Below are positions 1-64,000 of a stretch of DNA of 64,000 nt, one piece after another. Source of the DNA: Clostridium sp. Cult3. Its GTDB lineage: Bacteria > Bacillota > Clostridia > Tissierellales > Tepidimicrobiaceae. The notes under the pieces were generated by a model that was not told the DNA's origin, searched no databases, and worked only from the letters and a program-made list of their open reading frames with translations. Numbering within the stretch: position 1 is the stretch's first letter; each line of letters begins with the position of its first letter. The DNA is taken from the NCBI RefSeq assembly GCF_021655115.1, contig NZ_PPXY01000038.1, forward strand, positions 1-64,000, given 5' to 3'. A program made the position numbers and the translations under genes.

Positions 1-78
1 ATAACATGGCTTGGGGCACTTCTTGGAGGGATAATGGGTATACTCATGCCTTTCTTAACCATGCTTTCAGCAAGTTGA
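1..78 (+). CDS. C-terminal end of an unidentified membrane protein (partial)
   Basis: Frame 1 is open from the first base to a TGA at 76-78 and encodes 25 residues, mostly hydrophobic and glycine-rich (WLGALLGGIMGILMPFLTM). This looks like the last transmembrane helix of an integral membrane protein that begins before the window. The fragment is too short to assign a family. The 260 bases between it and the next gene are AT-rich and show nothing I can support beyond the ribosome binding site of the pirin gene. Confidence 0.5.
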   Translation: MTWLGALLGGIMGILMPFLTMLSAS

Positions 79-338
79 TAGGGTATGTAAATTAGTATAT
101 CCTTGACATCAACTATATCTAATAAAGGAAAAAATACTTGATAAATGTCATGGGACTAATGATAGATAAAGAGCAGATCAAGACAAACGGACATTTGTTA
201 GATACAAAGATAGATATACTTGTGAAATATCAAAATACAATCTAGACAATAGTTTAATATTATTCTTCTAATAGGGTATAAGGATATTGATAGTGGGTAA
301 CAAATTAGTTATTAAATAAAATTAGGAGGAATAATATA

Positions 339-1355
339 GTGACAAATCCAATAGTAAAAATAGAAAAATTAGATTTTATGTTTGAAACGGAGAATCCTTT
401 CCTATTCTGTGCCCATCACAAAGATGCTTATCCAAAGGGAAATGATGAATTAGGGCCACCTGCTTCAGCTTTATTAGGGAGAAATATTGGTAATGATTTT
501 GAAATAAAAGACGGATGGAGAATGTACCATGGCAAAAAAGTGCCTGGTTTTCCAGCTCATCCCCATAGAGGGTTTGAAACTGTAACTATTGTTTTAGAAG
601 GTTTCGTAGATCATTCTGATTCCCATGGAGCTTATGGAAGATATGGAAATGGAGATGTACAATGGATGACTGCTGGAAGTGGCTTACAGCACTCTGAAAT
701 GTTTCCATTAGTATATAAGGATAAGGACAATCCATTACATTTGTTTCAGGTTTGGTTAAACCTCCCTAAAAAGGATAAATTCACAAAACCCTATTATAAA
801 ATGCTATGGGCAGAGGATATACCAGTTATAGAGGAGATTGATTCAAATGGTAAAAAGGCTAATATAAGGCTTATTGCAGGAAAGTATAAAGAGGTTGAAA
901 GTTTAGATCCAGCACCTGCATCTTGGGCAAATGATGATAAAAACAATGTAAATATTTGGTTGATAAAAATGGAACCAGAAGCAGTATTTAATATACCAGC
1001 AGTGTCTAGTACTATTACTAGAAATTTATATTATTATGAAGGAGATAATATTGAAATCGGTAATACTACTATAGATTTTAATAATAGAATAAAGTTACAA
1101 GGGGACCAAGATGTAAGCATAAAAAATGGAAATGAGGAAAGCAATTTTCTTCTTCTAGAAGGAGAACCTATTGATGAACCAGTTGTAGCCCGTGGACCTT
1201 TTGTTATGAATACTATGGAAGAAATTAGAGAAGCTTATATGGATTTTCAGGAAACTGGTTTTGGTGGCTGGCCTTGGGAACGTACAGACCCAGTACATTC
1301 CAATGAAGAAACAAGATTTGCCAAATATTCTGATGGAACTTATGAAAAAAGATAA
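339..1355 (+). CDS. Pirin family protein
   Basis: 338-residue bicupin of the pirin family. The N-terminal half carries the pirin signature: PAHPHRGFETVTIVLEGFVDHSDSHG followed by GDVQWMTAGSGLQHSEM. These supply the metal-binding His/His/His/Glu set of the N-terminal cupin. Pirins bind Fe or Ni, and some have quercetinase activity or act as redox-sensing cofactors; the substrate here cannot be read from sequence. The start is GTG at 339, 9 bases after an AGGAGGA box. The gene appears monocistronic and is followed by a REP-like palindrome and a terminator. At 338 residues it is longer than the common ~230-300 residue pirins, mainly through a longer C-terminal part. Confidence 0.85.
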   Translation: MTNPIVKIEKLDFMFETENPFLFCAHHKDAYPKGNDELGPPASALLGRNIGNDFEIKDGWRMYHGKKVPGFPAHPHRGFETVTIVLEGFVDHSDSHGAYGRYGNGDVQWMTAGSGLQHSEMFPLVYKDKDNPLHLFQVWLNLPKKDKFTKPYYKMLWAEDIPVIEEIDSNGKKANIRLIAGKYKEVESLDPAPASWANDDKNNVNIWLIKMEPEAVFNIPAVSSTITRNLYYYEGDNIEIGNTTIDFNNRIKLQGDQDVSIKNGNEESNFLLLEGEPIDEPVVARGPFVMNTMEEIREAYMDFQETGFGGWPWERTDPVHSNEETRFAKYSDGTYEKR

Positions 1356-1356
1356 A

Positions 1357-1382
1357 TGCACCAGGGACAGTTCCCTTCGCAG
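1357..1382. repeat. REP-like palindrome, upstream of RAYT
   Basis: The sequence TGCACCAGGGACAGTTCCC followed by TTCGCA starts immediately after the pirin stop codon. The reverse complement of the two tandem units at 2379-2438 begins TGCACCGGGGACAGTTC, so the same element occurs in inverted orientation on both sides of the RAYT gene. It contains nested palindromes (GGGACAGTTCCC and TGC...GCA). Confidence 0.7.
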
Positions 1383-1421
1383 TCCAATTTTTTCCAAGCT
1401 GTTATGACTAATTATTTTATT

Positions 1422-1469
1422 AATATAGGATAGTTTTCTATGTAAAGGAAATTATCCTATATTATTTTT
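1422..1469 (+). terminator. Rho-independent terminator after pirin gene
   Basis: Inverted repeat AATATAGGATA (1422-1432) and TATCCTATATT (1453-1463), extendable by a few A-T pairs, followed by a T-rich tract. It fits the end of the pirin transcript. Confidence 0.7.
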
Positions 1470-1580
1470 ATTATTTTCGTATATTTCTGAAAATTTATTG
1501 ACTATTAATAAGATATATAATATTTTATTAATAGGAATATGAGAACGAATTTAACAAAAATAAATACAGGAAGTGATAAT

Positions 1581-2363
1581 ATGGCTAGAGTAGCTAGACT
1601 TGTTAGTGATTCAGGATATTATCATGTAATGGCCAGGGGTAATAATAAGGAAATGATATTTAAAAATACTTCAGAGAAGCAGTATTATTTAGATGAATTA
1701 AAACTAGCAATAGAAGAAGGAAGTCTTATATTATTATCTTATTGTATAATGGATAATCACATCCATCTCTTAATTAATTCCGATATTGATTCAATGGCAG
1801 ATGCATTTAGAAGAATTCATTTGAAATTTGCTTTAAGATATAATAAAAAATATAATCAGGTAGGCCATGTATTTCAAGGCAGATATAAAAGCGAAGTGAT
1901 AAATACAGATCAATATTTACTTAGTGCTATAAGATATATACATGATAATCCTGTAAAAGCTGAAATAGTATTGAAGGCTGAAAATTACAAATGGAGTAGT
2001 TATAGGGATTATCTAAATGGTGGGAATAGTTTAGTTGATTCTAATGAAAAAGAAATGATAATGAACATGTTTGGAGGATCCATTGATCAATTTCAACGAT
2101 TTCATTTAAAAGATGATATGCTGGAGTTTTTAGAGATTAAAGAGGATTTAGAAAGGGAACGAGAAATTAAGGCTAAAAAAATTTTAAAAGCCTATTGCGA
2201 TAAATATAAAGTAAAAGATATAAAACAATTATGTAATAATCAGGATGCTATAGATGAGATAGTTATTGATTTATTGCAATTAAGTAAGTTATCCCATAGG
2301 AGAGTAGCTGATTTATTAGGTATAAATAGAGGAATTGTTCATAATATTGCCAAAAAAATATGA
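1581..2363 (+). CDS. REP-associated tyrosine transposase (RAYT, Y1_Tnp/TnpA_REP)
   Basis: 260-residue protein from ATG 1581, chosen over an upstream in-frame ATG at 1539 because AGGAAGTG lies just before it and the family normally starts MARxAR. The N-terminal Y1_Tnp domain has MARGNNKEMIF, the HUH metal motif in YCIMDNHIHLL, GHVFQGRYKS, and the catalytic tyrosine region (SAIRYIHDNPVKA). A C-terminal segment of ~90 residues resembles a DnaA/HTH-type DNA-binding domain (SHRRVADLLGINRGIVHNIAKKI). Family members nick single-stranded REP palindromes and are usually single-copy domesticated genes rather than mobile ones. The inverted REP-like repeats on both sides fit that role. It appears intact. 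Confidence 0.85.
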   Translation: MARVARLVSDSGYYHVMARGNNKEMIFKNTSEKQYYLDELKLAIEEGSLILLSYCIMDNHIHLLINSDIDSMADAFRRIHLKFALRYNKKYNQVGHVFQGRYKSEVINTDQYLLSAIRYIHDNPVKAEIVLKAENYKWSSYRDYLNGGNSLVDSNEKEMIMNMFGGSIDQFQRFHLKDDMLEFLEIKEDLEREREIKAKKILKAYCDKYKVKDIKQLCNNQDAIDEIVIDLLQLSKLSHRRVADLLGINRGIVHNIAKKI

Positions 2364-2378
2364 TTAATTGGAAATATA

Positions 2379-2438
2379 TGTACTGCACCAAGAACTGTCC
2401 CCGGTGCATGTACTGCACCAAGAACTGTCCCCGGTGCA
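2379..2438. repeat. Two perfect tandem 30-bp REP-like units downstream of RAYT
   Basis: The 30-base unit at 2379-2408 is repeated exactly at 2409-2438. Each unit has a palindromic frame TGCACC...GGTGCA around AAGAACTGTCCCC, and so can form a hairpin. The core matches, in reverse orientation, the element at 1357-1382 on the other side of the RAYT gene. The array lies between the RAYT stop and the end of the convergent spl gene, so it may also act as a transcription barrier. Confidence 0.85.
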
Positions 2439-2447
2439 TTTATGCAT

Positions 2448-3485
2448 TTATATAAAATATTCAATCTTTGCTCCTGGAAAATATTCTTCTGTTTTATTTA
2501 GAAAAAATTCCCTTAACTCATTTATTTCTTCTGGACTATAAATATATTTACCATAACCAAATTGTCCATATTTAAATTTCCTATCCTCTTCATTCATAGG
2601 AAGTTTGCTATTAGGGAAAACATTAAGTATATTGGATTTAGCCCTAAGAGTATAACGATGGGATATAAACTCAAAAGTTAAATCTTTAGGAGACCAATTT
2701 GCGGGCATGTTTTCATATAAATATTTGTCTAATAAAGCAAAAAGCTCTAAATATTCTTCTTCCCAGTTTTCAAATCTAAATATTGGAGCAATAATAAAAC
2801 CTATGGGATACCCTGCCTTTAACATTTTCGATGCTGCTATTACCCTGTCTAAAAGCTGAGGCGTTTTATGTTCAAAGTCTCTAATTGCCTTTTGGCAATT
2901 TAGACTAAATCTAAATCGGGTATGACTATTATGTTCTATATTTAAAAGGCTATCTATATTTGTAAATTTAGTTACAAATCGAAATCGTCCTAAAGGCTCC
3001 TTACCAAAGAATTCTATAGTTCTTTTAAGATTTCCAGTATACTTTTCCACAGGAACAGGATCTGATGTGGCAGCACCTTCAAATACAGTTATTTCTGGTG
3101 CTCTAGTTTCAATTATATTTTTTGTTATATCTAATATTTCTTCAATATTAACATATATTCTTAAGTAAGGTTTTGGTCCTAAAGTTGTAGATAAATAGCA
3201 GTACTCACACATACCAGGACAAGAAGTAGCTAGGGGAAGTTGATAATGGGCAGAAGGTTTACAAGTTTGAAAAGTCTTACCTCTTCTAACTCCAATGACT
3301 AAGGTCTCCTTTGCTTCCCTATAGGCTTCTGTAGGAGTATCTCCAGCTATACCAACAACTCTATTATGAGAAGTGGTAGGTTTTACTGGTATATTTGATT
3401 TTTTAAAGTAATCTACCAAATTTTTACCAATAGGATAGTCTAAAGCATCAGGTTCATAGAACACCTGCTTAGGAATGAAATCCAT
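2448..3485 (-). CDS. splB: Spore photoproduct lyase family radical SAM protein
   Basis: 345-residue SPL homologue, close to the usual ~340. SPL repairs the 5-thyminyl-5,6-dihydrothymine lesion in germinating-spore DNA using a [4Fe-4S] cluster and SAM. The radical SAM motif CPGMCEYC (CX3CX2C; C89, C93, C96 from this start) sits in a typical SPL context, KPSAHYQLPLATSC before it and YLSTTLGPKPYLRIYVNIEEIL after it. The C-terminal region (KFKYGQFGYGKYIYSPEE) is also typical. In Bacillus/Geobacillus SPL the segment reads FE-x-x-CTSD, with the cysteine acting as hydrogen donor; here it reads FEGAATSD, so that cysteine is alanine (A139). A cysteine occurs at C75 (TCKPSA). An in-frame TTG one codon upstream (3488) is an alternative start; a GGAGG box serves either. 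Confidence 0.85.
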   Translation of the reverse strand: MDFIPKQVFYEPDALDYPIGKNLVDYFKKSNIPVKPTTSHNRVVGIAGDTPTEAYREAKETLVIGVRRGKTFQTCKPSAHYQLPLATSCPGMCEYCYLSTTLGPKPYLRIYVNIEEILDITKNIIETRAPEITVFEGAATSDPVPVEKYTGNLKRTIEFFGKEPLGRFRFVTKFTNIDSLLNIEHNSHTRFRFSLNCQKAIRDFEHKTPQLLDRVIAASKMLKAGYPIGFIIAPIFRFENWEEEYLELFALLDKYLYENMPANWSPKDLTFEFISHRYTLRAKSNILNVFPNSKLPMNEEDRKFKYGQFGYGKYIYSPEEINELREFFLNKTEEYFPGAKIEYFI

Positions 3486-3609
3486 CAATATTATCTACCT
3501 CCAAAAATAAATTTCCTGGAAAACATAATACTAATCTAATATAGTAAATATATTTGTATATATTAAAATATCCAAATAAATATGTTAAAATACTACTAGA
3601 TGGTGGGAT

Positions 3610-4809
3610 ATGGAACATATTTATGAAATACTAGGAAAGGGTGGGGTTTTTATTTTGAATCCATTGAATTATGGTGACATATATAAATATCTAGAGGAAA
3701 ATCACATCATGATGGATTTGGAAGAAATAGATGACTTTAAAGATCTTTCTATTATGGATGACGATTTAGAAGGGAGACAAATATTTTTAGTTGGTGAGAA
3801 TCATGGAGTCTTGGCTAATGAGCAATTGAGGATGAAGTATTTAAAATACTTCAAACTCAAGACGAATTTTAAATACTATCTTTGGGAGCTGCCTTTCAGT
3901 GTTGCATTTTTTTTAAATAGATATTTGGAGACCGGAGATGAAAAAATACTTAGGGAAATCTATGAACCATTAAAGGGTACTTTTGCATGGAATAGGGAAG
4001 GTTTTAATCACTGGAAGGAGTTATACCAATTTAATACAAAATTACCCACTACAAGAAAAATAAAGATAATAGGTATAGATATAGAACATCAAATTGAAAA
4101 CGCCTTTAAATATATGCTTTATGTTCTTCCTGAAATTGATGATACCAAGGATATATTAAAAAAAATAAAAAAGCTTAGCAAGGATGCAAAGGGTGAAGAA
4201 ATAATAGAATTTTGTAAAGAGTTAAAAGGGGATATGGAAAAGAGGGATGGGTTTTACAAAAAACATCTTAAGGAAAATTATTATGGATTTGAAATAGTAA
4301 ATGACAATCTATTATCTAGATATAGGGTTTACCATGGAAACAATTTTAATGCTATTAGGGATAAGCAAATGTATGAAAATTTCATTAGAATTCATAATAG
4401 ATTACCAACAGGAAAATATTATGGACAATTAGGATTATCCCATGTATTTCAAAGGGGAACTCCTTATGTTAGATGGTTTGGTTCAGCTTTGATATCCAAT
4501 GAATCCATGTTTCAAGATAAGGTTTTATCAATAGTTTATGTTTACGATAATTGCGAATATTTATATCCAACGGATTTAAGGGATTATCAAGGTGTTATGA
4601 CTACTTTGGATTTAAAACTAGATATGTTAAAAAAATACGCTAAAGGTGAATGTACTCTTTTCAAGCTAAATGGCAATGATTCTCCATTTGATAAAAAACT
4701 ACTATGGCCTATTGTACATAAGATACCAGAAGGAGGCGTTACTACAGATTATTTTCAATATATCATATTGATTAGGAATTCCAAAGCTTTGACATCACTG
4801 AAGAAATAA
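3610..4809 (+). CDS. EreA/ChaN-fold hypothetical protein
   Basis: 399-residue protein, not recognised to family level. Visible motifs fit the erythromycin esterase/ChaN/TIKI fold: FLVGENHG (residues 59-66, Glu-x-His), LWELP (91-95) with a second glutamate, GIDIEH (155-160), and a late LGLSHVFQRG histidine. These are the positions that usually supply the metal or catalytic residues. There is no signal peptide, so it is probably cytosolic. A GGTGGG box lies unusually close (about 3 bases) to the ATG. It stands alone between spl (opposite strand) and threonine aldolase. The substrate is unknown; macrolide esterase activity should not be assumed. Confidence 0.5.
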   Translation: MEHIYEILGKGGVFILNPLNYGDIYKYLEENHIMMDLEEIDDFKDLSIMDDDLEGRQIFLVGENHGVLANEQLRMKYLKYFKLKTNFKYYLWELPFSVAFFLNRYLETGDEKILREIYEPLKGTFAWNREGFNHWKELYQFNTKLPTTRKIKIIGIDIEHQIENAFKYMLYVLPEIDDTKDILKKIKKLSKDAKGEEIIEFCKELKGDMEKRDGFYKKHLKENYYGFEIVNDNLLSRYRVYHGNNFNAIRDKQMYENFIRIHNRLPTGKYYGQLGLSHVFQRGTPYVRWFGSALISNESMFQDKVLSIVYVYDNCEYLYPTDLRDYQGVMTTLDLKLDMLKKYAKGECTLFKLNGNDSPFDKKLLWPIVHKIPEGGVTTDYFQYIILIRNSKALTSLKK

Positions 4810-4878
4810 AATCGATTAGCCAATGGATAAACTAAATATAACAAAACAACTTGGATTTATTTAGGGGGGAGAATTTTA

Positions 4879-6099
4879 ATGAAAATGTTTTTAAGCGATA
4901 ATAATTCAGGAGTCCATCCAAGGATTATAGAAGCTGTAAATAACTGTAATTTTGAACATGAGTCTTCTTATGGTGAGGATAGATATACTAAACGAGCTAA
5001 AGAACTATTTAGAGAAGTATTTCAAAAAGATGTGGATGTCTATTTTGTAACCAATGGTACTGCCGCTAATGTAGTTGGTTTAAGTGGTATTTTGAACCCC
5101 TTTGAAGCTGTTATATGCGCTGATACCGCTCATATCAATGTAGATGAATGTGGAGCATTAGAAAGATTTGGGGGAAATAAGATACTATGTGTGCCCAATA
5201 GAAGGGGGAAGTTGGAAATTCATGATGTAAAAAAGTACCTTAATTCCATAGAGGATGAGCATCAAGTACAGCCAAAAGTCATATCCATATCCCAGATAAC
5301 CGAGTTGGGAACAGTCTATTCTCTTGAAGAAATAAAGGAGTTAGCAGACTTTGCCCATGCCAATGATATGTTTTTACATGTAGATGGTGCCAGGATATCC
5401 AATGGAGTGGTGGCCCTTGACTCTAGCTTCAAAGAGATGATAACCGACACTGGTGTGGATTTGTTATCCTTTGGAGGTACAAAAAATGGGATGATGATAG
5501 GAGAGGCAATTGTTTCTTTTAATAAAGAAATATCTAAGAATTTCAAATATATTAGAAAACAAGGAATGCAATTAATATCTAAAATGCGTTTTGTTTCAGC
5601 TCAATTTATACCCTATTTGGAGGAAGAAATTTGGAAGGAAAATGCTATCAACTCCAACAATAAGGCAAGGTTTATAAAAGAGGAATTGGAGAAGTTTTCC
5701 CAAGTGGAGATTATCAATGAATCATTAGGCAATATATTGTTCGTTAAAATTCCAAGGAGTTGGAATGAACCCTTGCAGAGAAAATATCCTTTGTATGTAA
5801 CTGATGAAAGGGAGAATATAATAAGAATAGTGACTTCCTTTGATACTACTGAGGAAGATGTAAGGGATTTTATTGATTATATTGGAGAAATTAGACAAAG
5901 TGAAACGTCATTCCATAGAATAATAGCTGAACAGGGCATATGTCCCATCTGTGGCAAGAGGAATAATTGTCAAAGGAATGAGGAAGAATGTTGGTGTTAT
6001 AATATGGAAATTCCTAAATATATTTTGGAATTGGTCCCTGAGGATAAAAAAGGCAAAGCATGTATATGCAAAGCTTGTATAGAAAAGTATAGTAAATGA
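4879..6099 (+). CDS. Low-specificity threonine aldolase with C-terminal cysteine-rich CWC-like tail
   Basis: 406 residues. The first ~345 form a fold-type I PLP enzyme of the beta-eliminating lyase/threonine aldolase family: VTNGTAANVVGL, LHVDGARISNGVVAL and the PLP lysine in LSFGGTKNGMMIGEA. The reaction is L-threonine to glycine plus acetaldehyde. After residue ~350 there is an added ~55-residue cysteine-rich tail with a CPICGKRNNC start, a central CWC and a CICKAC end, which resembles the small CWC (cysteine-rich) domain and is not part of ordinary threonine aldolases (~340 residues). The start is ATG 4879 after GGGGGGAG. Glycine produced here could feed the glycine reductase encoded at 34-40 kb. 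Confidence 0.85.
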   Translation: MKMFLSDNNSGVHPRIIEAVNNCNFEHESSYGEDRYTKRAKELFREVFQKDVDVYFVTNGTAANVVGLSGILNPFEAVICADTAHINVDECGALERFGGNKILCVPNRRGKLEIHDVKKYLNSIEDEHQVQPKVISISQITELGTVYSLEEIKELADFAHANDMFLHVDGARISNGVVALDSSFKEMITDTGVDLLSFGGTKNGMMIGEAIVSFNKEISKNFKYIRKQGMQLISKMRFVSAQFIPYLEEEIWKENAINSNNKARFIKEELEKFSQVEIINESLGNILFVKIPRSWNEPLQRKYPLYVTDERENIIRIVTSFDTTEEDVRDFIDYIGEIRQSETSFHRIIAEQGICPICGKRNNCQRNEEECWCYNMEIPKYILELVPEDKKGKACICKACIEKYSK

Positions 6100-6229
6100 G
6101 GTCAAGCTATATACAATGGATTATTTAGTTTATCTATATAAGTGAATTAATAGATTATTATATTCAAGTAATTGAATATTTGTCTAATTCTCAAAATTTT
6201 AGCCATGATATTTTAAAGGAGGGATTAAG

Positions 6230-6751
6230 ATGAAAGCATTATTGATAATCGATATGCTAGAAGATTTTATTGATGAGGAGGGGAGACTTACCACTGGACC
6301 AGCAGGGAAAAAAATAGTGGAATTTATCCAAGAAAAAACCGATGAATTTAGAAAAAAAGGTTATCCCATTATTTATATATGCGATAATCATGAAGAAGAT
6401 GATAGGGAATTCGATATGTTTCCACCTCATTGTATAGCAGGTACAGAAGGCAGCCAGATTATCCAACAACTTGAGGTGAAAGATGGGGACAAGATTATTA
6501 AGAAAAGGAGATATAGTGCCTTTTATGGTACGGATTTAGATCTATATTTGAGAGAAAAAGGAATAGAGGAAATATATCTAGTAGGGGTATGTACCAATAT
6601 ATGTGTATTATATACTGCAGCTGATGCCAGAAATTTAGGATATAAAGTTAATGTATATAGGGATGGGGTAGCATCTTTTGATGAAGAAGCTCATGAATTT
6701 GCACTAAAGGAAATGGAAAGTACCTTAGGATGTAATATAATATTAAACTAA
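6230..6751 (+). CDS. pncA: Nicotinamidase / cysteine hydrolase (isochorismatase superfamily)
   Basis: 173 residues. Catalytic triad positions are visible: D8 (LLIIDMLEDF), a lysine in KKRRYSAF (residues 91-92 region), and C125 in VGVCTNICV. The metal-binding set typical of nicotinamidase is present as CDNH (D52, H54) and PPHCIAGTEG (H67). The PPHxIxGTEG and RYSAFxGTDL blocks match Bacillus PncA. The product would convert nicotinamide to nicotinate for NAD salvage. The ATG follows a strong AAAGGAGGG. The gene is monocistronic and followed by a hairpin. Confidence 0.8.
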   Translation: MKALLIIDMLEDFIDEEGRLTTGPAGKKIVEFIQEKTDEFRKKGYPIIYICDNHEEDDREFDMFPPHCIAGTEGSQIIQQLEVKDGDKIIKKRRYSAFYGTDLDLYLREKGIEEIYLVGVCTNICVLYTAADARNLGYKVNVYRDGVASFDEEAHEFALKEMESTLGCNIILN

Positions 6752-6774
6752 GCCCATCCTAAGGAATTGAAAGA

Positions 6775-6827
6775 AATGTCATTCTGAGCCTAAGGTGAGA
6801 AACTTGGTCTCCGTATGACATTTTTTT
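6775..6827. repeat. Palindromic intergenic element; probable terminator after pncA
   Basis: AAATGTCAT (6775-6783) pairs with ATGACATTT (6815-6823), followed by a run of T. Inside the arms, TGTCATTCTGAGCC on the + strand resembles the start of the reverse complement (TGTCATACGGAGACC), so the element is an inverted pair of one motif. A related TGTCATCCTGAGTC occurs at 62851-62864. Confidence 0.6.
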
Positions 6828-7013
6828 AAAACCCCTTATAATAATCATCAAAGTATGATAGTCTATATAGTATATCAAATATTGGAAAGGGTAATAGCAT
6901 TGGGAGGACAAGGTTCAAAGATCATAGGGTCGTTATAGATAATGATAACTATATTCCTATTGACGAGATGTGAAAAAGAAAAAAATACATTGCCCTTGAA
7001 AGGAGAAGATAAT

Positions 7014-7619
7014 ATGGAATTGGAACAATTACAATTACCTGCAAAGGGAGAAGAGATAGCAGAAATAAAGATTAATTATGGGACTATCAAGGTAAGATTA
7101 TTTCCAGATATAGCACCAAAGGCAGTGGAAAATTTCAAAACCCACGCAAAAGATGGATATTATGATGGGGTAACCTTTCATAGGGTTATATCAAATTTTA
7201 TGATTCAAGGAGGAGATCCAGAAGGAACTGGTAGAGGTGGAGAAAGTATTTGGGGAGGACCTTTTGAAGATGAATTTGATATAAATTATCGCAATATTAG
7301 AGGTGCATTATCCATGGCTAATGCTGGCCCAAATACCAATGGCAGTCAATTTTTTATAGTTCAAGGGGATCAGGTTGACGAGGATATAATAGGGCAAATG
7401 AAAGGTTTAGGAGAAGAAAAAGGCTATCCTATAGCGGTAATTAAAGCCTATGAGGATTTGGGAGGAGCCTTTTGGTTAGATTTCAAACACACCGTATTTG
7501 GTCAGGTCTTTGAAGGTATGGATGTAGTAGATGAAATTGCAAGGGTTGAAACAGATCGCAGTGATAAGCCATTAGAACCTGTGATTATTGAAGAAGTTAG
7601 GATAGTAGAATTTAATTAA
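7014..7619 (+). CDS. Cyclophilin-type peptidyl-prolyl cis-trans isomerase
   Basis: 201 residues from ATG 7014, preceded by AAAGGAGAAG. The frame is open upstream to 6942, but that extension lacks a good ribosome site; it contains LLTRC, which is only faintly lipobox-like. The cyclophilin core is clear: FHRVISNFMIQGGDPEGTGRGG, SMANAGPNTNGSQFFIV, and HTVFGQVFEGMDVVDEIA. A ~25-residue insertion (DEDIIGQMKGLGEEKGYPIAVIKAYEDLGG) between beta strands is typical of clostridial PpiB proteins. It probably helps folding of proline-containing proteins in the cytosol. The next small gene follows after 17 bases and may be cotranscribed. Confidence 0.88.
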   Translation: MELEQLQLPAKGEEIAEIKINYGTIKVRLFPDIAPKAVENFKTHAKDGYYDGVTFHRVISNFMIQGGDPEGTGRGGESIWGGPFEDEFDINYRNIRGALSMANAGPNTNGSQFFIVQGDQVDEDIIGQMKGLGEEKGYPIAVIKAYEDLGGAFWLDFKHTVFGQVFEGMDVVDEIARVETDRSDKPLEPVIIEEVRIVEFN

Positions 7620-7636
7620 TTGATTGGAGGAGAAAG

Positions 7637-7900
7637 ATGAATATGGCAGCGGCTTATGGTTTTATTGGAATACTTTCAGTTATTCTAGGTTTAGCAAAGG
7701 AGATAATCACTATATTTTTACTAGTTAAGGGGATACAGGTAGCAAATATATACATCAAAAAGAACAGGGGAGAAAAGGTAGAAAAACCATCACAAGATGA
7801 AACAGAGGATTCTTTAGAACATGATAATAATGACAAGATGGAAACCCAATTGCGAGATAAAATAGAGAAACAAGTGGACGATGATAAAAAGAATAAGTAG
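7637..7900 (+). CDS. Small membrane-anchored hypothetical protein
   Basis: 87 residues. One N-terminal transmembrane segment (about residues 8-30, GFIGILSVILGLAKEIITIFLLVKG) is followed by a short basic stretch and a highly charged Asp/Glu/Lys tail that is probably disordered. The ATG at 7637 has a good TTGGAGGAG box. It sits 17 bases after the cyclophilin gene. I recognise no family. Confidence 0.65.
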   Translation: MNMAAAYGFIGILSVILGLAKEIITIFLLVKGIQVANIYIKKNRGEKVEKPSQDETEDSLEHDNNDKMETQLRDKIEKQVDDDKKNK

Positions 7901-7908
7901 CATTAGTG

Positions 7909-7942
7909 GAAGGGTGTATCTATTGTATTAGATATATCCTTC
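7909..7942. terminator. Hairpin between convergent genes
   Basis: GAAGGGTGTATCT (7909-7921) can pair with AGATATATCCTTC (7930-7942), with one G-U pair. It lies between the small membrane gene (+) and the 3' end of the patatin gene (-) and overlaps the latter's stop. There is no strong T-run, so termination is inferred from position. Confidence 0.5.
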
Positions 7943-9298
7943 AGTTTTACCCATTAATTGATGCTTAGACAGATTTCCTTTATTCAAATCTAAAATCATG
8001 GAAAGATATAAAGATGCAATCATCAAATCTGGTTCGATTATCGTAGTAATTCGCTTAAGTTTGTTCCATTGAGATTTATTTTTTGTATCTTGACTAAAAT
8101 AAGCTAATAGCAATTTCTTATTGTCTTTGATTTTACTTCGAAGTTTGGTTCTATAACCTTTCATCTGCTTTTCTTCTACTATATATTCTATTTTTTTTAC
8201 ATACTCTTCATATTCTTTACTATTACATATTTCGTAAAATGTAGTGAGTATTTTATAGTTAAAATCCTTTAGTGTATATATATTATTTTTCTCTATTTCA
8301 AATATTTCTGCTGTCATCTCAGCCATAGCACTACAGATAGCAGTATTGGTATCCATTTCTATATCCATATGGGATTCAATGATTCTGAAGAATTTATATG
8401 TAATAAATCTTTTAATAGCCTTTGGGGTATCCTTTGAAATGCCCAGATTTTTACGAATTTCACTACGTGGGATAGTGCCAATATCCGGTTCTTCGTTATT
8501 AGATATATTAGGAACTAGATAATATATTTTGCCCTTTACTATTTTGAATGCCTTCATGGTATCTAAGTAGCCTAGTTGGATATTTCTTTTTGCCTGTTTA
8601 GGACTTATCTCCAGAGTTTTACCTAGATCATGCTCGCTTTTAATTTTTATTATGTTTAAATCATCACTACACTTGGATTTTGGCACAAACCCAGATATAT
8701 CTACAACTATTACATCATCTATTCCCTTCGATTCAATTAAGGATACAGGAACATTGTCGTAAAATCCTCCATCGATGTATTTTTTGTCGTCTATTTCTAT
8801 GGGTTTGAATACGGGAAAACATGCACTAGCCACTAGGTAGTCTACAAACTGCCCTTTAGGGATTTCATCTTTAAATACTTGAATAGGTTTTAAATCGCTT
8901 AGTGAAAAGGTTACAAGTCCAAAATCAATATAAGAATCTCGGATTCTCTCTTCATTAATATACTCATCTAATGTGTCTTTCAAAGGAGTAAGTTCCATTT
9001 TTTCTGAGGAAAACATACTTTTAAAAATATTAAATATGTTGAAATGTTTTTCATAAACCTTCTTTTCTTGCCATTGATTTTCATCTACATCTATGATTTG
9101 TTCTACCGAAAAGTTAGTCCAAGCCAGTTCACAAAGATCCTCATCTCCTTGAACTAGCATTGCTCCATTTATTGCGCTTATGGAAGTACCAGTTACAGCT
9201 GTTATCGGTATGTCTAGGTCTTGTAACGCTTTCCAGACCCCAATTTCATAGCTTCCTTTTGCTCCGCCACCAGACAACACCAATCCATAGCCTTTCAT
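7928..9298 (-). CDS. Patatin-like phospholipase family protein
   Basis: 456 residues from the ATG at 9298, which lies 9 bases after AGGAG; an upstream ATG at 9307 abuts that box. The patatin domain (first ~260 residues) has the oxyanion glycine motif LSGGGAKGSYEIGV, the nucleophile serine in GTSIS (S39), and the catalytic aspartate in YIDGGFYDNVPV (D176). The usual GXSXG elbow ends in glycine; here it ends in serine (GTSISAINGA). The C-terminal ~190 residues are lysine-rich, mainly helical and unrecognised. Family members are serine lipid acyl hydrolases (RssA-like). The substrate is unknown. Confidence 0.8.
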   Translation of the reverse strand: MKGYGLVLSGGGAKGSYEIGVWKALQDLDIPITAVTGTSISAINGAMLVQGDEDLCELAWTNFSVEQIIDVDENQWQEKKVYEKHFNIFNIFKSMFSSEKMELTPLKDTLDEYINEERIRDSYIDFGLVTFSLSDLKPIQVFKDEIPKGQFVDYLVASACFPVFKPIEIDDKKYIDGGFYDNVPVSLIESKGIDDVIVVDISGFVPKSKCSDDLNIIKIKSEHDLGKTLEISPKQAKRNIQLGYLDTMKAFKIVKGKIYYLVPNISNNEEPDIGTIPRSEIRKNLGISKDTPKAIKRFITYKFFRIIESHMDIEMDTNTAICSAMAEMTAEIFEIEKNNIYTLKDFNYKILTTFYEICNSKEYEEYVKKIEYIVEEKQMKGYRTKLRSKIKDNKKLLLAYFSQDTKNKSQWNKLKRITTIIEPDLMIASLYLSMILDLNKGNLSKHQLMGKTEGYI

Positions 9299-9333
9299 CT
9301 TTCTCATCTCCTAAAATGATTGGATCTATCTAT

Positions 9334-9362
9334 ATAATACAATATATTTAGAATTTTTTCAA
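9334..9362 (-). promoter_or_regulatory. Sigma-A-type promoter for the patatin gene
   Basis: On the minus strand, TTGAAA (9357-9362), a 17-base spacer and TATTAT (9334-9339) lie about 35 bases upstream of the start codon. Confidence 0.6.
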
Positions 9363-9520
9363 AATATTCAATATGATAGATGAAAAAAAGGTGAATTTTC
9401 ATGGAATTTGAACAAAGGAAAATGTTATACAATAATCGAATAAGCACACAAACTATTAACTATAATAAAGATTGAAGTAATTTAAGAAACTGGTGACGGA
9501 CTAACATATTGTATATTTAT

Positions 9521-9549
9521 ATACCCTGTAGGTTTGACCTACAGGGTAT
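9521..9549. terminator. Perfect 13-bp hairpin at the end of the ABC transporter operon
   Basis: ATACCCTGTAGGT (9521-9533), loop TTG, ACCTACAGGGTAT (9537-9549). It lies just beyond the stop of the minus-strand permease gene. The minus-strand sequence after it is AT-rich but lacks a clean T-run. Confidence 0.7.
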
Positions 9550-9575
9550 TGATATCATTTAGTGATGGCAAATTA

Positions 9576-10382
9576 TTAGTCTTGCCATTTCATAAATTTA
9601 TCTTCAAGTATAGCAATTCCTTTATACATAAGAGCTGAGATTAAAGCCAATATGAACACGCTCATCATCACTAGATCCAATCTAAACACTTGGCCACCAT
9701 ATACGATTAAATAGCCAATTCCTGCTTTGGATACTAAAAATTCACCTACAATTACTCCTACCCAGGATAAACCTATATTGACCTTTAATGTACTTATCAT
9801 AGTCGGAATGGAGTAAGGAATAACTACCTTTTTAAGAATTTGAAACTTTGTTGCACCGAAGGTTTGTAGAAGCCTTATTTTATCATCATCCACGGATATA
9901 AAGCTGACAAACATGTTCATTATAGTAATAACGATGGATACGGTAATAGCTGTAACAATTATACCAGAGTAGCCTGCTCCTACCCATATTATTATAATTG
10001 GTGCTAATGCTGTTTTGGGTAGACTATTCAATACCACTAAATAGGGATCCAGTACCCTTGCCCAAAAATCCGACCACCAAAGGCCTATGGCTATAAGGAT
10101 TCCCAATAAGGTACCTGCTATAAAGCCAACTATGGTTTCAAAAACAGAAATACCAACATGGTAAAACAGGTCTCCGTTCTTAGCATACTCTAGAAATAAC
10201 TTCCATATTCCTGATGGATAACTAGTCAAAAAGGTATCTATCCAATTAAACCGTGCTGCTATCTCCCATAATATTAGAACTAATATCAAAATAGTTATTT
10301 GGGTTAACAAAATAGTGTATTTTCTTTTTTTAACTTTTTTCAAGTATTCCCTATGTTCCTTAGATATTTGGTTATTAGACAT
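9576..10382 (-). CDS. ABC transporter permease, SsuC/TauC/ThiX type
   Basis: 268 residues from the ATG at 10382, which overlaps the end of the ATPase gene by 8 bases and has GGAAGGAG upstream. Six membrane segments are predicted by eye. The BPD permease EAA region is LLQTFGATKFQILKKVVIPYSIPTMIS, followed by GLSWVGVIVGEFLVSKAGIGYLI, typical of importers for sulfonates, nitrate, or thiamine and riboflavin precursors. The substrate cannot be decided because no substrate-binding protein gene is adjacent. Confidence 0.85.
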   Translation of the reverse strand: MSNNQISKEHREYLKKVKKRKYTILLTQITILILVLILWEIAARFNWIDTFLTSYPSGIWKLFLEYAKNGDLFYHVGISVFETIVGFIAGTLLGILIAIGLWWSDFWARVLDPYLVVLNSLPKTALAPIIIIWVGAGYSGIIVTAITVSIVITIMNMFVSFISVDDDKIRLLQTFGATKFQILKKVVIPYSIPTMISTLKVNIGLSWVGVIVGEFLVSKAGIGYLIVYGGQVFRLDLVMMSVFILALISALMYKGIAILEDKFMKWQD

Positions 10383-11154
10383 GAACATCCAGCTCCTTCC
10401 ATATTTTATTAAAATAATATCTAAATTCGGGAGCTTCACGACATTTTAAAGGAGTTCTTATCCCTTCAGGACAGGTTAAATCGATTTCAATAATATCCTT
10501 GATGGTAGCAGGTCTATTAGTAAGGATTAGGATCCTATCTGAAAGGGATATGGCCTCAGCAATATCATGGGTAACTAATAGAGCTGTTTTTTTCTCCCTT
10601 TTCAAAATTATACCGATTTCATCGGCAATAGCTAGTCTTGTCTGGTAATCCAAAGCTGAAAAGGGTTCATCTAACAGCAGTAGATTTGGTTCAACTATCA
10701 ATGTTCTTATGAGGGCTGCTCTTTGTCTCATTCCACCAGAAAGCTGTCTAGGATACATGTCCTTGAAATCCCCTAATCCATAGCTATCCAGTAACTTTTC
10801 AGCATGTTTGTAGGAATTTTCATCTATTTTTCCTCTCACCTCAAGACCTAATACTACATTTTGAAAAATAGTTCTCCATTCAAAAAGGTGATCCCTTTGA
10901 AACATGTATCCTACGTCTTCAGAAGGTTTTTCTACTTTTTTCCCATTAACTAGTACTTCCCCTGAAGTAGGAGTAATTAGACCAGCAATTATTGAAAGTA
11001 GAGTGGATTTACCACAACCACTAGGGCCGACAATTCCTACTATTTCACCTTCAAAAACCTTAAAATCTATATTTTCGAGGGCTTTTGTTTCACCTCCTAA
11101 AGTGTGATATATCATTCCTATATTTTTAATTTCAACTATTGTTTTTTTATCCAT
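10375..11154 (-). CDS. ABC transporter ATP-binding protein, SsuB/TauB/ThiZ type
   Basis: 259 residues. Walker A is GPSGCGKST, the Q-loop region is GYMFQRDHLFEWRTIFQNV, the signature is LSGGMRQR, Walker B is LLLLDEPFSALD, and the H-loop is LVTHD. It is the first gene of a two-gene minus-strand operon with the permease; AAAGGAGAG precedes the ATG. The cognate periplasmic-type binding protein is missing from the neighbourhood, so either it is encoded elsewhere or the pair is shared. The DHLFEWRT stretch is typical of the taurine/nitrate/HMP-precursor subfamily. Confidence 0.9.
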   Translation of the reverse strand: MDKKTIVEIKNIGMIYHTLGGETKALENIDFKVFEGEIVGIVGPSGCGKSTLLSIIAGLITPTSGEVLVNGKKVEKPSEDVGYMFQRDHLFEWRTIFQNVVLGLEVRGKIDENSYKHAEKLLDSYGLGDFKDMYPRQLSGGMRQRAALIRTLIVEPNLLLLDEPFSALDYQTRLAIADEIGIILKREKKTALLVTHDIAEAISLSDRILILTNRPATIKDIIEIDLTCPEGIRTPLKCREAPEFRYYFNKIWKELDVHV

Positions 11155-11298
11155 ATCAAACTCTCCTTTAAAAGGACATATGATACTTTATAATATTCAT
11201 TAGAAAATATTATGTGAATAAGGGCCACATATTTGAAAGCAATACTATAAAATAAATGATATAATAATAAAAGTTAATCAAAGAAGGGGGTTATTGCA

Positions 11299-11877
11299 TT
11301 GCATCAATACAAAGGAAAATTAATAGTTCACACTGGCTCTATGTTCTCGGGGAAGACCTCCAGCTTGGAGAAGGATGTGAAAAGATTTAATATAGCTAAA
11401 TATAAGACTGTAGCTTTTAAGCCAGCTGTGGATAGTAGGTATAAAAGAAATGAAATAGTTACCCACGATTTAACTTCCATGAGTGCCATTCTAGTTAATG
11501 ATATAGATGAAATAATCGAATATGCTGATGAGTTGAAACCAGATGTAATTGCCATAGATGAGGTTCAATTTTTAGGTGGTTCTGTAAATAGGACTATTGA
11601 AGGAATAAACGGTTTTTTAGAAAGAGATTTAACCGTTGTAGTAGCGGGGCTGGACATGGATTTTACTGGCAGGCCCTTTGAAGTAGTTAAGGAGTTAATG
11701 CCCATAGCAGATTACTTGTACAAACATCATGCTGTATGTGTAAAATGTGGAACAGATGCATGGGTCAGTAATAGAAAATCTAAGGATCAGGAAAGAATTA
11801 AGATTGGAGCTTCTGACGAGTACGAGCCTTTATGTAGAAAATGTTTTTTAAAAGAGAAGGGGAATGTGATAGACTAA
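11299..11877 (+). CDS. tdk: Thymidine kinase (type II)
   Basis: 192 residues. P-loop GSMFSGKT (13-20), catalytic glutamate in AIDEVQF (E88), lasso and nucleoside-binding region AGLDMDFTGRPFE, and a structural zinc site from C147, C150, C179 and C182 (CVKC and CRKC). It phosphorylates thymidine in pyrimidine salvage. The start is TTG at 11299 with AAGGGGG 8 bases upstream; no better ATG exists before the P-loop. nudC follows after 19 bases, probably in the same transcript. Confidence 0.93.
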   Translation: MHQYKGKLIVHTGSMFSGKTSSLEKDVKRFNIAKYKTVAFKPAVDSRYKRNEIVTHDLTSMSAILVNDIDEIIEYADELKPDVIAIDEVQFLGGSVNRTIEGINGFLERDLTVVVAGLDMDFTGRPFEVVKELMPIADYLYKHHAVCVKCGTDAWVSNRKSKDQERIKIGASDEYEPLCRKCFLKEKGNVID

Positions 11878-11896
11878 TAAACATGAGGTGATATGT

Positions 11897-12727
11897 ATGG
11901 ATGATTATATATTATTTGAACCATCGGTTAAGCCATTACATAGGAGAAGTGATAAAGACTATTGGTTTTTGTTTAAAGATAATAAGCTATTAACTATAGA
12001 AAGTAAAAATAAAATTCAAATTCCTCGATGGGAGTATATAGAGCATTTGAATATTTCCATATACAATATTCAATATATGGGCGCCTTTTGTGGACATAAC
12101 TGTTATTGTGGTGAAGTAGCTGATGATATTGGCGAAGAAAATGTTGTTTTTTTAGATTTAAAGACTTTATCTAATACTGTGGATGAAGATACGTATACAC
12201 TAAGCTCTAAAGCTAATCTATTATTAAACTGGTTAAAGCTAAACCAATATTGTGGCGTATGTGGCTCTAAAATGTATAAGAAAGACAGTCCTTCAGAAAG
12301 AGCAATGGTATGCTCTAATTGTGGCAATACTACTTGGCCTAGGACTTCCCCGGCAATTATAGTGGCAGTTGTAAAGGAAGATAAGCTGTTATTAGCTCAA
12401 AATAGACAATTTCCAAACCGAATGTATAGCGTTATAGCTGGATTTGTTGAATACGGAGAAACTTTTGAAGAATGTGTAAAAAGGGAAGTGTATGAGGAAG
12501 TAGGAATTAAGGTAAAGAATATTAAATACTTTGGTTCTCAGCCTTGGCCCTATCCCAATTCTATGATGATAGGCTTTACAGCGGAATACTTAGATGGAGA
12601 GATAGAAGCAGATGGGAAGGAAATAGTCCATGCTGGCTGGTTTTCTAAAGAGGAAATACCAGGAATGTATAATAAATCCATAAGCATAGGTTCAGAGTTA
12701 ATAGAATGGTTTTTGGGAAATAATTAG
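11897..12727 (+). CDS. nudC: NAD(+) diphosphatase (NudC-type Nudix hydrolase)
   Basis: 276 residues from ATG 11897 (GAGGTG box 6 bases upstream; a GTG at 11888 is part of that box). A four-cysteine zinc ribbon (C119, C122, C139, C142) precedes the Nudix domain. The Nudix box is GFVEYGETFEECVKREVYEEVGI. The NudC-specific motif SQPWPYPNSMM follows it. The enzyme hydrolyses NAD(H) to NMN(H) plus AMP and can remove NAD caps from RNA. It lies downstream of thymidine kinase, and a strong terminator ends the unit. Confidence 0.9.
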   Translation: MDDYILFEPSVKPLHRRSDKDYWFLFKDNKLLTIESKNKIQIPRWEYIEHLNISIYNIQYMGAFCGHNCYCGEVADDIGEENVVFLDLKTLSNTVDEDTYTLSSKANLLLNWLKLNQYCGVCGSKMYKKDSPSERAMVCSNCGNTTWPRTSPAIIVAVVKEDKLLLAQNRQFPNRMYSVIAGFVEYGETFEECVKREVYEEVGIKVKNIKYFGSQPWPYPNSMMIGFTAEYLDGEIEADGKEIVHAGWFSKEEIPGMYNKSISIGSELIEWFLGNN

Positions 12728-12746
12728 GTTATTAGTTTGGTCAACT

Positions 12747-12780
12747 ATAAAACCCCTTCCTCTAGAGGAGGGGGTTTTAG
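12747..12780. terminator. Bidirectional terminator between nudC and the DUF4097 gene
   Basis: AAAACCCCTTCCTC pairs with GAGGAGGGGGTTTT around a short TA loop, with A-run on one side and T-run on the other, so it can serve both convergent transcripts. Confidence 0.85.
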
Positions 12781-12797
12781 TTGATTGTTCTATGATA

Positions 12798-13841
12798 CTA
12801 TTTAGAATTAATACTTATATCCCCTGAACTAGTGGTAATATTTATAGAATTTGTACCATTACCAACTTTTCCAGATAGATTGTTCTTTAATTTCCCAGTA
12901 ATTGTTACTGGAAAATTTGATTCAATTTCTCCAGAGAAGGTATTGGCATCTAAATTAAAGTTAGAATTACTAGGTAATATTACCTTTACATCTCCTGAGC
13001 TGGCAGTTATGCCGACATTATTATTAAAGGTTTTATAGTCTAAATGTATATCCCCTGAGCTAGTAGTTATATTTATATCCCCTGTAAAGTTATATATCTC
13101 AATATCGCCAGAACTGGCTAAGAAGCTACTATTCTGGGATTTTATATTCTTAAGCTCCTGTTCTCCAGAAGAAGTTTCTATAGATAGATTATCTAAATTC
13201 ATATCATATACTTGTATATCTCCAGAACTAGCAGTTAAATCTAAATCCATTAGTTCTAGTTTTGAAATCTTTATGTCTCCTGAAGAAGTAATAGTTCTAA
13301 TATTATATTTAAAGTCCATAGGTACATATATATCAAGTTTTAGATTGGAATTATATACACTATAGGAATTGGAATTACCTTTTTTAGCAACTATATAGAG
13401 AGTGTTATTAGATTTATTTGTTTCTAGCTTAGGGATATAGCTAGACTCAACATAGCCATTATAATGGATTTTTACATCTTCTCTTTTTTCAGGTATTATA
13501 TTTATATCAATAAAAGGAGTTTCTATATCGATATTTTTGATCCCTTTTATATCTTCTAATTTTTCTTCATCTATATCCTTTTTTATTAAGTTTTTAGTAT
13601 TTTTACCCCATATACCTTTAAATCCTACCTTTACCTGTTCATCTCCATCTACAATATGGATACCTCCAGGGCCTATATTTACTGCTGAATTTCCATCCCT
13701 TATATCTATGCCATCAAAGGCAATATTAATTCCTTGTCTATCATAGATATTAAAACCATAGCGATTTAGAGACAAGAGTCCTACCCCAAAAGCAACCAGT
13801 GCAACGCCAACCAATATAAGTACTAATTTTTTAGTAGTCAT
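12798..13841 (-). CDS. Membrane-anchored DUF4097 beta-repeat protein
   Basis: 347 residues. One N-terminal transmembrane helix (about residues 6-24) is followed by an extracytoplasmic domain built from repeated beta strands. The TSSGD/ASSGDI motif occurs about seven times (for example ITSSGDIKI, ASSGDIQVYDM, TSSGEQELKN, TSSGDIHL), which is the DUF4097 parallel beta-solenoid pattern. It is third in the padR-DUF1700-DUF4097 operon, 12 bases after DUF1700. In other Firmicutes this trio is linked to envelope stress or antimicrobial peptide sensing. The exact role is not known from sequence. Confidence 0.8.
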   Translation of the reverse strand: MTTKKLVLILVGVALVAFGVGLLSLNRYGFNIYDRQGINIAFDGIDIRDGNSAVNIGPGGIHIVDGDEQVKVGFKGIWGKNTKNLIKKDIDEEKLEDIKGIKNIDIETPFIDINIIPEKREDVKIHYNGYVESSYIPKLETNKSNNTLYIVAKKGNSNSYSVYNSNLKLDIYVPMDFKYNIRTITSSGDIKISKLELMDLDLTASSGDIQVYDMNLDNLSIETSSGEQELKNIKSQNSSFLASSGDIEIYNFTGDINITTSSGDIHLDYKTFNNNVGITASSGDVKVILPSNSNFNLDANTFSGEIESNFPVTITGKLKNNLSGKVGNGTNSINITTSSGDISINSK

Positions 13842-13853
13842 TATTAATACCCC

Positions 13854-14423
13854 CTATCTTTTAATAATATCTATATTCCATCTTAAGTATTTGATGGTCC
13901 CTTGATACAGTAGTTTAGTTAAATAAAAACTACCTATCATGATCAATACCCCTAGAGCAGTCAACCCTATTCCGAAGGATATAGAGGTTATAGGATGCAT
14001 CCCTACATTTATTCTATATGGCAGAAAGGGTGCTGCTATAGTACCAAAGAAGGATCCGACTCCTCCTATAATAAACCCTACTGAAATAGCGTATAAGGCG
14101 AATAACAATCCTACTATTGCGATAAAAGGGCCTAATACGATGACTAGATTAAAAAACCCTAATGCCATAGCTGCTAAAATAGCTTTGAATAGATTTCCAG
14201 GCGAAGGGTTATTTTCCGCTGTTGTTATTGTAGCTGATGCTCTGTAGGTTTTAGAGATATTCCTTGGATTTCCTAATTCCTTTGCAATCTCCTCTTCAGT
14301 TTTGCCTTTAGACAACCCTATATCAAAATGTTCCTCATAATCATATAGTATATCTTCAATTTCCTCTTCTGAAATTCCCTTTAGTCCATTGCGTAGTTGT
14401 TCCATAAATTCAATCCTATTCAC
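13854..14423 (-). CDS. DUF1700 (HAAS-domain) membrane protein
   Basis: 189 residues from GTG 14423 ([10 protein letters not shown]), which matches the usual N-terminus of the family; AGGGG lies 8 bases upstream. An N-terminal helical HAAS segment ([40 protein letters not shown]) precedes several hydrophobic helices from about residue 78 on. HAAS domains pair with PadR regulators, apparently linking membrane sensing to transcription. The start overlaps the 3' end of padR by 8 bases, so translation is probably coupled. Confidence 0.85.
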
Positions 14424-14736
14424 TAAAATCACCCCTTATTATCTTATTTACCCCTATGGTGAAATTTTGCCATTCTTCTACTAACTCTTCATAAGCTCTT
14501 TCACCTACCTCAGTAATCCTATAGTATTTCCTAGGTGGGCCTTCTTGAGATTCTTGTAAATAGGTAGTAACATATCCTTCCTTTCTAAACCTCCTAAGAA
14601 GGGGATAGATTGTTCCTTCTGATATATTGATATATTTAGATATGTGCTCTACTAATTCATATCCATAATAGTCCCTTCTGATAAGTAATGATAAAACGCA
14701 TAGCTCCAATACTCCTTTTTTAAATTGTATATTCAT
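14416..14736 (-). CDS. PadR family transcriptional regulator
   Basis: 106 residues from ATG 14736 (GGAAGGG box 6 bases upstream; an in-frame TTG at 14751 overlaps the box). Winged-helix PadR domain: [46 protein letters not shown] and the beta wing [20 protein letters not shown]. It probably represses its own operon with DUF1700 and DUF4097 and responds to an envelope signal. A consensus-like promoter lies just upstream. Confidence 0.9.
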
Positions 14737-14765
14737 AGGCATCCCTTCCAATTACATTTGACTAT

Positions 14766-14794
14766 ATTATATACTATGCTATCTTTTATTGCAA
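14766..14794 (-). promoter_or_regulatory. Sigma-A-type promoter for the padR operon
   Basis: On the minus strand TTGCAA (14789-14794), a 17-base spacer and a perfect TATAAT (14766-14771), about 30 bases before the padR start. A PadR operator would be expected to overlap it, but I cannot define one. Confidence 0.75.
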
Positions 14795-14806
14795 GGTACT
14801 GTTTAT

Positions 14807-14838
14807 AAAAAAATAGCTGCAGTTAAATGCAGCTAAAA
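14807..14838 (-). terminator. Rho-independent terminator of rodA
   Basis: TAGCTGCA (14814-14821) and TGCAGCTA (14828-14835) form a hairpin, followed on the minus strand by seven T. The stem overlaps the last codons and stop of rodA. Confidence 0.85.
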
Positions 14839-15939
14839 ATTGAGACCTTCTTTATGAACCCCTACACTTAGCGCCATTCCTATGCATATCAAATTGACTA
14901 GTTGGAAAGTTCCTCCGTAACTCATAAAAGGTAAAGGAATACCAGTTATAGGCATAAGGCCGATGGTCATCCCTATATTTTCCCAAATGTGAATTAGAAA
15001 CATAGCTGCAAATCCAATTACCATTAAGGATCCAAATGTATCCTTGCTATTTCGGGCAATCATTATAAGCCTAAATAGCATGATAAAGTACAATAGAATT
15101 AGAATCAATCCACCAATCAATCCAAGTTCTTCACCAACTACAGCAAATATGAAATCTGTTTGTTTCTCTGGTAGATAGTTGTACTGGGTTTGAGTACCTT
15201 GAAACAATCCTCTACCGAATACCTTTCCTGATCCTATGGCAATTCTTGATTGCATAGCTTGATAACCCGTTCCAGAGGTGTCCCTTTCAGGATCTAAGAA
15301 AGTAAATATTCTATCCCTCTGATAGGGCTTTAGGGAAAACCATAATATAGGTAAAGATATTATACCTATTAAAAAAGCATAGCCTATATATTTCCAATCT
15401 ATACCTGCGGCAAACAACATGACTACTACGAAGAAAACTACCACTACGGCTGTACCAAAGTCCGGTTGTTTAGCTATTAACAGGATAGGAATTCCAGCTA
15501 AAGCGAGTATTTTTAACACGGTTAATGGTTGATTAATTTCATTTTTATTTTTATCAATATATTTTGCTAAAAATATGATAATCCCTACCTTTGCAATTTC
15601 GGCAGGCTGAAATACAAAACCTCCAATTTTCAACCAAGAATCCGAGCCCCATTGTTCTGCGCCAATTCCAAATAATGCTACGGCTACTAATAGCCCGACG
15701 GATATCACATAAATGGGTATGTAGAATTTGCCTATAAACTGATAATCTAATAGGACAAAAAATACTATGGCTATAACACCCAATATGGTAGAAATAGCTT
15801 GTACCTTTACATGGCGATTGGTATCAAAGCTTAAGGTAGCAGATTTAATCATAACTATTCCATATATACATAATAGCAATACCGTTATAAATAGTGCCAA
15901 ATCGAATCTTTTGAAGGATTTCTTTTTAAGATTAAACAT
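14833..15939 (-). CDS. rodA: Rod-shape-determining peptidoglycan glycosyltransferase RodA
   Basis: 368 residues, SEDS family with about ten membrane segments. Typical blocks are FQPAEIAKVGIIIFLAKYI, KQPDFGTAVVV, GSGKVFGRGLFQGTQTQYNYLPEKQTDFIFAVVGEELG and MPITGIPLPFMSYGGT. The aspartate in the EKQTDFIF loop is at the catalytic position of SEDS polymerases. It polymerises lipid II for cell elongation with a class B PBP, which is not in this window. Being monocistronic with its own terminator is consistent with RodA rather than FtsW or SpoVE, which usually sit in the mur cluster. Confidence 0.87.
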   Translation of the reverse strand: MFNLKKKSFKRFDLALFITVLLLCIYGIVMIKSATLSFDTNRHVKVQAISTILGVIAIVFFVLLDYQFIGKFYIPIYVISVGLLVAVALFGIGAEQWGSDSWLKIGGFVFQPAEIAKVGIIIFLAKYIDKNKNEINQPLTVLKILALAGIPILLIAKQPDFGTAVVVVFFVVVMLFAAGIDWKYIGYAFLIGIISLPILWFSLKPYQRDRIFTFLDPERDTSGTGYQAMQSRIAIGSGKVFGRGLFQGTQTQYNYLPEKQTDFIFAVVGEELGLIGGLILILLYFIMLFRLIMIARNSKDTFGSLMVIGFAAMFLIHIWENIGMTIGLMPITGIPLPFMSYGGTFQLVNLICIGMALSVGVHKEGLNF

Positions 15940-16108
15940 AGTGTGTACTCCTTTATATAGTGTATAGAATAAATTATATCATATTTTCAAATATAAAAAA
16001 CAGTAAATATAATGAAATAGAAAGAGGTTTCTCATATATTTGTATATAAATGGCTTAATGGATACTAATTATGGTATCATATATATGAATATTAGAAAGG
16101 GTGATTAG

Positions 16109-16936
16109 ATGTATATTGGTTGTCACTTAAGTATTGCAAAGGGATATGAGAATGTGGCCAGATCTGCATTGGACATAGGAGCAAATGTATTCCAATTTTT
16201 CAGCAGAAATCCCAGGGGTTCATCTTCTAAGGCCTTAGATATGAAGGATGTAGAGAATATGAATAGGATATTAGAAACAAATGATTTTGGACCATTATTA
16301 GCTCATGCTCCCTATATTATAAACTTAGCTTCCTATAAACCAAATATATATGGAATGGCAAAGGGAATATTAAAAGAGGATTATGAAAAATTAAACAAGC
16401 TATCCATACCTTATTTTACCTTTCATCCAGGGAATCATGTGGGAAAAGGAACGGAATATGGAATTGAAAGGATTACAGGGGCTTTAAATGAGATAATCAC
16501 AGGTAAAGAAACTACTATGTTACTGCTAGAGACTATGGCAGGTCAGGGTACGGAGCTAGGAAAAACTTTTCAGGAAATGAAGGGGATAATAGATAGGGTA
16601 GAGCATAATGAATTGATTGGGATCTGTTTAGATACTTGCCATGTTCATGCAGCTGGCTACGATATTGTAGATGATTTAGATGGGGTATTAGAAGAGTTTG
16701 ACCAAATAATAGGATTAGATAGGCTAAAGGCTATACATTTAAATGACAATATGATGGATTTTGGCAGCAAAAAAGATAGACATGCAAAAATAGGGGAAGG
16801 TACTATTGGGCTAGAAGCAATAAAAAACATAATAAATCATCCTATCCTAAAGGATATTCCATTTTATCTAGAAACCCCTAACGAATTAGAGGGATATAAA
16901 AAAGAGATTGAATTATTAAAGGGTTTAAGGTATTAG
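16109..16936 (+). CDS. nfo: Deoxyribonuclease IV (AP endonuclease family 2)
   Basis: 275 residues, TIM barrel. Family blocks with metal-binding residues are visible: GCHLSIAKG, AHAPYIINLAS, FHPGNH, LLLETMAGQGTELG, GICLDTCHVHAAGYD, KAIHLNDNMMDFGSKKDRHAKIGEG and YLETPNE. The enzyme cuts 5' to abasic sites in base excision repair using three zinc ions. The ATG follows GAAAGGGTGAT. The gene is divergent from rodA and convergent with the TtcA-like gene, with only 5 bases between stops. Confidence 0.92.
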   Translation: MYIGCHLSIAKGYENVARSALDIGANVFQFFSRNPRGSSSKALDMKDVENMNRILETNDFGPLLAHAPYIINLASYKPNIYGMAKGILKEDYEKLNKLSIPYFTFHPGNHVGKGTEYGIERITGALNEIITGKETTMLLLETMAGQGTELGKTFQEMKGIIDRVEHNELIGICLDTCHVHAAGYDIVDDLDGVLEEFDQIIGLDRLKAIHLNDNMMDFGSKKDRHAKIGEGTIGLEAIKNIINHPILKDIPFYLETPNELEGYKKEIELLKGLRY

Positions 16937-16941
16937 GGAAT

Positions 16942-17655
16942 TTACCATAAGTTTTTATAATGAGAGCTTTCAATAGCATTTATTGCTTTTTCTTCAAAGT
17001 CAGGATACCTTTTTTTAATATCCTCCATTAGCATAGTAATTTCGTTTCTTTTGTTTTTCTTATCATAGGGACAGGGATTACCAATTCCTAAGGGCAGGTT
17101 CTCATCTACCACTACCTTTTGAATGATCTCTTCCTTAACATATATTAAGGGTCTAATCAAATGAAGCTGGTGTTTATTATTATAGGAATTAGGTTTAAAA
17201 GTATGAAATTGTCCTGTATATATAATGTTTAGCAAAAAGGTATTAACTACATCGGTCATATGATGACCATAGGCTATTTTATTAAAACCTCTTTCTTTTG
17301 AAATCCTGGCAATAGTACCACGTTTCATCTTAGCACAGAGATAGCAAGGGTTTTTTCCCTTAAATATACTATCCTTAATATTTATATTTTTATACAGATA
17401 GGGGATACTTATGGAATCTAAGTAATCCTCTATTCTTGACATATCTATATTTATACCAATATCTATATGGATTCCTGTTATATTAAAATCTAAATAGGAG
17501 TTTTCTTTCAAAAGGTTTAAAACATATATTAAGAATATGCTGTCTTTTCCTCCGGAAAGACCGATTAGTATATTGTCACCATCTTTAATAAGAGCGTATT
17601 TTTCAACAGCCTTTCTAATATCATTTAAAAATAATTTATTATACCACTTTTTCAC
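16942..17655 (-). CDS. TtcA-like PP-loop ATPase (probable tRNA thiolation)
   Basis: 237 residues from GTG 17655 with GGAGGG upstream. PP-loop SGGKDS (residues 34-39), a central CXXC in NPCYLCAKMKRG, AYGHHMTDVVNTFLLN, and a further cysteine in NPCPYDKKNKRNE. This layout (PP-loop, CXXC, downstream C) is that of TtcA, which binds a 4Fe-4S cluster and makes 2-thiocytidine at tRNA position 32. At 237 residues it is a short member. TilS is less likely because the cysteines and the HH-T-D arrangement fit TtcA. It is divergent from queG, another tRNA-modification gene. Confidence 0.8.
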   Translation of the reverse strand: MKKWYNKLFLNDIRKAVEKYALIKDGDNILIGLSGGKDSIFLIYVLNLLKENSYLDFNITGIHIDIGINIDMSRIEDYLDSISIPYLYKNINIKDSIFKGKNPCYLCAKMKRGTIARISKERGFNKIAYGHHMTDVVNTFLLNIIYTGQFHTFKPNSYNNKHQLHLIRPLIYVKEEIIQKVVVDENLPLGIGNPCPYDKKNKRNEITMLMEDIKKRYPDFEEKAINAIESSHYKNLW

Positions 17656-17745
17656 AATATCCCTCCAAAATAATTGATTATTTTATATTATATCAATTAT
17701 TAGTGGTATAATATATAGGATCGGCTAATAAAAGAGGAGATAGGT

Positions 17746-18876
17746 ATGGATTTAAAAGGATATATAGTTGATAAATCAAAAGAACTAAATATAGATATAA
17801 TAGGATTTACCGATTGTGAGCCTTTATCAAGTTTAGAGGAGTATCTTATCAGTAGGAAGAACGAAGATAGACAGACGGAATTTGAAGAAGAGGATATAAA
17901 AATAAGAATAGATCCTAAACTCATATTTCCTTCCTGTAAAACCATAATATTAATAGGTCTATCCTATAACAATGAATACAATCAGCCTGTTGATTACAAA
18001 ATAAAGGGGAAATTATCCAAATCTACCTGGGGGTTAGATTATCATTTAGTATTAAAGGATAGAATAGAAAAGCTTATTGAAGAAATAAAGAAAGTTAAAG
18101 ATTTTAAGTACAAATACTATGTAGACACAGGTCCATTAATAGATAGGGAATTGGCATGGAAAGCTGGTATAGGCTATTATGGCAAAAACTGTTCTATTAT
18201 CAATGACCGATACGGTTCCTTTATATTTATTGGTTATATATTGACTGACTTGTATATACCTATGGATTTTCAAGTTTTAGAGGGAAAATGTGGAGAATGT
18301 GATCTATGTCTTAAAGCTTGCCAAACAGGAGCCTTAGAAGGACCATATAAATTTAATCCTAAAAAGTGTGTATCCTATTTGACTCAGACAAGGGAGAAAA
18401 TTCCCTACGAATTAAGGGAAAAGATGGGTATCAATATATATGGCTGTGATGCCTGCCAATTAGCTTGTCCTAAGAACAAGGGTATTAAAAAACCTAATCA
18501 CCAGGAATTCTTACCTAGAATTACTAAAGGTTATATGGATATAGAGGAATTGTTATATATATCCAACAGAGAATTTAAACAGAAATATGGTTCTATGGCA
18601 GGAGCCTGGAGGGGTAAAAATATATTGAAGAGGAATGCTATTATTGCTTTAGGTAATATGAGGGACAGGGATAATTTAAAACTACTAATACCTTCATTAA
18701 AAGATCCTAGTCCTATGATTAGGGAATATGTTACTTGGTCTATATTAAATATAGATTTTGAATATGGTAGAAAGGTAGTAGAGGAACAAATGAAAAATGA
18801 GAAAGAACAATCCCTTAGATTGGAGATAAAAGAGCAAATAAATTATTTTTTAACAAGGATCGACAACAATAATTGA
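17746..18876 (+). CDS. queG: Epoxyqueuosine reductase QueG
   Basis: 376 residues. Two [4Fe-4S] cluster motifs are present: C182, C185, C188, C192 (CGECDLCLKAC) and C234, C237, C241 (CDACQLACP) with C208. The upstream VDTGPLIDRELAWKAGIGYYGKN block is typical of the cobalamin-binding catalytic core. C-terminal HEAT-like repeats (NIIALGNMRD type) bind tRNA. It catalyses the last step of queuosine synthesis in tRNA and needs cob(II)alamin, which fits the B12 uptake operon at 26-29 kb. The ATG has AGAGGAGA upstream. No other que genes are adjacent. Confidence 0.93.
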   Translation: MDLKGYIVDKSKELNIDIIGFTDCEPLSSLEEYLISRKNEDRQTEFEEEDIKIRIDPKLIFPSCKTIILIGLSYNNEYNQPVDYKIKGKLSKSTWGLDYHLVLKDRIEKLIEEIKKVKDFKYKYYVDTGPLIDRELAWKAGIGYYGKNCSIINDRYGSFIFIGYILTDLYIPMDFQVLEGKCGECDLCLKACQTGALEGPYKFNPKKCVSYLTQTREKIPYELREKMGINIYGCDACQLACPKNKGIKKPNHQEFLPRITKGYMDIEELLYISNREFKQKYGSMAGAWRGKNILKRNAIIALGNMRDRDNLKLLIPSLKDPSPMIREYVTWSILNIDFEYGRKVVEEQMKNEKEQSLRLEIKEQINYFLTRIDNNN

Positions 18877-18938
18877 ATTTATGTTATACTATAATAGTGA
18901 AGCATAGCCTAAATTTTACTATATAGGAGGGAATCACC

Positions 18939-20126
18939 GTGAGTAATGTTCATGAATTAAATTTTTTAAAGGAAAAGATCGAAGATCTTAAGAAACAAGG
19001 TGTGTATAGGAAGTTGCCAGTACTAGAAGGGGCTAACGAAGCAGAAATAATTTTAGATGGAAAAAAGGTTATTAACCTATCATCTAACAATTATCTTGGA
19101 TTTGCTAATCATCCTAGATTGAAAAAAGGAGCTATAGAAGCCGTTGAAAAATACGGGGCTGGTGCAGGAGCCGTAAGGACCATCATTGGAAACATGTCTA
19201 TTCACGAAGAACTAGAAGAACTATTGACCGAATTTAAAAGAGAAGAAGCTGTATTTATTTATCAATCAGGATTCAATTGTAATGCTGGAACCATACAAGC
19301 TATAACTGAAAAAGGAGATTTAATAATATCCGATGAACTAAATCATGCCTCCATAATTGACGGAACTAGGCTTAGCAAAGCCGATAGAATGATATTTAAG
19401 CACTCAGATATCGACCACCTAGAGCAAATACTTAAAGAAAATAGAGATAAATACAAAAATGTATTGATTATCACCGACGGGGTATTTAGTATGGATGGGG
19501 ATATAGCTAAATTACCTGAAATAGTCGAATTAGCTGAAAAATATGAGGCTATGACGTATGTAGATGATGCTCATGGTTCAGGGGTATTAGGAGAAAGCGG
19601 AAGAGGAACAGTAGACCATTTTGGATTACATGGAAGAGTTGATTTTTCCATAGGAACTCTATCTAAAGCTATAGGAGTTGTGGGTGGCTATGTAGCAGGA
19701 TCTAATACTATGTATGAATGGTTAAACCATAGAGCAAGACCAGTACTATTTAGTACAACGTTACCACCAGCAGCAGCAGGGGCTATAATAGAAGCAATTA
19801 AGATGTTGCTAGAATCTACAGAATACACTGATAGGCTATGGGATAATGCAAACTACTTCAAAGAAAAACTAGGTACCTTAGGATTTAATACAGGACATAG
19901 TGAAACACCAATTACACCGGTTATAATTGGTGATGAAGCAGAAACTATGGAATTTAGTAGGAAATTACTAGAAAAAGGCGTGTTCGTTTCAGGCATAGTA
20001 TTTCCAACGGTACCAAGAGGAACTGGAAGGGTTAGATGTATGGTAACTGCTGCTCATACTAAAGAACAACTAGATAGAGCAGTAGAGATATTTGAACAAG
20101 TTGGCAAGGAAATGAACATATTATAA
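18939..20126 (+). CDS. kbl: Glycine C-acetyltransferase (2-amino-3-ketobutyrate CoA ligase)
   Basis: 395 residues, alpha-oxoamine synthase family. Blocks: [76 protein letters not shown], and the PLP lysine in [16 protein letters not shown]. It converts 2-amino-3-oxobutyrate plus CoA to glycine and acetyl-CoA, the second step of threonine degradation through threonine dehydrogenase, which is not in the window. The start is GTG 18939 after TAGGAGGG. BioF is related but the [14 protein letters not shown] context favours Kbl. A terminator makes it a single-gene unit. Confidence 0.87.
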
Positions 20127-20130
20127 TTAG

Positions 20131-20157
20131 AAAGGGGACATTGTCCCCTTTTTTTAT
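20131..20157 (+). terminator. Rho-independent terminator of kbl
   Basis: AAAGGGGACA/TGTCCCCTTT hairpin followed by seven T. Confidence 0.9.
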
Positions 20158-20215
20158 TTGATAAAATAAGCTAAAATAGGAGATGTAGGATTAATATATT
20201 ATTGAGGTGGTTTAT

Positions 20216-20497
20216 ATGATAGTGGGAATTTGTACTTTGAAACTAAAATTATATGAGTCCAATTCTTTGAAAGAAAAGAGGCATATAACTAAGAGTATTA
20301 TCGGTAGGATTCAATCTCGGTTTAATGTATCCATTGCAGAGATTGGATTAAATGATAGTTGGCAGACCTCAATAATTGGATTTAGTTGTGTAACTAATGA
20401 TACACAACATGCTAATCAAATAATATCTAAGGTATTAAAATTTATTGATGGGGATAGTAGAGTAGAAATAATTGATTATGATATAGAAATTATGTAG
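20216..20497 (+). CDS. DUF503 (YlxP-like) protein
   Basis: 93 residues from ATG 20216 (GAGGTGG box 5 bases upstream; the GTG at 20207 is within the box). The family pattern is clear: VGICTLKLKLYESNSLKEKRHITKSIIGRIQSRFNVSIAEIG and a C-terminal EIIDYDIEIM. YlxP-type proteins have been linked to ribosome or 30S maturation near rbfA/infB, but here the neighbour is nth, so function cannot be inferred from context. nth starts 9 bases later, probably cotranscribed. Confidence 0.85.
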   Translation: MIVGICTLKLKLYESNSLKEKRHITKSIIGRIQSRFNVSIAEIGLNDSWQTSIIGFSCVTNDTQHANQIISKVLKFIDGDSRVEIIDYDIEIM

Positions 20498-20506
20498 GTG
20501 ATAAAA

Positions 20507-21172
20507 ATGAAAAAAATGTTAACCAAAGTAGAAATAAAAGAGGTAATAAATAGGTTGCTGGATCTATATCCAGATGCTAAGGCTGAGTTAAACTATTCAA
20601 ATTCTTTTGAACTATTGATAGCTACCATACTCTCAGCCCAGTGTACTGATGTTCAGGTAAATAAGACTACAGAAAAGCTTTTTAAAGAGTATAAGACTCC
20701 AGAGGATTATCTAACCTTAACAGAGGAGGAACTAGGGGAGAAAATTAGATCCTGTGGTTTTTACAATACCAAAAGCAAAAACATCCTATCTACCTGTGAT
20801 TTACTATTGAAAGATTACGAAGGAAAAGTACCTAACACCTTAGAGGAGCTAATGACCTTACCTGGAGTAGGTAGGAAGACTGCCAATGTAGTTTTGAGCA
20901 ATGCTTTTGGAGTACCGGCTATAGCGGTAGATACCCATGTTTTCAGAGTATCCAATAGAATAGGTTTAGCGGACAGTTCAAATGTACTGGACACGGAAAA
21001 GGATTTAATGGATAACATAGATAGGAATATGTGGTCAAAGGCCCACCATCTATTGATTTTTCATGGACGAAGGGTGTGTAAGGCACGAAAGCCTCTTTGT
21101 AATAAGTGCCCCTTGACAAATTATTGTTTTTATTTCAAAGAGATAGTTAGTAAGGATGGAGAGGACTGTTAG
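20507..21172 (+). CDS. nth: Endonuclease III
   Basis: 221 residues from ATG 20507 (TAGGTGAT box). Helix-hairpin-helix LPGVGRKTANVVL with catalytic lysine K124, catalytic aspartate D142 in VDTHVFRVSNRIGL, and a C-terminal [4Fe-4S] site at C191, C198, C201, C207 (C-X6-C-X2-C-X5-C). It removes oxidised pyrimidines and cuts abasic sites in base excision repair. It lies between DUF503 and the FtsA-like gene, whose ATG is 1 base after the nth stop. Confidence 0.93.
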   Translation: MKKMLTKVEIKEVINRLLDLYPDAKAELNYSNSFELLIATILSAQCTDVQVNKTTEKLFKEYKTPEDYLTLTEEELGEKIRSCGFYNTKSKNILSTCDLLLKDYEGKVPNTLEELMTLPGVGRKTANVVLSNAFGVPAIAVDTHVFRVSNRIGLADSSNVLDTEKDLMDNIDRNMWSKAHHLLIFHGRRVCKARKPLCNKCPLTNYCFYFKEIVSKDGEDC

Positions 21173-21173
21173 T

Positions 21174-23129
21174 ATGAAAGAGTTGAATAATACAGCTGAT
21201 GATTTGATCTTTTCATTAGATATTGGTACCAGAACCATTATTGGCATTGTTGGTAAATATACAGAAGATGAAAAACTTCATATATTGGCTTATTCCTTTA
21301 GAGAACATGACAGAAGGAATATGTATGATGGACAGATTCACAACATTGATGGAGTTACTAAAATTGTAAAGGAAATAAAAGAGGAATTAGAGGCAAGGCT
21401 GGGTATAGAACTAAGAAAGGTTTCCATAGCTGCAGCTGGTAGATCCTTAAAAACTTGTAAAGTTAGGGTAGATAAAGAAATAGATGGGTCCATGGAAATA
21501 AGCAGGAATATTGTTGAAGCTTTAGAGCTTGATGCAGTCCAAAAAGCTCAACAAAGAATAAACGAAGATGAAAATCAAAACAAGCTAAAATACTATAGTA
21601 TAGATTATAGCGTCATAAACTATTATTTAGATGATAATTTTATGACTAAGTTAGAAGGACATAGAGGAGATAAAATTGGAGTGGATCTATTAGCTACTTT
21701 TCTACCACAAATGGTAATTGAAGGTCTATACACCGTTGTATCTAAGGCTGGCCTTGAGGTGGGCAATATTACCTTAGAGCCAATAGCGGCGATAAATGTG
21801 GCAATTAAGGAAGAGTTACGATTATTGAACTTGGCACTAGTAGATATTGGGGCAGGAACATCGGACATTGCCATAACGAGGGATGGTAATATTATGGCTT
21901 ATGCTATGACTTCTACTGCGGGAGATGAAATAACGGAGGCTTTATCCAAAAGGTATTTATTAGATTTTAACGCTAGCGAGGAATTAAAAATAAAACTCAA
22001 TTCCCAGAAAGACCATCGATTTACAGATGTTGTGGGCATCGAGTACCAGCTTACTACTGAAGAAATCCTTCAAGGCATACACGAAACTGTAAATAAAATT
22101 TCCCAAGGAATTGCAGAAAAGATTATAGAATTTAATGGGAAAACCCCTAGTGCAGTGTTTCTAATTGGTGGAAGTAGTCAGTTGCCTGGACTAAGGGAGT
22201 CTCTAGCAAAAAACTTAGGTCTTCCTAGGGAAAGGGTGTCCATTAGGGATACTAGTTTTATTGAAAATGTTGAAGGCATAGATGATAATATATGTGGTCC
22301 AGATATAGTAACACCCATAGGAATTGCTGTGGAAGGTGTTAATCAAAAGTATAGTAATTTCATGGAGATACAATTTAATGGAGAAGAGATAAGGTTATTC
22401 AATACGGACAAGGTTAAAGTGTCAGATATATTAGTATTGACAGGATATAATCCAAGGTATTTAGTTCCAAAGCTTGGAGATGCTTTTGAATATTTTGTAG
22501 ATGATGAGAAGAAAATTCTTGCCGGGAAAATAGGAGAGCCAGCTAAAATATATGTAAACGGGAAAATAAGCAATTTAAACACATCTTTAAATGATGGAGA
22601 TATAGTAGAAATAGTTAAAGGGACTAAAGGGGAAAAAATAATTCCATATTTATACGATTGCATATCCAAGGAAAAAATGATATTTATTAATGATGAACCT
22701 TTTAACTTGTTGAGGACTATTAAAGTAAATGGGGTAGAAATAGAGGGAAATCCTTTATTAAATGAAGGGGATAGGGTTGAAATAGTAGAAATATGCACAT
22801 TAATTGAGTTGATAGAATACTTGGGTCAAGATATTCCATTAGATAGGGTACTATTAAATGGCAGAAAGGTAAAAGAGGATATAACACTGAAACCTAGGGA
22901 CGAGATCTTCATAATATCAAATAAAACCATTAGACTGGTAATAAATGGGGAAGAAAATACTATTACTTATGGTAAAGAGGAATTTATATTTGTAGATCTA
23001 TTTGATCACATAGATTTCGATTTGACTAAGCCAAAGGGAAATTTAGTTTTAAAGGTAAATGGAAAAGACGCAGAATATATGGCTCCCTTAAAGGATGGAG
23101 ATGTAGTCCAAATATTCTGGAATAAATAG
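21174..23129 (+). CDS. FtsA-like ATPase-fold protein with C-terminal beta-grasp-like repeats
   Basis: 651 residues from ATG 21174, with GGAGAGG 9 bases upstream inside nth. The first ~380 residues are an FtsA/PilM-type actin fold: FSLDIGTRTIIGIVG (phosphate 1), LVDIGAGTSDIAITRDG (phosphate 2), an FtsA 1C-like insertion, and VFLIGGSSQLPGLRESLA (adenosine motif). The last ~260 residues contain at least four units of the form VNG-K-(x)8-LNDGDIVEIV (near residues 458, 515, 565 and 630), which resemble ThiS/TGS-like beta-grasp modules. FtsA itself is ~420 residues with an amphipathic C-terminal helix, which I do not see here. Probably a cell-envelope or division cytoskeletal paralogue; its role is unknown. 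Confidence 0.75.
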   Translation: MKELNNTADDLIFSLDIGTRTIIGIVGKYTEDEKLHILAYSFREHDRRNMYDGQIHNIDGVTKIVKEIKEELEARLGIELRKVSIAAAGRSLKTCKVRVDKEIDGSMEISRNIVEALELDAVQKAQQRINEDENQNKLKYYSIDYSVINYYLDDNFMTKLEGHRGDKIGVDLLATFLPQMVIEGLYTVVSKAGLEVGNITLEPIAAINVAIKEELRLLNLALVDIGAGTSDIAITRDGNIMAYAMTSTAGDEITEALSKRYLLDFNASEELKIKLNSQKDHRFTDVVGIEYQLTTEEILQGIHETVNKISQGIAEKIIEFNGKTPSAVFLIGGSSQLPGLRESLAKNLGLPRERVSIRDTSFIENVEGIDDNICGPDIVTPIGIAVEGVNQKYSNFMEIQFNGEEIRLFNTDKVKVSDILVLTGYNPRYLVPKLGDAFEYFVDDEKKILAGKIGEPAKIYVNGKISNLNTSLNDGDIVEIVKGTKGEKIIPYLYDCISKEKMIFINDEPFNLLRTIKVNGVEIEGNPLLNEGDRVEIVEICTLIELIEYLGQDIPLDRVLLNGRKVKEDITLKPRDEIFIISNKTIRLVINGEENTITYGKEEFIFVDLFDHIDFDLTKPKGNLVLKVNGKDAEYMAPLKDGDVVQIFWNK

Positions 23130-23199
23130 CATTACTAAAGCTTATGTTACATATTATTTAAATACATATTTTTAAATCTATTAAATTTGGAGGATAGAG

Positions 23200-24579
23200 A
23201 TGGAAAAAACAAAGAAAAAGAAACCAATCTTATTAATTATATTAATTAGTTTGTTTGCTATTATTCTAGGATTAGGTGCCTATGGATATTATAAGGTATT
23301 GAGTACGGATCAAATCTATGAAGGAGTTAGTATTGATGAGTTTGATTTGAGTTTTATGACTAAGGAAGAAGCTTTGAAATTAATCAAGGAAAAAAGAGAG
23401 AGTGAACTAGATGATAAAAACATGGTTTTAAGCTATGAGGATAAGATATACGATATTAACGTAAGACAATTTGATTTCCATTACGCTTACAATGATGCGA
23501 TAGATAAGGCCTATTCCATAGGGAGAGAGGGCAATATAATAGCAAGGATTAAGGATATTATTGACACGAAAAAAAATGGGGTAAAGATAGATTTGGATTC
23601 AAACTATAATAGGCAAAAAGTTCATGAAATTACATCGACCATTGCCCAGGAAATAGATTTGGACATGAAGGATGCCGAGTTTCATTTTAACAATGGTAAT
23701 ATTAATATTACTGATGAAGTCATAGGAAAAAAAGTGGATCAGGATAAGCTCATTCAGTTGATAAATGATAATATATATGATTTACACCCTATTGAAATAC
23801 CCGTTGAAAAGATACATCCAACTAAGACTAGAGAACTGTTGAGTAGGATCAATGGAGTTATTGGTGAGTATTCTACATCCTTTAAAGGCAGTAGCCAAGA
23901 AAGGATTGAAAATATTAGAATATCATCAAAAGCTCTCAGCAAAAAGATTATTATGCCAGGAGAAGTGTTTTCTTTTAATGAATTTACCGGGCCAAGGGAG
24001 AAAAAATTTGGATACAAGGAAGCCAATGTAATAATAAAAGGGGAGTTTACTCCTGATGTTGGTGGGGGAGTTTGTCAAACTTCCACTACATTATATAATG
24101 CACTTTTGTTGGCAAATGTAACTATCGTAGAAAGATCTCCTCATTCTATCCCTGTAAAATATGTTAACTTTGGTCAAGATGCAGCAGTAGCTTATGGATT
24201 TTTAGATTTGAAATTTAAAAATAGTTTCGACTTTCCTCTATTTATTCACTCTAGAATTGTTGGAGATCGGGTTAACATATACGTATATGGCGATAAAAAT
24301 GCTAAGGATTATAGTGTAAGAATAGAACCTAAGCTTGTAGAAACTATTAAACCGGAGGAAGAGACGGTAGAAGACACTAGTTTGGCCCCGGGAACTAAAG
24401 AACTGGTTCAACAGGGAAGAACGGGATATAAGGTCCATACCTATAAGCATATAGTCAAAAATGGGAAGGTTGTAGATACTCAACTTATTACAAAAGACTT
24501 TTACAAGCCTAGAAACTTTATCTATAGAATAGGACCTAGTGCCTATGAGGAGGAAGAGTCTGTAGAAATAGACGACTAG
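23200..24579 (+). CDS. VanW family membrane-anchored protein with G5 domain
   Basis: 459 residues. A basic N-terminus and one transmembrane helix (about residues 9-29) lead to an extracytoplasmic part. A peptidoglycan-binding PG_binding_4-like region (about 40-200) precedes the VanW domain, recognised by MPGEVFSFNEFTGPREKKFGYKEANVI, GGGVCQTSTTLYNALLLANV, ERSPHSIPVKYVNFGQDAAV. A G5-like module (ELVQQGRTGYKVHTYKHIVKNGKVV) ends the protein. VanW proteins are common in Firmicutes genomes outside van clusters and do not by themselves imply vancomycin resistance. The next gene starts 21 bases after the stop. Confidence 0.87.
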   Translation: MEKTKKKKPILLIILISLFAIILGLGAYGYYKVLSTDQIYEGVSIDEFDLSFMTKEEALKLIKEKRESELDDKNMVLSYEDKIYDINVRQFDFHYAYNDAIDKAYSIGREGNIIARIKDIIDTKKNGVKIDLDSNYNRQKVHEITSTIAQEIDLDMKDAEFHFNNGNINITDEVIGKKVDQDKLIQLINDNIYDLHPIEIPVEKIHPTKTRELLSRINGVIGEYSTSFKGSSQERIENIRISSKALSKKIIMPGEVFSFNEFTGPREKKFGYKEANVIIKGEFTPDVGGGVCQTSTTLYNALLLANVTIVERSPHSIPVKYVNFGQDAAVAYGFLDLKFKNSFDFPLFIHSRIVGDRVNIYVYGDKNAKDYSVRIEPKLVETIKPEEETVEDTSLAPGTKELVQQGRTGYKVHTYKHIVKNGKVVDTQLITKDFYKPRNFIYRIGPSAYEEEESVEIDD

Positions 24580-24600
24580 GAATTGACAGGAGGTATTTAT

Positions 24601-25272
24601 TTGACAGAGATAGGTGAGTTATATGATAAAGACATTAAATGTCCTACATGTGATAAGCAGTTTAAGACTAAGAAGGTAAGACGCTCTAAATTAAGGCTAA
24701 CAAAGAGGGATGAAGACTTTCTCTCCTATTATGAGAGACAAAACCCATTAAAATACAATATATATGTATGCCCTAACTGCGGATATGCTGCGTCGGAAAG
24801 TAGATTTAGCTCTTTGTCCTATGAAAATAAACAAATAATACTGGAGAAAATCACTTCTAAATGGAATAAGAGGAGCTATGGTCATGAGAGAACCGCAGAA
24901 GAAGCAATAGAAACATATAAATTAGCCCTTTACATTGGAGAACTACTGAACTATGGTAAGGTGGAGCTAGGTTTTTTATGCTTAAGTATAGCGTGGTTAT
25001 ATAGGATAGAGGAAGTTCAAGAGGAAGAAGTGAGATTTTTAGGACTAGCTAGGGATTTATTCGAAGAGGGCTATTATAAAGAATCCTTAGTGAATGTAAA
25101 CATAGATGAACTAAGACTAGGGTATTTAGTTGGGGAACTCAATAGGAGGTTAGGTAATAAAGAAGAGGCCTTGAAATGGTTTAATACTGTACTATCTAAT
25201 CCAGATTTAAAATATAATCCTATGATAGATAAAATGACTAGGGAACAATGGCGATTAACAAGGGAAGGGTAG
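24601..25272 (+). CDS. DUF2225 family protein
   Basis: 223 residues from TTG 24601, with ACAGGAGG 7 bases upstream (an in-frame TTG at 24583 precedes the box). Two CXXC pairs, CPTC near the N-terminus and CPNC about 40 residues later, probably bind zinc. The rest is alpha-helical with TPR-like character (LNRRLGNKEEALKWFNTVL). This is the DUF2225 pattern, of unknown biochemical function and common in Clostridia. It is cotranscribed with the VanW gene and ogt. Confidence 0.82.
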   Translation: MTEIGELYDKDIKCPTCDKQFKTKKVRRSKLRLTKRDEDFLSYYERQNPLKYNIYVCPNCGYAASESRFSSLSYENKQIILEKITSKWNKRSYGHERTAEEAIETYKLALYIGELLNYGKVELGFLCLSIAWLYRIEEVQEEEVRFLGLARDLFEEGYYKESLVNVNIDELRLGYLVGELNRRLGNKEEALKWFNTVLSNPDLKYNPMIDKMTREQWRLTREG

Positions 25273-25279
25273 TTTGGAA

Positions 25280-25774
25280 ATGGAAATAAAATATTATGAT
25301 TTTGAAACCTCTATAGGGAATATGTATCTGTTTTTTTCTTCTAAGGGCATAGTATACCTTTCTTTGCCCAAGGAAGAGGAGGAAGATATAGTAAGCCAAG
25401 TAAAAAAGTATGGAGTCCTGCAAAGGGTATGCGCTGAGGAATATAAATTTCACAATCAAATAATAGGATACTTAAAAGGTCAATTGAAATATTTTAATTT
25501 GGAATTGGATTTGAGAGGTACTGAATTTCAAAGAAAGGTATGGAATGAGCTGTTAAACATTCCTTATGGAGAAACTAGGACTTATAAAGAAATGGCTAAA
25601 GAAGTGGGTTCTCCAAGAGGATTTAGAGCTGTGGGTGGAGCGTTGAATAAAAATCCCATACCAATTATAGTCCCATGTCATCGGGTCATCGGATCTAATG
25701 GTGAATTGACAGGCTTTGCTGGTGGAGTAAGGCTGAAAAGGAGATTGTTGGAATTGGAAGCTTCTAATGCTTGA
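25280..25774 (+). CDS. ogt: Methylated-DNA--protein-cysteine methyltransferase
   Basis: 164 residues from ATG 25280 (GGAAGGG 10 bases upstream; TTG 25274 is a possible alternative). The active-site block IPIIVPCHRVIGSNGELTGFAGG has the alkyl-acceptor cysteine C133. The DNA-binding helix region RKVWNELLNIPYGETRTYKEMAKEVGSPRGFRAVG is complete. It transfers a methyl group from O6-methylguanine to itself in a single-turnover reaction. The stop codon overlaps the -35 of the B12 operon promoter. Confidence 0.92.
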   Translation: MEIKYYDFETSIGNMYLFFSSKGIVYLSLPKEEEEDIVSQVKKYGVLQRVCAEEYKFHNQIIGYLKGQLKYFNLELDLRGTEFQRKVWNELLNIPYGETRTYKEMAKEVGSPRGFRAVGGALNKNPIPIIVPCHRVIGSNGELTGFAGGVRLKRRLLELEASNA

Positions 25775-25799
25775 AAAAAACCTAATAATTTGATATTAT
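25771..25799 (+). promoter_or_regulatory. Sigma-A-type promoter of the B12 uptake operon
   Basis: TTGAAA (25771-25776), 17-base spacer, TATTAT (25794-25799), about 30 bases before the cobalamin riboswitch. Confidence 0.7.
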
Positions 25800-25830
25800 C
25801 TCTTTAGCAACAATTAAATAATTCTAAAGA

Positions 25831-25985
25831 TATAGGAGTTCTTTTTAATAGGACAAAGGGAAAGTGGTGTAAATCCACTGCAGCCCCCGCTACTGTAAAT
25901 GGGTACGAAACCAACGATATACCACTGGGAAACTGGGAAGGTGTTGGGAGTAGGTTGAACCATAAGCCAGGATACCTACCTATAT
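25831..25985 (+). promoter_or_regulatory. Cobalamin riboswitch
   Basis: The conserved core elements appear in order: AATAGGACAAAGGGAA, GTGTAAATCCACTGCAG, CCCCCGCTACTGTAA, ACTGGGAA, and a B12-box-like AGCCAGGATACC near 25964. It lies directly between the ogt-side promoter and btuF and is followed by a terminator hairpin. Adenosylcobalamin binding would be expected to switch off the downstream transporter genes. Confidence 0.93.
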
Positions 25986-26025
25986 ATAAATAAAGCCTCG
26001 GAGGGAGGGATGAGTGGATTTGGAT

Positions 26026-26066
26026 TTCCCTATCCTTTTGTGTATAAAAAAGGCATAGGGATTTTT
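26026..26066 (+). terminator. Riboswitch expression-platform terminator
   Basis: TCCCTATCCTTTT (26027-26039) pairs with AAAAGGCATAGGGA (26048-26061, one bulged C), followed by five T. It lies between the riboswitch and the btuF ribosome site, as expected for transcriptional attenuation. Confidence 0.85.
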
Positions 26067-26097
26067 GTATTTTACCATGATAATAGGAGGAGATGTA

Positions 26098-27063
26098 ATG
26101 AATAATATAAGAAGGAATAGGATTGCTATAATACTGATAGTGCTAACTTTAGTTATGGTTTTATCCGTAGGTTGTACACCTAAAAATCAGGATGTAGAAA
26201 AGCCTGAAGATAATGATATTGAAAATATAGGAACTCTAGTAGAATATCCCTTGGAAATAGAGGATCAATTTGGCAACAAAGTGGTATTTGAAGAAGCACC
26301 AGAAAAAATAGTATCTTTAGCTCCAAGTAATACGGAGATACTGTTTAGCTTAGGTCTAGGGGACAATGTAGTAGGGGTAACATCTTTCTGTGACTACCCA
26401 GAAGAAGCAGGTACTAAGGAACAAGTGGGAGGTTTTCAAGAAATAAATATAGAAAGAATAATAGAGTTGGAAACGGATATGGTATTTCAATATGGCCCTG
26501 GAGATGAAAATATCAATAATAGTTTAAAGGAAGCGGGGATAAAAGTTATATCCTATGAACCGGAGACTATTGATGAGGTCATAGATTTAATAAATACAAT
26601 AGGCAAGATAACTGGTAAAACTTTAGAAGCCGAAGAGATAACCAAGGATATGATGGATAGAAGAGATGCTATTGTAGAAAAAATTAAGGATGCAGAAAAG
26701 GTAAGAGTATTTTATGAAATTTGGCATGATCCACTAACGGCGGCAGGACCAGGTTCTTTTATGGATGAATTGATGGCTTTAGCCGGTGGAGATAATATAG
26801 CCAAAGATGCTGATAGTCCTTATCCTCAGTTTGACGTGGAAAAATTAATTGAAATGGATCCGGAAGTATACTTATCTGCTGATGACATGGAGGAGAGAAC
26901 TCCTGAGTCAATTAAACAAAGACCAGGATATGAAAGTATTACTGCGATTAAAAATGATAAAATCTATCCATTAGAGCCCAATATAGTATCAAGGCCGGGG
27001 CCTAGAATAGTGGATGCTCTGGAATTAGTGGCTAAGGCTATTCATCCTGAATTGTTTAAGTAG
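26098..27063 (+). CDS. btuF: Cobalamin ABC transporter substrate-binding lipoprotein (BtuF-type)
   Basis: 321 residues from ATG 26098 (AGGAGG box 7 bases upstream). A signal sequence with lipobox LSVGC (C26) anchors it to the outer face of the membrane. The mature part has the class III binding-protein fold: IVSLAPSNTEILFSLGLGDNVVGVTSFCDYP, INIERIIELETDMVF, VFYEIWHDPLTAAGPGSFMDELMALAGGDNIA and RPGPRIVDALE. The upstream cobalamin riboswitch, and not the protein alone, makes B12 or cobinamide the likely ligand. Confidence 0.88.
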   Translation: MNNIRRNRIAIILIVLTLVMVLSVGCTPKNQDVEKPEDNDIENIGTLVEYPLEIEDQFGNKVVFEEAPEKIVSLAPSNTEILFSLGLGDNVVGVTSFCDYPEEAGTKEQVGGFQEINIERIIELETDMVFQYGPGDENINNSLKEAGIKVISYEPETIDEVIDLINTIGKITGKTLEAEEITKDMMDRRDAIVEKIKDAEKVRVFYEIWHDPLTAAGPGSFMDELMALAGGDNIAKDADSPYPQFDVEKLIEMDPEVYLSADDMEERTPESIKQRPGYESITAIKNDKIYPLEPNIVSRPGPRIVDALELVAKAIHPELFK

Positions 27064-27076
27064 AGCAGGGATATAT

Positions 27077-28126
27077 ATGATAAAAAACAGGGATAGCAAC
27101 TCCCATAAGACTATAATACTTATACTTACGCTAGCTCTTGTCTTTTCCATAGGACTTTTTGCTACCATTGGAACAGCAGATGTTAGCATATTGGATACTT
27201 TTAGAATAATTGGTTCAAAATTGCCCATAATAAACAAATATATAGATCTATCTCAGATATCAGATGCTTACAGGACCATTATCTGGTCAATACGACTACC
27301 CAGAGTATTGTTGGGGGTTTTGGTTGGCGCCAGTTTATCTACAGCTGGCGCAGCCTTCCAAGGTATGCTTAGGAACCCAATGGCGGACCCTTATATATTA
27401 GGCATATCTTCTGGAGCTGCATTAGGTGCTAGTATATCCATTGTGTTTAATTTAGATGTACAAATATTAGGTTTTTCTACTATAGCCGTATTTGCATTTA
27501 TAGGGGGCTTAGCAACTGTATTTATTGTTTATAATATTGCTAAGGTGAAACAAAAAGTGCCTATAACTACCCTTCTACTATCAGGAGTCGCAGTGGGACA
27601 ATTTTTAACTGCAATTATGTCTTTTTTAATGGTCACATATAGTAAAGATATGAACAAGATAATATACTGGACCCTAGGAAGTTTAGCAGGGAAGGGATGG
27701 GAGCCGTTGATGAGGATTTCCATACCTATAGTTTTGTCTATAATAGCTATGAATTTTTTTGCCAGGGATTTAAACATAATGTTAACAGGGGAAGAATCTG
27801 CCCATAGTCTAGGGGTAGAAGTAGAAAAGACTAAGCTATTACTATTGATCTTAGGTACCTTCATGACCTCTATGGTAGTTTCTATAAGTGGTATAATAGG
27901 ATTTGTAGGACTTATCATACCTCATATAGTTAGAATAATAGTTGGTCCAGACCATAGAATACTACTACCTGCTTCAGGCTTTATAGGTGGAATATTTATG
28001 ATATTTGCCGACACTATAGCAAGAACTATTATCTCTCCTATGGAAATACCCGTAGGGATAATAACTGCAATGTTTGGAGGTCCGTTTTTTATATATCTAT
28101 TACGTAAAAGAAAAAAGTCCATATAG
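27077..28126 (+). CDS. btuC: Cobalamin ABC transporter permease (FecCD family, BtuC-type)
   Basis: 349 residues with about ten hydrophobic segments. FecCD signatures: RLPRVLLGVLVGASLSTAGAAFQGMLRNPMADPYILGISSGAALGA, GEESAHSLGVEVEKTKLLLL, SGIIGFVGLIIPHIVRIIVGPDHR and IPVGIITAMFGGPFFIYLLRK. It is the membrane channel partner of the adjacent BtuF and BtuD. It begins 13 bases after btuF. Confidence 0.9.
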   Translation: MIKNRDSNSHKTIILILTLALVFSIGLFATIGTADVSILDTFRIIGSKLPIINKYIDLSQISDAYRTIIWSIRLPRVLLGVLVGASLSTAGAAFQGMLRNPMADPYILGISSGAALGASISIVFNLDVQILGFSTIAVFAFIGGLATVFIVYNIAKVKQKVPITTLLLSGVAVGQFLTAIMSFLMVTYSKDMNKIIYWTLGSLAGKGWEPLMRISIPIVLSIIAMNFFARDLNIMLTGEESAHSLGVEVEKTKLLLLILGTFMTSMVVSISGIIGFVGLIIPHIVRIIVGPDHRILLPASGFIGGIFMIFADTIARTIISPMEIPVGIITAMFGGPFFIYLLRKRKKSI

Positions 28127-28138
28127 TAGGTGATCAAT

Positions 28139-28912
28139 ATGTATGCCTTGGAGATAGAAAATTTAAATTTTGGATATGGAACAAAAAACATACTTAAGAA
28201 TGTAAGCTTTCAGGTAGAAGAAGGGGAGTTTATTAGTATAATAGGACCAAATGGTTCAGGTAAGTCTACCCTTTTAAAGCTATTGAATAATATTTATGAA
28301 CCTAAATCTGGCACAATATTAATACAAGGTAGGGAGATTCAAGATTATAAGGGAAAAGAATTGGCTAGAAAGGTGGCTTTAGTGCCTCAAAATACCGTTA
28401 TAGATTATGAATTTTCTGTAGAAGATGTAGTATTAATGGGAAGATATCCCTATTTAGGAAGATTTGAAAAGGAAGGCCCTGAAGATTATAGCATAGTCGA
28501 TGAAGCTTTGAAACTAACCAATACCTTCTATTTGAAAAAAAGGAGTATAAATGAGATAAGTGGTGGAGAACGACAAAGAGTTGTTGTTGCAAAGACCTTA
28601 GCACAAAAACCAGATATAATATTATTAGATGAGCCTACCAGCCATTTGGATATAAACCATCAAATAGAGATATTAAGGCTTTTAAAAAGATTAAACCGAA
28701 AGCATGGCACTACTATTATACTGGTAATACATGATATTAATTTAGCCAATAGATATTCAGACAGAATTTTATTGTTAGACAAAGGGCAAGTATTAGGAAT
28801 AGGTAAACCGTCTCAGGTGGTAAATAGCTATAATATAGAGAAAGCATATAATTTAAAGGTAGTAGTTGAAAAAAACAAAATTACAGATAGCATTCAGATA
28901 ACCCCATTGTAA
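28139..28912 (+). CDS. btuD: Cobalamin ABC transporter ATP-binding protein (BtuD/FecE-type)
   Basis: 257 residues from ATG 28139 (AGGTGATC box). Walker A GPNGSGKST, signature ISGGERQRV, Walker B IILLDEPTSHLD, H-loop LVIHD. It belongs to the FecE/FhuC/BtuD type and powers uptake through BtuC. It closes the btuFCD operon and is followed by a strong terminator. Confidence 0.9.
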   Translation: MYALEIENLNFGYGTKNILKNVSFQVEEGEFISIIGPNGSGKSTLLKLLNNIYEPKSGTILIQGREIQDYKGKELARKVALVPQNTVIDYEFSVEDVVLMGRYPYLGRFEKEGPEDYSIVDEALKLTNTFYLKKRSINEISGGERQRVVVAKTLAQKPDIILLDEPTSHLDINHQIEILRLLKRLNRKHGTTIILVIHDINLANRYSDRILLLDKGQVLGIGKPSQVVNSYNIEKAYNLKVVVEKNKITDSIQITPL

Positions 28913-28948
28913 ACTTCATTTTACTTCCAAATAAAATGAAGTTTTTTT
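28912..28948 (+). terminator. Rho-independent terminator of btuFCD
   Basis: AACTTCATTTTA (28912-28923) and TAAAATGAAGTT (28932-28943) form a perfect 12-bp stem, followed by a run of T. Confidence 0.92.
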
Positions 28949-29007
28949 ATTGACTATTTTATTTTTTATGATATGCTATTTTTGTTAAACTCAAGAGGAG
29001 GATGTAT

Positions 29008-29835
29008 ATGAAATATAGATTAATTGCTATAGATATGGATGGAACTTTGCTAAATAGTGAAAATAAAGTTTCTAGGAGAAACATGGAAACTTTGCACAAA
29101 GCTATAGAAGCAGGGGTATATATAGTCCTATCTACAGGTAGAATACTCAGATCTGCTCTTTATTTTTCTAAAGCTATGGATTTGAAAAATCCTATAATTG
29201 CATGTAATGGAGCAGTAGTATCATGTGGTGATGAAAGGGATATTATATATGAAAATGCTCTGGAGAGGGCGGCAGCTAAAGAACTGATGGAATTAGCAGA
29301 AGAAAATGATATGTATTATCATTTTTATGACATAAATACATTCTATACTCGTATAGTTAATGAAGAGATGGCAAAGTGTTATAAGTCTTACGAAGATAAT
29401 TCGGAAAAGCAACAGATTAATTTTCAGATATTAGAAGATCCTATGAAGGTATTAGAAAGGGATAATGCTCAAATATATAAATTTGTATTTATAGAAGAGG
29501 ATAGAAATAAACTTGCACATTTTAGAGATAGATTAAAATCTATAGATGGAATCAATATTTCAAGTTCTTGGTATAATAATGTTGAAGTAATGAATACAGG
29601 AGTATCAAAAGGTGAAGGGTTAAAACAACTATGCAAAACATTAGATATAGATAGGACTGAAGTTGTAGCCATTGGGGATAATGAAAATGATATACCCATG
29701 TTTCAAATGGCTGGGCTAGCTGTTGCTATGGAAAATGGAGATGAAATAATAAGGGAACACTCCCATGTAATCACTGATACTAATGACCAGGATGGAGTAG
29801 CAAAAGCTATAGAAAAATATGTATTAAATCTATAG
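29008..29835 (+). CDS. Cof-type HAD-IIB phosphatase
   Basis: 275 residues from ATG 29008 (AAGAGGAGG 6 bases upstream; ATG 29002 abuts the box). HAD motifs: IAIDMDGTLLNSE (motif I), STGRILRS (motif II), VSKGEGLKQLC (motif III lysine) and IGDNENDIPMFQMAGLAVAMENG (motif IV). The large type IIB cap lies between motifs II and III. Family members dephosphorylate small phosphorylated metabolites such as sugar phosphates, FMN or PLP; the substrate is not predictable. trmL follows after 15 bases. Confidence 0.9.
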   Translation: MKYRLIAIDMDGTLLNSENKVSRRNMETLHKAIEAGVYIVLSTGRILRSALYFSKAMDLKNPIIACNGAVVSCGDERDIIYENALERAAAKELMELAEENDMYYHFYDINTFYTRIVNEEMAKCYKSYEDNSEKQQINFQILEDPMKVLERDNAQIYKFVFIEEDRNKLAHFRDRLKSIDGINISSSWYNNVEVMNTGVSKGEGLKQLCKTLDIDRTEVVAIGDNENDIPMFQMAGLAVAMENGDEIIREHSHVITDTNDQDGVAKAIEKYVLNL

Positions 29836-29850
29836 AAAGAAGGAACACTT

Positions 29851-30318
29851 ATGGGACTGAATATAGTGTTGGTAGAACCAGAGATACCTCAAAATACAGG
29901 AAACATTGTTAGAACATGCTCATTAACCAATACAACTCTCCATTTGGTAAAGCCCTTAGGTTTTTCAGTAGAGGATAAATATTTGAAAAGGGCTGGGCTA
30001 GACTATTGGCATCTAGTGGAGATCCATTATTATGATAGTTTTGATGAGCTTAAGGAGAAATATTTCCATGAGAATTTTTATTATGCAACTACCAAGGGAA
30101 GAAAAATCTATACCGATATTGATTATATAGATGAATGCTTTATTGTATTTGGCAAAGAAACCAAAGGATTATCTGATGAAATACTAAATAAGAGTTGGGA
30201 AAAAACTATAAAGATTCCAATGAAAGAAGGTATTAAAAGATCACTAAATTTAGCTAATTCAGTTAATATAATACTATTTGAGGCCTTAAGACAACTAAAA
30301 TTTCCATACTTAGAATAA
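29851..30318 (+). CDS. trmL: tRNA (cytidine/uridine-34 2'-O)-methyltransferase TrmL
   Basis: 155 residues, the usual size. SPOUT-family blocks: NIVLVEPEIPQNTGNIVRTCSLTNTTLHLVKPLGF, KRAGLDYWHLVEIHYYDSFDE, IVFGKETKGLSDEIL and MKEGIKRSLNLANSVNIILFEALRQL. It methylates the ribose of the wobble nucleotide in certain tRNALeu species using SAM. Confidence 0.92.
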   Translation: MGLNIVLVEPEIPQNTGNIVRTCSLTNTTLHLVKPLGFSVEDKYLKRAGLDYWHLVEIHYYDSFDELKEKYFHENFYYATTKGRKIYTDIDYIDECFIVFGKETKGLSDEILNKSWEKTIKIPMKEGIKRSLNLANSVNIILFEALRQLKFPYLE

Positions 30319-30428
30319 ATTTTACAAAGATTTAACAATCAAGCCTCGAAAATTATATTAATATAAAGTTAGACTCATACAAAATATATACCCATATAAA
30401 ACTATAAATATGAATTAGGAGGGTACAA

Positions 30429-32039
30429 ATGGATATAGCATTGCCGGTTTTGGGAGGGCTAGGACTTTTTCTTTATGGAATGAATTTAATGGGTATGGGA
30501 TTGCAGAAAGCTGCTGGTGAAAAGTTAAAGAGGTTAATAGAGATATTAACTAACAATAGGCTTATGGGAGTAATCGTAGGAGCCCTAGTTACTATGGTAG
30601 TACAAAGTAGTAGTGCTACTACGGTTATGGTAATAGGATTTGTAAATGCTGGACTTATGAATTTAACACAAGCTGTTGGAGTAATAATGGGAGCCAATTT
30701 AGGGACTACCGTAACAGCTCAGCTTATTGCATTTAATCTTACGGATTTGGCACCATTAGCAGTGGCTATTGGGGTCGGAGCATGGATTGCTACATCTAAG
30801 AAGAGAGCTAAAAACTTAGCGGAGATATTCATTGGATTTGGTATACTGTTTATTGGCATGGATATGATGAGCAGTGGATTGAAACCATTGGCAGGTAGTC
30901 CAGTATTTAAAAATATCATTATTAGTTTAAACGATCCGTTTTTAGGCATATTGGTTGGTCTAGGCTTAACTACTATTGTACAAAGTAGTAGTGCTTCTAT
31001 CGGTTTATTGCAAGCCTTGGCTTCTCAAGGACTTATAAGCTTAAATATCGCTTTTCCAATACTGTTTGGGGACAATATTGGTACCACGACTACAGCTCTA
31101 ATATCTAGTGTAGGTACAAATAAAACAGCAAAAAGAGCAGCAATTATACACTTTTTATTTAACTTAATAGGTACTATTATCTTTATGACTATACTCAGAA
31201 GGCCAATAGAGGCAATAGTTTTAAGGGTTTCCCCTGGTGATATACAAAGACAAATTGCCAATGCCCATACATTATTTAATTTAATAAATGTAATAGTTCA
31301 ATTGCCTTTTGCTGGATTATTAGTTAAGGCAGCAAACAAACTAGTCCCTGGGGATGAAGAAGAAGTCGGTGTTGGAGTAAAATACTTAGATCCAAGAATT
31401 ATTGAAACTCCATCTATTGCTCTTGGGCAAGTGACTAAAGAGGTATTGAGAATGGGTAAAATAGTAGAGGACAATTTAGCGCTAGCTTCTAAGGCTTTTA
31501 AAAACAAGGATGAAAAAATGACCTCAGAAGTATTTTCACAGGAAAAAGTTATAAACAGGCTGGAGAGAGATATAATAGAGTACTTAGTAGAACTATCCAA
31601 TGCTCCTTTGACAGATGAACAGCATACTCAGGTAAATGTATTGATAAATGTAGTAAATGACATTGAAAGGGTAGGAGATCACTCGGACAATATAGCGGAA
31701 CTCTCTCAATCAGCCATAGATGAAAGATTATTTTTTAGTGATGAAGCCATAGAAGAGTTTGACAATATATCTGGCAAAAGTCGAGAAGTATTCAAAAAGA
31801 CCTTAGAAGCTTTGGCAGATATAGATTTTGATAAAGCTAGAGAGGTATTAAAATTAGAAGAGGAAATAGACGATTTAGAACGAGAATATAGAACAAATCA
31901 TATAGATAGATTAAATAAATTGCTTTGCCAACCAAGTTCCGGGGTAGTCTTTTTAGATCTACTTAGCAATTTGGAGAGGATTTCTGACCATTCCTCTAAT
32001 ATATCTCTTTATGTTTTAGATCAGCTTAAAGAGCAATGA
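30429..32039 (+). CDS. Na/Pi cotransporter family protein with PhoU-like C-terminus
   Basis: 536 residues. The membrane part (about 1-300) has the inverted repeat typical of the NptA/PNaS family, each half with a QSSSA motif (VVQSSSATTVMVIG and IVQSSSASIGLLQA) and GANLGTTVT or GDNIGTTTT. The C-terminal ~200 residues form PhoU-like helical bundles (VINRLERDIIEYLVEL, NDIERVGDHSDNIAELS, NLERISDHSSNISLYVLDQL). It is probably sodium-coupled phosphate uptake. AGGAGGG precedes the ATG, and the gene stands alone. Confidence 0.9.
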   Translation: MDIALPVLGGLGLFLYGMNLMGMGLQKAAGEKLKRLIEILTNNRLMGVIVGALVTMVVQSSSATTVMVIGFVNAGLMNLTQAVGVIMGANLGTTVTAQLIAFNLTDLAPLAVAIGVGAWIATSKKRAKNLAEIFIGFGILFIGMDMMSSGLKPLAGSPVFKNIIISLNDPFLGILVGLGLTTIVQSSSASIGLLQALASQGLISLNIAFPILFGDNIGTTTTALISSVGTNKTAKRAAIIHFLFNLIGTIIFMTILRRPIEAIVLRVSPGDIQRQIANAHTLFNLINVIVQLPFAGLLVKAANKLVPGDEEEVGVGVKYLDPRIIETPSIALGQVTKEVLRMGKIVEDNLALASKAFKNKDEKMTSEVFSQEKVINRLERDIIEYLVELSNAPLTDEQHTQVNVLINVVNDIERVGDHSDNIAELSQSAIDERLFFSDEAIEEFDNISGKSREVFKKTLEALADIDFDKAREVLKLEEEIDDLEREYRTNHIDRLNKLLCQPSSGVVFLDLLSNLERISDHSSNISLYVLDQLKEQ

Positions 32040-32075
32040 TTTTATTAAAAATATAAAATAAATTAATAAAAGGTC

Positions 32076-32104
32076 TTGTCATAATTAGTTTTATATATTA
32101 TAAT
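32076..32104 (+). promoter_or_regulatory. Sigma-A-type promoter of the glycine reductase operon
   Basis: TTGTCA (32076-32081), 17-base spacer and perfect TATAAT (32099-32104). Transcription would begin about 32111, roughly 40 bases before the glycine riboswitch. Confidence 0.82.
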
Positions 32105-32151
32105 ATAGCTGCAATGTGAAAAATATATCAATAAAAATTAATTACATTTCG

Positions 32152-32328
32152 GATGATAAGTGCGGGAGAGACCATATGTTGGCGCCGAAGGAATAAGTTG
32201 TATAGTTTGCCATTATGCAACGATGATCTCAGGCAAAAGGACCGTGCTTAGACGAAACTCTGAAAAGCGAAAGCACCGAAGGAGCAATCCATTTGTATGG
32301 GGAAACTCTCAGGTTATTAGAACAGAGT
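32152..32328 (+). promoter_or_regulatory. Tandem glycine riboswitch (gcvT type)
   Basis: Two aptamers in series. Aptamer 1 has GCGGGAGAGACC, GGCGCCGAAGGAATAAG and ATCTCAGGCAAAAGGACCG. The short linker leads to aptamer 2, with GACGAAACTCTGAAAAGCG, AGCACCGAAGGAGCAATCC and GGGGAAACTCTCAGG. The closing P1 stem of aptamer 2 is ACTCTG (32257-32262) with CAGAGT (32323-32328). The latter is also part of the following terminator's 5' arm, which predicts that glycine binding turns transcription on. Confidence 0.95.
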
Positions 32329-32366
32329 AGAAGGCATTAATATGTTTCTTCTATTCTGTTTTTGTT
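32321..32366 (+). terminator. Terminator controlled by the glycine riboswitch
   Basis: AACAGAGTAGAA (32321-32332) pairs with TTCTATTCTGTT (32349-32360) through 12 pairs including one G-U, followed by a T-rich tract. The 5' arm overlaps the 3' half of aptamer 2's P1 stem, so the two structures exclude each other. Confidence 0.88.
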
Positions 32367-32722
32367 ATGCGCAAATTATGCGCAAAAAGGTGAAGGATAT
32401 ATCAAATATTGGATTTTGGTATATGTGTTTTTAAATTTATATTTATGGGTATTATATTATTGTATGAGGAACTTTAGAAAGTAGAACTTGTAATAACATC
32501 AAAACTTTATTATTATTATGGTAGGGTGATTTTACAACAACCATAATAATCTCATCTTAAGAATAGAAGAAAGCATACATAGTCAAAGATGCAACTTATC
32601 AATTGAATTATGTTTCAAACCAAATTTATTTATATGTAAGAGAATATTATGGATAAATTTATGGAAAATATAACTTTAAAAGGTTGTCAAAACCATAATC
32701 ATATCCAAAAGGAGGAAGAACT
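32365..32722 (+). other. Long untranslated leader between riboswitch terminator and trxB
   Basis: About 350 bases without a gene. It contains a perfect 11-base tandem direct repeat TTATGCGCAAA (32365-32375 and 32376-32386) and an inverted repeat ATTATTATGG (32512-32521) with CCATAATAAT (32541-32550) around a 19-base loop. No second promoter stands out. A strong AAAGGAGGAAG site for trxB ends the region. Confidence 0.6.
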
Positions 32723-33667
32723 ATGTCAGAAATCTATGATGTTGTCATTATAGGCGAAGGACCTGCAGGATTAGCAGCAGGGCTATATGCATCAAGGGCC
32801 AGACTTAAAACTCTAATGATTGAAAAAGAAAAGGCTGGAGGACAAATCGTATCAACAGCTGAAGTGGCTAACTATCCAGGGTCTGTTGAAAATGCTACAG
32901 GACCTAGTTTAATAGCTAGGATGGTTGACCAAACAGAGGAGTTTGGAGCAGAAAGAGTGCTAGATACTATTGTAGATGTAGAATTAGAAGGAAAAATCAA
33001 AGTACTAAAGGGAGAAAAGGCAGAATATCAAGCTAAAACTGTAATTATAGCTACAGGTGCAAATCCAAGACCAATAGGTTGTCCTGGAGAAAAAGAATTG
33101 ACAGGTAGGGGAGTATCCTATTGTGCTACATGTGATGCTGCTTTCTTTGAGGACATGGAAGTATATGTAGTAGGTGGAGGAGACACTGCTGTAGAAGAAG
33201 GTATGTATTTGACTAAATTTGCAAGAAAGGTTACTATAATTCATAGGAGAGATGAATTAAGAGCTGCAAAATCAATCCAAGAGAAAGCTTTCAAAAACGA
33301 CAAAATGCATTTCATGTGGGATTCAGTAGTTGAAGAGATAAAAGGTGATGGAATAGTTGAGTCCATGGTAGTTAAAAACGTTAAAACTGGAGAACTAACA
33401 GAAGTAGTTGCAGACGAAGATGATGGAACTTTTGGAGTGTTCCCATTCATAGGATTTATTCCAGCTACAGGATTGTTTGAAGGAAAGATGGATTTGGAAA
33501 ATGGATACATTCCAACAGATGCAGATATGAAGACTAACATTCCAGGAGTATTTGCAGCGGGAGATGTTAGGGTAAAATCCCTAAGACAAGTAGTAACAGC
33601 CACGGCTGATGGAGCTATTGCCGCAGTTCAAGCTGAAAAATACATCAATGAAGTATTTGATGTTTAA
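32723..33667 (+). CDS. trxB: Thioredoxin reductase of the glycine reductase system
   Basis: 314 residues. FAD site GEGPAG (11-16), redox-active CATC (C134, C137) in GVSYCATCDAAFF, NAD(P)H site VVGGGDTAVEE, and C-terminal FAD contact AAGDVRVKSLRQVVTATADGAIAA. It passes electrons from NAD(P)H to TrxA, which reduces the selenoprotein complex. It is the first gene behind the glycine riboswitch and is followed by trxA after 23 bases. The N-terminal GEGPAG is a small variation of the usual GGGPAG. Confidence 0.95.
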   Translation: MSEIYDVVIIGEGPAGLAAGLYASRARLKTLMIEKEKAGGQIVSTAEVANYPGSVENATGPSLIARMVDQTEEFGAERVLDTIVDVELEGKIKVLKGEKAEYQAKTVIIATGANPRPIGCPGEKELTGRGVSYCATCDAAFFEDMEVYVVGGGDTAVEEGMYLTKFARKVTIIHRRDELRAAKSIQEKAFKNDKMHFMWDSVVEEIKGDGIVESMVVKNVKTGELTEVVADEDDGTFGVFPFIGFIPATGLFEGKMDLENGYIPTDADMKTNIPGVFAAGDVRVKSLRQVVTATADGAIAAVQAEKYINEVFDV

Positions 33668-33690
33668 AATAAATTTTAGGAGGGATAATT

Positions 33691-34008
33691 ATGGTAGAGT
33701 TAGATAAGAAAAATTTTGAAGAAGAAGTATTAAATGCAGAAGGTCCTGTGTTGGTGGATTATTGGGGACCAACTTGTGAACCATGCAAGGCATTGATGCC
33801 ACATGTTCATAAATTAGAAGAAACATATGGTGAAAAAGTTAAATTCTGCTCACTAGATATTACTAAAGCAAGAAGACTAGCAATAAAACAAAAAGTAATG
33901 GGATTGCCAGCAATAATCATATACAAAGATGGAGAAGAAGTAGAAAGATTAGCAGAATCTGAAGCTACAGCAGCTGCTGTAGAAGAAATGGTTAAGAAGT
34001 ATGCATAA
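33691..34008 (+). CDS. trxA: Thioredoxin of the glycine reductase system
   Basis: 105 residues, thioredoxin fold. The active site reads YWGPTCEPCKAL, so the redox motif is CEPC (C29, C32) in place of the common WCGPC. Non-canonical motifs are usual in thioredoxins encoded in grd operons. The conserved cis-proline is present in MGLPAIIIYKDGE. It would reduce the GrdA selenenylsulfide after each catalytic round. An intercistronic hairpin separates it from grdE. Confidence 0.93.
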   Translation: MVELDKKNFEEEVLNAEGPVLVDYWGPTCEPCKALMPHVHKLEETYGEKVKFCSLDITKARRLAIKQKVMGLPAIIIYKDGEEVERLAESEATAAAVEEMVKKYA

Positions 34009-34011
34009 TTG

Positions 34012-34044
34012 ATTTTAATTCTGGGCTTTGCCCAGAATTAAAAT
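34012..34044 (+). other. Perfect 15-bp intercistronic hairpin between trxA and grdE
   Basis: ATTTTAATTCTGGGC (34012-34026), loop TTT, GCCCAGAATTAAAAT (34030-34044). There is no T-run after it, so it is more likely an mRNA stability or processing element than a terminator. Confidence 0.8.
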
Positions 34045-34076
34045 AGATGGTTTCAAGAATAAGGGGAGGTGAATTT

Positions 34077-35363
34077 ATGCGTCTGGAATTAGGCCATGTG
34101 CTTATAAAAGATGTTCAATTTGGTGATGAAACTAAAATTGACAATGGGGTGCTTTATGTAAACAAAGAAGAGTTAATAGCTTTGATTAAAGAAGATGAGC
34201 ACCTTAAAGAAGTAGACGTAGAAATTGCAAAACCTGGTGAAAGTGTAAGGATCACTCCTGTAAAGGATGTTATTGAACCAAGGGTTAAGGTTGAGGGCCC
34301 AGGAGGAATTTTCCCAGGAGTATTATCTAAAGTTGATACTGTTGGTACTGGAAAGACCAATGTATTAAAAGGATGTGCAGTAGTTACTACAGGTAAGATT
34401 GTAGGGTTTCAGGAAGGTATCATAGATATGACTGGACCTGGAGCAGAATATACTCCATTCTCAAAATTAAACAACATAGTTTTAACATGTGAACCACAAG
34501 ATGATTTGAAGCAACATAATCATGAAAAAGCTGTTAGGTTTGCAGGATTCAAAGCAGCTGCTTATTTAGCAGAAGCTGCAAAAGAATTAACTCCTGACAA
34601 TGTGGAAGTGTATGAAACTCCAACATTATTTGAAGGAGCAAAGGAATATCCTGAATTACCAAGGGTAGCTTATGTTCAAATGCTTCAATCTCAAGGTTTA
34701 CTTCATGATACTTATGTATATGGAGTAGATGCAAAACAAATAGTTCCTACTATAATATATCCAACAGAGATAATGGATGGAGCTATAATAAGTGGTAACT
34801 GTGTATCTGCTTGTGATAAGAATACAACTTATCATCATCTAAACAACCCAGTTGTTAAAGATCTATACGCAAAACACGGAAAAGAACTAAATTTCGTAGG
34901 AGTTATTATTACTAACGAAAACGTGTATTTAGCAGATAAAGAAAGATCTTCTAACTGGACAGCTAAACTAGCTGAGTATTTAGACTTAGATGGAGTTGTA
35001 ATATCTCAAGAAGGTTTTGGTAACCCAGATACTGACCTTATAATGAACTGTAAGAAGATTGAGCAAAAAGGTATAAAAACTGTTATAATAACTGACGAAT
35101 ATGCAGGAAGAGACGGTGCCAGCCAATCTTTAGCTGATGCTGATCCACTTGCAGATGCAGTTGTAACAGGTGGAAATGCTAACGAAGTTATTGAATTACC
35201 ACCAATGGATAAAATAATTGGTCATGTAAACTTCGTAGATATAATAGCTGGAGGATTTGATGGAAGCTTACATGAAGATGGTTCCATTACAGTAGAACTT
35301 CAAGCTATTACAGGTGCGACAAATGAATTAGGCTTTAACAAAATGTCCGCTAAAGGATATTAA
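34077..35363 (+). CDS. grdE: Glycine reductase component B, alpha/beta subunit proprotein
   Basis: 428 residues from ATG 34077 (AGGGGAGGTG box), the family length. The proprotein is cleaved before C242 in [13 protein letters not shown] to give two chains, with the cysteine becoming the pyruvoyl group that binds glycine as a Schiff base. C242 sits at the position known for GrdE. The substrate-specific component B hands the carboxymethyl group to the selenocysteine of GrdA. The sequence [14 protein letters not shown] at the N-terminus and the grdE-A-B-C-D order support glycine rather than sarcosine or betaine specificity. Confidence 0.95.
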
Positions 35364-35403
35364 TAATACTATTAAAATATCTAAAAAGAAAGGAAGTGTA
35401 GTG

Positions 35404-35883
35404 ATGTCAATATTTGATGCTAACAAGAAAGTTATCATAATTGGCGATAGAGACGGTATTCCAGGACCAGCCATGGAAGAATGTGTTAAGACTACAGACG
35501 CTGAAGTAGTATTCTCATCTACTGAGTGTTTTGTCTGAACGGCTGCAGGAGCTATGGACTTAGAAAATCAAAAGAGGGTTAAAGACTTAACAGAAAAATA
35601 CGGTGCAGAAAACATGATCGTATTAATAGGTGGAGCTGAAGCTGAAGCAGCTGGATTAGCAGCTGAAACAGTTACAGCAGGAGACCCAACTTTTGCAGGT
35701 CCATTAGCAGGAGTCCAGTTAGGACTTAGAGTTTATCATGCAGTAGAACCAGAATTCAAAGAATCAGTAGATGCAGGCGTTTATGATGAACAAATAGGTA
35801 TGATGGAAATGGTTCTAGATGTTGATGAAATCATAGAAGAAGTAAAAGGTATAAGAGAAGAATTTGGTAAATTCAACGATTAA
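35404..35883 (+). CDS. grdA: Glycine reductase selenoprotein A (contains selenocysteine)
   Basis: 159 residues when the in-frame TGA at 35536-35538 is read as selenocysteine (Sec45). The context CFV[18 protein letters not shown] is the GrdA signature, with the partner C42. Start ATG 35404 follows AAAGGAAGTG. GrdA takes the carboxymethyl group from component B as a Sec-carboxymethyl selenoether and passes a ketene-equivalent to component C. Automatic gene calling would split this gene and report only the portion after the TGA (35554 onward). A small stem (GGCT/AGCT, 35541-35553) lies directly after the TGA and may be part of a SECIS element. Confidence 0.96.
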
Positions 35884-35915
35884 TTCCCTAGAAAAAAAGG
35901 AGAGGGGGGAATCAA

Positions 35916-37226
35916 ATGGGGAAAATTAAAGTAGTCCATTATATAAATCAGTTCTTTGCAGGAATTGGTGGAGAAGAAAAAGCAGACTACAAACCAGAAA
36001 TTAGAGAAGAAATTGTCGGTCCAGGTATGGCTTTAAATGCAGGATTTAAAGGTGAAGCAGAAATAGTTGCTACAATTATATGTGGTGACAGTTACTTTAA
36101 CGAAAATGTAGAAGAAGCAAAGGCTGAAATTCTAAAAATGGTAAAGCAATATAACCCAGATCTATTTGTAGCAGGCCCAGCCTTTAACGCAGGTAGATAT
36201 GGTGTTGCATGTGGTACAATTGCAGATGCAGTACAATCTGAGTTAGGTATTCCTGTTATGACAGGAATGTATGTAGAAAACCCTGGAGCAGATATGTACA
36301 AAAAAAGTGTATATATAGTATCCACTAGAAACTCTGCTGCTGGGATGAGAGATGCAGTTAAGAAGATGGCACCTTTAGCATTAAAGATTGCAAAAGGTGA
36401 AGAAATAGGATCCCCAGAGGAAGAACACTATATTCCAAGAGGAATCAGAAAGAATTACTTTACTGAAAAGAGAGGCTCTGAAAGAGCAGTTGATATGTTA
36501 CTTAAGAAGCTTAAAGGTGACGAATTTGTTACTGAATTCCCAATGCCAGACTTTGATAGAGTAGATCCAAATCCGGCAGTTAAAGATATTACTAAGGCTA
36601 CAATAGCTATAGTAACATCTGGTGGAGCAGTACCAAAGGGAAATCCAGATCATATCGAATCCTCATCTGCTTCTAAATATGGTAAATACGATATAGAAGG
36701 AATTGATGATTTAAACTCAGAAAATGGTGAAACAGCCCATGGTGGATATGACCCTGTATATGCTAATGAAGATTTAGATAGGGTTATTCCAGTGGATGTA
36801 CTTCGAGATCTAGAAAAAGAAGGCAAAATAGGAAAACTTCACAGATACTATTATAGTACTGTAGGTAATGGTACAGCAGTTGCAAGTGCTAAGAAGTTTG
36901 CAGAAGAAATTGGCAAGGAATTAGTGGCTGATGGTGTAGATGCAGTTATACTAACTTCAACCTGAGGTACTTGTACACGTTGCGGTGCAACAATGGTAAA
37001 AGAAATAGAACGAGCAGGATTACCTGTAGTTCATATGTGTACAGTAGTTCCAATTTCCTTAACAGTAGGTGCAAATAGAATAGTACCAACGATTGCTATA
37101 CCTCACCCACTAGGAAATCCAAACCTAGAGCCTGAAGAGGAAAAAGCTTTAAGAAGAAAATTAGTAGAAAAAGCTTTAGTTGCATTAACAACTGAAGTTG
37201 ACGATCAAACGGTATTTGAAGATTAA
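35916..37226 (+). CDS. grdB: Glycine reductase component B gamma subunit (selenoprotein)
   Basis: 436 residues when TGA at 36963-36965 is read as selenocysteine (Sec350). The active-site context is TST-Sec-GTCTRCGATMVKE, a UxxC redox motif with C353. Total length and Sec position agree with known GrdB. It works with the GrdE-derived pyruvoyl chains to activate glycine. The downstream 87 codons (VPISLTVGANRIVPTIAIPHPLGNP) continue the same family, so the TGA is not a true stop. A stem-loop 13 bases after the UGA fits a bacterial SECIS. Start ATG 35916 follows GGAGAGGGGG. Confidence 0.96.
36979..36991 (+). promoter_or_regulatory. Probable SECIS stem-loop of grdB
   Basis: GTTGC-GGT-GCAAC forms a 5-bp stem with a GGU loop. 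The loop starts 18 bases after the UGA, and a G among the first loop bases fits the bacterial SECIS pattern recognised by SelB. Confidence 0.65.
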
Positions 37227-37234
37227 GTTTAAAA

Positions 37235-37268
37235 CTTTAAATGGGTGATTTTTATCACCCATTTAAAG
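37235..37268 (+). other. Perfect 15-bp intercistronic hairpin between grdB and grdC
   Basis: CTTTAAATGGGTGAT (37235-37249), loop TTTT, ATCACCCATTTAAAG (37254-37268). No T-run follows; it probably shapes mRNA stability within the operon. Confidence 0.8.
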
Positions 37269-37313
37269 ATTAAAGATAAAAAAGTTTTACATAAACATTA
37301 TGGAGGTGGATTT

Positions 37314-38858
37314 ATGAATTATCCTGTAGTAAAAGGTACTAGTTATATATTAGTACATGCTGAAGATATGGTTATTCACAATGGAACAACCCAGTCTACA
37401 GAAAGAACTATCAATCCAGATTCAGACTATTTAAAGAAGTTACCAAACCATTTACGTAGCTTTGACGAGGCAGTAAACTATATGCCTAATCAAGTGTATA
37501 TTGGGAATATGACTCCAGAAGAATTAGGAGAGCACGCTCAACCTTGGTATGACAAACCATTAGAAGATGCATCTAGATATGGCAAATATGGTGAGATCAT
37601 GCCTGAAGATGAATTTATTGGACTAATGAAAATTGTTGATGCTTTCGATTTAGTAAAATTAACAAAAGAGTTTACAGAAGAAGTTAAAACTAAGCTAGAA
37701 GCTCACCCTCTAATTAAGGATAGGGATGATCTAATTTCAAGGCTTAAAACTGGTGATGATTTAGCAGATATTGAAAAATTAATCAATGAACAAGGAGCAG
37801 AGGCTATTTATACCGATGGAAAAATTGTTGGTTGTGTAAAAAGAGCCCATGATGTAGATGAAAATTTAAATGCTCATGTATTATTTGAAAACCTTGTTTG
37901 TAAAGCTTCTGGAGTATTAGCAGGTTTAAATCTAGTAGCTAAAAACGATATAAATCCAGAAGATGTAGATTATATAATTGAATGTTCAGAAGAAGCTTGC
38001 GGCGATATGAATCAAAGAGGTGGAGGAAACTTTGCTAAATCCATAGCTGAAATGGTTGGATTTAAAAATGCAACTGGTTCAGATACAAGAGGATTCTGTG
38101 CAGCACCAACTCACTCTTTAATAATAGCATCTTCACTAGTGCAATCGGGAACATTTAAAAATGTAGTAGTTATCTCTGGTGGTTCAACAGCTAAACTTGG
38201 TATGAATGGTAAGAATCACGTGGAAAAAGACATGCCAATTCTTGAAGACGTAGTAGGCGGATTTGCTGTATTGATAAGTGAAAATGATGGAATAAATCCA
38301 GTACTAAGAACGGATTTAGTAGGAAGACATACTGTTGGAACTGGTTCATCACCACAAGCTGTAATGAGTGCTTTAGTAACTACTCCATTAGAAAAAGGAG
38401 ATCTAAAGATTACCGATATAGATAAATACTCAGTAGAAATGCAAAATCCAGATGTTACAAAACCAGCTGGAGCTGGAGACGTACCAAATGCAAACTATAA
38501 GATGATTGGTGCATTGGGCGTAATGAGAAAAGATCTGGAAAGAGCTCAAATGATGGACTTCATTAAAGAACATGGTATGGAAGGTTGGGCACCAACTCAA
38601 GGTCATATTCCATCTGGAGTACCATATTTAGGATTTGCTAGAGCAGATATATTAGAAGGTAAGATGAAGAATGCCATGATAGTAGGTAAAGGAAGTTTAT
38701 TCTTAGGAAGAATGACGAATCTATTTGACGGTGTTTCTATTGTAGTAGAAAAGAATCCAGGAAAAACAGATGAGGAAAAAGGTGTATCAGAAGAAGAAGT
38801 TAGGACACTTGTAGCTGAAGCTATGAGAGATTTTGCTTCTCATCTACTTCAGGATTAG
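37314..38858 (+). CDS. grdC: Glycine reductase component C, beta subunit
   Basis: 514 residues from ATG 37314 (TGGAGGTGG box); the open frame extends upstream but the start MNYPVVKGTSYILVHAEDMVIHNGTTQ is the family N-terminus. The protein is related to the thiolase/KAS III fold (for example ECSEEACGDMNQRGGGNFAKSIAEMVG and GSDTRGFCAAPTHSLIIASSLVQSG). With GrdD it releases the acetyl group from GrdA and forms acetyl phosphate. grdD begins 10 bases after its stop. Confidence 0.94.
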   Translation: MNYPVVKGTSYILVHAEDMVIHNGTTQSTERTINPDSDYLKKLPNHLRSFDEAVNYMPNQVYIGNMTPEELGEHAQPWYDKPLEDASRYGKYGEIMPEDEFIGLMKIVDAFDLVKLTKEFTEEVKTKLEAHPLIKDRDDLISRLKTGDDLADIEKLINEQGAEAIYTDGKIVGCVKRAHDVDENLNAHVLFENLVCKASGVLAGLNLVAKNDINPEDVDYIIECSEEACGDMNQRGGGNFAKSIAEMVGFKNATGSDTRGFCAAPTHSLIIASSLVQSGTFKNVVVISGGSTAKLGMNGKNHVEKDMPILEDVVGGFAVLISENDGINPVLRTDLVGRHTVGTGSSPQAVMSALVTTPLEKGDLKITDIDKYSVEMQNPDVTKPAGAGDVPNANYKMIGALGVMRKDLERAQMMDFIKEHGMEGWAPTQGHIPSGVPYLGFARADILEGKMKNAMIVGKGSLFLGRMTNLFDGVSIVVEKNPGKTDEEKGVSEEEVRTLVAEAMRDFASHLLQD

Positions 38859-38868
38859 AGGTGATAAA

Positions 38869-40050
38869 ATGGCAGAAAATAATGTTAAAAAGATGATTGG
38901 AAAAGTTTTTAATGATATAGCTGATGCTATGGAAACAGGCCAATTTGGTGAAAAAGTAAGAGTAGGAATAACTACTTTAGGCTCCGAACATGGAATAGAT
39001 AATCTAGTAAAGGGAGCAGAATTAGCTCAAAAAAGGGATCCTTCTATTGAAGTAGTATTAATTGGACCAAAACATGATACTAAATTGACTCAAGTAATAG
39101 CAGAAACAGAAGAAGAAGGATATAAAAAGATGGAAGAACTGCTTGACAATGGGGAAATAGGCGCATGCGTTACAATGCATTATAGTTTTCCTATAGGCGT
39201 TTCCACAGTAGGGAGAGTCGTAACACCAGGAAAGGGTAAAGAAATGATAATTGCAACGACTACTGGTACTACTTCTCCTCATAGAGTTGAAGCTATGGTC
39301 AAAAACGGTATAAGCGGGATTATTACCGCTAAAGCTATGGGAATTGAAAACCCAACAGTAGGTATATTGAATGTAGATGGAGCTAGGCAAGTTGAAAGAG
39401 CTTTCAGTGAATTAAGTGACAATGGATATAAAATCAATTTAACTGAATCTATGAGAGCAGATGGCGGTAGTGTCATGAGAGGTAATGACTTATTAGCAGG
39501 AGTACCTGATGTGATGGTAACAGATACATTAACAGGGAATATATTGATGAAGGTATTTTCTTCTTATACTACCGGTGGAAGTTATGAGTCTCTAGGTTAT
39601 GGATATGGTCCTGGAATTGGTGAAGATTATGACAGATTGATTTTGATTTTATCGAGAGCATCGGGAATACCAGTAGTAGCTAATGCTATTAGCTATGGGG
39701 CAGATTTAATAAGGGGCAATGTGAAAACTATAGCTAAAGAAGAATTCAAGAAGGCTAACAAAGCAGGTTTAAAGGATATATTAAAAGGGTTAACAAAGGA
39801 TACTAGGAAAGCAGAAGATGATGAAGAAGTAGAAGCTCCACCTGCAGAAACCGTTACAGGTACAATTTCTGGTATAGATATAATGGAATTGGAAGATGCA
39901 GTAAAGGTATTATGGAAAGAAGGTATATATGCTGAATCAGGAATGGGATGTACTGGTCCTATTGTAATGGTTAATGAAGAAAAATTAGATAAGGCTATAG
40001 AAATATTATCTAAGGCAGGATATGTTTCTCAAGAATCAGATCCTTGCTAA
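38869..40050 (+). CDS. grdD: Glycine reductase component C, alpha subunit
   Basis: 393 residues from ATG 38869 (AGAGGTGAT box). PlsX-like phosphate acyltransferase fold (VRVGITTLGSEHG, GVPDVMVTDTLTGNILMKVFSSYTTGG, GYGYGPGIGEDYDRLILILSRASGIPVVANAI). A C-terminal extension contains the thiol ESGMGCTGP (C361), which is the likely acetyl-thioester site. It catalyses the phosphorolysis that yields acetyl phosphate, used to make ATP by acetate kinase. It is the last gene of the operon and a terminator follows. Confidence 0.94.
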   Translation: MAENNVKKMIGKVFNDIADAMETGQFGEKVRVGITTLGSEHGIDNLVKGAELAQKRDPSIEVVLIGPKHDTKLTQVIAETEEEGYKKMEELLDNGEIGACVTMHYSFPIGVSTVGRVVTPGKGKEMIIATTTGTTSPHRVEAMVKNGISGIITAKAMGIENPTVGILNVDGARQVERAFSELSDNGYKINLTESMRADGGSVMRGNDLLAGVPDVMVTDTLTGNILMKVFSSYTTGGSYESLGYGYGPGIGEDYDRLILILSRASGIPVVANAISYGADLIRGNVKTIAKEEFKKANKAGLKDILKGLTKDTRKAEDDEEVEAPPAETVTGTISGIDIMELEDAVKVLWKEGIYAESGMGCTGPIVMVNEEKLDKAIEILSKAGYVSQESDPC

Positions 40051-40061
40051 AATACTCCAAG

Positions 40062-40090
40062 ACTCCAAGTAATCTTGGAGTGTTTTTTTT
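40062..40090 (+). terminator. Rho-independent terminator of the grd operon
   Basis: ACTCCAAG (40062-40069), loop TAAT, CTTGGAGT (40074-40081), then G and eight T. Confidence 0.92.
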
Positions 40091-40104
40091 ATAGATTTTA
40101 TACA

Positions 40105-40133
40105 TTGTAAAATCATGTAAAGTATTATATAAT
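40105..40133 (+). promoter_or_regulatory. Sigma-A-type promoter of the BMP transporter operon
   Basis: TTGTAA (40105-40110), 17-base spacer, TATAAT (40128-40133). The ~115-base leader that follows contains a small hairpin (AGACATAT/TATATGTCT near 40180-40199) but no riboswitch I recognise. Confidence 0.78.
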
Positions 40134-40247
40134 AATGATGTTGGTAATTTAATGGAATTTTGATTATCAACAACAAGAAAGACATATGTTTATATGTCTA
40201 AGTTTCAATTTAAAAAGTTATAACAATTAAGAAAGGGGAGTTTTAAA

Positions 40248-41333
40248 TTGAAGAAAAGATTATTGGCATTTCTATTAATTGCAGTACTAGCTTTTGGTAT
40301 AGTAGGATGCGGTAATAAAGGTGAAACACCAGAAGAACCAGAAGATAGCATTGGAACAGAAGACGAAGCACCAGAAGAAACACCTGAATCAGATATTAAA
40401 GTTGCTATGGTAACAGATGAAGGTGGAGTTCATGACCAATCCTTTAACCAATCAGCATGGGAAGGTCTAGAAGAAGCTGAAAAGGATTTAGGGGTAAAAG
40501 TATCCTATGTAGAGTCTCAACAAGATGCTGATTTTGCACCAAACTTCGAAACCCTATTGGACGCAGAAAATGACTTGATTTGGGGTATAGGATTTAAATT
40601 AAGCGATGCTTTATTGGATGCAGCAACAAACAATACTGATCAATTATATGCAATAATTGACTTCGCTTATGAAGATACTCCAGACAATGTGGTAGGGGTA
40701 GTATTCAAAGCTGAACAACCATCATTCTTAGTAGGATATATAGCAGGAAAGATGACAGAGACTAACAAAGTTGGCTTTGTTGGAGGTATAGCAGGAGACG
40801 TTATATGGGGATTTGACTATGGATTCCAAGCGGGAGTTCAATATGCAGCTAAGGAATTAGGCAAAGAAATAGAAATACTTAATCAATATGCTGAATCCTT
40901 CTCAGACGTATCTAAAGGTAAAGCGATTGCAACTCAGATGTATCAACAAGGTGCTGACATAATATTCCACGCTTCCGGAGATACAGGAAATGGAGTTATA
41001 GAAGCAGCAAAAGAACAAGATAAATGGGCTATCGGTGTAGATAGAGACCAAAACTACTTAGCACCAGACAATGTACTAACATCAGCTATGAAACGTGTTG
41101 ACGTTGGAGTTTATAATGTAGTTAAAGAGTTAGTAGATGGCAATTTCCCAGGAGGACAAACTGTAGTATATGGTTTAGAAGAAGGAGCAGTTGGTATAGC
41201 GCCAACTTCTGATCAGCATGTACCAGCAGAAATCCTTGAAGAAGTTGAAGGCATAGAAAAGAAGATAATAGATGGTGAAATAGAAGTACCATTTAATGAA
41301 GAAACCTTTGAAGAATTCATGAAAACATTATAA
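40248..41333 (+). CDS. BMP family ABC transporter substrate-binding lipoprotein
   Basis: 361 residues from TTG 40248 with AAAGGGGAG upstream. Lipoprotein signal with lipobox GIVGC (C21), then an acidic Glu/Pro-rich linker. The BMP fold is shown by VAMVTDEGGVHDQSFNQSAWEGLEEAEKDLG, LIWGIGFKLSDALLDAA, KVGFVGGIAGDVIWGFDYGFQAGVQYAA, ADIIFHASGDTGNGVIEAAKE and AIGVDRDQNYLAPDNVLTSAMKRVDVGVYNVVKE. Such proteins bind nucleosides; the adjacent ATPase and two permeases complete a BmpA-NupOPQ type importer. Nucleoside specificity is inferred from family. Confidence 0.9.
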   Translation: MKKRLLAFLLIAVLAFGIVGCGNKGETPEEPEDSIGTEDEAPEETPESDIKVAMVTDEGGVHDQSFNQSAWEGLEEAEKDLGVKVSYVESQQDADFAPNFETLLDAENDLIWGIGFKLSDALLDAATNNTDQLYAIIDFAYEDTPDNVVGVVFKAEQPSFLVGYIAGKMTETNKVGFVGGIAGDVIWGFDYGFQAGVQYAAKELGKEIEILNQYAESFSDVSKGKAIATQMYQQGADIIFHASGDTGNGVIEAAKEQDKWAIGVDRDQNYLAPDNVLTSAMKRVDVGVYNVVKELVDGNFPGGQTVVYGLEEGAVGIAPTSDQHVPAEILEEVEGIEKKIIDGEIEVPFNEETFEEFMKTL

Positions 41334-41343
41334 TAGAATAAAA

Positions 41344-41375
41344 TTAGCAGCTCAGGCGTAGGTCTGAGCTGCTAA
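41344..41375 (+). other. Intercistronic hairpin after the binding-protein gene
   Basis: TTAGCAGCTCAG (41344-41355) and CTGAGCTGCTAA (41364-41375) form a perfect 12-bp stem without a T-run. Such elements commonly let the binding protein be made in excess over the membrane genes. Confidence 0.75.
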
Positions 41376-41397
41376 ATCTTAGATAGGAGGGGCCCTA

Positions 41398-42939
41398 TTG
41401 AGTATTGATTTTGATGCGAAAGTCATAGAGATGAAAAATATTACCAAAAAATTTGGTGACTTTGTTGCAAATGATAGTATTGATCTAACAGTTCACAAAG
41501 GTGAAATCCATGCATTATTAGGGGAAAATGGGGCTGGAAAGACTACATTAATGAACGTACTATATGGATTATATGAGCCAACCTTTGGGGAAATATACTT
41601 AAATGGAAAGAAAATTGATATTACAAACCCAAGCATTGCTATAGAAAATGGCATAGGGATGGTGCACCAACATTTTATGCTAATAGAAACTTTCACCGTT
41701 GTAGAAAATATAATGTTAGGTATGGAAACTACACAAAAAATGGGAGTTTTAGATGTAAGAAGAGCCACTAAAGAAGTAGAACAATTATCTCAGAAGTATG
41801 GCCTTCATGTAGATCCTAATGCTAAAATACACGATATATCTGTAGGAATGCAACAAAGAGTAGAGATATTAAAGGCTCTATATAGAGGAGCCGATATATT
41901 GATATTAGACGAGCCTACTGCTGTGTTAACACCTCAAGAGATAGACGAGTTGATGCAGATAATGAGAAGCTTAGCAAGCCAAGGGAAAACTATTATAATA
42001 ATTACACATAAACTAAAAGAGATCAAGCAGGTAGCGGATTTTTGTACTGTCATTAGGCGAGGCAAGAAAATTGATACGGTTAAAGTAAAAGATGTGACAG
42101 AAGAGGACTTAGCATCCATGATGGTAGGAAGACAAGTAAGCTTCGAAGTTGATAAAGGCGAAGCTGATATAGGCGATGTAGTGTTTAAAGTTGATAATTT
42201 AGTAATCAAGGATAATAGGAAATTAAAGGCTGTAGACGGATTATCCTTAGAATTGCATAGAGGGGAAATACTAGGAATTGCAGGAGTAGATGGAAATGGG
42301 CAATCGGAATTTATTGAAGGAGTCACGGGATTAAGACCTATTGAAAGCGGTACAGTAAACTTAAATGGCAAGGATGTAACTAATCTAAGTCCAAAGGAAA
42401 TAATAGAAAGTGGCATGAGTACAATTCCGGAAGATAGACAAAAAAGAGGTTTAGTATTAGATTTTACAGTTGCAGAAAATATGATATTAGAAAATTATCA
42501 TAAGGAACCTTTTTCTACTAAAGGCAGGTTGAATCATAAAGAAATATCAGATTACTCAAAAGAACTAATAGATAAATTTGATGTTAGGCCAAGAAATGAA
42601 AAACATATTGCTGGAGAACTATCAGGAGGTAATCAACAAAAGGTTATACTAGCTAGGGAGATATCTAATGACCCTGATGTATTAATAGCAGCTCAACCTA
42701 CAAGGGGACTAGATGTAGGAGCCATAGAATATGTCCATAGATATCTAGTAGAACAGAGGGATAATGGCAAAGCAGTTTTATTGATTTCCTTTGAATTAGA
42801 TGAAATTATGAATGTATCGGATAGAATAGCAGTTATATTTAATGGGAAGATCGTAGATGTAATAGATGCCAAAATAGCTGATGAAAGAACCCTAGGTTAT
42901 CTAATGGCTGGAGGAGGTACAATTGATGAAGCGAAATAG
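41398..42939 (+). CDS. Nucleoside ABC transporter ATP-binding protein (NupO-type, two ATPase domains)
   Basis: 513 residues from TTG 41398 (AGGAGGGG box). Two fused ATPase domains as in ribose/nucleoside importers. The first has Walker A GENGAGKTT, signature ISVGMQQRVE, Walker B ILILDEPTAVLTPQE and H-loop IITHKL. The second has degenerate Walker A GVDGNGQSE, signature LSGGNQQKV and a modified Walker B LIAAQPTRGLD. The degenerate second site is normal for this family. It overlaps the next permease gene by 14 bases. Confidence 0.92.
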   Translation: MSIDFDAKVIEMKNITKKFGDFVANDSIDLTVHKGEIHALLGENGAGKTTLMNVLYGLYEPTFGEIYLNGKKIDITNPSIAIENGIGMVHQHFMLIETFTVVENIMLGMETTQKMGVLDVRRATKEVEQLSQKYGLHVDPNAKIHDISVGMQQRVEILKALYRGADILILDEPTAVLTPQEIDELMQIMRSLASQGKTIIIITHKLKEIKQVADFCTVIRRGKKIDTVKVKDVTEEDLASMMVGRQVSFEVDKGEADIGDVVFKVDNLVIKDNRKLKAVDGLSLELHRGEILGIAGVDGNGQSEFIEGVTGLRPIESGTVNLNGKDVTNLSPKEIIESGMSTIPEDRQKRGLVLDFTVAENMILENYHKEPFSTKGRLNHKEISDYSKELIDKFDVRPRNEKHIAGELSGGNQQKVILAREISNDPDVLIAAQPTRGLDVGAIEYVHRYLVEQRDNGKAVLLISFELDEIMNVSDRIAVIFNGKIVDVIDAKIADERTLGYLMAGGGTIDEAK

Positions 42940-44038
42940 ATTTATTGTTATAGGAATATCCATATTGTTTGGATTGATTATTGGGGCTATAGTATTGCTA
43001 ATAGCTGGATTTAATCCCTTAGAGGCCTATGGCATTATGATAAAGGGGGTTTTCGGAAGCCCTAAGTATATATCCTGGACTATTATCAGATCTACGCCAT
43101 TAATATTAACTGGTATATCTGTAGCCTTTGCATTTAGAACGGGACTTTTCAATATAGGGGCGGAAGGCCAGTTTATTATAGGTAGTTTAGTAGCAACATT
43201 AGTTGGCTATTTTGTAAAGCTTCCTCCAATTATTCATCCTATAGTAGCTCTATTAGCAGGGGCATTAGCAGGCGCCCTATGGGCTGGTTTTGCTGGTTTG
43301 TTGAAATCAAAATTTGGTATTAATGAGGTAATTACCACTATTATGTTAAATTGGATTGCATTATATTTTAGCAATTTCATGGTATTTACTAAAGCATTTA
43401 AAAGACCGAATAAAGAAGCTTCACACAGGATATTGGAATCTGCTAGTATAAATGTACTGGGTAAATGGAAGACTTCTGAAGCTGGAAAAGCCTTTTTGGC
43501 AGAACATAGTTTCTGGAAGGATTTTCTGAATCCACCAGTAAACTATGGTTTTATAATTGCTATTTTGGCGGCTATACTTATATGGTATATATTAAAACAT
43601 ACTACTTTAGGCTACCAGCTTAGAGCAGTAGGATTTAATAAAGATGCTGCTGAATATGGTGGTATAGATGTTAAGAAGAATATAGTAGTATCCATGATGA
43701 TAGCAGGTGCTTTATCAGGACTTGCAGGGGCTACTCAAGTACTAGGAGTATCTAGGGAAACCGCTATATTGGCTATTATGGAAGGTTATGGATTTGATGG
43801 GATAGCAGTATCTTTAATTGCTGGAAATAATCCCTTAGGCTGTATACCTGCAGCCTTACTATTTGGAGCTTTAAAATATGGCGGTAGCAAACTTCAACCT
43901 AATATAGGAGCGCCTTTCGAGGTAATAAATATAATCATAGGCATTATCGTATTCTTTATTGCAATGCCAAAACTAGTTGAAATAATTACCTCCTATAAAG
44001 GTAAGAAAAGGGGTGGAGAAGTTGAAAGTTCTAAATGA
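42926..44038 (+). CDS. Nucleoside ABC transporter permease (NupP-type)
   Basis: 370 residues from ATG 42926 (GGAGGAGG box inside the ATPase gene). BPD_transp_2 family with about ten membrane segments: LILTGISVAFAFRTGLFNIGAEGQFIIGSL, GINEVITTIMLNWIALYFSNF, YQLRAVGFNKDAAEYGGIDVKKNIVVSMMIAGALSGLAGATQVLG. It pairs with the following permease to form the channel. Confidence 0.9.
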   Translation: MKRNRFIVIGISILFGLIIGAIVLLIAGFNPLEAYGIMIKGVFGSPKYISWTIIRSTPLILTGISVAFAFRTGLFNIGAEGQFIIGSLVATLVGYFVKLPPIIHPIVALLAGALAGALWAGFAGLLKSKFGINEVITTIMLNWIALYFSNFMVFTKAFKRPNKEASHRILESASINVLGKWKTSEAGKAFLAEHSFWKDFLNPPVNYGFIIAILAAILIWYILKHTTLGYQLRAVGFNKDAAEYGGIDVKKNIVVSMMIAGALSGLAGATQVLGVSRETAILAIMEGYGFDGIAVSLIAGNNPLGCIPAALLFGALKYGGSKLQPNIGAPFEVINIIIGIIVFFIAMPKLVEIITSYKGKKRGGEVESSK

Positions 44039-44960
44039 TTTAGGAATAATAATAGGAATTAGCCTAATGTATGCAGCGCCGTTGATGTATACTTCCCTGG
44101 GAGGGGTAATATCTGAAAGTGCTGGAGTAGTAAATATAGGATTGGAAGGCATGATGACTATCGGTGCATTTACAGGAGCAACAGTAGCATATTTTACCCG
44201 AAACCCTTGGTTAGGATTTTTAGCTGCTGGATTAGCTGGTGGTGGACTGGCATTATTACATGCCATAGCCTGTGTAACTTTTACTGCAGATCATGTAGTG
44301 TCTGGTATTGCTATGAACTTTATCGGGCCAGGGTTAGCGCTATATTTATGTAAGATATTCTTTGACGGGGCTGCTATGACGTTACCTTTGGATCTGGATC
44401 ACAAGATTCCAAGACCTCTTAATGGAGTTTTTTCTACAGATTCCTTTTGGAATTCAGTATTAAACCAATATGCTACGGTATATATTGCATTTTTACTAGT
44501 ATTATTAGTTTGGTTTATGTTATATAAAACCAAATTGGGATTAAGAATAAGATCTGTAGGGGAACATCCAAGGGCAGCAGATACTCTGGGAGTAAACGTA
44601 TATGGAATTAAATACTTAGCAGTTGTTTTATCAGGTATACTTGCAGGATTTGGTGGAGCGGCCTTAAGCATTGCTGTAGTATCTAACTACAGAGAGTCGT
44701 TAATATCGGGACAAGGATTTATTGCATTGGCAGCTATGATATTTGGCAACTGGAAACCTCAAGGGGCTATGTGGGGTTGTTTACTATTTGGAGTAGCACA
44801 AGGTTTAGTAGTATATTTAGGAGGTACTAGCTTAAAGGTATCATCTCAAATACTAGCTATGATACCATATGTTATTACCTTAATTGTACTAATGGCTTTT
44901 GTAGGAGAAGCGACAGGTCCTGCAGCTAATGGTTTACCCTATGAAAAAAATCAAGGCTAA
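44022..44960 (+). CDS. Nucleoside ABC transporter permease (NupQ-type)
   Basis: 312 residues from TTG 44022 (AAGGGG 8 bases upstream); GTG 44013 is an alternative but lies against the box. BPD_transp_2 family: MYTSLGGVISESAGVVNIGLEGMMTIGAFTGA, LGLRIRSVGEHPRAADTLGVNVYGIKYLAVVLSGILAGFGGA, and FIALAAMIFGNWKPQGAMWGCLLFGVAQGL. It overlaps the upstream permease by 17 bases, so translation is coupled. It ends the operon. Confidence 0.88.
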   Translation: MKVLNDLGIIIGISLMYAAPLMYTSLGGVISESAGVVNIGLEGMMTIGAFTGATVAYFTRNPWLGFLAAGLAGGGLALLHAIACVTFTADHVVSGIAMNFIGPGLALYLCKIFFDGAAMTLPLDLDHKIPRPLNGVFSTDSFWNSVLNQYATVYIAFLLVLLVWFMLYKTKLGLRIRSVGEHPRAADTLGVNVYGIKYLAVVLSGILAGFGGAALSIAVVSNYRESLISGQGFIALAAMIFGNWKPQGAMWGCLLFGVAQGLVVYLGGTSLKVSSQILAMIPYVITLIVLMAFVGEATGPAANGLPYEKNQG

Positions 44961-44963
44961 TGG

Positions 44964-44999
44964 AAAAGTCTTTGGTCTTTAAAGGCCAAAGACTTTTTT
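44964..44999 (+). terminator. Rho-independent terminator of the BMP transporter operon
   Basis: AAAGTCTTTGG and CCAAAGACTTT arms around a short loop that can extend the stem, followed by a T-run. Confidence 0.9.
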
Positions 45000-45017
45000 G
45001 TCGAATAATAAATGATT

Positions 45018-45045
45018 TTGTATTTATTAAAGATTTTGGTATAAT
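45018..45045 (+). promoter_or_regulatory. Sigma-A-type promoter of rpoN
   Basis: TTGTAT (45018-45023), 16-base spacer, TATAAT (45040-45045), about 60 bases upstream of the rpoN start. Confidence 0.65.
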
Positions 45046-45104
45046 ATTATTGATAGGTCCATAGATATCTATTAATATTATCAATAATGGTGGGAGTGAG
45101 CCTA

Positions 45105-46481
45105 ATGAAATTAGGATATGACTTAACCCTTGAACAAGCTCAAAAATTGGTGATGACACCAGAATTAAGACAAGCTATTCAACTACTTCAGTTTACCAGT
45201 CTAGAATTAAATGAGTATTTGGAAGAGCAAATAAAAGAAAACCCCCTATTGGAATTAGAAAACTCAGTAGAGGATTATGAAAACATAGATGACTATGCCA
45301 ATAAGAGGGAAGAAATTGATTGGAAAGAATATATTGGGAAAGATGACGATATAAGCTATAGACCTCAAAAAGATAAGAACACCAAAGAATATAGTTTTGA
45401 AAATTTTGTTAGTTATTCTACTTCTCTGAGGGAAAACCTATTATTTCAACTAAACGTATTGGACATGAGCCAAGAGGATAGAAAAATCGGTGAAATCCTA
45501 ATAGAAAGCATTGATGAAAATGGATACTTGATGACATCAGTAGAACAAGTGGCTAAGGATTTAAGCATATCCCCTGGGAAGATTGAAAACGTTTTATCTA
45601 TTATTCAAAGTTTTGAGCCCTTGGGAGTTGGTGCAAGGGATCTTAAAGAATGCTTGTTGCTTCAGATTAAGGAAGATAACCCTAAAAACCCTCAAGCTGA
45701 AAAAATAATTAGGTATTATCTAGAAGATATAGCCTATAATCGTTTATCCAAAATAGCCAAAGAACTAGATCTGGACATAGCACAAGTTCAGGAGATATGC
45801 GACTATATAAAGACTTTAGAGCCAAAACCTGGACGATGTTTTAGTAGTGGAGATCAAGTAAAATATATTACTCCCGATGCTACCATCGAGTATATTGATG
45901 GTGAATATATTATTTTGCTAAACGATATAACGGGACCTAGACTTAATATAAATAACTTCTACAAGGAACTGATGCGTAAGGAAAAGGATAAAAATGCTAC
46001 TGAATATCTAACAGAGAGATTAAACTCTGCTATGTGGATTATTAAAAGCATTGAACAGAGAAGGATGACCATTTATAAGGTAGTAGAATCCATACTAAAA
46101 TTTCAAAGGGATTTTTTTGAAATTGGAGAAAGGGGTTTAAAGCCACTTACATTAAGTGAGGTAGCCGATGATATTGAAATGCATGAATCAACGGTAAGTA
46201 GAGCTACTAATGGGAAGTATGTTCAAACTCCTAGAGGTTTATATGAACTTAAATTCTTTTTCTCTAGTGGATTGTCTACTAATAGTGGAGAGATGTCTTC
46301 TACAAGTATTAAATCCATAATTAAGGATTTAATAGATAAGGAGAATCCGAAAAAACCTTATAGTGATCAGAAAATATCTGATATTTTAAAAGATAGAGGT
46401 ATTAGTATTTCTCGAAGAACTGTTGCAAAGTATAGGGACGAACTGCAGATCCCCTCCTCTACTGTGAGAAGAAGATATTAA
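45105..46481 (+). CDS. rpoN: RNA polymerase sigma-54 factor
   Basis: 458 residues from ATG 45105. Region I starts MKLGYDLTLEQAQKLVMTPELRQAIQLLQFTSLELNEYLEEQIKENPLLE. The core-binding region includes DENGYLMTSVEQVAKDLS and GVGARDLKECLLLQI. The HTH region is PLTLSEVADDIEMHESTVSRATNGKYVQTPRGLYELKFFF. The RpoN box reads SRRTVAKYR, one residue from the consensus ARRTVAKYR. Sigma-54 needs enhancer-binding ATPases, none of which is in this window. I found no convincing -24/-12 promoter here. It sits upstream of cggR, as in some other Clostridia, but has its own terminator. Confidence 0.94.
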   Translation: MKLGYDLTLEQAQKLVMTPELRQAIQLLQFTSLELNEYLEEQIKENPLLELENSVEDYENIDDYANKREEIDWKEYIGKDDDISYRPQKDKNTKEYSFENFVSYSTSLRENLLFQLNVLDMSQEDRKIGEILIESIDENGYLMTSVEQVAKDLSISPGKIENVLSIIQSFEPLGVGARDLKECLLLQIKEDNPKNPQAEKIIRYYLEDIAYNRLSKIAKELDLDIAQVQEICDYIKTLEPKPGRCFSSGDQVKYITPDATIEYIDGEYIILLNDITGPRLNINNFYKELMRKEKDKNATEYLTERLNSAMWIIKSIEQRRMTIYKVVESILKFQRDFFEIGERGLKPLTLSEVADDIEMHESTVSRATNGKYVQTPRGLYELKFFFSSGLSTNSGEMSSTSIKSIIKDLIDKENPKKPYSDQKISDILKDRGISISRRTVAKYRDELQIPSSTVRRRY

Positions 46482-46511
46482 ACAGCTTAAGATAGACAAT
46501 TCATAAGGGGT

Positions 46512-46549
46512 CTAGGGTTGGCATAAAAACCAACTCTAGCTTTAATTTT
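46512..46549 (+). terminator. Terminator of rpoN
   Basis: CTAGGGTTGG (46512-46521) pairs with CCAACTCTAG (46530-46539, one G-U), followed by a T-rich tract. Confidence 0.8.
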
Positions 46550-46571
46550 GTTAAATTCTTTTATATTATTC

Positions 46572-46600
46572 TTGAAAATAATCCTTATATAGTTTATAAT
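46572..46600 (+). promoter_or_regulatory. Sigma-A-type promoter of the cggR-glycolysis operon
   Basis: TTGAAA (46572-46577), 17-base spacer, TATAAT (46595-46600). The likely start site (about 46607) is some 40 bases before the CggR operator. Confidence 0.82.
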
Positions 46601-46644
46601 GAAAATTAAGGTAGAAATTATTCCTTAATTTTTTTTGTTGCTTG

Positions 46645-46680
46645 CGGGACGAAAACCACACATAGTGGACAGATTGTGTC
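46645..46680 (+). promoter_or_regulatory. CggR operator
   Basis: CGGGAC-N6-CACA-N4-GTGGAC-N6-TGTC. Its spacing equals the Bacillus subtilis CggR operator pattern CGGGAC-N6-TGTC-N4-CGGGAC-N6-TGTC as I recall it, with the outer elements exact and the inner two degenerate. It lies between the promoter and cggR, where a bound repressor would block elongation. Confidence 0.75.
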
Positions 46681-46749
46681 CCTTTAAGATTAAAATTTGT
46701 TATTTTCCATATACTATTACATGATGAATTTATAGAAGGTGGGTCCAAT

Positions 46750-47784
46750 ATGGATTTAATTGAACTTGAAAAAAAAGTAGTTCCCGAGATATTTGACATT
46801 ATTGAAATGAGATACAATATTTTAAGGACTATATATTACAATCAACCTATTGGAAGAAGGGGACTGGCCTACGAATTGAATATAGGTGAGAGGACCATTA
46901 GAACAGAAGTAAGTATTCTTAAGGAATATGGGTTATTGAATATAGAAAGTATGGGTATGTATGTAACAGAAGAGGGGAAAAATGTAATCAAGGAACTGGG
47001 GAAGGTAATGCATAGGATTAAAGGTATTTCTGATTTGGAAAAGGCTCTTGAAGAACTGCTAAAGGTCGACAAAGTGTTAATAACTCCAGGTAATTCTGAT
47101 GATAATGGTTTAGTACTAAAGGACATGGGTAAGACTACTTCTATATACTTAAAAAAGCTAATAGATAAAAATTATATAATAGGGGTTACAGGTGGTACCA
47201 CCATGGCCCATGTAGCAGAGGAAATGCCTGTAGGAAAGGTTGCAGACGATGTATTGATTACCCCAGCAAGGGGTGGCTTGGGCAAAGATGTAGAAACTCA
47301 ATCCAATAGTATAGCTGCAAAATTGGCTAAAAAGCTAGATGCTAATTATAGGCTATTACATATACCCGATAATATAGACAAAGCAACATTAGACGCCATA
47401 CTAAATATATCAGATATAAAAGAGGTAATTAAACTGATAGATGATATGAATTTATTGGTATTTGGCATAGGTAGAGCGGATACAATGGCAGAAAGAAGAC
47501 AGTTACCAAAGGAAAGAATAGAGGGTTTAATTCATAGGGGAGCTGTAGCAGAAGCTTTTGGACATTATTTTGATATAGATGGGAATGAAATCTGGGAGTC
47601 CTTGACGGTAGGATTGTCTTTGGAGGCTTTTCAAAATATAGACAATGTTATTGGAGTTGCTGGAGGGGAAGGAAAAGCTGAGGCCATAATGGCTATAGCA
47701 TCATTGAGAAAGAACATGACTATTATTACTGATGAAGGAGCTGCAAGAAAGATCCTTAAAATTGCCAAAAAAGCTACTAAGTAG
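46750..47784 (+). CDS. cggR: Central glycolytic genes regulator CggR
   Basis: 344 residues. N-terminal winged helix (YYNQPIGRRGLAYELNIGERTIRTEVSILKEYGLLNIE) and a C-terminal SorC/DeoR-like sugar-phosphate-binding domain (VTGGTTMAHVAEEMP, PARGGLGKDVETQSNSIAAKLAKKL, FGIGRADTMAERRQLPKERIEGLIHRGAVAEAFGHYFDIDG, AGGEGKAEAIMAI). In Bacillus it represses gapA-pgk-tpiA-pgm-eno and is released by fructose-1,6-bisphosphate. Here it heads exactly that gene set and has a matching operator upstream. gap starts 38 bases after its stop. Confidence 0.94.
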   Translation: MDLIELEKKVVPEIFDIIEMRYNILRTIYYNQPIGRRGLAYELNIGERTIRTEVSILKEYGLLNIESMGMYVTEEGKNVIKELGKVMHRIKGISDLEKALEELLKVDKVLITPGNSDDNGLVLKDMGKTTSIYLKKLIDKNYIIGVTGGTTMAHVAEEMPVGKVADDVLITPARGGLGKDVETQSNSIAAKLAKKLDANYRLLHIPDNIDKATLDAILNISDIKEVIKLIDDMNLLVFGIGRADTMAERRQLPKERIEGLIHRGAVAEAFGHYFDIDGNEIWESLTVGLSLEAFQNIDNVIGVAGGEGKAEAIMAIASLRKNMTIITDEGAARKILKIAKKATK

Positions 47785-47822
47785 CTTTAAATATAAAATT
47801 ATATTATTAAGGAGGAATACTT

Positions 47823-48827
47823 ATGACAATGAAAGTTGGATTAAGTGGTTTTGGTAGAATAGGAAGAGATGTTTTAAGAATTTACTTTGAAAATGATGTA
47901 GATGAATTTGAAATAGTAGCATTAAATGCATCGGGTGATTTGAATACTTTAGCTCATCTATTCAAATATGACTCCCTTTATGGGAAGTTTAATGGAACTA
48001 TTGAAGTAGTAGAAGACGGATTTGTAATTAACGGTAAGAAGATTAAAAGAGTAGATCACAGAAATCCAGCAGAAATTCCATGGAAGGACTTGGGAGTTGA
48101 GCTGGTAATTGACTCAACAGGAGCTTTTAGAGATAGAGAAGGATTGTCAAAACATATAGAAGCAGGGGCGAAAAAGGTTATTCTAACTGCACCTGCAAAG
48201 AATGAAGATGTTACTATAGTAATGGGTGTTAATGATGATCAATATGATCCAGAAAACCATCACATTATATCAAATGCATCTTGTACAACCAACTGCCTTG
48301 CTCCAGTGGCAAAGGTGATATTAGATAACTTTGGAATCAAAAAAGGCCTTATGACTACTGTTCACGCTTATACTAATGACCAGCAAATACTAGATAAAAG
48401 ACACAAGGATTTAAGAAGGGCAAGAGCAGCAGCTGAATCTATCATACCAACAACTACAGGAGCTGCTAAAGCAGTAGCTTTAGTTATACCGGAATTAAAG
48501 GGTAAGTTAAATGGATTTGCTATGAGGGTTCCAACTCCTACTGTTTCAGTAGTAGATGTGGTATTTGAAGTAGAAAAAACTACAACAGCTGAAGAAGTAA
48601 ACAAAGCATTAAAGGCAGCTAGTGAAGGTCCAATGAAGGGCGTATTAGGGTATTCAGAGGAACCATTGGTATCCATAGACTATAGGGGAGATTCTCATTC
48701 CTCCATCGTAGATGGGCTATCAACTATGGTAATAGACAATATGGTAAAGGTAGTTTCCTGGTACGACAACGAATGGGGATATTCTGAAAGAGTAGTTGAT
48801 TTAGCTGCTATGGTGGCAAATAAATAG
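47823..48827 (+). CDS. gap: Glyceraldehyde-3-phosphate dehydrogenase
   Basis: 334 residues. NAD-binding [11 protein letters not shown], the catalytic cysteine block [16 protein letters not shown], and [20 protein letters not shown] at the C-terminus. It oxidises glyceraldehyde-3-phosphate to 1,3-bisphosphoglycerate with NAD+. AAGGAGG precedes the ATG. A short hairpin lies between it and pgk. Confidence 0.96.
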
Positions 48828-48837
48828 TTAAGATTAG

Positions 48838-48856
48838 GGGCGACCTTTGGTCGCCC
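48838..48856 (+). repeat. GGCGACC-TTT-GGTCGCC hairpin between gap and pgk (copy 1)
   Basis: GGGCGACC (48838-48845), loop TTT, GGTCGCCC (48849-48856). The 17-base core recurs exactly after rnr at 62266-62282. The flanking A5 (no T-run) argues against full termination; partial termination or mRNA processing is likely. Confidence 0.75.
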
Positions 48857-48924
48857 AAAAAGACTTTAAGGATAAGTTGGGTAATTTTGAATTGTAAACT
48901 ATATTTTCCTGAGAGGTGATATAA

Positions 48925-50118
48925 ATGTTAAAAAAGATGACATTGGAAGATTTACAAGTACAAGGTAAAAATGTATTAGTTAGATGTGACTTCAATGTTC
49001 CTATGGATGATGATAGAAATATTACTGACGATAGAAGAATAGTAAGTTCTTTACCAACAATTGAGTACTTAATAGAAAATGGAGCTAAAATCATATTGAT
49101 GTCCCATTTAGGAAGACCCAAAGGGGAAGCAAATCCTAAATATAGCTTAGCTCCAGTAGCTGAAAGACTATCAGAACTGTTAAATAAAGAAGTAACATTT
49201 GCAAAAGATGATAGGGTAGTTAGTGATAATGTCAAAGGAATAGTTTCTAAAATGAAAGACGGAGATGTAATTCTTTTAGAGAATACTAGATTTAGAAAAG
49301 AAGAAGAAAAAAATGACGAAAATTTTGCTAAAGAACTAGCTTCCTTGGGAGAATTGTATATAAACGACGCTTTTGGTACATCTCATAGAGCTCATACATC
49401 TAATGTAGGTATTTCCAGGAGGTTGCCCTCGGCAGTAGGTTATTTAGTAGAGAAGGAGATATCCGTTATGGGGAAAGCCTTGGAGAACCCTGAGAAGCCT
49501 TTTGTAGCCATATTAGGTGGTGCTAAGGTATCGGATAAGATAGGAGTTATAGAAAATCTTCTAAACAAGGTAGATACAATATTGATTGGTGGAGGAATGG
49601 CCTATACCTTCTTGAAGGCTCAAGGTTATGAAATAGGAACTTCTATATTAGAAGACGATAAGGTAGGTTTAGCCAATCAACTACTTACAGAAGCAGATGA
49701 AAAGGGAGTAAAGCTTTTACTGCCTATAGATATTGTAGTAGCTAAGGAGTTCAAAAACGATACGGAGTTTAAAACAGTTAAGATAGATAGTATTCCACAG
49801 GATATGATGGGAATGGATATGGGAGAAGAAACCATAAAACTATTTTCAGAAGAGATAAAAAAAGCCAAGACAATTGTTTGGAATGGACCTATGGGAGTAT
49901 TTGAAATGGAAAATTTCAAAAAAGGTACTGACGCTATAGCTAAAGCAATGGCGGAAGCTGATGCTACAACTATAGTTGGTGGTGGAGATAGTGCTTCTGC
50001 TGTAGAAAAGGCAGGTTTTGGAGAAAAGATGACCCATATATCTACAGGTGGAGGAGCATCCTTAGAATTCTTAGAGGGAAAGGAATTACCAGGAATTGCA
50101 GCTATTAGTGATAAATAA
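48925..50118 (+). CDS. pgk: Phosphoglycerate kinase
   Basis: 397 residues, the usual length. Blocks: [94 protein letters not shown] and [40 protein letters not shown]. It makes ATP from 1,3-bisphosphoglycerate. tpiA follows after 12 bases. Confidence 0.97.
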
Positions 50119-50130
50119 AGGAGGATATTA

Positions 50131-50877
50131 ATGCGGAAGCCAATAATTGCAGGGAATTGGAAGATGAACAATACCTTATCTCAATCCCTTAAATTGATAG
50201 ATGATATTAAAAAACATAATCTAAACGAAGATGTAGAGGCTGTAGTATGTGTACCCTTTATAAATCTCAACGAGGTGAAGAAAGCCTTAGAAGGAACAAA
50301 TATAAGGCTAGGTGCCCAGAACATGCATTGGGAAGACAGTGGGGCTTATACTGGTGAAATATCTCCTTTAATGCTGAAGGAGATAGGAATAGATTATTGT
50401 ATAATTGGCCATTCAGAGAGAAGACAATATTTTAGTGAAACTGATGAAACTGTAAACAATAAAATTAAATCTGCATTAAAACATGGCATTAGACCTATAG
50501 TATGCGTTGGAGAAACTCTAGAACAAAGGGAAAAGTCCATAGAAAAGGAAATCGTAAAGGATCAAGTATTGAATGCTTTTGAAGATATTGAAGGAGAACA
50601 GTTAAAAGATATAGTTATCGCCTATGAACCTATTTGGGCTATAGGTACAGGCAAAACTGCATCTAGCGATGATGCTAATGAGATGTGTGGCTTTATTAGG
50701 GAGATAATAGTCGATAAATATGGTCAAGAAGCAGAGAACAACATTAGAATCCAATATGGAGGAAGCGTGAAACCAGATACTATAAGGGATTTGATGGATA
50801 AGGAAGAAATAGATGGAGCATTAGTTGGAGGTGCAAGCCTTAATGCTTCGGATTTTGTAAAACTAATTAACTATTAG
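50131..50877 (+). CDS. tpiA: Triosephosphate isomerase
   Basis: 248 residues. N-terminal IAGNWKMNNT, catalytic histidine in IIGHSERRQYFSETD, catalytic glutamate in IAYEPIWAIGTGK, and phosphate-binding YGGSVKPDT and GALVGGASL. It interconverts dihydroxyacetone phosphate and glyceraldehyde-3-phosphate. AAAGGAGG precedes the ATG; the gpmI start is 15 bases after the stop. Confidence 0.97.
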   Translation: MRKPIIAGNWKMNNTLSQSLKLIDDIKKHNLNEDVEAVVCVPFINLNEVKKALEGTNIRLGAQNMHWEDSGAYTGEISPLMLKEIGIDYCIIGHSERRQYFSETDETVNNKIKSALKHGIRPIVCVGETLEQREKSIEKEIVKDQVLNAFEDIEGEQLKDIVIAYEPIWAIGTGKTASSDDANEMCGFIREIIVDKYGQEAENNIRIQYGGSVKPDTIRDLMDKEEIDGALVGGASLNASDFVKLINY

Positions 50878-50892
50878 ATGGAGGATATAGAT

Positions 50893-52422
50893 ATGACCAA
50901 ACCAGTAATGTTGATAGTATTAGATGGCTGGGGACTTGGAAAAGAATATGAAGGCAATGTTATACATCTAGCGAATACTCCAAACTTTGATAGACTTATG
51001 AAGGATTATCCTAATACAAAACTAGAGGCCAGTGGTTTAGCAGTAGGTTTACCAGAAGGACAAATGGGAAATTCAGAAGTTGGTCATTTAAATATAGGCT
51101 CGGGAAGGATAGTATATCAAGAATTGACTAAGATAACTAAATCCATAAAAGAAGGAGATTTTTTCAACAAAGAAGAATTTTTACAGGCCGTAGACAATGT
51201 TAAAGATAACAACTCTAAACTTCACATAATGGGCTTGGTATCTGATGGAGGGGTTCACTCTCATAACACCCACCTATATGGGCTATTGGAACTATGTAAA
51301 AGACAAGGATTAGAAGACGTGTATGTTCATGCTTTTTTAGATGGTAGAGATGTACCACCTACTATTGGTAAACAACATTTAAAAGAACTTGAACAAAAAA
51401 TAGCTGAAATTGGAGTAGGGCGTATTGCAACGGTATCTGGAAGATATTATGCAATGGATAGAGACAATAGATGGGAAAGGACAAAGCTTGCCTATGATGC
51501 TATGGTTTTAGGCAGTGGAAAGATGGATTCATCTCCCACAGAGGCAGTGCAAAAATCTTACGATGAAGGTATAAATGATGAATTTATTATACCAACAGTA
51601 ATTACAGAGAACAATAGACCTATAGCTACCATAGATAGTGGAGATTCTATAATATTCTTTAACTTTAGACCTGATAGAGCTAGGCAGATAACTAGATCTA
51701 TAGTAGATGAGGACTTCCATGGTTTTGAAAGAGGAAAAAAGGTAGATACCTTCTTCGTTACTATGACGGAATATGATAAGACCATAAAAAATGTCCATGT
51801 GGTCTTTAAACCAGAAAAACCGGAAAATACATTGGGAGAGTATATAGGTAATATAGGCCTTAATCAACTGAGAATTGCCGAAACGGAAAAATACGCTCAT
51901 GTAACCTTTTTCTTTAATGGTGGAAGGGAAGAACCATATGAAAATGAAGATAGGGTATTAGTTCCCTCACCTAAAGTAGCTACCTACGATCTAAAACCAG
52001 AGATGAGTGCCATAGAAGTAAAGGAAGAGGTATTAAATAGACTGAATATGGATAAATATCATTTAATAATCCTAAACTTTGCAAACCCAGATATGGTAGG
52101 TCACACAGGAGTAGTAGAAGCGGCAGTAAAGGCAGTGGAAACAGTGGATGCATGCCTAGGGGAAATAATAGATTTGCTTCTAGAAAAGGGTGGTAAGGCC
52201 TTAATAACTGCAGATCATGGTAATGCTGAGATGTTAATAGATGAAAAAGACAACAGTCCTATAACAGCCCATACCACAAATAAGGTTCCGTTAATCATGG
52301 TTGGAGAAGATGCTAGATTAAGAGAAGGAATATTGGCTGATTTGGCACCTACATTATTAGATATGATGGGACTAGAAAAACCAGAGGAAATGACTGGCAA
52401 AAGCCTTATAATTGATAATTAA
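50893..52422 (+). CDS. gpmI: 2,3-bisphosphoglycerate-independent phosphoglycerate mutase
   Basis: 509 residues from ATG 50893 (ATGGAGGAT box; the ATG at 50878 lies inside the ribosome site region). Manganese-dependent alkaline-phosphatase fold: LIVLDGWGLG, the phosphoserine block GLPEGQMGNSEVGHLNIGSGRIVYQ, HAFLDGRDVPP, FNFRPDRARQITR, NFANPDMVGHTG and TADHGNAEM. It converts 3-phosphoglycerate to 2-phosphoglycerate. Confidence 0.96.
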   Translation: MTKPVMLIVLDGWGLGKEYEGNVIHLANTPNFDRLMKDYPNTKLEASGLAVGLPEGQMGNSEVGHLNIGSGRIVYQELTKITKSIKEGDFFNKEEFLQAVDNVKDNNSKLHIMGLVSDGGVHSHNTHLYGLLELCKRQGLEDVYVHAFLDGRDVPPTIGKQHLKELEQKIAEIGVGRIATVSGRYYAMDRDNRWERTKLAYDAMVLGSGKMDSSPTEAVQKSYDEGINDEFIIPTVITENNRPIATIDSGDSIIFFNFRPDRARQITRSIVDEDFHGFERGKKVDTFFVTMTEYDKTIKNVHVVFKPEKPENTLGEYIGNIGLNQLRIAETEKYAHVTFFFNGGREEPYENEDRVLVPSPKVATYDLKPEMSAIEVKEEVLNRLNMDKYHLIILNFANPDMVGHTGVVEAAVKAVETVDACLGEIIDLLLEKGGKALITADHGNAEMLIDEKDNSPITAHTTNKVPLIMVGEDARLREGILADLAPTLLDMMGLEKPEEMTGKSLIIDN

Positions 52423-52474
52423 AAATAATAATAAATATATAATTGTAGAGTAATTGTGAAATATGAATTGTTAA

Positions 52475-53815
<1,341 letters not shown>

Positions 53816-53842
53816 TATTAATCTTTGTCGGCATTATAGCTA

Positions 53843-53871
53843 TTGATTTTATAGTGTCTCTGTGTTAAAAT
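53843..53871 (+). promoter_or_regulatory. Sigma-A-type promoter of secG-hppA
   Basis: TTGATT (53843-53848), 17-base spacer, TAAAAT (53866-53871). Confidence 0.65.
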
Positions 53872-53929
53872 AGTCATGTTTATGGTATGATAAAATATAT
53901 TTTCCCATTCCAATGTAGGAGGTGTAAAG

Positions 53930-54157
53930 ATGACGATTTTATTTTCAGCTTTAATTCTTATATCTAGTATTTTATTGATCGTAACGGTATTGTTTCAAGA
54001 GAGTAAATCAGAAGGTCTTGGAGCCATTAGTGGTGGTGCTGAAAAAATATGGGGTAAAACAGGGGCTAGAACTATGGAAGCAACCCTTAAGAAAGCAACC
54101 ACAGTTTCAGCAATTGTGTTTATGATATCTGCAATAGTACTTGCAGCAATTCAATAA
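53930..54157 (+). CDS. secG: Protein translocase subunit SecG
   Basis: 75 residues with two hydrophobic segments (about 3-21 and 53-73) separated by the conserved loop [29 protein letters not shown]. This is the SecG pattern; it stimulates SecYEG-mediated export. GTAGGAGG precedes the ATG. Its place directly after the glycolytic operon, ahead of rnr-smpB-ssrA, is a common Firmicutes arrangement, though hppA and wall genes are inserted here. Confidence 0.92.
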
Positions 54158-54177
54158 GAACGAGGAGGTATGTTAAT

Positions 54178-56190
54178 ATGGGTTTTGCAGTAATAGCTGC
54201 GCCAATAGTTGGCATAATTGCCTTACTATTTGCTTTTTATAAAGCCAGTTCCATTGAGAAAGTGAGTCCTGGCAACGAAAGAATGAAGGAAATAGCGTCT
54301 TTTATAGAAGAAGGGGCTATGGCATTTTTAAGAAGAGAATACAGAGCCTTGTCTATATTTGTTATTGCTCTTTTTATCATATTGATAATAGCAATAAATT
54401 GGCAGACGGCAGTATCTTTCCTATTAGGAGCTATATTCTCAATATTTGCTGGTTATTTTGGCATGAAAGTAGCTACAAAAGCTAATGTGAGAACTGCTAA
54501 TGCAGCTAAAGAAAAAGGTATGAATAGTGCTTTAAACGTAGCTTTTTCTGGCGGAGCAGTAATGGGTATGAGTGTTGTTGGGTTAGGAATAATAGGTGTA
54601 TCTGTGTTATACATACTATTTGAAGAGCCATCAATCATTACAGGTTTTGGTTTAGGAGCTTCATCTATTGCGTTATTTGCTAGGGTAGGTGGGGGAATAT
54701 ATACTAAGGCAGCTGACGTAGGCGCTGACCTAGTAGGTAAAGTAGAAGCAGGAATACCTGAAGATGACCCAAGAAACCCTGCGGTAATAGCCGACAATGT
54801 TGGAGACAATGTTGGAGACGTAGCAGGGATGGGAGCAGATTTATTCGAATCCTATGTTGGAGCTATAATATCCGCTATTACATTGGGATTAGTTGCTTAT
54901 GGCGATGGTGGAGTTAAGTTTGCATTAGCACTATCATCAGTAGGAATATTAGCATCCATAATAGGAGTTTATTTCGTAAGAGGGGATAAGGATCCACAAA
55001 AGGCATTAAATAATGGAACTTTAGTTTCATCCGCCATAACGGTGGTATTTGCATTTATTCTAAGTAGAAGAATTTTAGATTCAAATAAACCCTTTATAGC
55101 TATTTTAGCAGGGTTAGCAGTAGGACTAATTATTGCAAGAATTACTGAATACTATACATCAGCAGATCATGCACCAGTAAAGAGGATTGCTAGTGAGTCA
55201 GAAACGGGAGCTAGTACTAATATCATTGGAGGTCTATCTGTGGGCATGATGTCTACTGGCGGACCAATTATAGTAATAGCCATTGGTATATTGATTGCTT
55301 TCTACGTATCTGGAGGTTTAACAGATCCAGCCTCAGGATTATATGGTATAGCATTAGCAGCTGTAGGAATGCTTTCAACAGCAGGTATGACTATTGCAGT
55401 AGATGCTTATGGTCCAATTGCTGACAACGCTGGTGGAATTGCAGAGATGTGTGATTTGCCAGAAGAAGTAAGGGATATTACAGACAAACTGGATTCCGTA
55501 GGAAACACAACAGCTGCAGTAGGTAAAGGATTTGCAATAGGTTCAGCAGCTTTGACAGCTTTAGCACTATTTGCATCTTATACTCAGGCAGTACATTTAA
55601 GTGGAATAAACCTAACAGAGCCAGCAGTAATTGCAGGTTTGTTTATAGGTGGAATGTTACCATTCCTATTCTCAGCTATGACTATGGAAGCAGTTGGAAA
55701 AGCTGCTTTTAGCATGATAGAAGAAGTAAGAAGACAATTTAGGGAAATCCCAGGAATAATGGAAGGTAAAGCAACACCGGAATATAGCACTTGTGTTGAT
55801 ATAAGTACAAAAGCCGCTTTAAGGGAAATGGTAGTACCAGGCATATTAGCAGTAGTTGTACCTATATTAATAGGATTACTTTTAGGAGCAGAAGCTTTAG
55901 GAGGACTTATTGCAGGTGCTCTAATTACAGGCGTATTAATGGCTATATTTATGGCCAATGCCGGAGGAGCTTGGGATAATGCTAAAAAGTATATAGAAGA
56001 AGGAAATCATGGTGGTAAGGGCAGTGAAGCCCATAAAGCTGCAGTAGTTGGAGATACGGTAGGAGATCCATTTAAGGATACCTCGGGGCCATCTTTGAAC
56101 ATATTAATAAAGCTAATGACCATAGTATCCTTAGTATTTGCAGAGCTTTTCCTAAATTACGGTGGAGTATTATTCAACTTATTTAAATAA
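54178..56190 (+). CDS. hppA: Membrane-bound K+-stimulated pyrophosphatase (ion-pumping)
   Basis: 670 residues with about 16 membrane segments. The catalytic loop is [49 protein letters not shown]; the second is [16 protein letters not shown] and the third [34 protein letters not shown]. The residue after GNTT is alanine ([11 protein letters not shown]), which marks the K+-dependent class rather than the K+-independent GNTTK class. Such enzymes pump Na+ or H+ with PPi hydrolysis; Na+ is common in clostridial members but not proven here. It follows secG after 20 bases with its own AGGAGG site. Confidence 0.95.
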
Positions 56191-56195
56191 TATAA

Positions 56196-56221
56196 AAATC
56201 CCTCCTAATGGAGGGTTTTTT
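56196..56221 (+). terminator. Rho-independent terminator of hppA
   Basis: CCCTCC (56200-56205), loop TAAT, GGAGGG (56210-56215), flanked by A-run and T-run. Confidence 0.9.
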
Positions 56222-56371
56222 ATATGGTATAATTTATAATTAGATATTATTAGTAAAAACTATTGGATTTGTTATATTCCTATAGGGACAGATAATAATA
56301 TTATAGTAGGGCAGGTTTTGAAACTTGTATAAGGATATATATTTTGTTTTAAATAAAGGAAGGTATAGAAT

Positions 56372-57139
56372 ATGAAAATAACCATTGAAGATATAGAGCT
56401 GAATTATATTTGTGAAGGGGAAGGTCTAGATGTGTTGGTTCTCCATGGCTGGGGAGCTAATATAGAAACTGTTTTACCTATAGTAAATCTTTTAAAATCT
56501 GATTTTAAAGTATATGCCCTAGATTTACCTGGTTTTGGTAGTAGTGCTGAACCAAAGGAAGTATATGGCTCTTGTGATTATGCAAAAGTGGTTAAACAAT
56601 TTATCGATCAGATGGAAATGGAGAAAGTCATCTTAATAGGTCATTCCTTTGGAGGTAAAGTCTCCATATGGTTAGGAAATCTTTATCCTGAAATAGTAGA
56701 TAAAATTGTGCTCTTAGATAGTGCAGGATTAATTCCAAGGAGAGGATTAAAGTATTATATTAAGGTATATTGCTTTAAGGCCTTAAAAGCCATATATAAA
56801 GGACTATTTTTCTGGATAGATGACGATAAGAAGATGAAGAGATTTTATAAAAAGTTTGGTTCAACAGATTACAAAGATGCTGATGGTATAATGAGAAGGA
56901 TATTGGTCAAAGTAGTAAACGAAGATTTAAGACCCCTACTGAAAGATATAAAGGCTCCTACACTATTGATATGGGGAGATAGGGATACAGCAACTCCACT
57001 TTATATGGGTAAGATCATGGAAGAAGAAATCCCCGATAGTGGATTGGTAGTATTAGAAGGGGCAGGTCACTATTCATACTTAGACGATTTTAATAGATTT
57101 TCAATAATACTAAGGGCTTTTTTATTGCCAAACCAATAG
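56372..57139 (+). CDS. Alpha/beta hydrolase in wall-precursor cluster
   Basis: 255 residues. HGWGAN oxyanion region, nucleophile elbow GHSFGG (S92), a likely catalytic aspartate in IWGDRDTATPL and the histidine in EGAGHYSYLDD. The cap region is lysine-rich and helical (about 125-175). The substrate is unknown. It precedes the membrane MurF-like gene by 43 bases and Ddl follows, so a link to cell-wall precursors is plausible but inferred only from context. Confidence 0.8.
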   Translation: MKITIEDIELNYICEGEGLDVLVLHGWGANIETVLPIVNLLKSDFKVYALDLPGFGSSAEPKEVYGSCDYAKVVKQFIDQMEMEKVILIGHSFGGKVSIWLGNLYPEIVDKIVLLDSAGLIPRRGLKYYIKVYCFKALKAIYKGLFFWIDDDKKMKRFYKKFGSTDYKDADGIMRRILVKVVNEDLRPLLKDIKAPTLLIWGDRDTATPLYMGKIMEEEIPDSGLVVLEGAGHYSYLDDFNRFSIILRAFLLPNQ

Positions 57140-57182
57140 ATAAACAAATATAATGTAGATAGGGATTGCGGAGGTGAAGTAG

Positions 57183-58829
57183 TTGATAAAGCTAGTAATC
57201 TCATTATTAGCTCTCGTCTGGGCATATCTTATAATTGCTAGATCTAAGTACTTCTTACATATGATTCAGTTGGAAGGATACAAAGATAAAGAATATAGAA
57301 AGTGGCTTAAAGAAAGCAATAGGGCATATAATGATAGATTAAAAAAGGCCATGAAATATATTTTGGGAATAACCATAGCCTATATAATCATTGTGGCTTT
57401 GATTGGAAAACAAGGAAATTTTAAAAGGATTATAATATATGCTTATTATATAATTTGGACTTTTTACATGATGTCAACTAAAACTAAGGATGATGAAGCA
57501 AAAAAGCCTTTAGTATTTACCAAAAGGGCTAAAAGGCTTTATGCAGCAAATTTTGTAATAAATATAATCATACTATTAATCATCTGTACGATATATACAA
57601 AAAATATTAGTGATACAATATTATACTCCCCAGTACTGTTTTTATTGGGAACTATACTATATTATTTTCAATCAGAAACCATGTATCTATCCAATATACT
57701 AGTTAAGCCTGTTGAAAATACTATTAATACACGATATTTTCAACAGGCTCAAGATAAAATAGGTTCTATGAAGGGGCTGCATGTAGTTGGTATTACCGGA
57801 AGCTTTGGCAAAACTAGTACTAAATTTATAACGGGAACTATATTAAAACAAAAATATAGAGTGCTAAACACTCCAGAAAGCTACAATACCCCTATGGGTT
57901 TGAGTAAGGTAATAAATGATGATTTGACCGATAAGCATCAGATATTTATAGCTGAAATGGGAGCTAGAAATATAGGTGATATTAGGGAACTGACTGAACT
58001 AACTAAGCCTAAAATTGGAGTTATTACATCTATTGGCCCCACTCATTTAGAGACCTTCAAGAACCTAGAAAATATAATGAAAACTAAATATGAATTAATC
58101 GAAGAACTTCCTACCGATGGAGTCGCCATATTTAATTATGACAATGAACATATTAAAAAATTGGCGGATAAGACCTTTAAAGAAAAGATATTATACGGGA
58201 TGGAAAATACCGAGGATTTAGATATATATGCTGAAGATGTAGAGGTGTCTGAACTAGGATCTACTTTTACCATAAGGGATAAAGAAGGGAACAATATAAG
58301 ATGCACTACTAAGCTCCTTGGGAAACACAATATATACAATATATTAGCAGGAGCCAGTGTAGCCGTAGCCATGGGGATGGGTTTTGAGGAAATCAAAAAA
58401 GGCATACAAAAAATAGAGCCTATTCCTCACAGATTAAACATTATAAACCCAGGTACAGGAATAATAATAATCGATGATGCCTTCAACTCAAATCCTATTG
58501 GCGCAAAGGCAGCTTTAGACGTACTAAGCCAGTTTAAAGAAGGGAGAAAGATCATAGTAACTCCTGGTATGGTAGAACTAGGTAGAAGGGAAGCTGAGGC
58601 CAATAGGGAATTTGGAGTCAATATTGGAAAGGTATGTGACTATGTAATTTTAGTAGGAGCAAAGAGGACTGTTCCTATCTATGAAGGATTGATGGAAGTA
58701 GGATACAATAAAGATAATATATTTGTTGTAAATAATTTAGATGAAGCAACAGAGAAAATTCAATTGATAGCAAGGCCGAAAGATGTAATACTATTTGAAA
58801 ATGATCTACCAGATAATTATGATGAGTAG
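57183..58829 (+). CDS. Membrane-anchored MurF-type Mur ligase
   Basis: 548 residues from TTG 57183 (GGAGGTG 6 bases upstream). The first ~175 residues contain about five hydrophobic segments (near 3-20, 58-75, 82-98, 121-137, 146-162) in place of the UDP-MurNAc-binding domain of normal MurF. The central ATPase domain has GITGSFGKTST (203-213), AEMGARNIGDI, TSIGPTHLETF, and the C-terminal domain has PHRLNII, IIDDAFNSNP and VTPGMVELG. These are MurF-like features. Soluble MurF adds D-Ala-D-Ala to UDP-MurNAc-tripeptide; ddl directly downstream fits. No soluble MurF is in the window, so whether this is the essential enzyme or a specialised one cannot be told. Confidence 0.8.
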   Translation: MIKLVISLLALVWAYLIIARSKYFLHMIQLEGYKDKEYRKWLKESNRAYNDRLKKAMKYILGITIAYIIIVALIGKQGNFKRIIIYAYYIIWTFYMMSTKTKDDEAKKPLVFTKRAKRLYAANFVINIIILLIICTIYTKNISDTILYSPVLFLLGTILYYFQSETMYLSNILVKPVENTINTRYFQQAQDKIGSMKGLHVVGITGSFGKTSTKFITGTILKQKYRVLNTPESYNTPMGLSKVINDDLTDKHQIFIAEMGARNIGDIRELTELTKPKIGVITSIGPTHLETFKNLENIMKTKYELIEELPTDGVAIFNYDNEHIKKLADKTFKEKILYGMENTEDLDIYAEDVEVSELGSTFTIRDKEGNNIRCTTKLLGKHNIYNILAGASVAVAMGMGFEEIKKGIQKIEPIPHRLNIINPGTGIIIIDDAFNSNPIGAKAALDVLSQFKEGRKIIVTPGMVELGRREAEANREFGVNIGKVCDYVILVGAKRTVPIYEGLMEVGYNKDNIFVVNNLDEATEKIQLIARPKDVILFENDLPDNYDE

Positions 58830-58844
58830 ATAGGAGGGAATTTT

Positions 58845-60020
58845 ATGAAAAAAAGAGTAGCAGTTATATTCGGTGGGCGTAGTGTAGAACATGAAGTCTC
58901 TGTAATTACAGGACTTCAGGTGATGGAAAACATTGACAAGGATAAGTATCATGTAATCCCAATATATATTGACAAGGAAGGTAAATGGTTTACAGGGGAT
59001 AGCTTGATGAAGTTCGAAAACTTTAAGGATAGCAATTTAGATGACTTACAGGAAGTAGTATTAACACCAAAAACTAATGATCACAATCTGTATAGCCATC
59101 CTGAAAACATAGGTTTATTCAAGAAAAAGGTAATGGATAAGATAGACATAATATTTCCTACTATACACGGGACCAATGGTGAAGACGGCACCATCCAAGG
59201 ATTATTTGAATTGATGAATATACCTTATGTAGGTAGTGGAGTATTGGCTTCATCGGTAGGAATGGATAAAATACTTATGAAGGATGTATTTAAGGCTAAT
59301 GGCTTACCTATAGTAGATTACATGTGGTTCTATAGAAGGGAATGGATAGATGATCAGAAAAAAACTATAAAGGACATTGAAGAAGGATTAGGTTATCCTG
59401 TATTTGTAAAGCCAGCTAATCTTGGTTCTAGTATTGGCATATCTAAGGCAAAGGATAGAGAAGGGCTTATCCATGCAATGGAAATTGCCATAAGATATGA
59501 TCGAAAGATAATAGTAGAGGAGGCAATAGAAAACCCAAGAGAGATAAATTGTGCAGTAATGGGTTATGATGATAATGTTATTGCTTCCCTATGTGAAGAA
59601 CCTTTAGGCTGGGATGAGATACTAACTTTTGAAGATAAATATATAAAAAGCAATGCTAAGGGATTAGGCAAGGAAGGAAGTAGAAGAATAATTCCAGCAG
59701 ATATTGAAGATAATATAAGAGAAAATATAGAGGATATTGCAAGTAAAGCATTTATGGTCATTGATGGGGAAGGTAATGCAAGAATAGATTTTCTACTAGA
59801 TAGAGACAACAATATATACGTTAATGAAATAAATACACTACCAGGTTCTATTGCTTTTTATCTTTGGGAAGGCAAAGGGTATTCTTTTCAAAAATTAATA
59901 GATAATATGATAGATATAGCTATTAGAGTTCATGATGAAAAGAATAATAACATGTATCATTATGATGCAGATCTGTTTAACAAAGTTCATTTAGGAGGTA
60001 GTAAGGTAGGAAAAATGTAG
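58845..60020 (+). CDS. ddl: D-alanine--D-alanine ligase
   Basis: 391 residues, somewhat longer than the usual ~310-370. ATP-grasp blocks: VAVIFGGRSVEHEVSVITG, IIFPTIHGTNGEDGTIQGLFELMNIPYVGSGVLASSVGMDK, GYPVFVKPANLGSSIGISKAKD, EDKYIKSNAKG in the omega-loop, ARIDFLLDRDNNIYVNEINTLPGSIAFYLWEGKG. The KY pair in the omega-loop is characteristic of D-Ala-D-Ala rather than D-Ala-D-Lac ligases, so this is not a resistance ligase as far as I can read. It is 15 bases after the MurF-like gene. Confidence 0.9.
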   Translation: MKKRVAVIFGGRSVEHEVSVITGLQVMENIDKDKYHVIPIYIDKEGKWFTGDSLMKFENFKDSNLDDLQEVVLTPKTNDHNLYSHPENIGLFKKKVMDKIDIIFPTIHGTNGEDGTIQGLFELMNIPYVGSGVLASSVGMDKILMKDVFKANGLPIVDYMWFYRREWIDDQKKTIKDIEEGLGYPVFVKPANLGSSIGISKAKDREGLIHAMEIAIRYDRKIIVEEAIENPREINCAVMGYDDNVIASLCEEPLGWDEILTFEDKYIKSNAKGLGKEGSRRIIPADIEDNIRENIEDIASKAFMVIDGEGNARIDFLLDRDNNIYVNEINTLPGSIAFYLWEGKGYSFQKLIDNMIDIAIRVHDEKNNNMYHYDADLFNKVHLGGSKVGKM

Positions 60021-60046
60021 GATATTTTATATCTTACATTTTTTTT
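60016..60046 (+). terminator. Rho-independent terminator of ddl
   Basis: TGTAGGATAT (60016-60025), loop TTT, ATATCTTACA (60029-60038, one G-U pair), followed by eight T. It includes the ddl stop codon. Confidence 0.88.
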
Positions 60047-60137
60047 AAACAAATAGAGAAATACATGGTATAATTGGATAAACTAGTGTTTAATATATTA
60101 ATTAGATGAATAAAGAAACTATAAGGGGAGGAAGGTA

Positions 60138-62264
60138 ATGAGTCTTAGGGAAAACATAATAGAGCTTATGGAAAAGAAGGTCTATAAGCCTATGTTAAAA
60201 GAAGAATTAGCCCTTCAATTTGGATTAGAAGGAAAGGAAATTGCCATATTCTACAATGTATTAGAGGATATGGAAAAGGAAGGAGTAATCATAAAGACAC
60301 GAAATGAAAGATACGGTTTAGTAGAAAAAATGAATTTAGTAGTAGGAAAGATAGAGGGGAACGAAAAGGGATTTGGTTTTCTAATTCCTGATGATAAAAC
60401 AAAAGAAGACATATTTATACCAGCTGAGGACATGAATGGAGCCCTTCATGGTGATAGGGTAATTCTAAGAATAATCAGCAGAGGAGCACCTGGGAAAAAA
60501 GAAGAAGGAGAAGTAATTAGGATTCTCGAAAGAACTAATGATACTATAGTAGGTACCTTTGAAAGTAGCAAAAATTTTGGATTTGTAATACCAGATGACA
60601 CTAGGCTAGCCTATGATATATTTGTATCCAAATCGGATATTAATGGTGCTAAGACCAATCAAAAAGTAGTAGTAGAAATAACCAGATGGCCAGAAAAAAG
60701 AAGAAATCCAGAAGGAAAGATAGTAGAAATCTTAGGATATGTAGGGGAAAAAGGTACTGATATTTTATCTATAATAAAGCAATTTAAATTGCCAGAAGAG
60801 TTTCCACAGAAAGTACAAACTCAAGCAAACTCCATTGAACAAACTGTACCTCAAGAGGAAATCGAAAAGAGGGTGGACCTAAGGGAATTAAACACTTTTA
60901 CTATCGATGGAGCTGATGCAAAGGATTTAGATGACGCAGTATCTATAGAAAAGCTATCCAACGGAAATTATAAACTAGGAGTCCATATAGCTGATGTATC
61001 CCATTATGTGAAGGAAAGAACTGCCCTTGATAAGGAAGCCTATAAGAGGGGAAATAGTGTATATCTTGTAGATCGGGTCATACCCATGCTGCCAAAAGAA
61101 TTGTCTAATGGAATATGCAGTTTGAATCCTGATAAGGATAGACTGACTCTATCTGTATTAATGGAAATAGATAAAAGTGGCAATGTAGTAGATCATGAAA
61201 TAGTGGAAGGAGTCATAAAAAGCAAGGCAAGACTTGTATATGAAGATGTTTCAGATCTATTGGAGAAAGATGACGAGAAAGCATTAAGAAAACTAGAAGG
61301 AGTTTCAGAAGACTTAAGGATGATGGAAGAATTATGCCATATCCTCTATGAAAAAAGAGAAAGAAGGGGTAGTATAGACTTCGACTTTCCAGAAGCAATG
61401 ATAATACTAGACGAAGATGGCATACCTGTAGATATTGTAAAGGAAGATAGACGAATTGCCAATAGGATGATTGAAGAATTTATGTTAGTATGCAACGAAA
61501 CTATTGCAGAACATTTCTATTGGGCAGATGTTCCTTTCTTATATAGAATTCATGAAGAACCTGATATGGAAAGAATAGAAGAATTCAACAAATTTATTCA
61601 TAACTTTGGATATGTTATTAAAGGAAGCCAAGAAGTTCATCCAAAGGAATTACAGTTACTAACTAAGGAAGTAAAAGGAAAAAAGGAAGAAACACTAATC
61701 AATACCCTTCTTTTAAGATCCTTGAAAAAGGCTAGATATAGTAGTGAAGAAGATATACACTTTGGGTTGGCAGCTAAATATTATAGTCACTTTACAGCGC
61801 CTATTAGGCGATATCCAGACTTACAGATTCATAGGATTGTAAAAAGCTATATTAGTGGTAGGCTAAATTCTGATGAACAGGATAGATTAAACGTTCTACT
61901 ACCAAAGGTAGCGGATCATACCTCTATAACGGAAAGAACAGCTGAGGAAGCAGAAAGAGAAGTGGAGGATTTGAAAAAGGCTGAATATATGTCTACAAGG
62001 ATTGGCAATTCCTATGAAGGTATCATATCTTCATTAACCCATTTTGGAATGTATGTCCAATTGGACAATACTATAGAAGGTTTGGTCCATTTTAGCAATA
62101 TGATAGATGATTATTATTATTTTGATGAAGATAAGTACTATATTATAGGAGAACATACTAATAAAATATATAGATTAGGAGATACAGTAAATATTACTGT
62201 AATAAATACAGATTTGGTAAAGAGAAATATAGATTTTATGCTGGTACCTGAGAGCAAGATGTAG
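60138..62264 (+). CDS. rnr: Ribonuclease R
   Basis: 708 residues. N-terminal winged-helix (about 1-65), two cold-shock domains (GNEKGFGFLIPDDKTKEDIFIPAEDMNGALHGDRV and SSKNFGFVIPDDTRLAYDIFVSKSDINGAKTNQKV), RNB catalytic domain (FTIDGADAKDLDDAVSIEKL, HIADVSHYVKERTALDKEAYKRGNSVYLVDRVIPMLP, FTAPIRRYPDLQIHRIVKSYI) and C-terminal S1 domain. The basic tail of longer RNase R proteins is missing. It degrades structured RNA 3' to 5' and acts with tmRNA-SmpB on non-stop mRNA; smpB and ssrA follow directly. Confidence 0.95.
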   Translation: MSLRENIIELMEKKVYKPMLKEELALQFGLEGKEIAIFYNVLEDMEKEGVIIKTRNERYGLVEKMNLVVGKIEGNEKGFGFLIPDDKTKEDIFIPAEDMNGALHGDRVILRIISRGAPGKKEEGEVIRILERTNDTIVGTFESSKNFGFVIPDDTRLAYDIFVSKSDINGAKTNQKVVVEITRWPEKRRNPEGKIVEILGYVGEKGTDILSIIKQFKLPEEFPQKVQTQANSIEQTVPQEEIEKRVDLRELNTFTIDGADAKDLDDAVSIEKLSNGNYKLGVHIADVSHYVKERTALDKEAYKRGNSVYLVDRVIPMLPKELSNGICSLNPDKDRLTLSVLMEIDKSGNVVDHEIVEGVIKSKARLVYEDVSDLLEKDDEKALRKLEGVSEDLRMMEELCHILYEKRERRGSIDFDFPEAMIILDEDGIPVDIVKEDRRIANRMIEEFMLVCNETIAEHFYWADVPFLYRIHEEPDMERIEEFNKFIHNFGYVIKGSQEVHPKELQLLTKEVKGKKEETLINTLLLRSLKKARYSSEEDIHFGLAAKYYSHFTAPIRRYPDLQIHRIVKSYISGRLNSDEQDRLNVLLPKVADHTSITERTAEEAEREVEDLKKAEYMSTRIGNSYEGIISSLTHFGMYVQLDNTIEGLVHFSNMIDDYYYFDEDKYYIIGEHTNKIYRLGDTVNITVINTDLVKRNIDFMLVPESKM

Positions 62265-62283
62265 AGGCGACCTTTGGTCGCCT
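62265..62283 (+). repeat. GGCGACC-TTT-GGTCGCC hairpin after rnr (copy 2)
   Basis: AGGCGACC (62265-62272), loop TTT, GGTCGCCT (62276-62283). It shares the 17-base core with the gap-pgk hairpin at 48839-48855. Confidence 0.75.
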
Positions 62284-62301
62284 TAATGATGGAAAGATAT
62301 A

Positions 62302-62330
62302 TTGACAGTCGAGCAAAACCTTGATAAACT
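62302..62330 (+). promoter_or_regulatory. Possible promoter of smpB
   Basis: TTGACA (62302-62307), 17-base spacer, TAAACT (62325-62330), about 32 bases before the ATG. The -10 is weak. Confidence 0.55.
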
Positions 62331-62362
62331 CATAGTTAGACTAAAATTAGTGTGGTGATGTT

Positions 62363-62827
62363 ATGAAAAAAGAAAATGTAAAGATTGTAGCCTCTAACAG
62401 AAAAGCAAAACACGAGTACTTTATTGAAGAAACCATAGAAGCAGGTATTGCTCTAAGGGGAACAGAGGTTAAATCTATAAGACAAGGTAAGATAAATATA
62501 AAGGAAAGCTATGCGGTAGTAGAAAATGGGGAAGTATTTGTATATAGTATGCACATAAGTCCTTATGAACAGGGTAATATCTATAATGTAGATCCTGTTA
62601 GGAAGAGAAAACTATTACTCCATAAAAGGGAGATTAGAAGATTATCAGCGGCAGTTATGCAAAAAGGCTATACATTGATACCATTAACTGTATATATAAA
62701 AGATGGATTGGTGAAGGTGGAACTAGCCATAGCAAAGGGTAAGAAACTATATGATAAAAGAGAAACTATAGCAAAAAGAGATGCAGAAAGAAGAATGCAA
62801 CAACATATGTCAGAGAAATATAGGTAA
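62363..62827 (+). CDS. smpB: SsrA-binding protein SmpB
   Basis: 154 residues, the usual length. Blocks: [82 protein letters not shown], then [45 protein letters not shown]. The basic C-terminal tail enters the empty mRNA channel in trans-translation. The ssrA gene lies 165 bases downstream. Confidence 0.97.
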
Positions 62828-62832
62828 GATTA

Positions 62833-62861
62833 TCAGGATGTCATTTTCTATGTCATCCTGA
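62833..62861 (+). repeat. Inverted repeat after smpB, related to the element at 6775
   Basis: TCAGGATG (62833-62840) pairs with CATCCTGA (62854-62861). The right side TGTCATCCTGAGTC resembles TGTCATTCTGAGCC at 6777-6790. It may act as a weak terminator for smpB. Confidence 0.5.
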
Positions 62862-62923
62862 GTCTAGTAAAGATATGGCTTTTACTATTGAGGAATTTTA
62901 TGTAAATTATAAAATCTGACTAA

Positions 62924-62952
62924 TTGACATAATATCATTATTTTGCTATAAT
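62924..62952 (+). promoter_or_regulatory. Consensus sigma-A promoter of ssrA
   Basis: Perfect TTGACA (62924-62929), 17-base spacer, perfect TATAAT (62947-62952). This is the strongest promoter in the window, as expected for an abundant stable RNA. Confidence 0.9.
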
Positions 62953-62992
62953 GAATAATGCACCAAAATAAGGTGTATACAGAATTTAACAT

Positions 62993-63343
62993 GGGGGCGA
63001 AAAGGTTTCGACGGGGATGTGGAAACAGGAGTAGCGAGTCGTTGTCGTCAAACAACGTAAAAAAATGACAACTAAATTAAACGCAAACGATAATTACGCA
63101 TTTGCTGCTTAATTAAAGTAGCACGTCCTACCCGAGAATCCCACGACTTGGGATAGGGCGCCAACTTAGTGGGGAACCGAGCCTTACAAAGCTTTGAGTA
63201 AGGAACGGAATCTATGAAGCTACCAAAACTGGAATCCTGTCAGTAGGAGTCTAGTGGAGGGAATGTCAAATTACTGACTGCACTCGGAGAAACTCTTGTG
63301 GAAATGTTTTCGGACGTGGGTTCGATTCCCACCGCCTCCACCA
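62993..63343 (+). ncRNA. ssrA: Transfer-messenger RNA (tmRNA)
   Basis: 351 bases. The 5' end GGGGGCGAAAAGGTTTCGAC and 3' end GGTTCGATTCCCACC-GCCTCC-ACCA form the tRNA-like domain; GGGGGCG (62993-62999) pairs with CGCCTCC (63333-63339) with one G-U. CCA is encoded. The tag reading frame starts with GCA at 63083 and reads ANDNYAFAA, ending in TAA at 63110-63112. It rescues ribosomes stalled on mRNA lacking a stop codon and adds the degradation tag, together with SmpB. Confidence 0.97.
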
Positions 63344-63371
63344 TAAAAGAACTTAAATATTGATACAATAG

Positions 63372-63404
63372 AAACTCCTTGATTTCAAGGGGTTTTTGTT
63401 TTTT
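63372..63404 (+). terminator. Rho-independent terminator of ssrA
   Basis: AAACTCCTTGA (63372-63382) and TCAAGGGGTTT (63385-63395, one T-G pair), followed by a T-rich run. Confidence 0.85.
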
Positions 63405-63937
63405 GGGGATAAATTTAAGATGAATTTTCTATATTTGCACACAGTAATGCTAAATTATGCACAAAGGTGTGCAGTTTTTTGTTGGTGGGTGCACTTTTTA
63501 GCGATAAGGGGGATGGGGAGGATGGAATTTTTGAATTATGCCTTATAGGAAAATCCTAAATGGAGAGTTTTTAGATTTAATTTCCAAATTATCTGAATAT
63601 AGGGTATAATGGAAATAGTATTTTAACCTTGGAATTGGAGGTGATTATTATAGAAATTGTTGGAGGTATAAAGATTATTTTAACAGTTGAGATTGAGTTT
63701 ATATCTAGTGAGAGAGGTTGTAAGATTAATAGAAAATAGGTTATTGGAAGAACTTATCTTCCCTTTAATGTTGTAATTTTATATAAACCTAGAAAATATA
63801 TCATTGTACGATATATGATACATATGCTGGGGTAGGAGGAATAAGTTGTTTTAATAAAATTGTGTAAAAGGAAGGGTTGAGTTAAAGATTAAGCTGATAT
63901 TTTTGGTAAAACCTAATTCAACTAAGGAGTGATTATA
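63404..63937. other. Gene-poor region downstream of ssrA
   Basis: About 530 bases without a convincing gene. It holds an inverted repeat TGCACAC (63436-63442) with GTGTGCA (63468-63474) followed by a T-run, a TATAAT at 63605-63610 of uncertain use, and a 32-codon reading frame from GTG 63641 to TAG 63739 preceded by GGAG (ends REFISSERGCKINRK-like; no family recognised). An AT-rich dyad lies near 63798-63823. The position directly after ssrA is a frequent integration point for mobile elements, but I see no second copy of the tmRNA 3' end within the window. Confidence 0.5.
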
Positions 63938-64000
63938 ATGGGAATACAATCAACACAAAAGTTCGAAGAAAAATATAAGGAGGATTTCAAGCTAGAACAT
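63938..64000 (+). CDS. 5' end of an unidentified protein (runs off the window)
   Basis: ATG 63938 has AAGGAGTG 7 bases upstream and opens a frame of 21 codons to the end of the window (begins MGIQSTQKFEEKYKEDF). The segment is charged and probably helical. Too little is visible to assign a family. Confidence 0.55.
   Translation, partial: MGIQSTQKFEEKYKEDFKLEH

Follow-up and report, generated by a model that had tools for sequence, protein, structure and literature searches.

In Bacillus spore photoproduct lyase (SPL), C141 gives hydrogen to the thymine allylic radical and the resulting thiyl radical is relayed via Y99 and Y97 (PMC3742179, PMC5368176). The window, a 64,000-nucleotide stretch of Clostridium sp. 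Cult3 DNA, encodes an SPL homolog (splB) with alanine in the place of this cysteine, which raises the question of where such an enzyme would find its hydrogen donor. A sequence-only reading of the stretch had described the enzyme as lacking the donor and had suggested that it might use a nearby cysteine, C75, or some other donor, or might act on a different substrate.

Identification of splB and Its Product

The splB ORF of the window is complete and encodes a full-length protein on the minus strand (Table 1). Translation probably starts at TTG 3488, one codon ahead of ATG 3485, because the related loci L002-L005 conserve this TTG together with a GGAGGT-type ribosome-binding site ahead of it. 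The product has 346 amino acids from the TTG and 345 from the ATG, and residue numbers used here are counted from the ATG at 3485.

The protein scored 524 bits against the equivalog profile TIGR04070 (cut-off 400; residues 4-346) and 452.6 bits against PF20903 (cut-off 27), while its score of 107.8 bits against the SPL-family profile TIGR03886 lay below the curated cut-off of 437.55. Its full-length identity to Geobacillus SPL is about 49%. An AF2 model (pLDDT 93.3) superposed on the crystal structures 4FHC and 4RH0 with a Z score of 46.7 and an rmsd of 1.5 over 340 residues, in agreement with the earlier statement that the rest of the fold is intact; the first Foldseek match was 4RH0, with six SPL entries all tied within error by Z. 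By membership and fold, the window protein is a spore photoproduct lyase.

Table 1. Coordinates of splB and of the codons discussed in the text.
Feature	Position in window	Strand	Remarks
splB, spore photoproduct lyase (SPL), clostridial donor type	2448..3488	minus	TIGR04070, PF20903, conserved ribosome-binding site and TTG
Ribosome-binding-site region ahead of TTG	3489..3510	minus	GGAGGT common to window and L002-L005
C75 codon, likely hydrogen donor	3261..3263	minus	Cys in 129/129 clostridial-type rows; aligned with Geobacillus S76
Radical SAM motif C89-x3-C93-x2-C96 (CxxxCxxC)	3198..3221	minus	Cysteines invariant
Y95-C96-Y97, relay tyrosines flanking the last cluster Cys	3195..3203	minus	Correspond to Geobacillus Y96/Y98, invariant
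A139 codon, site of the Bacillus/Geobacillus donor Cys	3069..3071	minus	Aligned with C140 of 4fhc

Residues at the Two Donor Positions

The window SPL reads FEGAATSD at residues 135-142, where the Geobacillus wild type has FEAACTSD, and its C75 lies within TCKPSA, where the corresponding wild-type Geobacillus stretch is FDSSKPSA. Alignment to wild-type Geobacillus SPL (PDB 4fhc) placed A139 on C140 and C75 on S76, which bears out the earlier description of both sites. The alignment is gapless near the motif and recovered no aligned cysteine, so that a register error for FEGAATSD, one of the two outcomes named beforehand as refuting the earlier observation, is ruled out. The cluster cysteines were found intact, as had been claimed, with C89, C93, and C96 all present and invariant, and both Y95 and Y97 were kept in 149 of the 149 rows having letters at both sites. 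Thus, the window SPL shares its fold, cluster motif, and relay tyrosines with wild-type B. subtilis and Geobacillus SPL (4FHC, 4FHD) but differs from them at the donor, which in those enzymes is a cysteine at 141/140 accompanied by serine at the C75 position.

The sole other non-cluster cysteine of the protein, C197, was also considered as a donor and rejected, being variable and cysteine in only 37 of 129 rows.

Distribution of the Donor Cysteines in the SPL Family

The residues at positions 75 and 139 were then followed through the family. Relatives were collected as 69 loci from genome contigs, and in the phylum sample a TIGR04070 match was present in 211 of 398 genomes. The first alignment brought the window sequence together with the 69 loci and with the best 30 of the phylum loci, and each of its 99 rows lettered at both positions had Cys at 75 together with Ala or Ser at 139. 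Going by these sequences, this pairing is the usual clostridial state. The alignment proposed in the sequence-only reading, of SPLs from spore-forming Clostridia, therefore refuted the anomaly, since Ala is common in Clostridia and an alternative donor has been described for them; what had been called an enzyme "lacking" its donor has the combination that is normal across the clostridial-type family.

The alignment was later extended with 40 more phylum genes and with plasmid-borne SPL-family genes drawn from Bacillus, Cyanobacteria, Acidobacteria, Alphaproteobacteria, and Deinococcus. Among the resulting 148 aligned rows, 129 had the cysteine at 75 only, 17 at 139 only, none at both, and 2 at neither; the latter are distant, short, paralogue-type sequences (L151 and the first gene of L152). 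Within the C75 group, C75 is the sole invariant non-cluster cysteine. The cysteine at the Bacillus 141 position, which is Ala139 in the window SPL, defines the Bacillus type only. The two donor cysteines are, therefore, mutually exclusive across the sampled SPL family, with a Fisher's p of 2e-20 that was computed on distinct rows, although related rows are not independent, and the number of independent switch events is small because the tree needs only about three changes between donor states.

Four plasmid loci (L148, L149, L150, and L152), whose hosts belong to the Cyanobacteria, Acidobacteria, and Alphaproteobacteria, carry SPL-family genes with Cys at the Bacillus donor position and Ile or Val at 75. 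In the Roseomonas locus L152, two SPL-family genes are arranged in tandem, and neither cysteine is present in the first.

Most SPLs sampled in the phylum of the window are without the textbook Bacillus C141 donor, which removes the apparent anomaly, and for the same reason an alanine at the Bacillus position is not to be taken as loss of function.

Comparison With Known Donor Systems and Probable Role of C75

In the SPL of Clostridium acetobutylicum, likewise an anaerobic spore former, the conserved cysteine described in the donor role is C74, which precedes the radical SAM motif (PMC5368176, citing Yang et al. 2017). C74 is projected to lie across the pocket from the relay tyrosine, so that closure of the pocket is required (PMC5368176). 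The window SPL is not known to differ from that enzyme in design, and C75 would be the counterpart of C74, to judge from its residue number and from the fact that no other cysteine outside the cluster motif is invariant. Purely at the sequence level, the mutually exclusive use of the two sites supports C74 as a donor, as had been inferred from biochemistry.

A second comparison is offered by Geobacillus thermodenitrificans SPL, in which the Cys76/Ala140 layout was engineered and of which the window SPL is a natural instance (49% identity; rmsd 1.5 to the model). PDB entry 4RH0 carries the title "Spore photoproduct lyase C140A/S76C mutant with bound AdoMet," and its sequence, which has Cys76 and Ala140, is the same as that of 4RH1. 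A rescue result was reportedly obtained by Benjdia in 2014, to go by the title of the paper, and 4RH0 is presumably an entry belonging to it.

Taken together, C75 is well supported as the putative donor of the window SPL by its conservation and by analogy to these enzymes, and we infer that the window protein acts as C. acetobutylicum SPL does. We are very confident that it is a normal clostridial-type SPL that repairs spore photoproduct (SP) with C75 as hydrogen donor. The chemistry of such a repair is taken from the literature (PMC3742179, PMC5368176): the [4Fe-4S] cluster would cleave SAM, the 5′-deoxyadenosyl radical would abstract H6proR from an SP lesion arising in SASP-coated spore DNA, and the lesion radical would fragment to the thymine allylic radical. 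C75 would supply this radical with hydrogen, in place of the cysteine that Bacillus has at 141, and the thiyl radical would pass via the conserved tyrosines back to 5′-deoxyadenosine.

Two other explanations were weighed against this assignment. The enzyme might have no protein donor at all, the product radical being quenched by external thiol or solvent in a slow or error-prone repair, as could be argued from the Bacillus C141A mutant, which gives TpT-SO2- as its main product in vitro (PMC5368176, PMC3742179), and from the approximately 20% TpT-SO2- made by C. acetobutylicum SPL. However, PMC5368176 gives about 80% TpT as the remaining product of this C74 enzyme, and C75 is retained in 129 of 129 sequences without the other cysteine, which would follow if the residue is required; we consider a donorless enzyme very improbable. 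Still less credible is a substrate other than SP, for which the donor substitution is the only argument. Speaking against such a substrate are a score above the TIGR04070 equivalog cut-off, the full-length identity to Geobacillus SPL with a near-identical predicted fold, the single copy of the gene, and the presence in the genome of genes for SASPs, the proteins under which SP forms. Of the earlier suggestions, then, use of C75 stands as well supported and of an already known type, while use of another cysteine fails on the variability of C197 and a different substrate finds no support. Since Ala is the common clostridial state and the alternative donor has been described, the case counts as already known: the window SPL with C75 as its likely donor is nothing out of the ordinary among the DNA-repair enzymes of anaerobic spore formers, and its alternative donor place is not new.

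A Possible Evolutionary Switch of Donor Site

In one SPL, L131 (G264:C20:78356-79372), position 75 is Ser and position 139 is Cys, and its long branch falls among the Cys75-type sequences in the tree. A single origin of the C139 state for Bacilli and L131 was not rejected (p-AU 0.42), and L131 possibly represents an independent donor-site switch or a transfer. It is conceivable, if somewhat short of probable, that the SPL family as a whole has two exclusive donor sites that were switched in evolution with no both-site intermediate among the sampled sequences, with perhaps an extra switch within the clostridial type at L131 and with the Bacillus site also being that of SPL-family proteins in non-sporulators. 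That the either/or pattern is so complete may be slightly new, as may the possible additional switch; the strict pattern over the family is a modest addition to the known alternative donor, and the sequences of such an either/or family are natural examples in which the rewiring of a radical-transfer path can be studied.

Genomic Context of splB

Only one SPL gene is present in the genome, with no second copy carrying the Bacillus donor found there, and four SASP matches were obtained, which together is consistent with a spore former making SP. A simple pattern for a sigma-G-like promoter gave no match ahead of splB, either in the window or in L002-L005, which is weak evidence, and neither splA nor an operon context was found at splB, the flanking genes varying among the window, L002, and L004. 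The closest relatives are the SPLs of Anaerosalibacter and Tissierella (77-87% identity), which were grouped with the window gene in the tree.

Within the taxonomic family, only 3 of the 20 genomes searched gave an SPL match, the window's own included, and one of the three is an internally deleted remnant. This remnant, carried by a close relative (L102:1481-1687, genome G410), has a large in-frame internal deletion by which the start MIDFIPKQVF is fused directly to the C-terminal ~60 residues (NVFPNS...), and it may reflect either real gene loss or an assembly join; the L070 match is probably the same contig as L102.

On the strand opposite splB, window positions 3610-4809 hold an ORF of 399 amino acids with a VGENHG motif and with no significant match in Pfam or NCBIfam. 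Directly downstream of splB, positions 1539-2440 hold a REP-associated (Y1) transposase gene and then two tandem 30-bp units (TGTACTGCACCAAGAACTGTCCCCGGTGCA). The genome contains no further copy of the 25-bp core of this repeat, even with up to 3 mismatches allowed, and in L102 the SPL remnant too has a variant of the repeat downstream of it.
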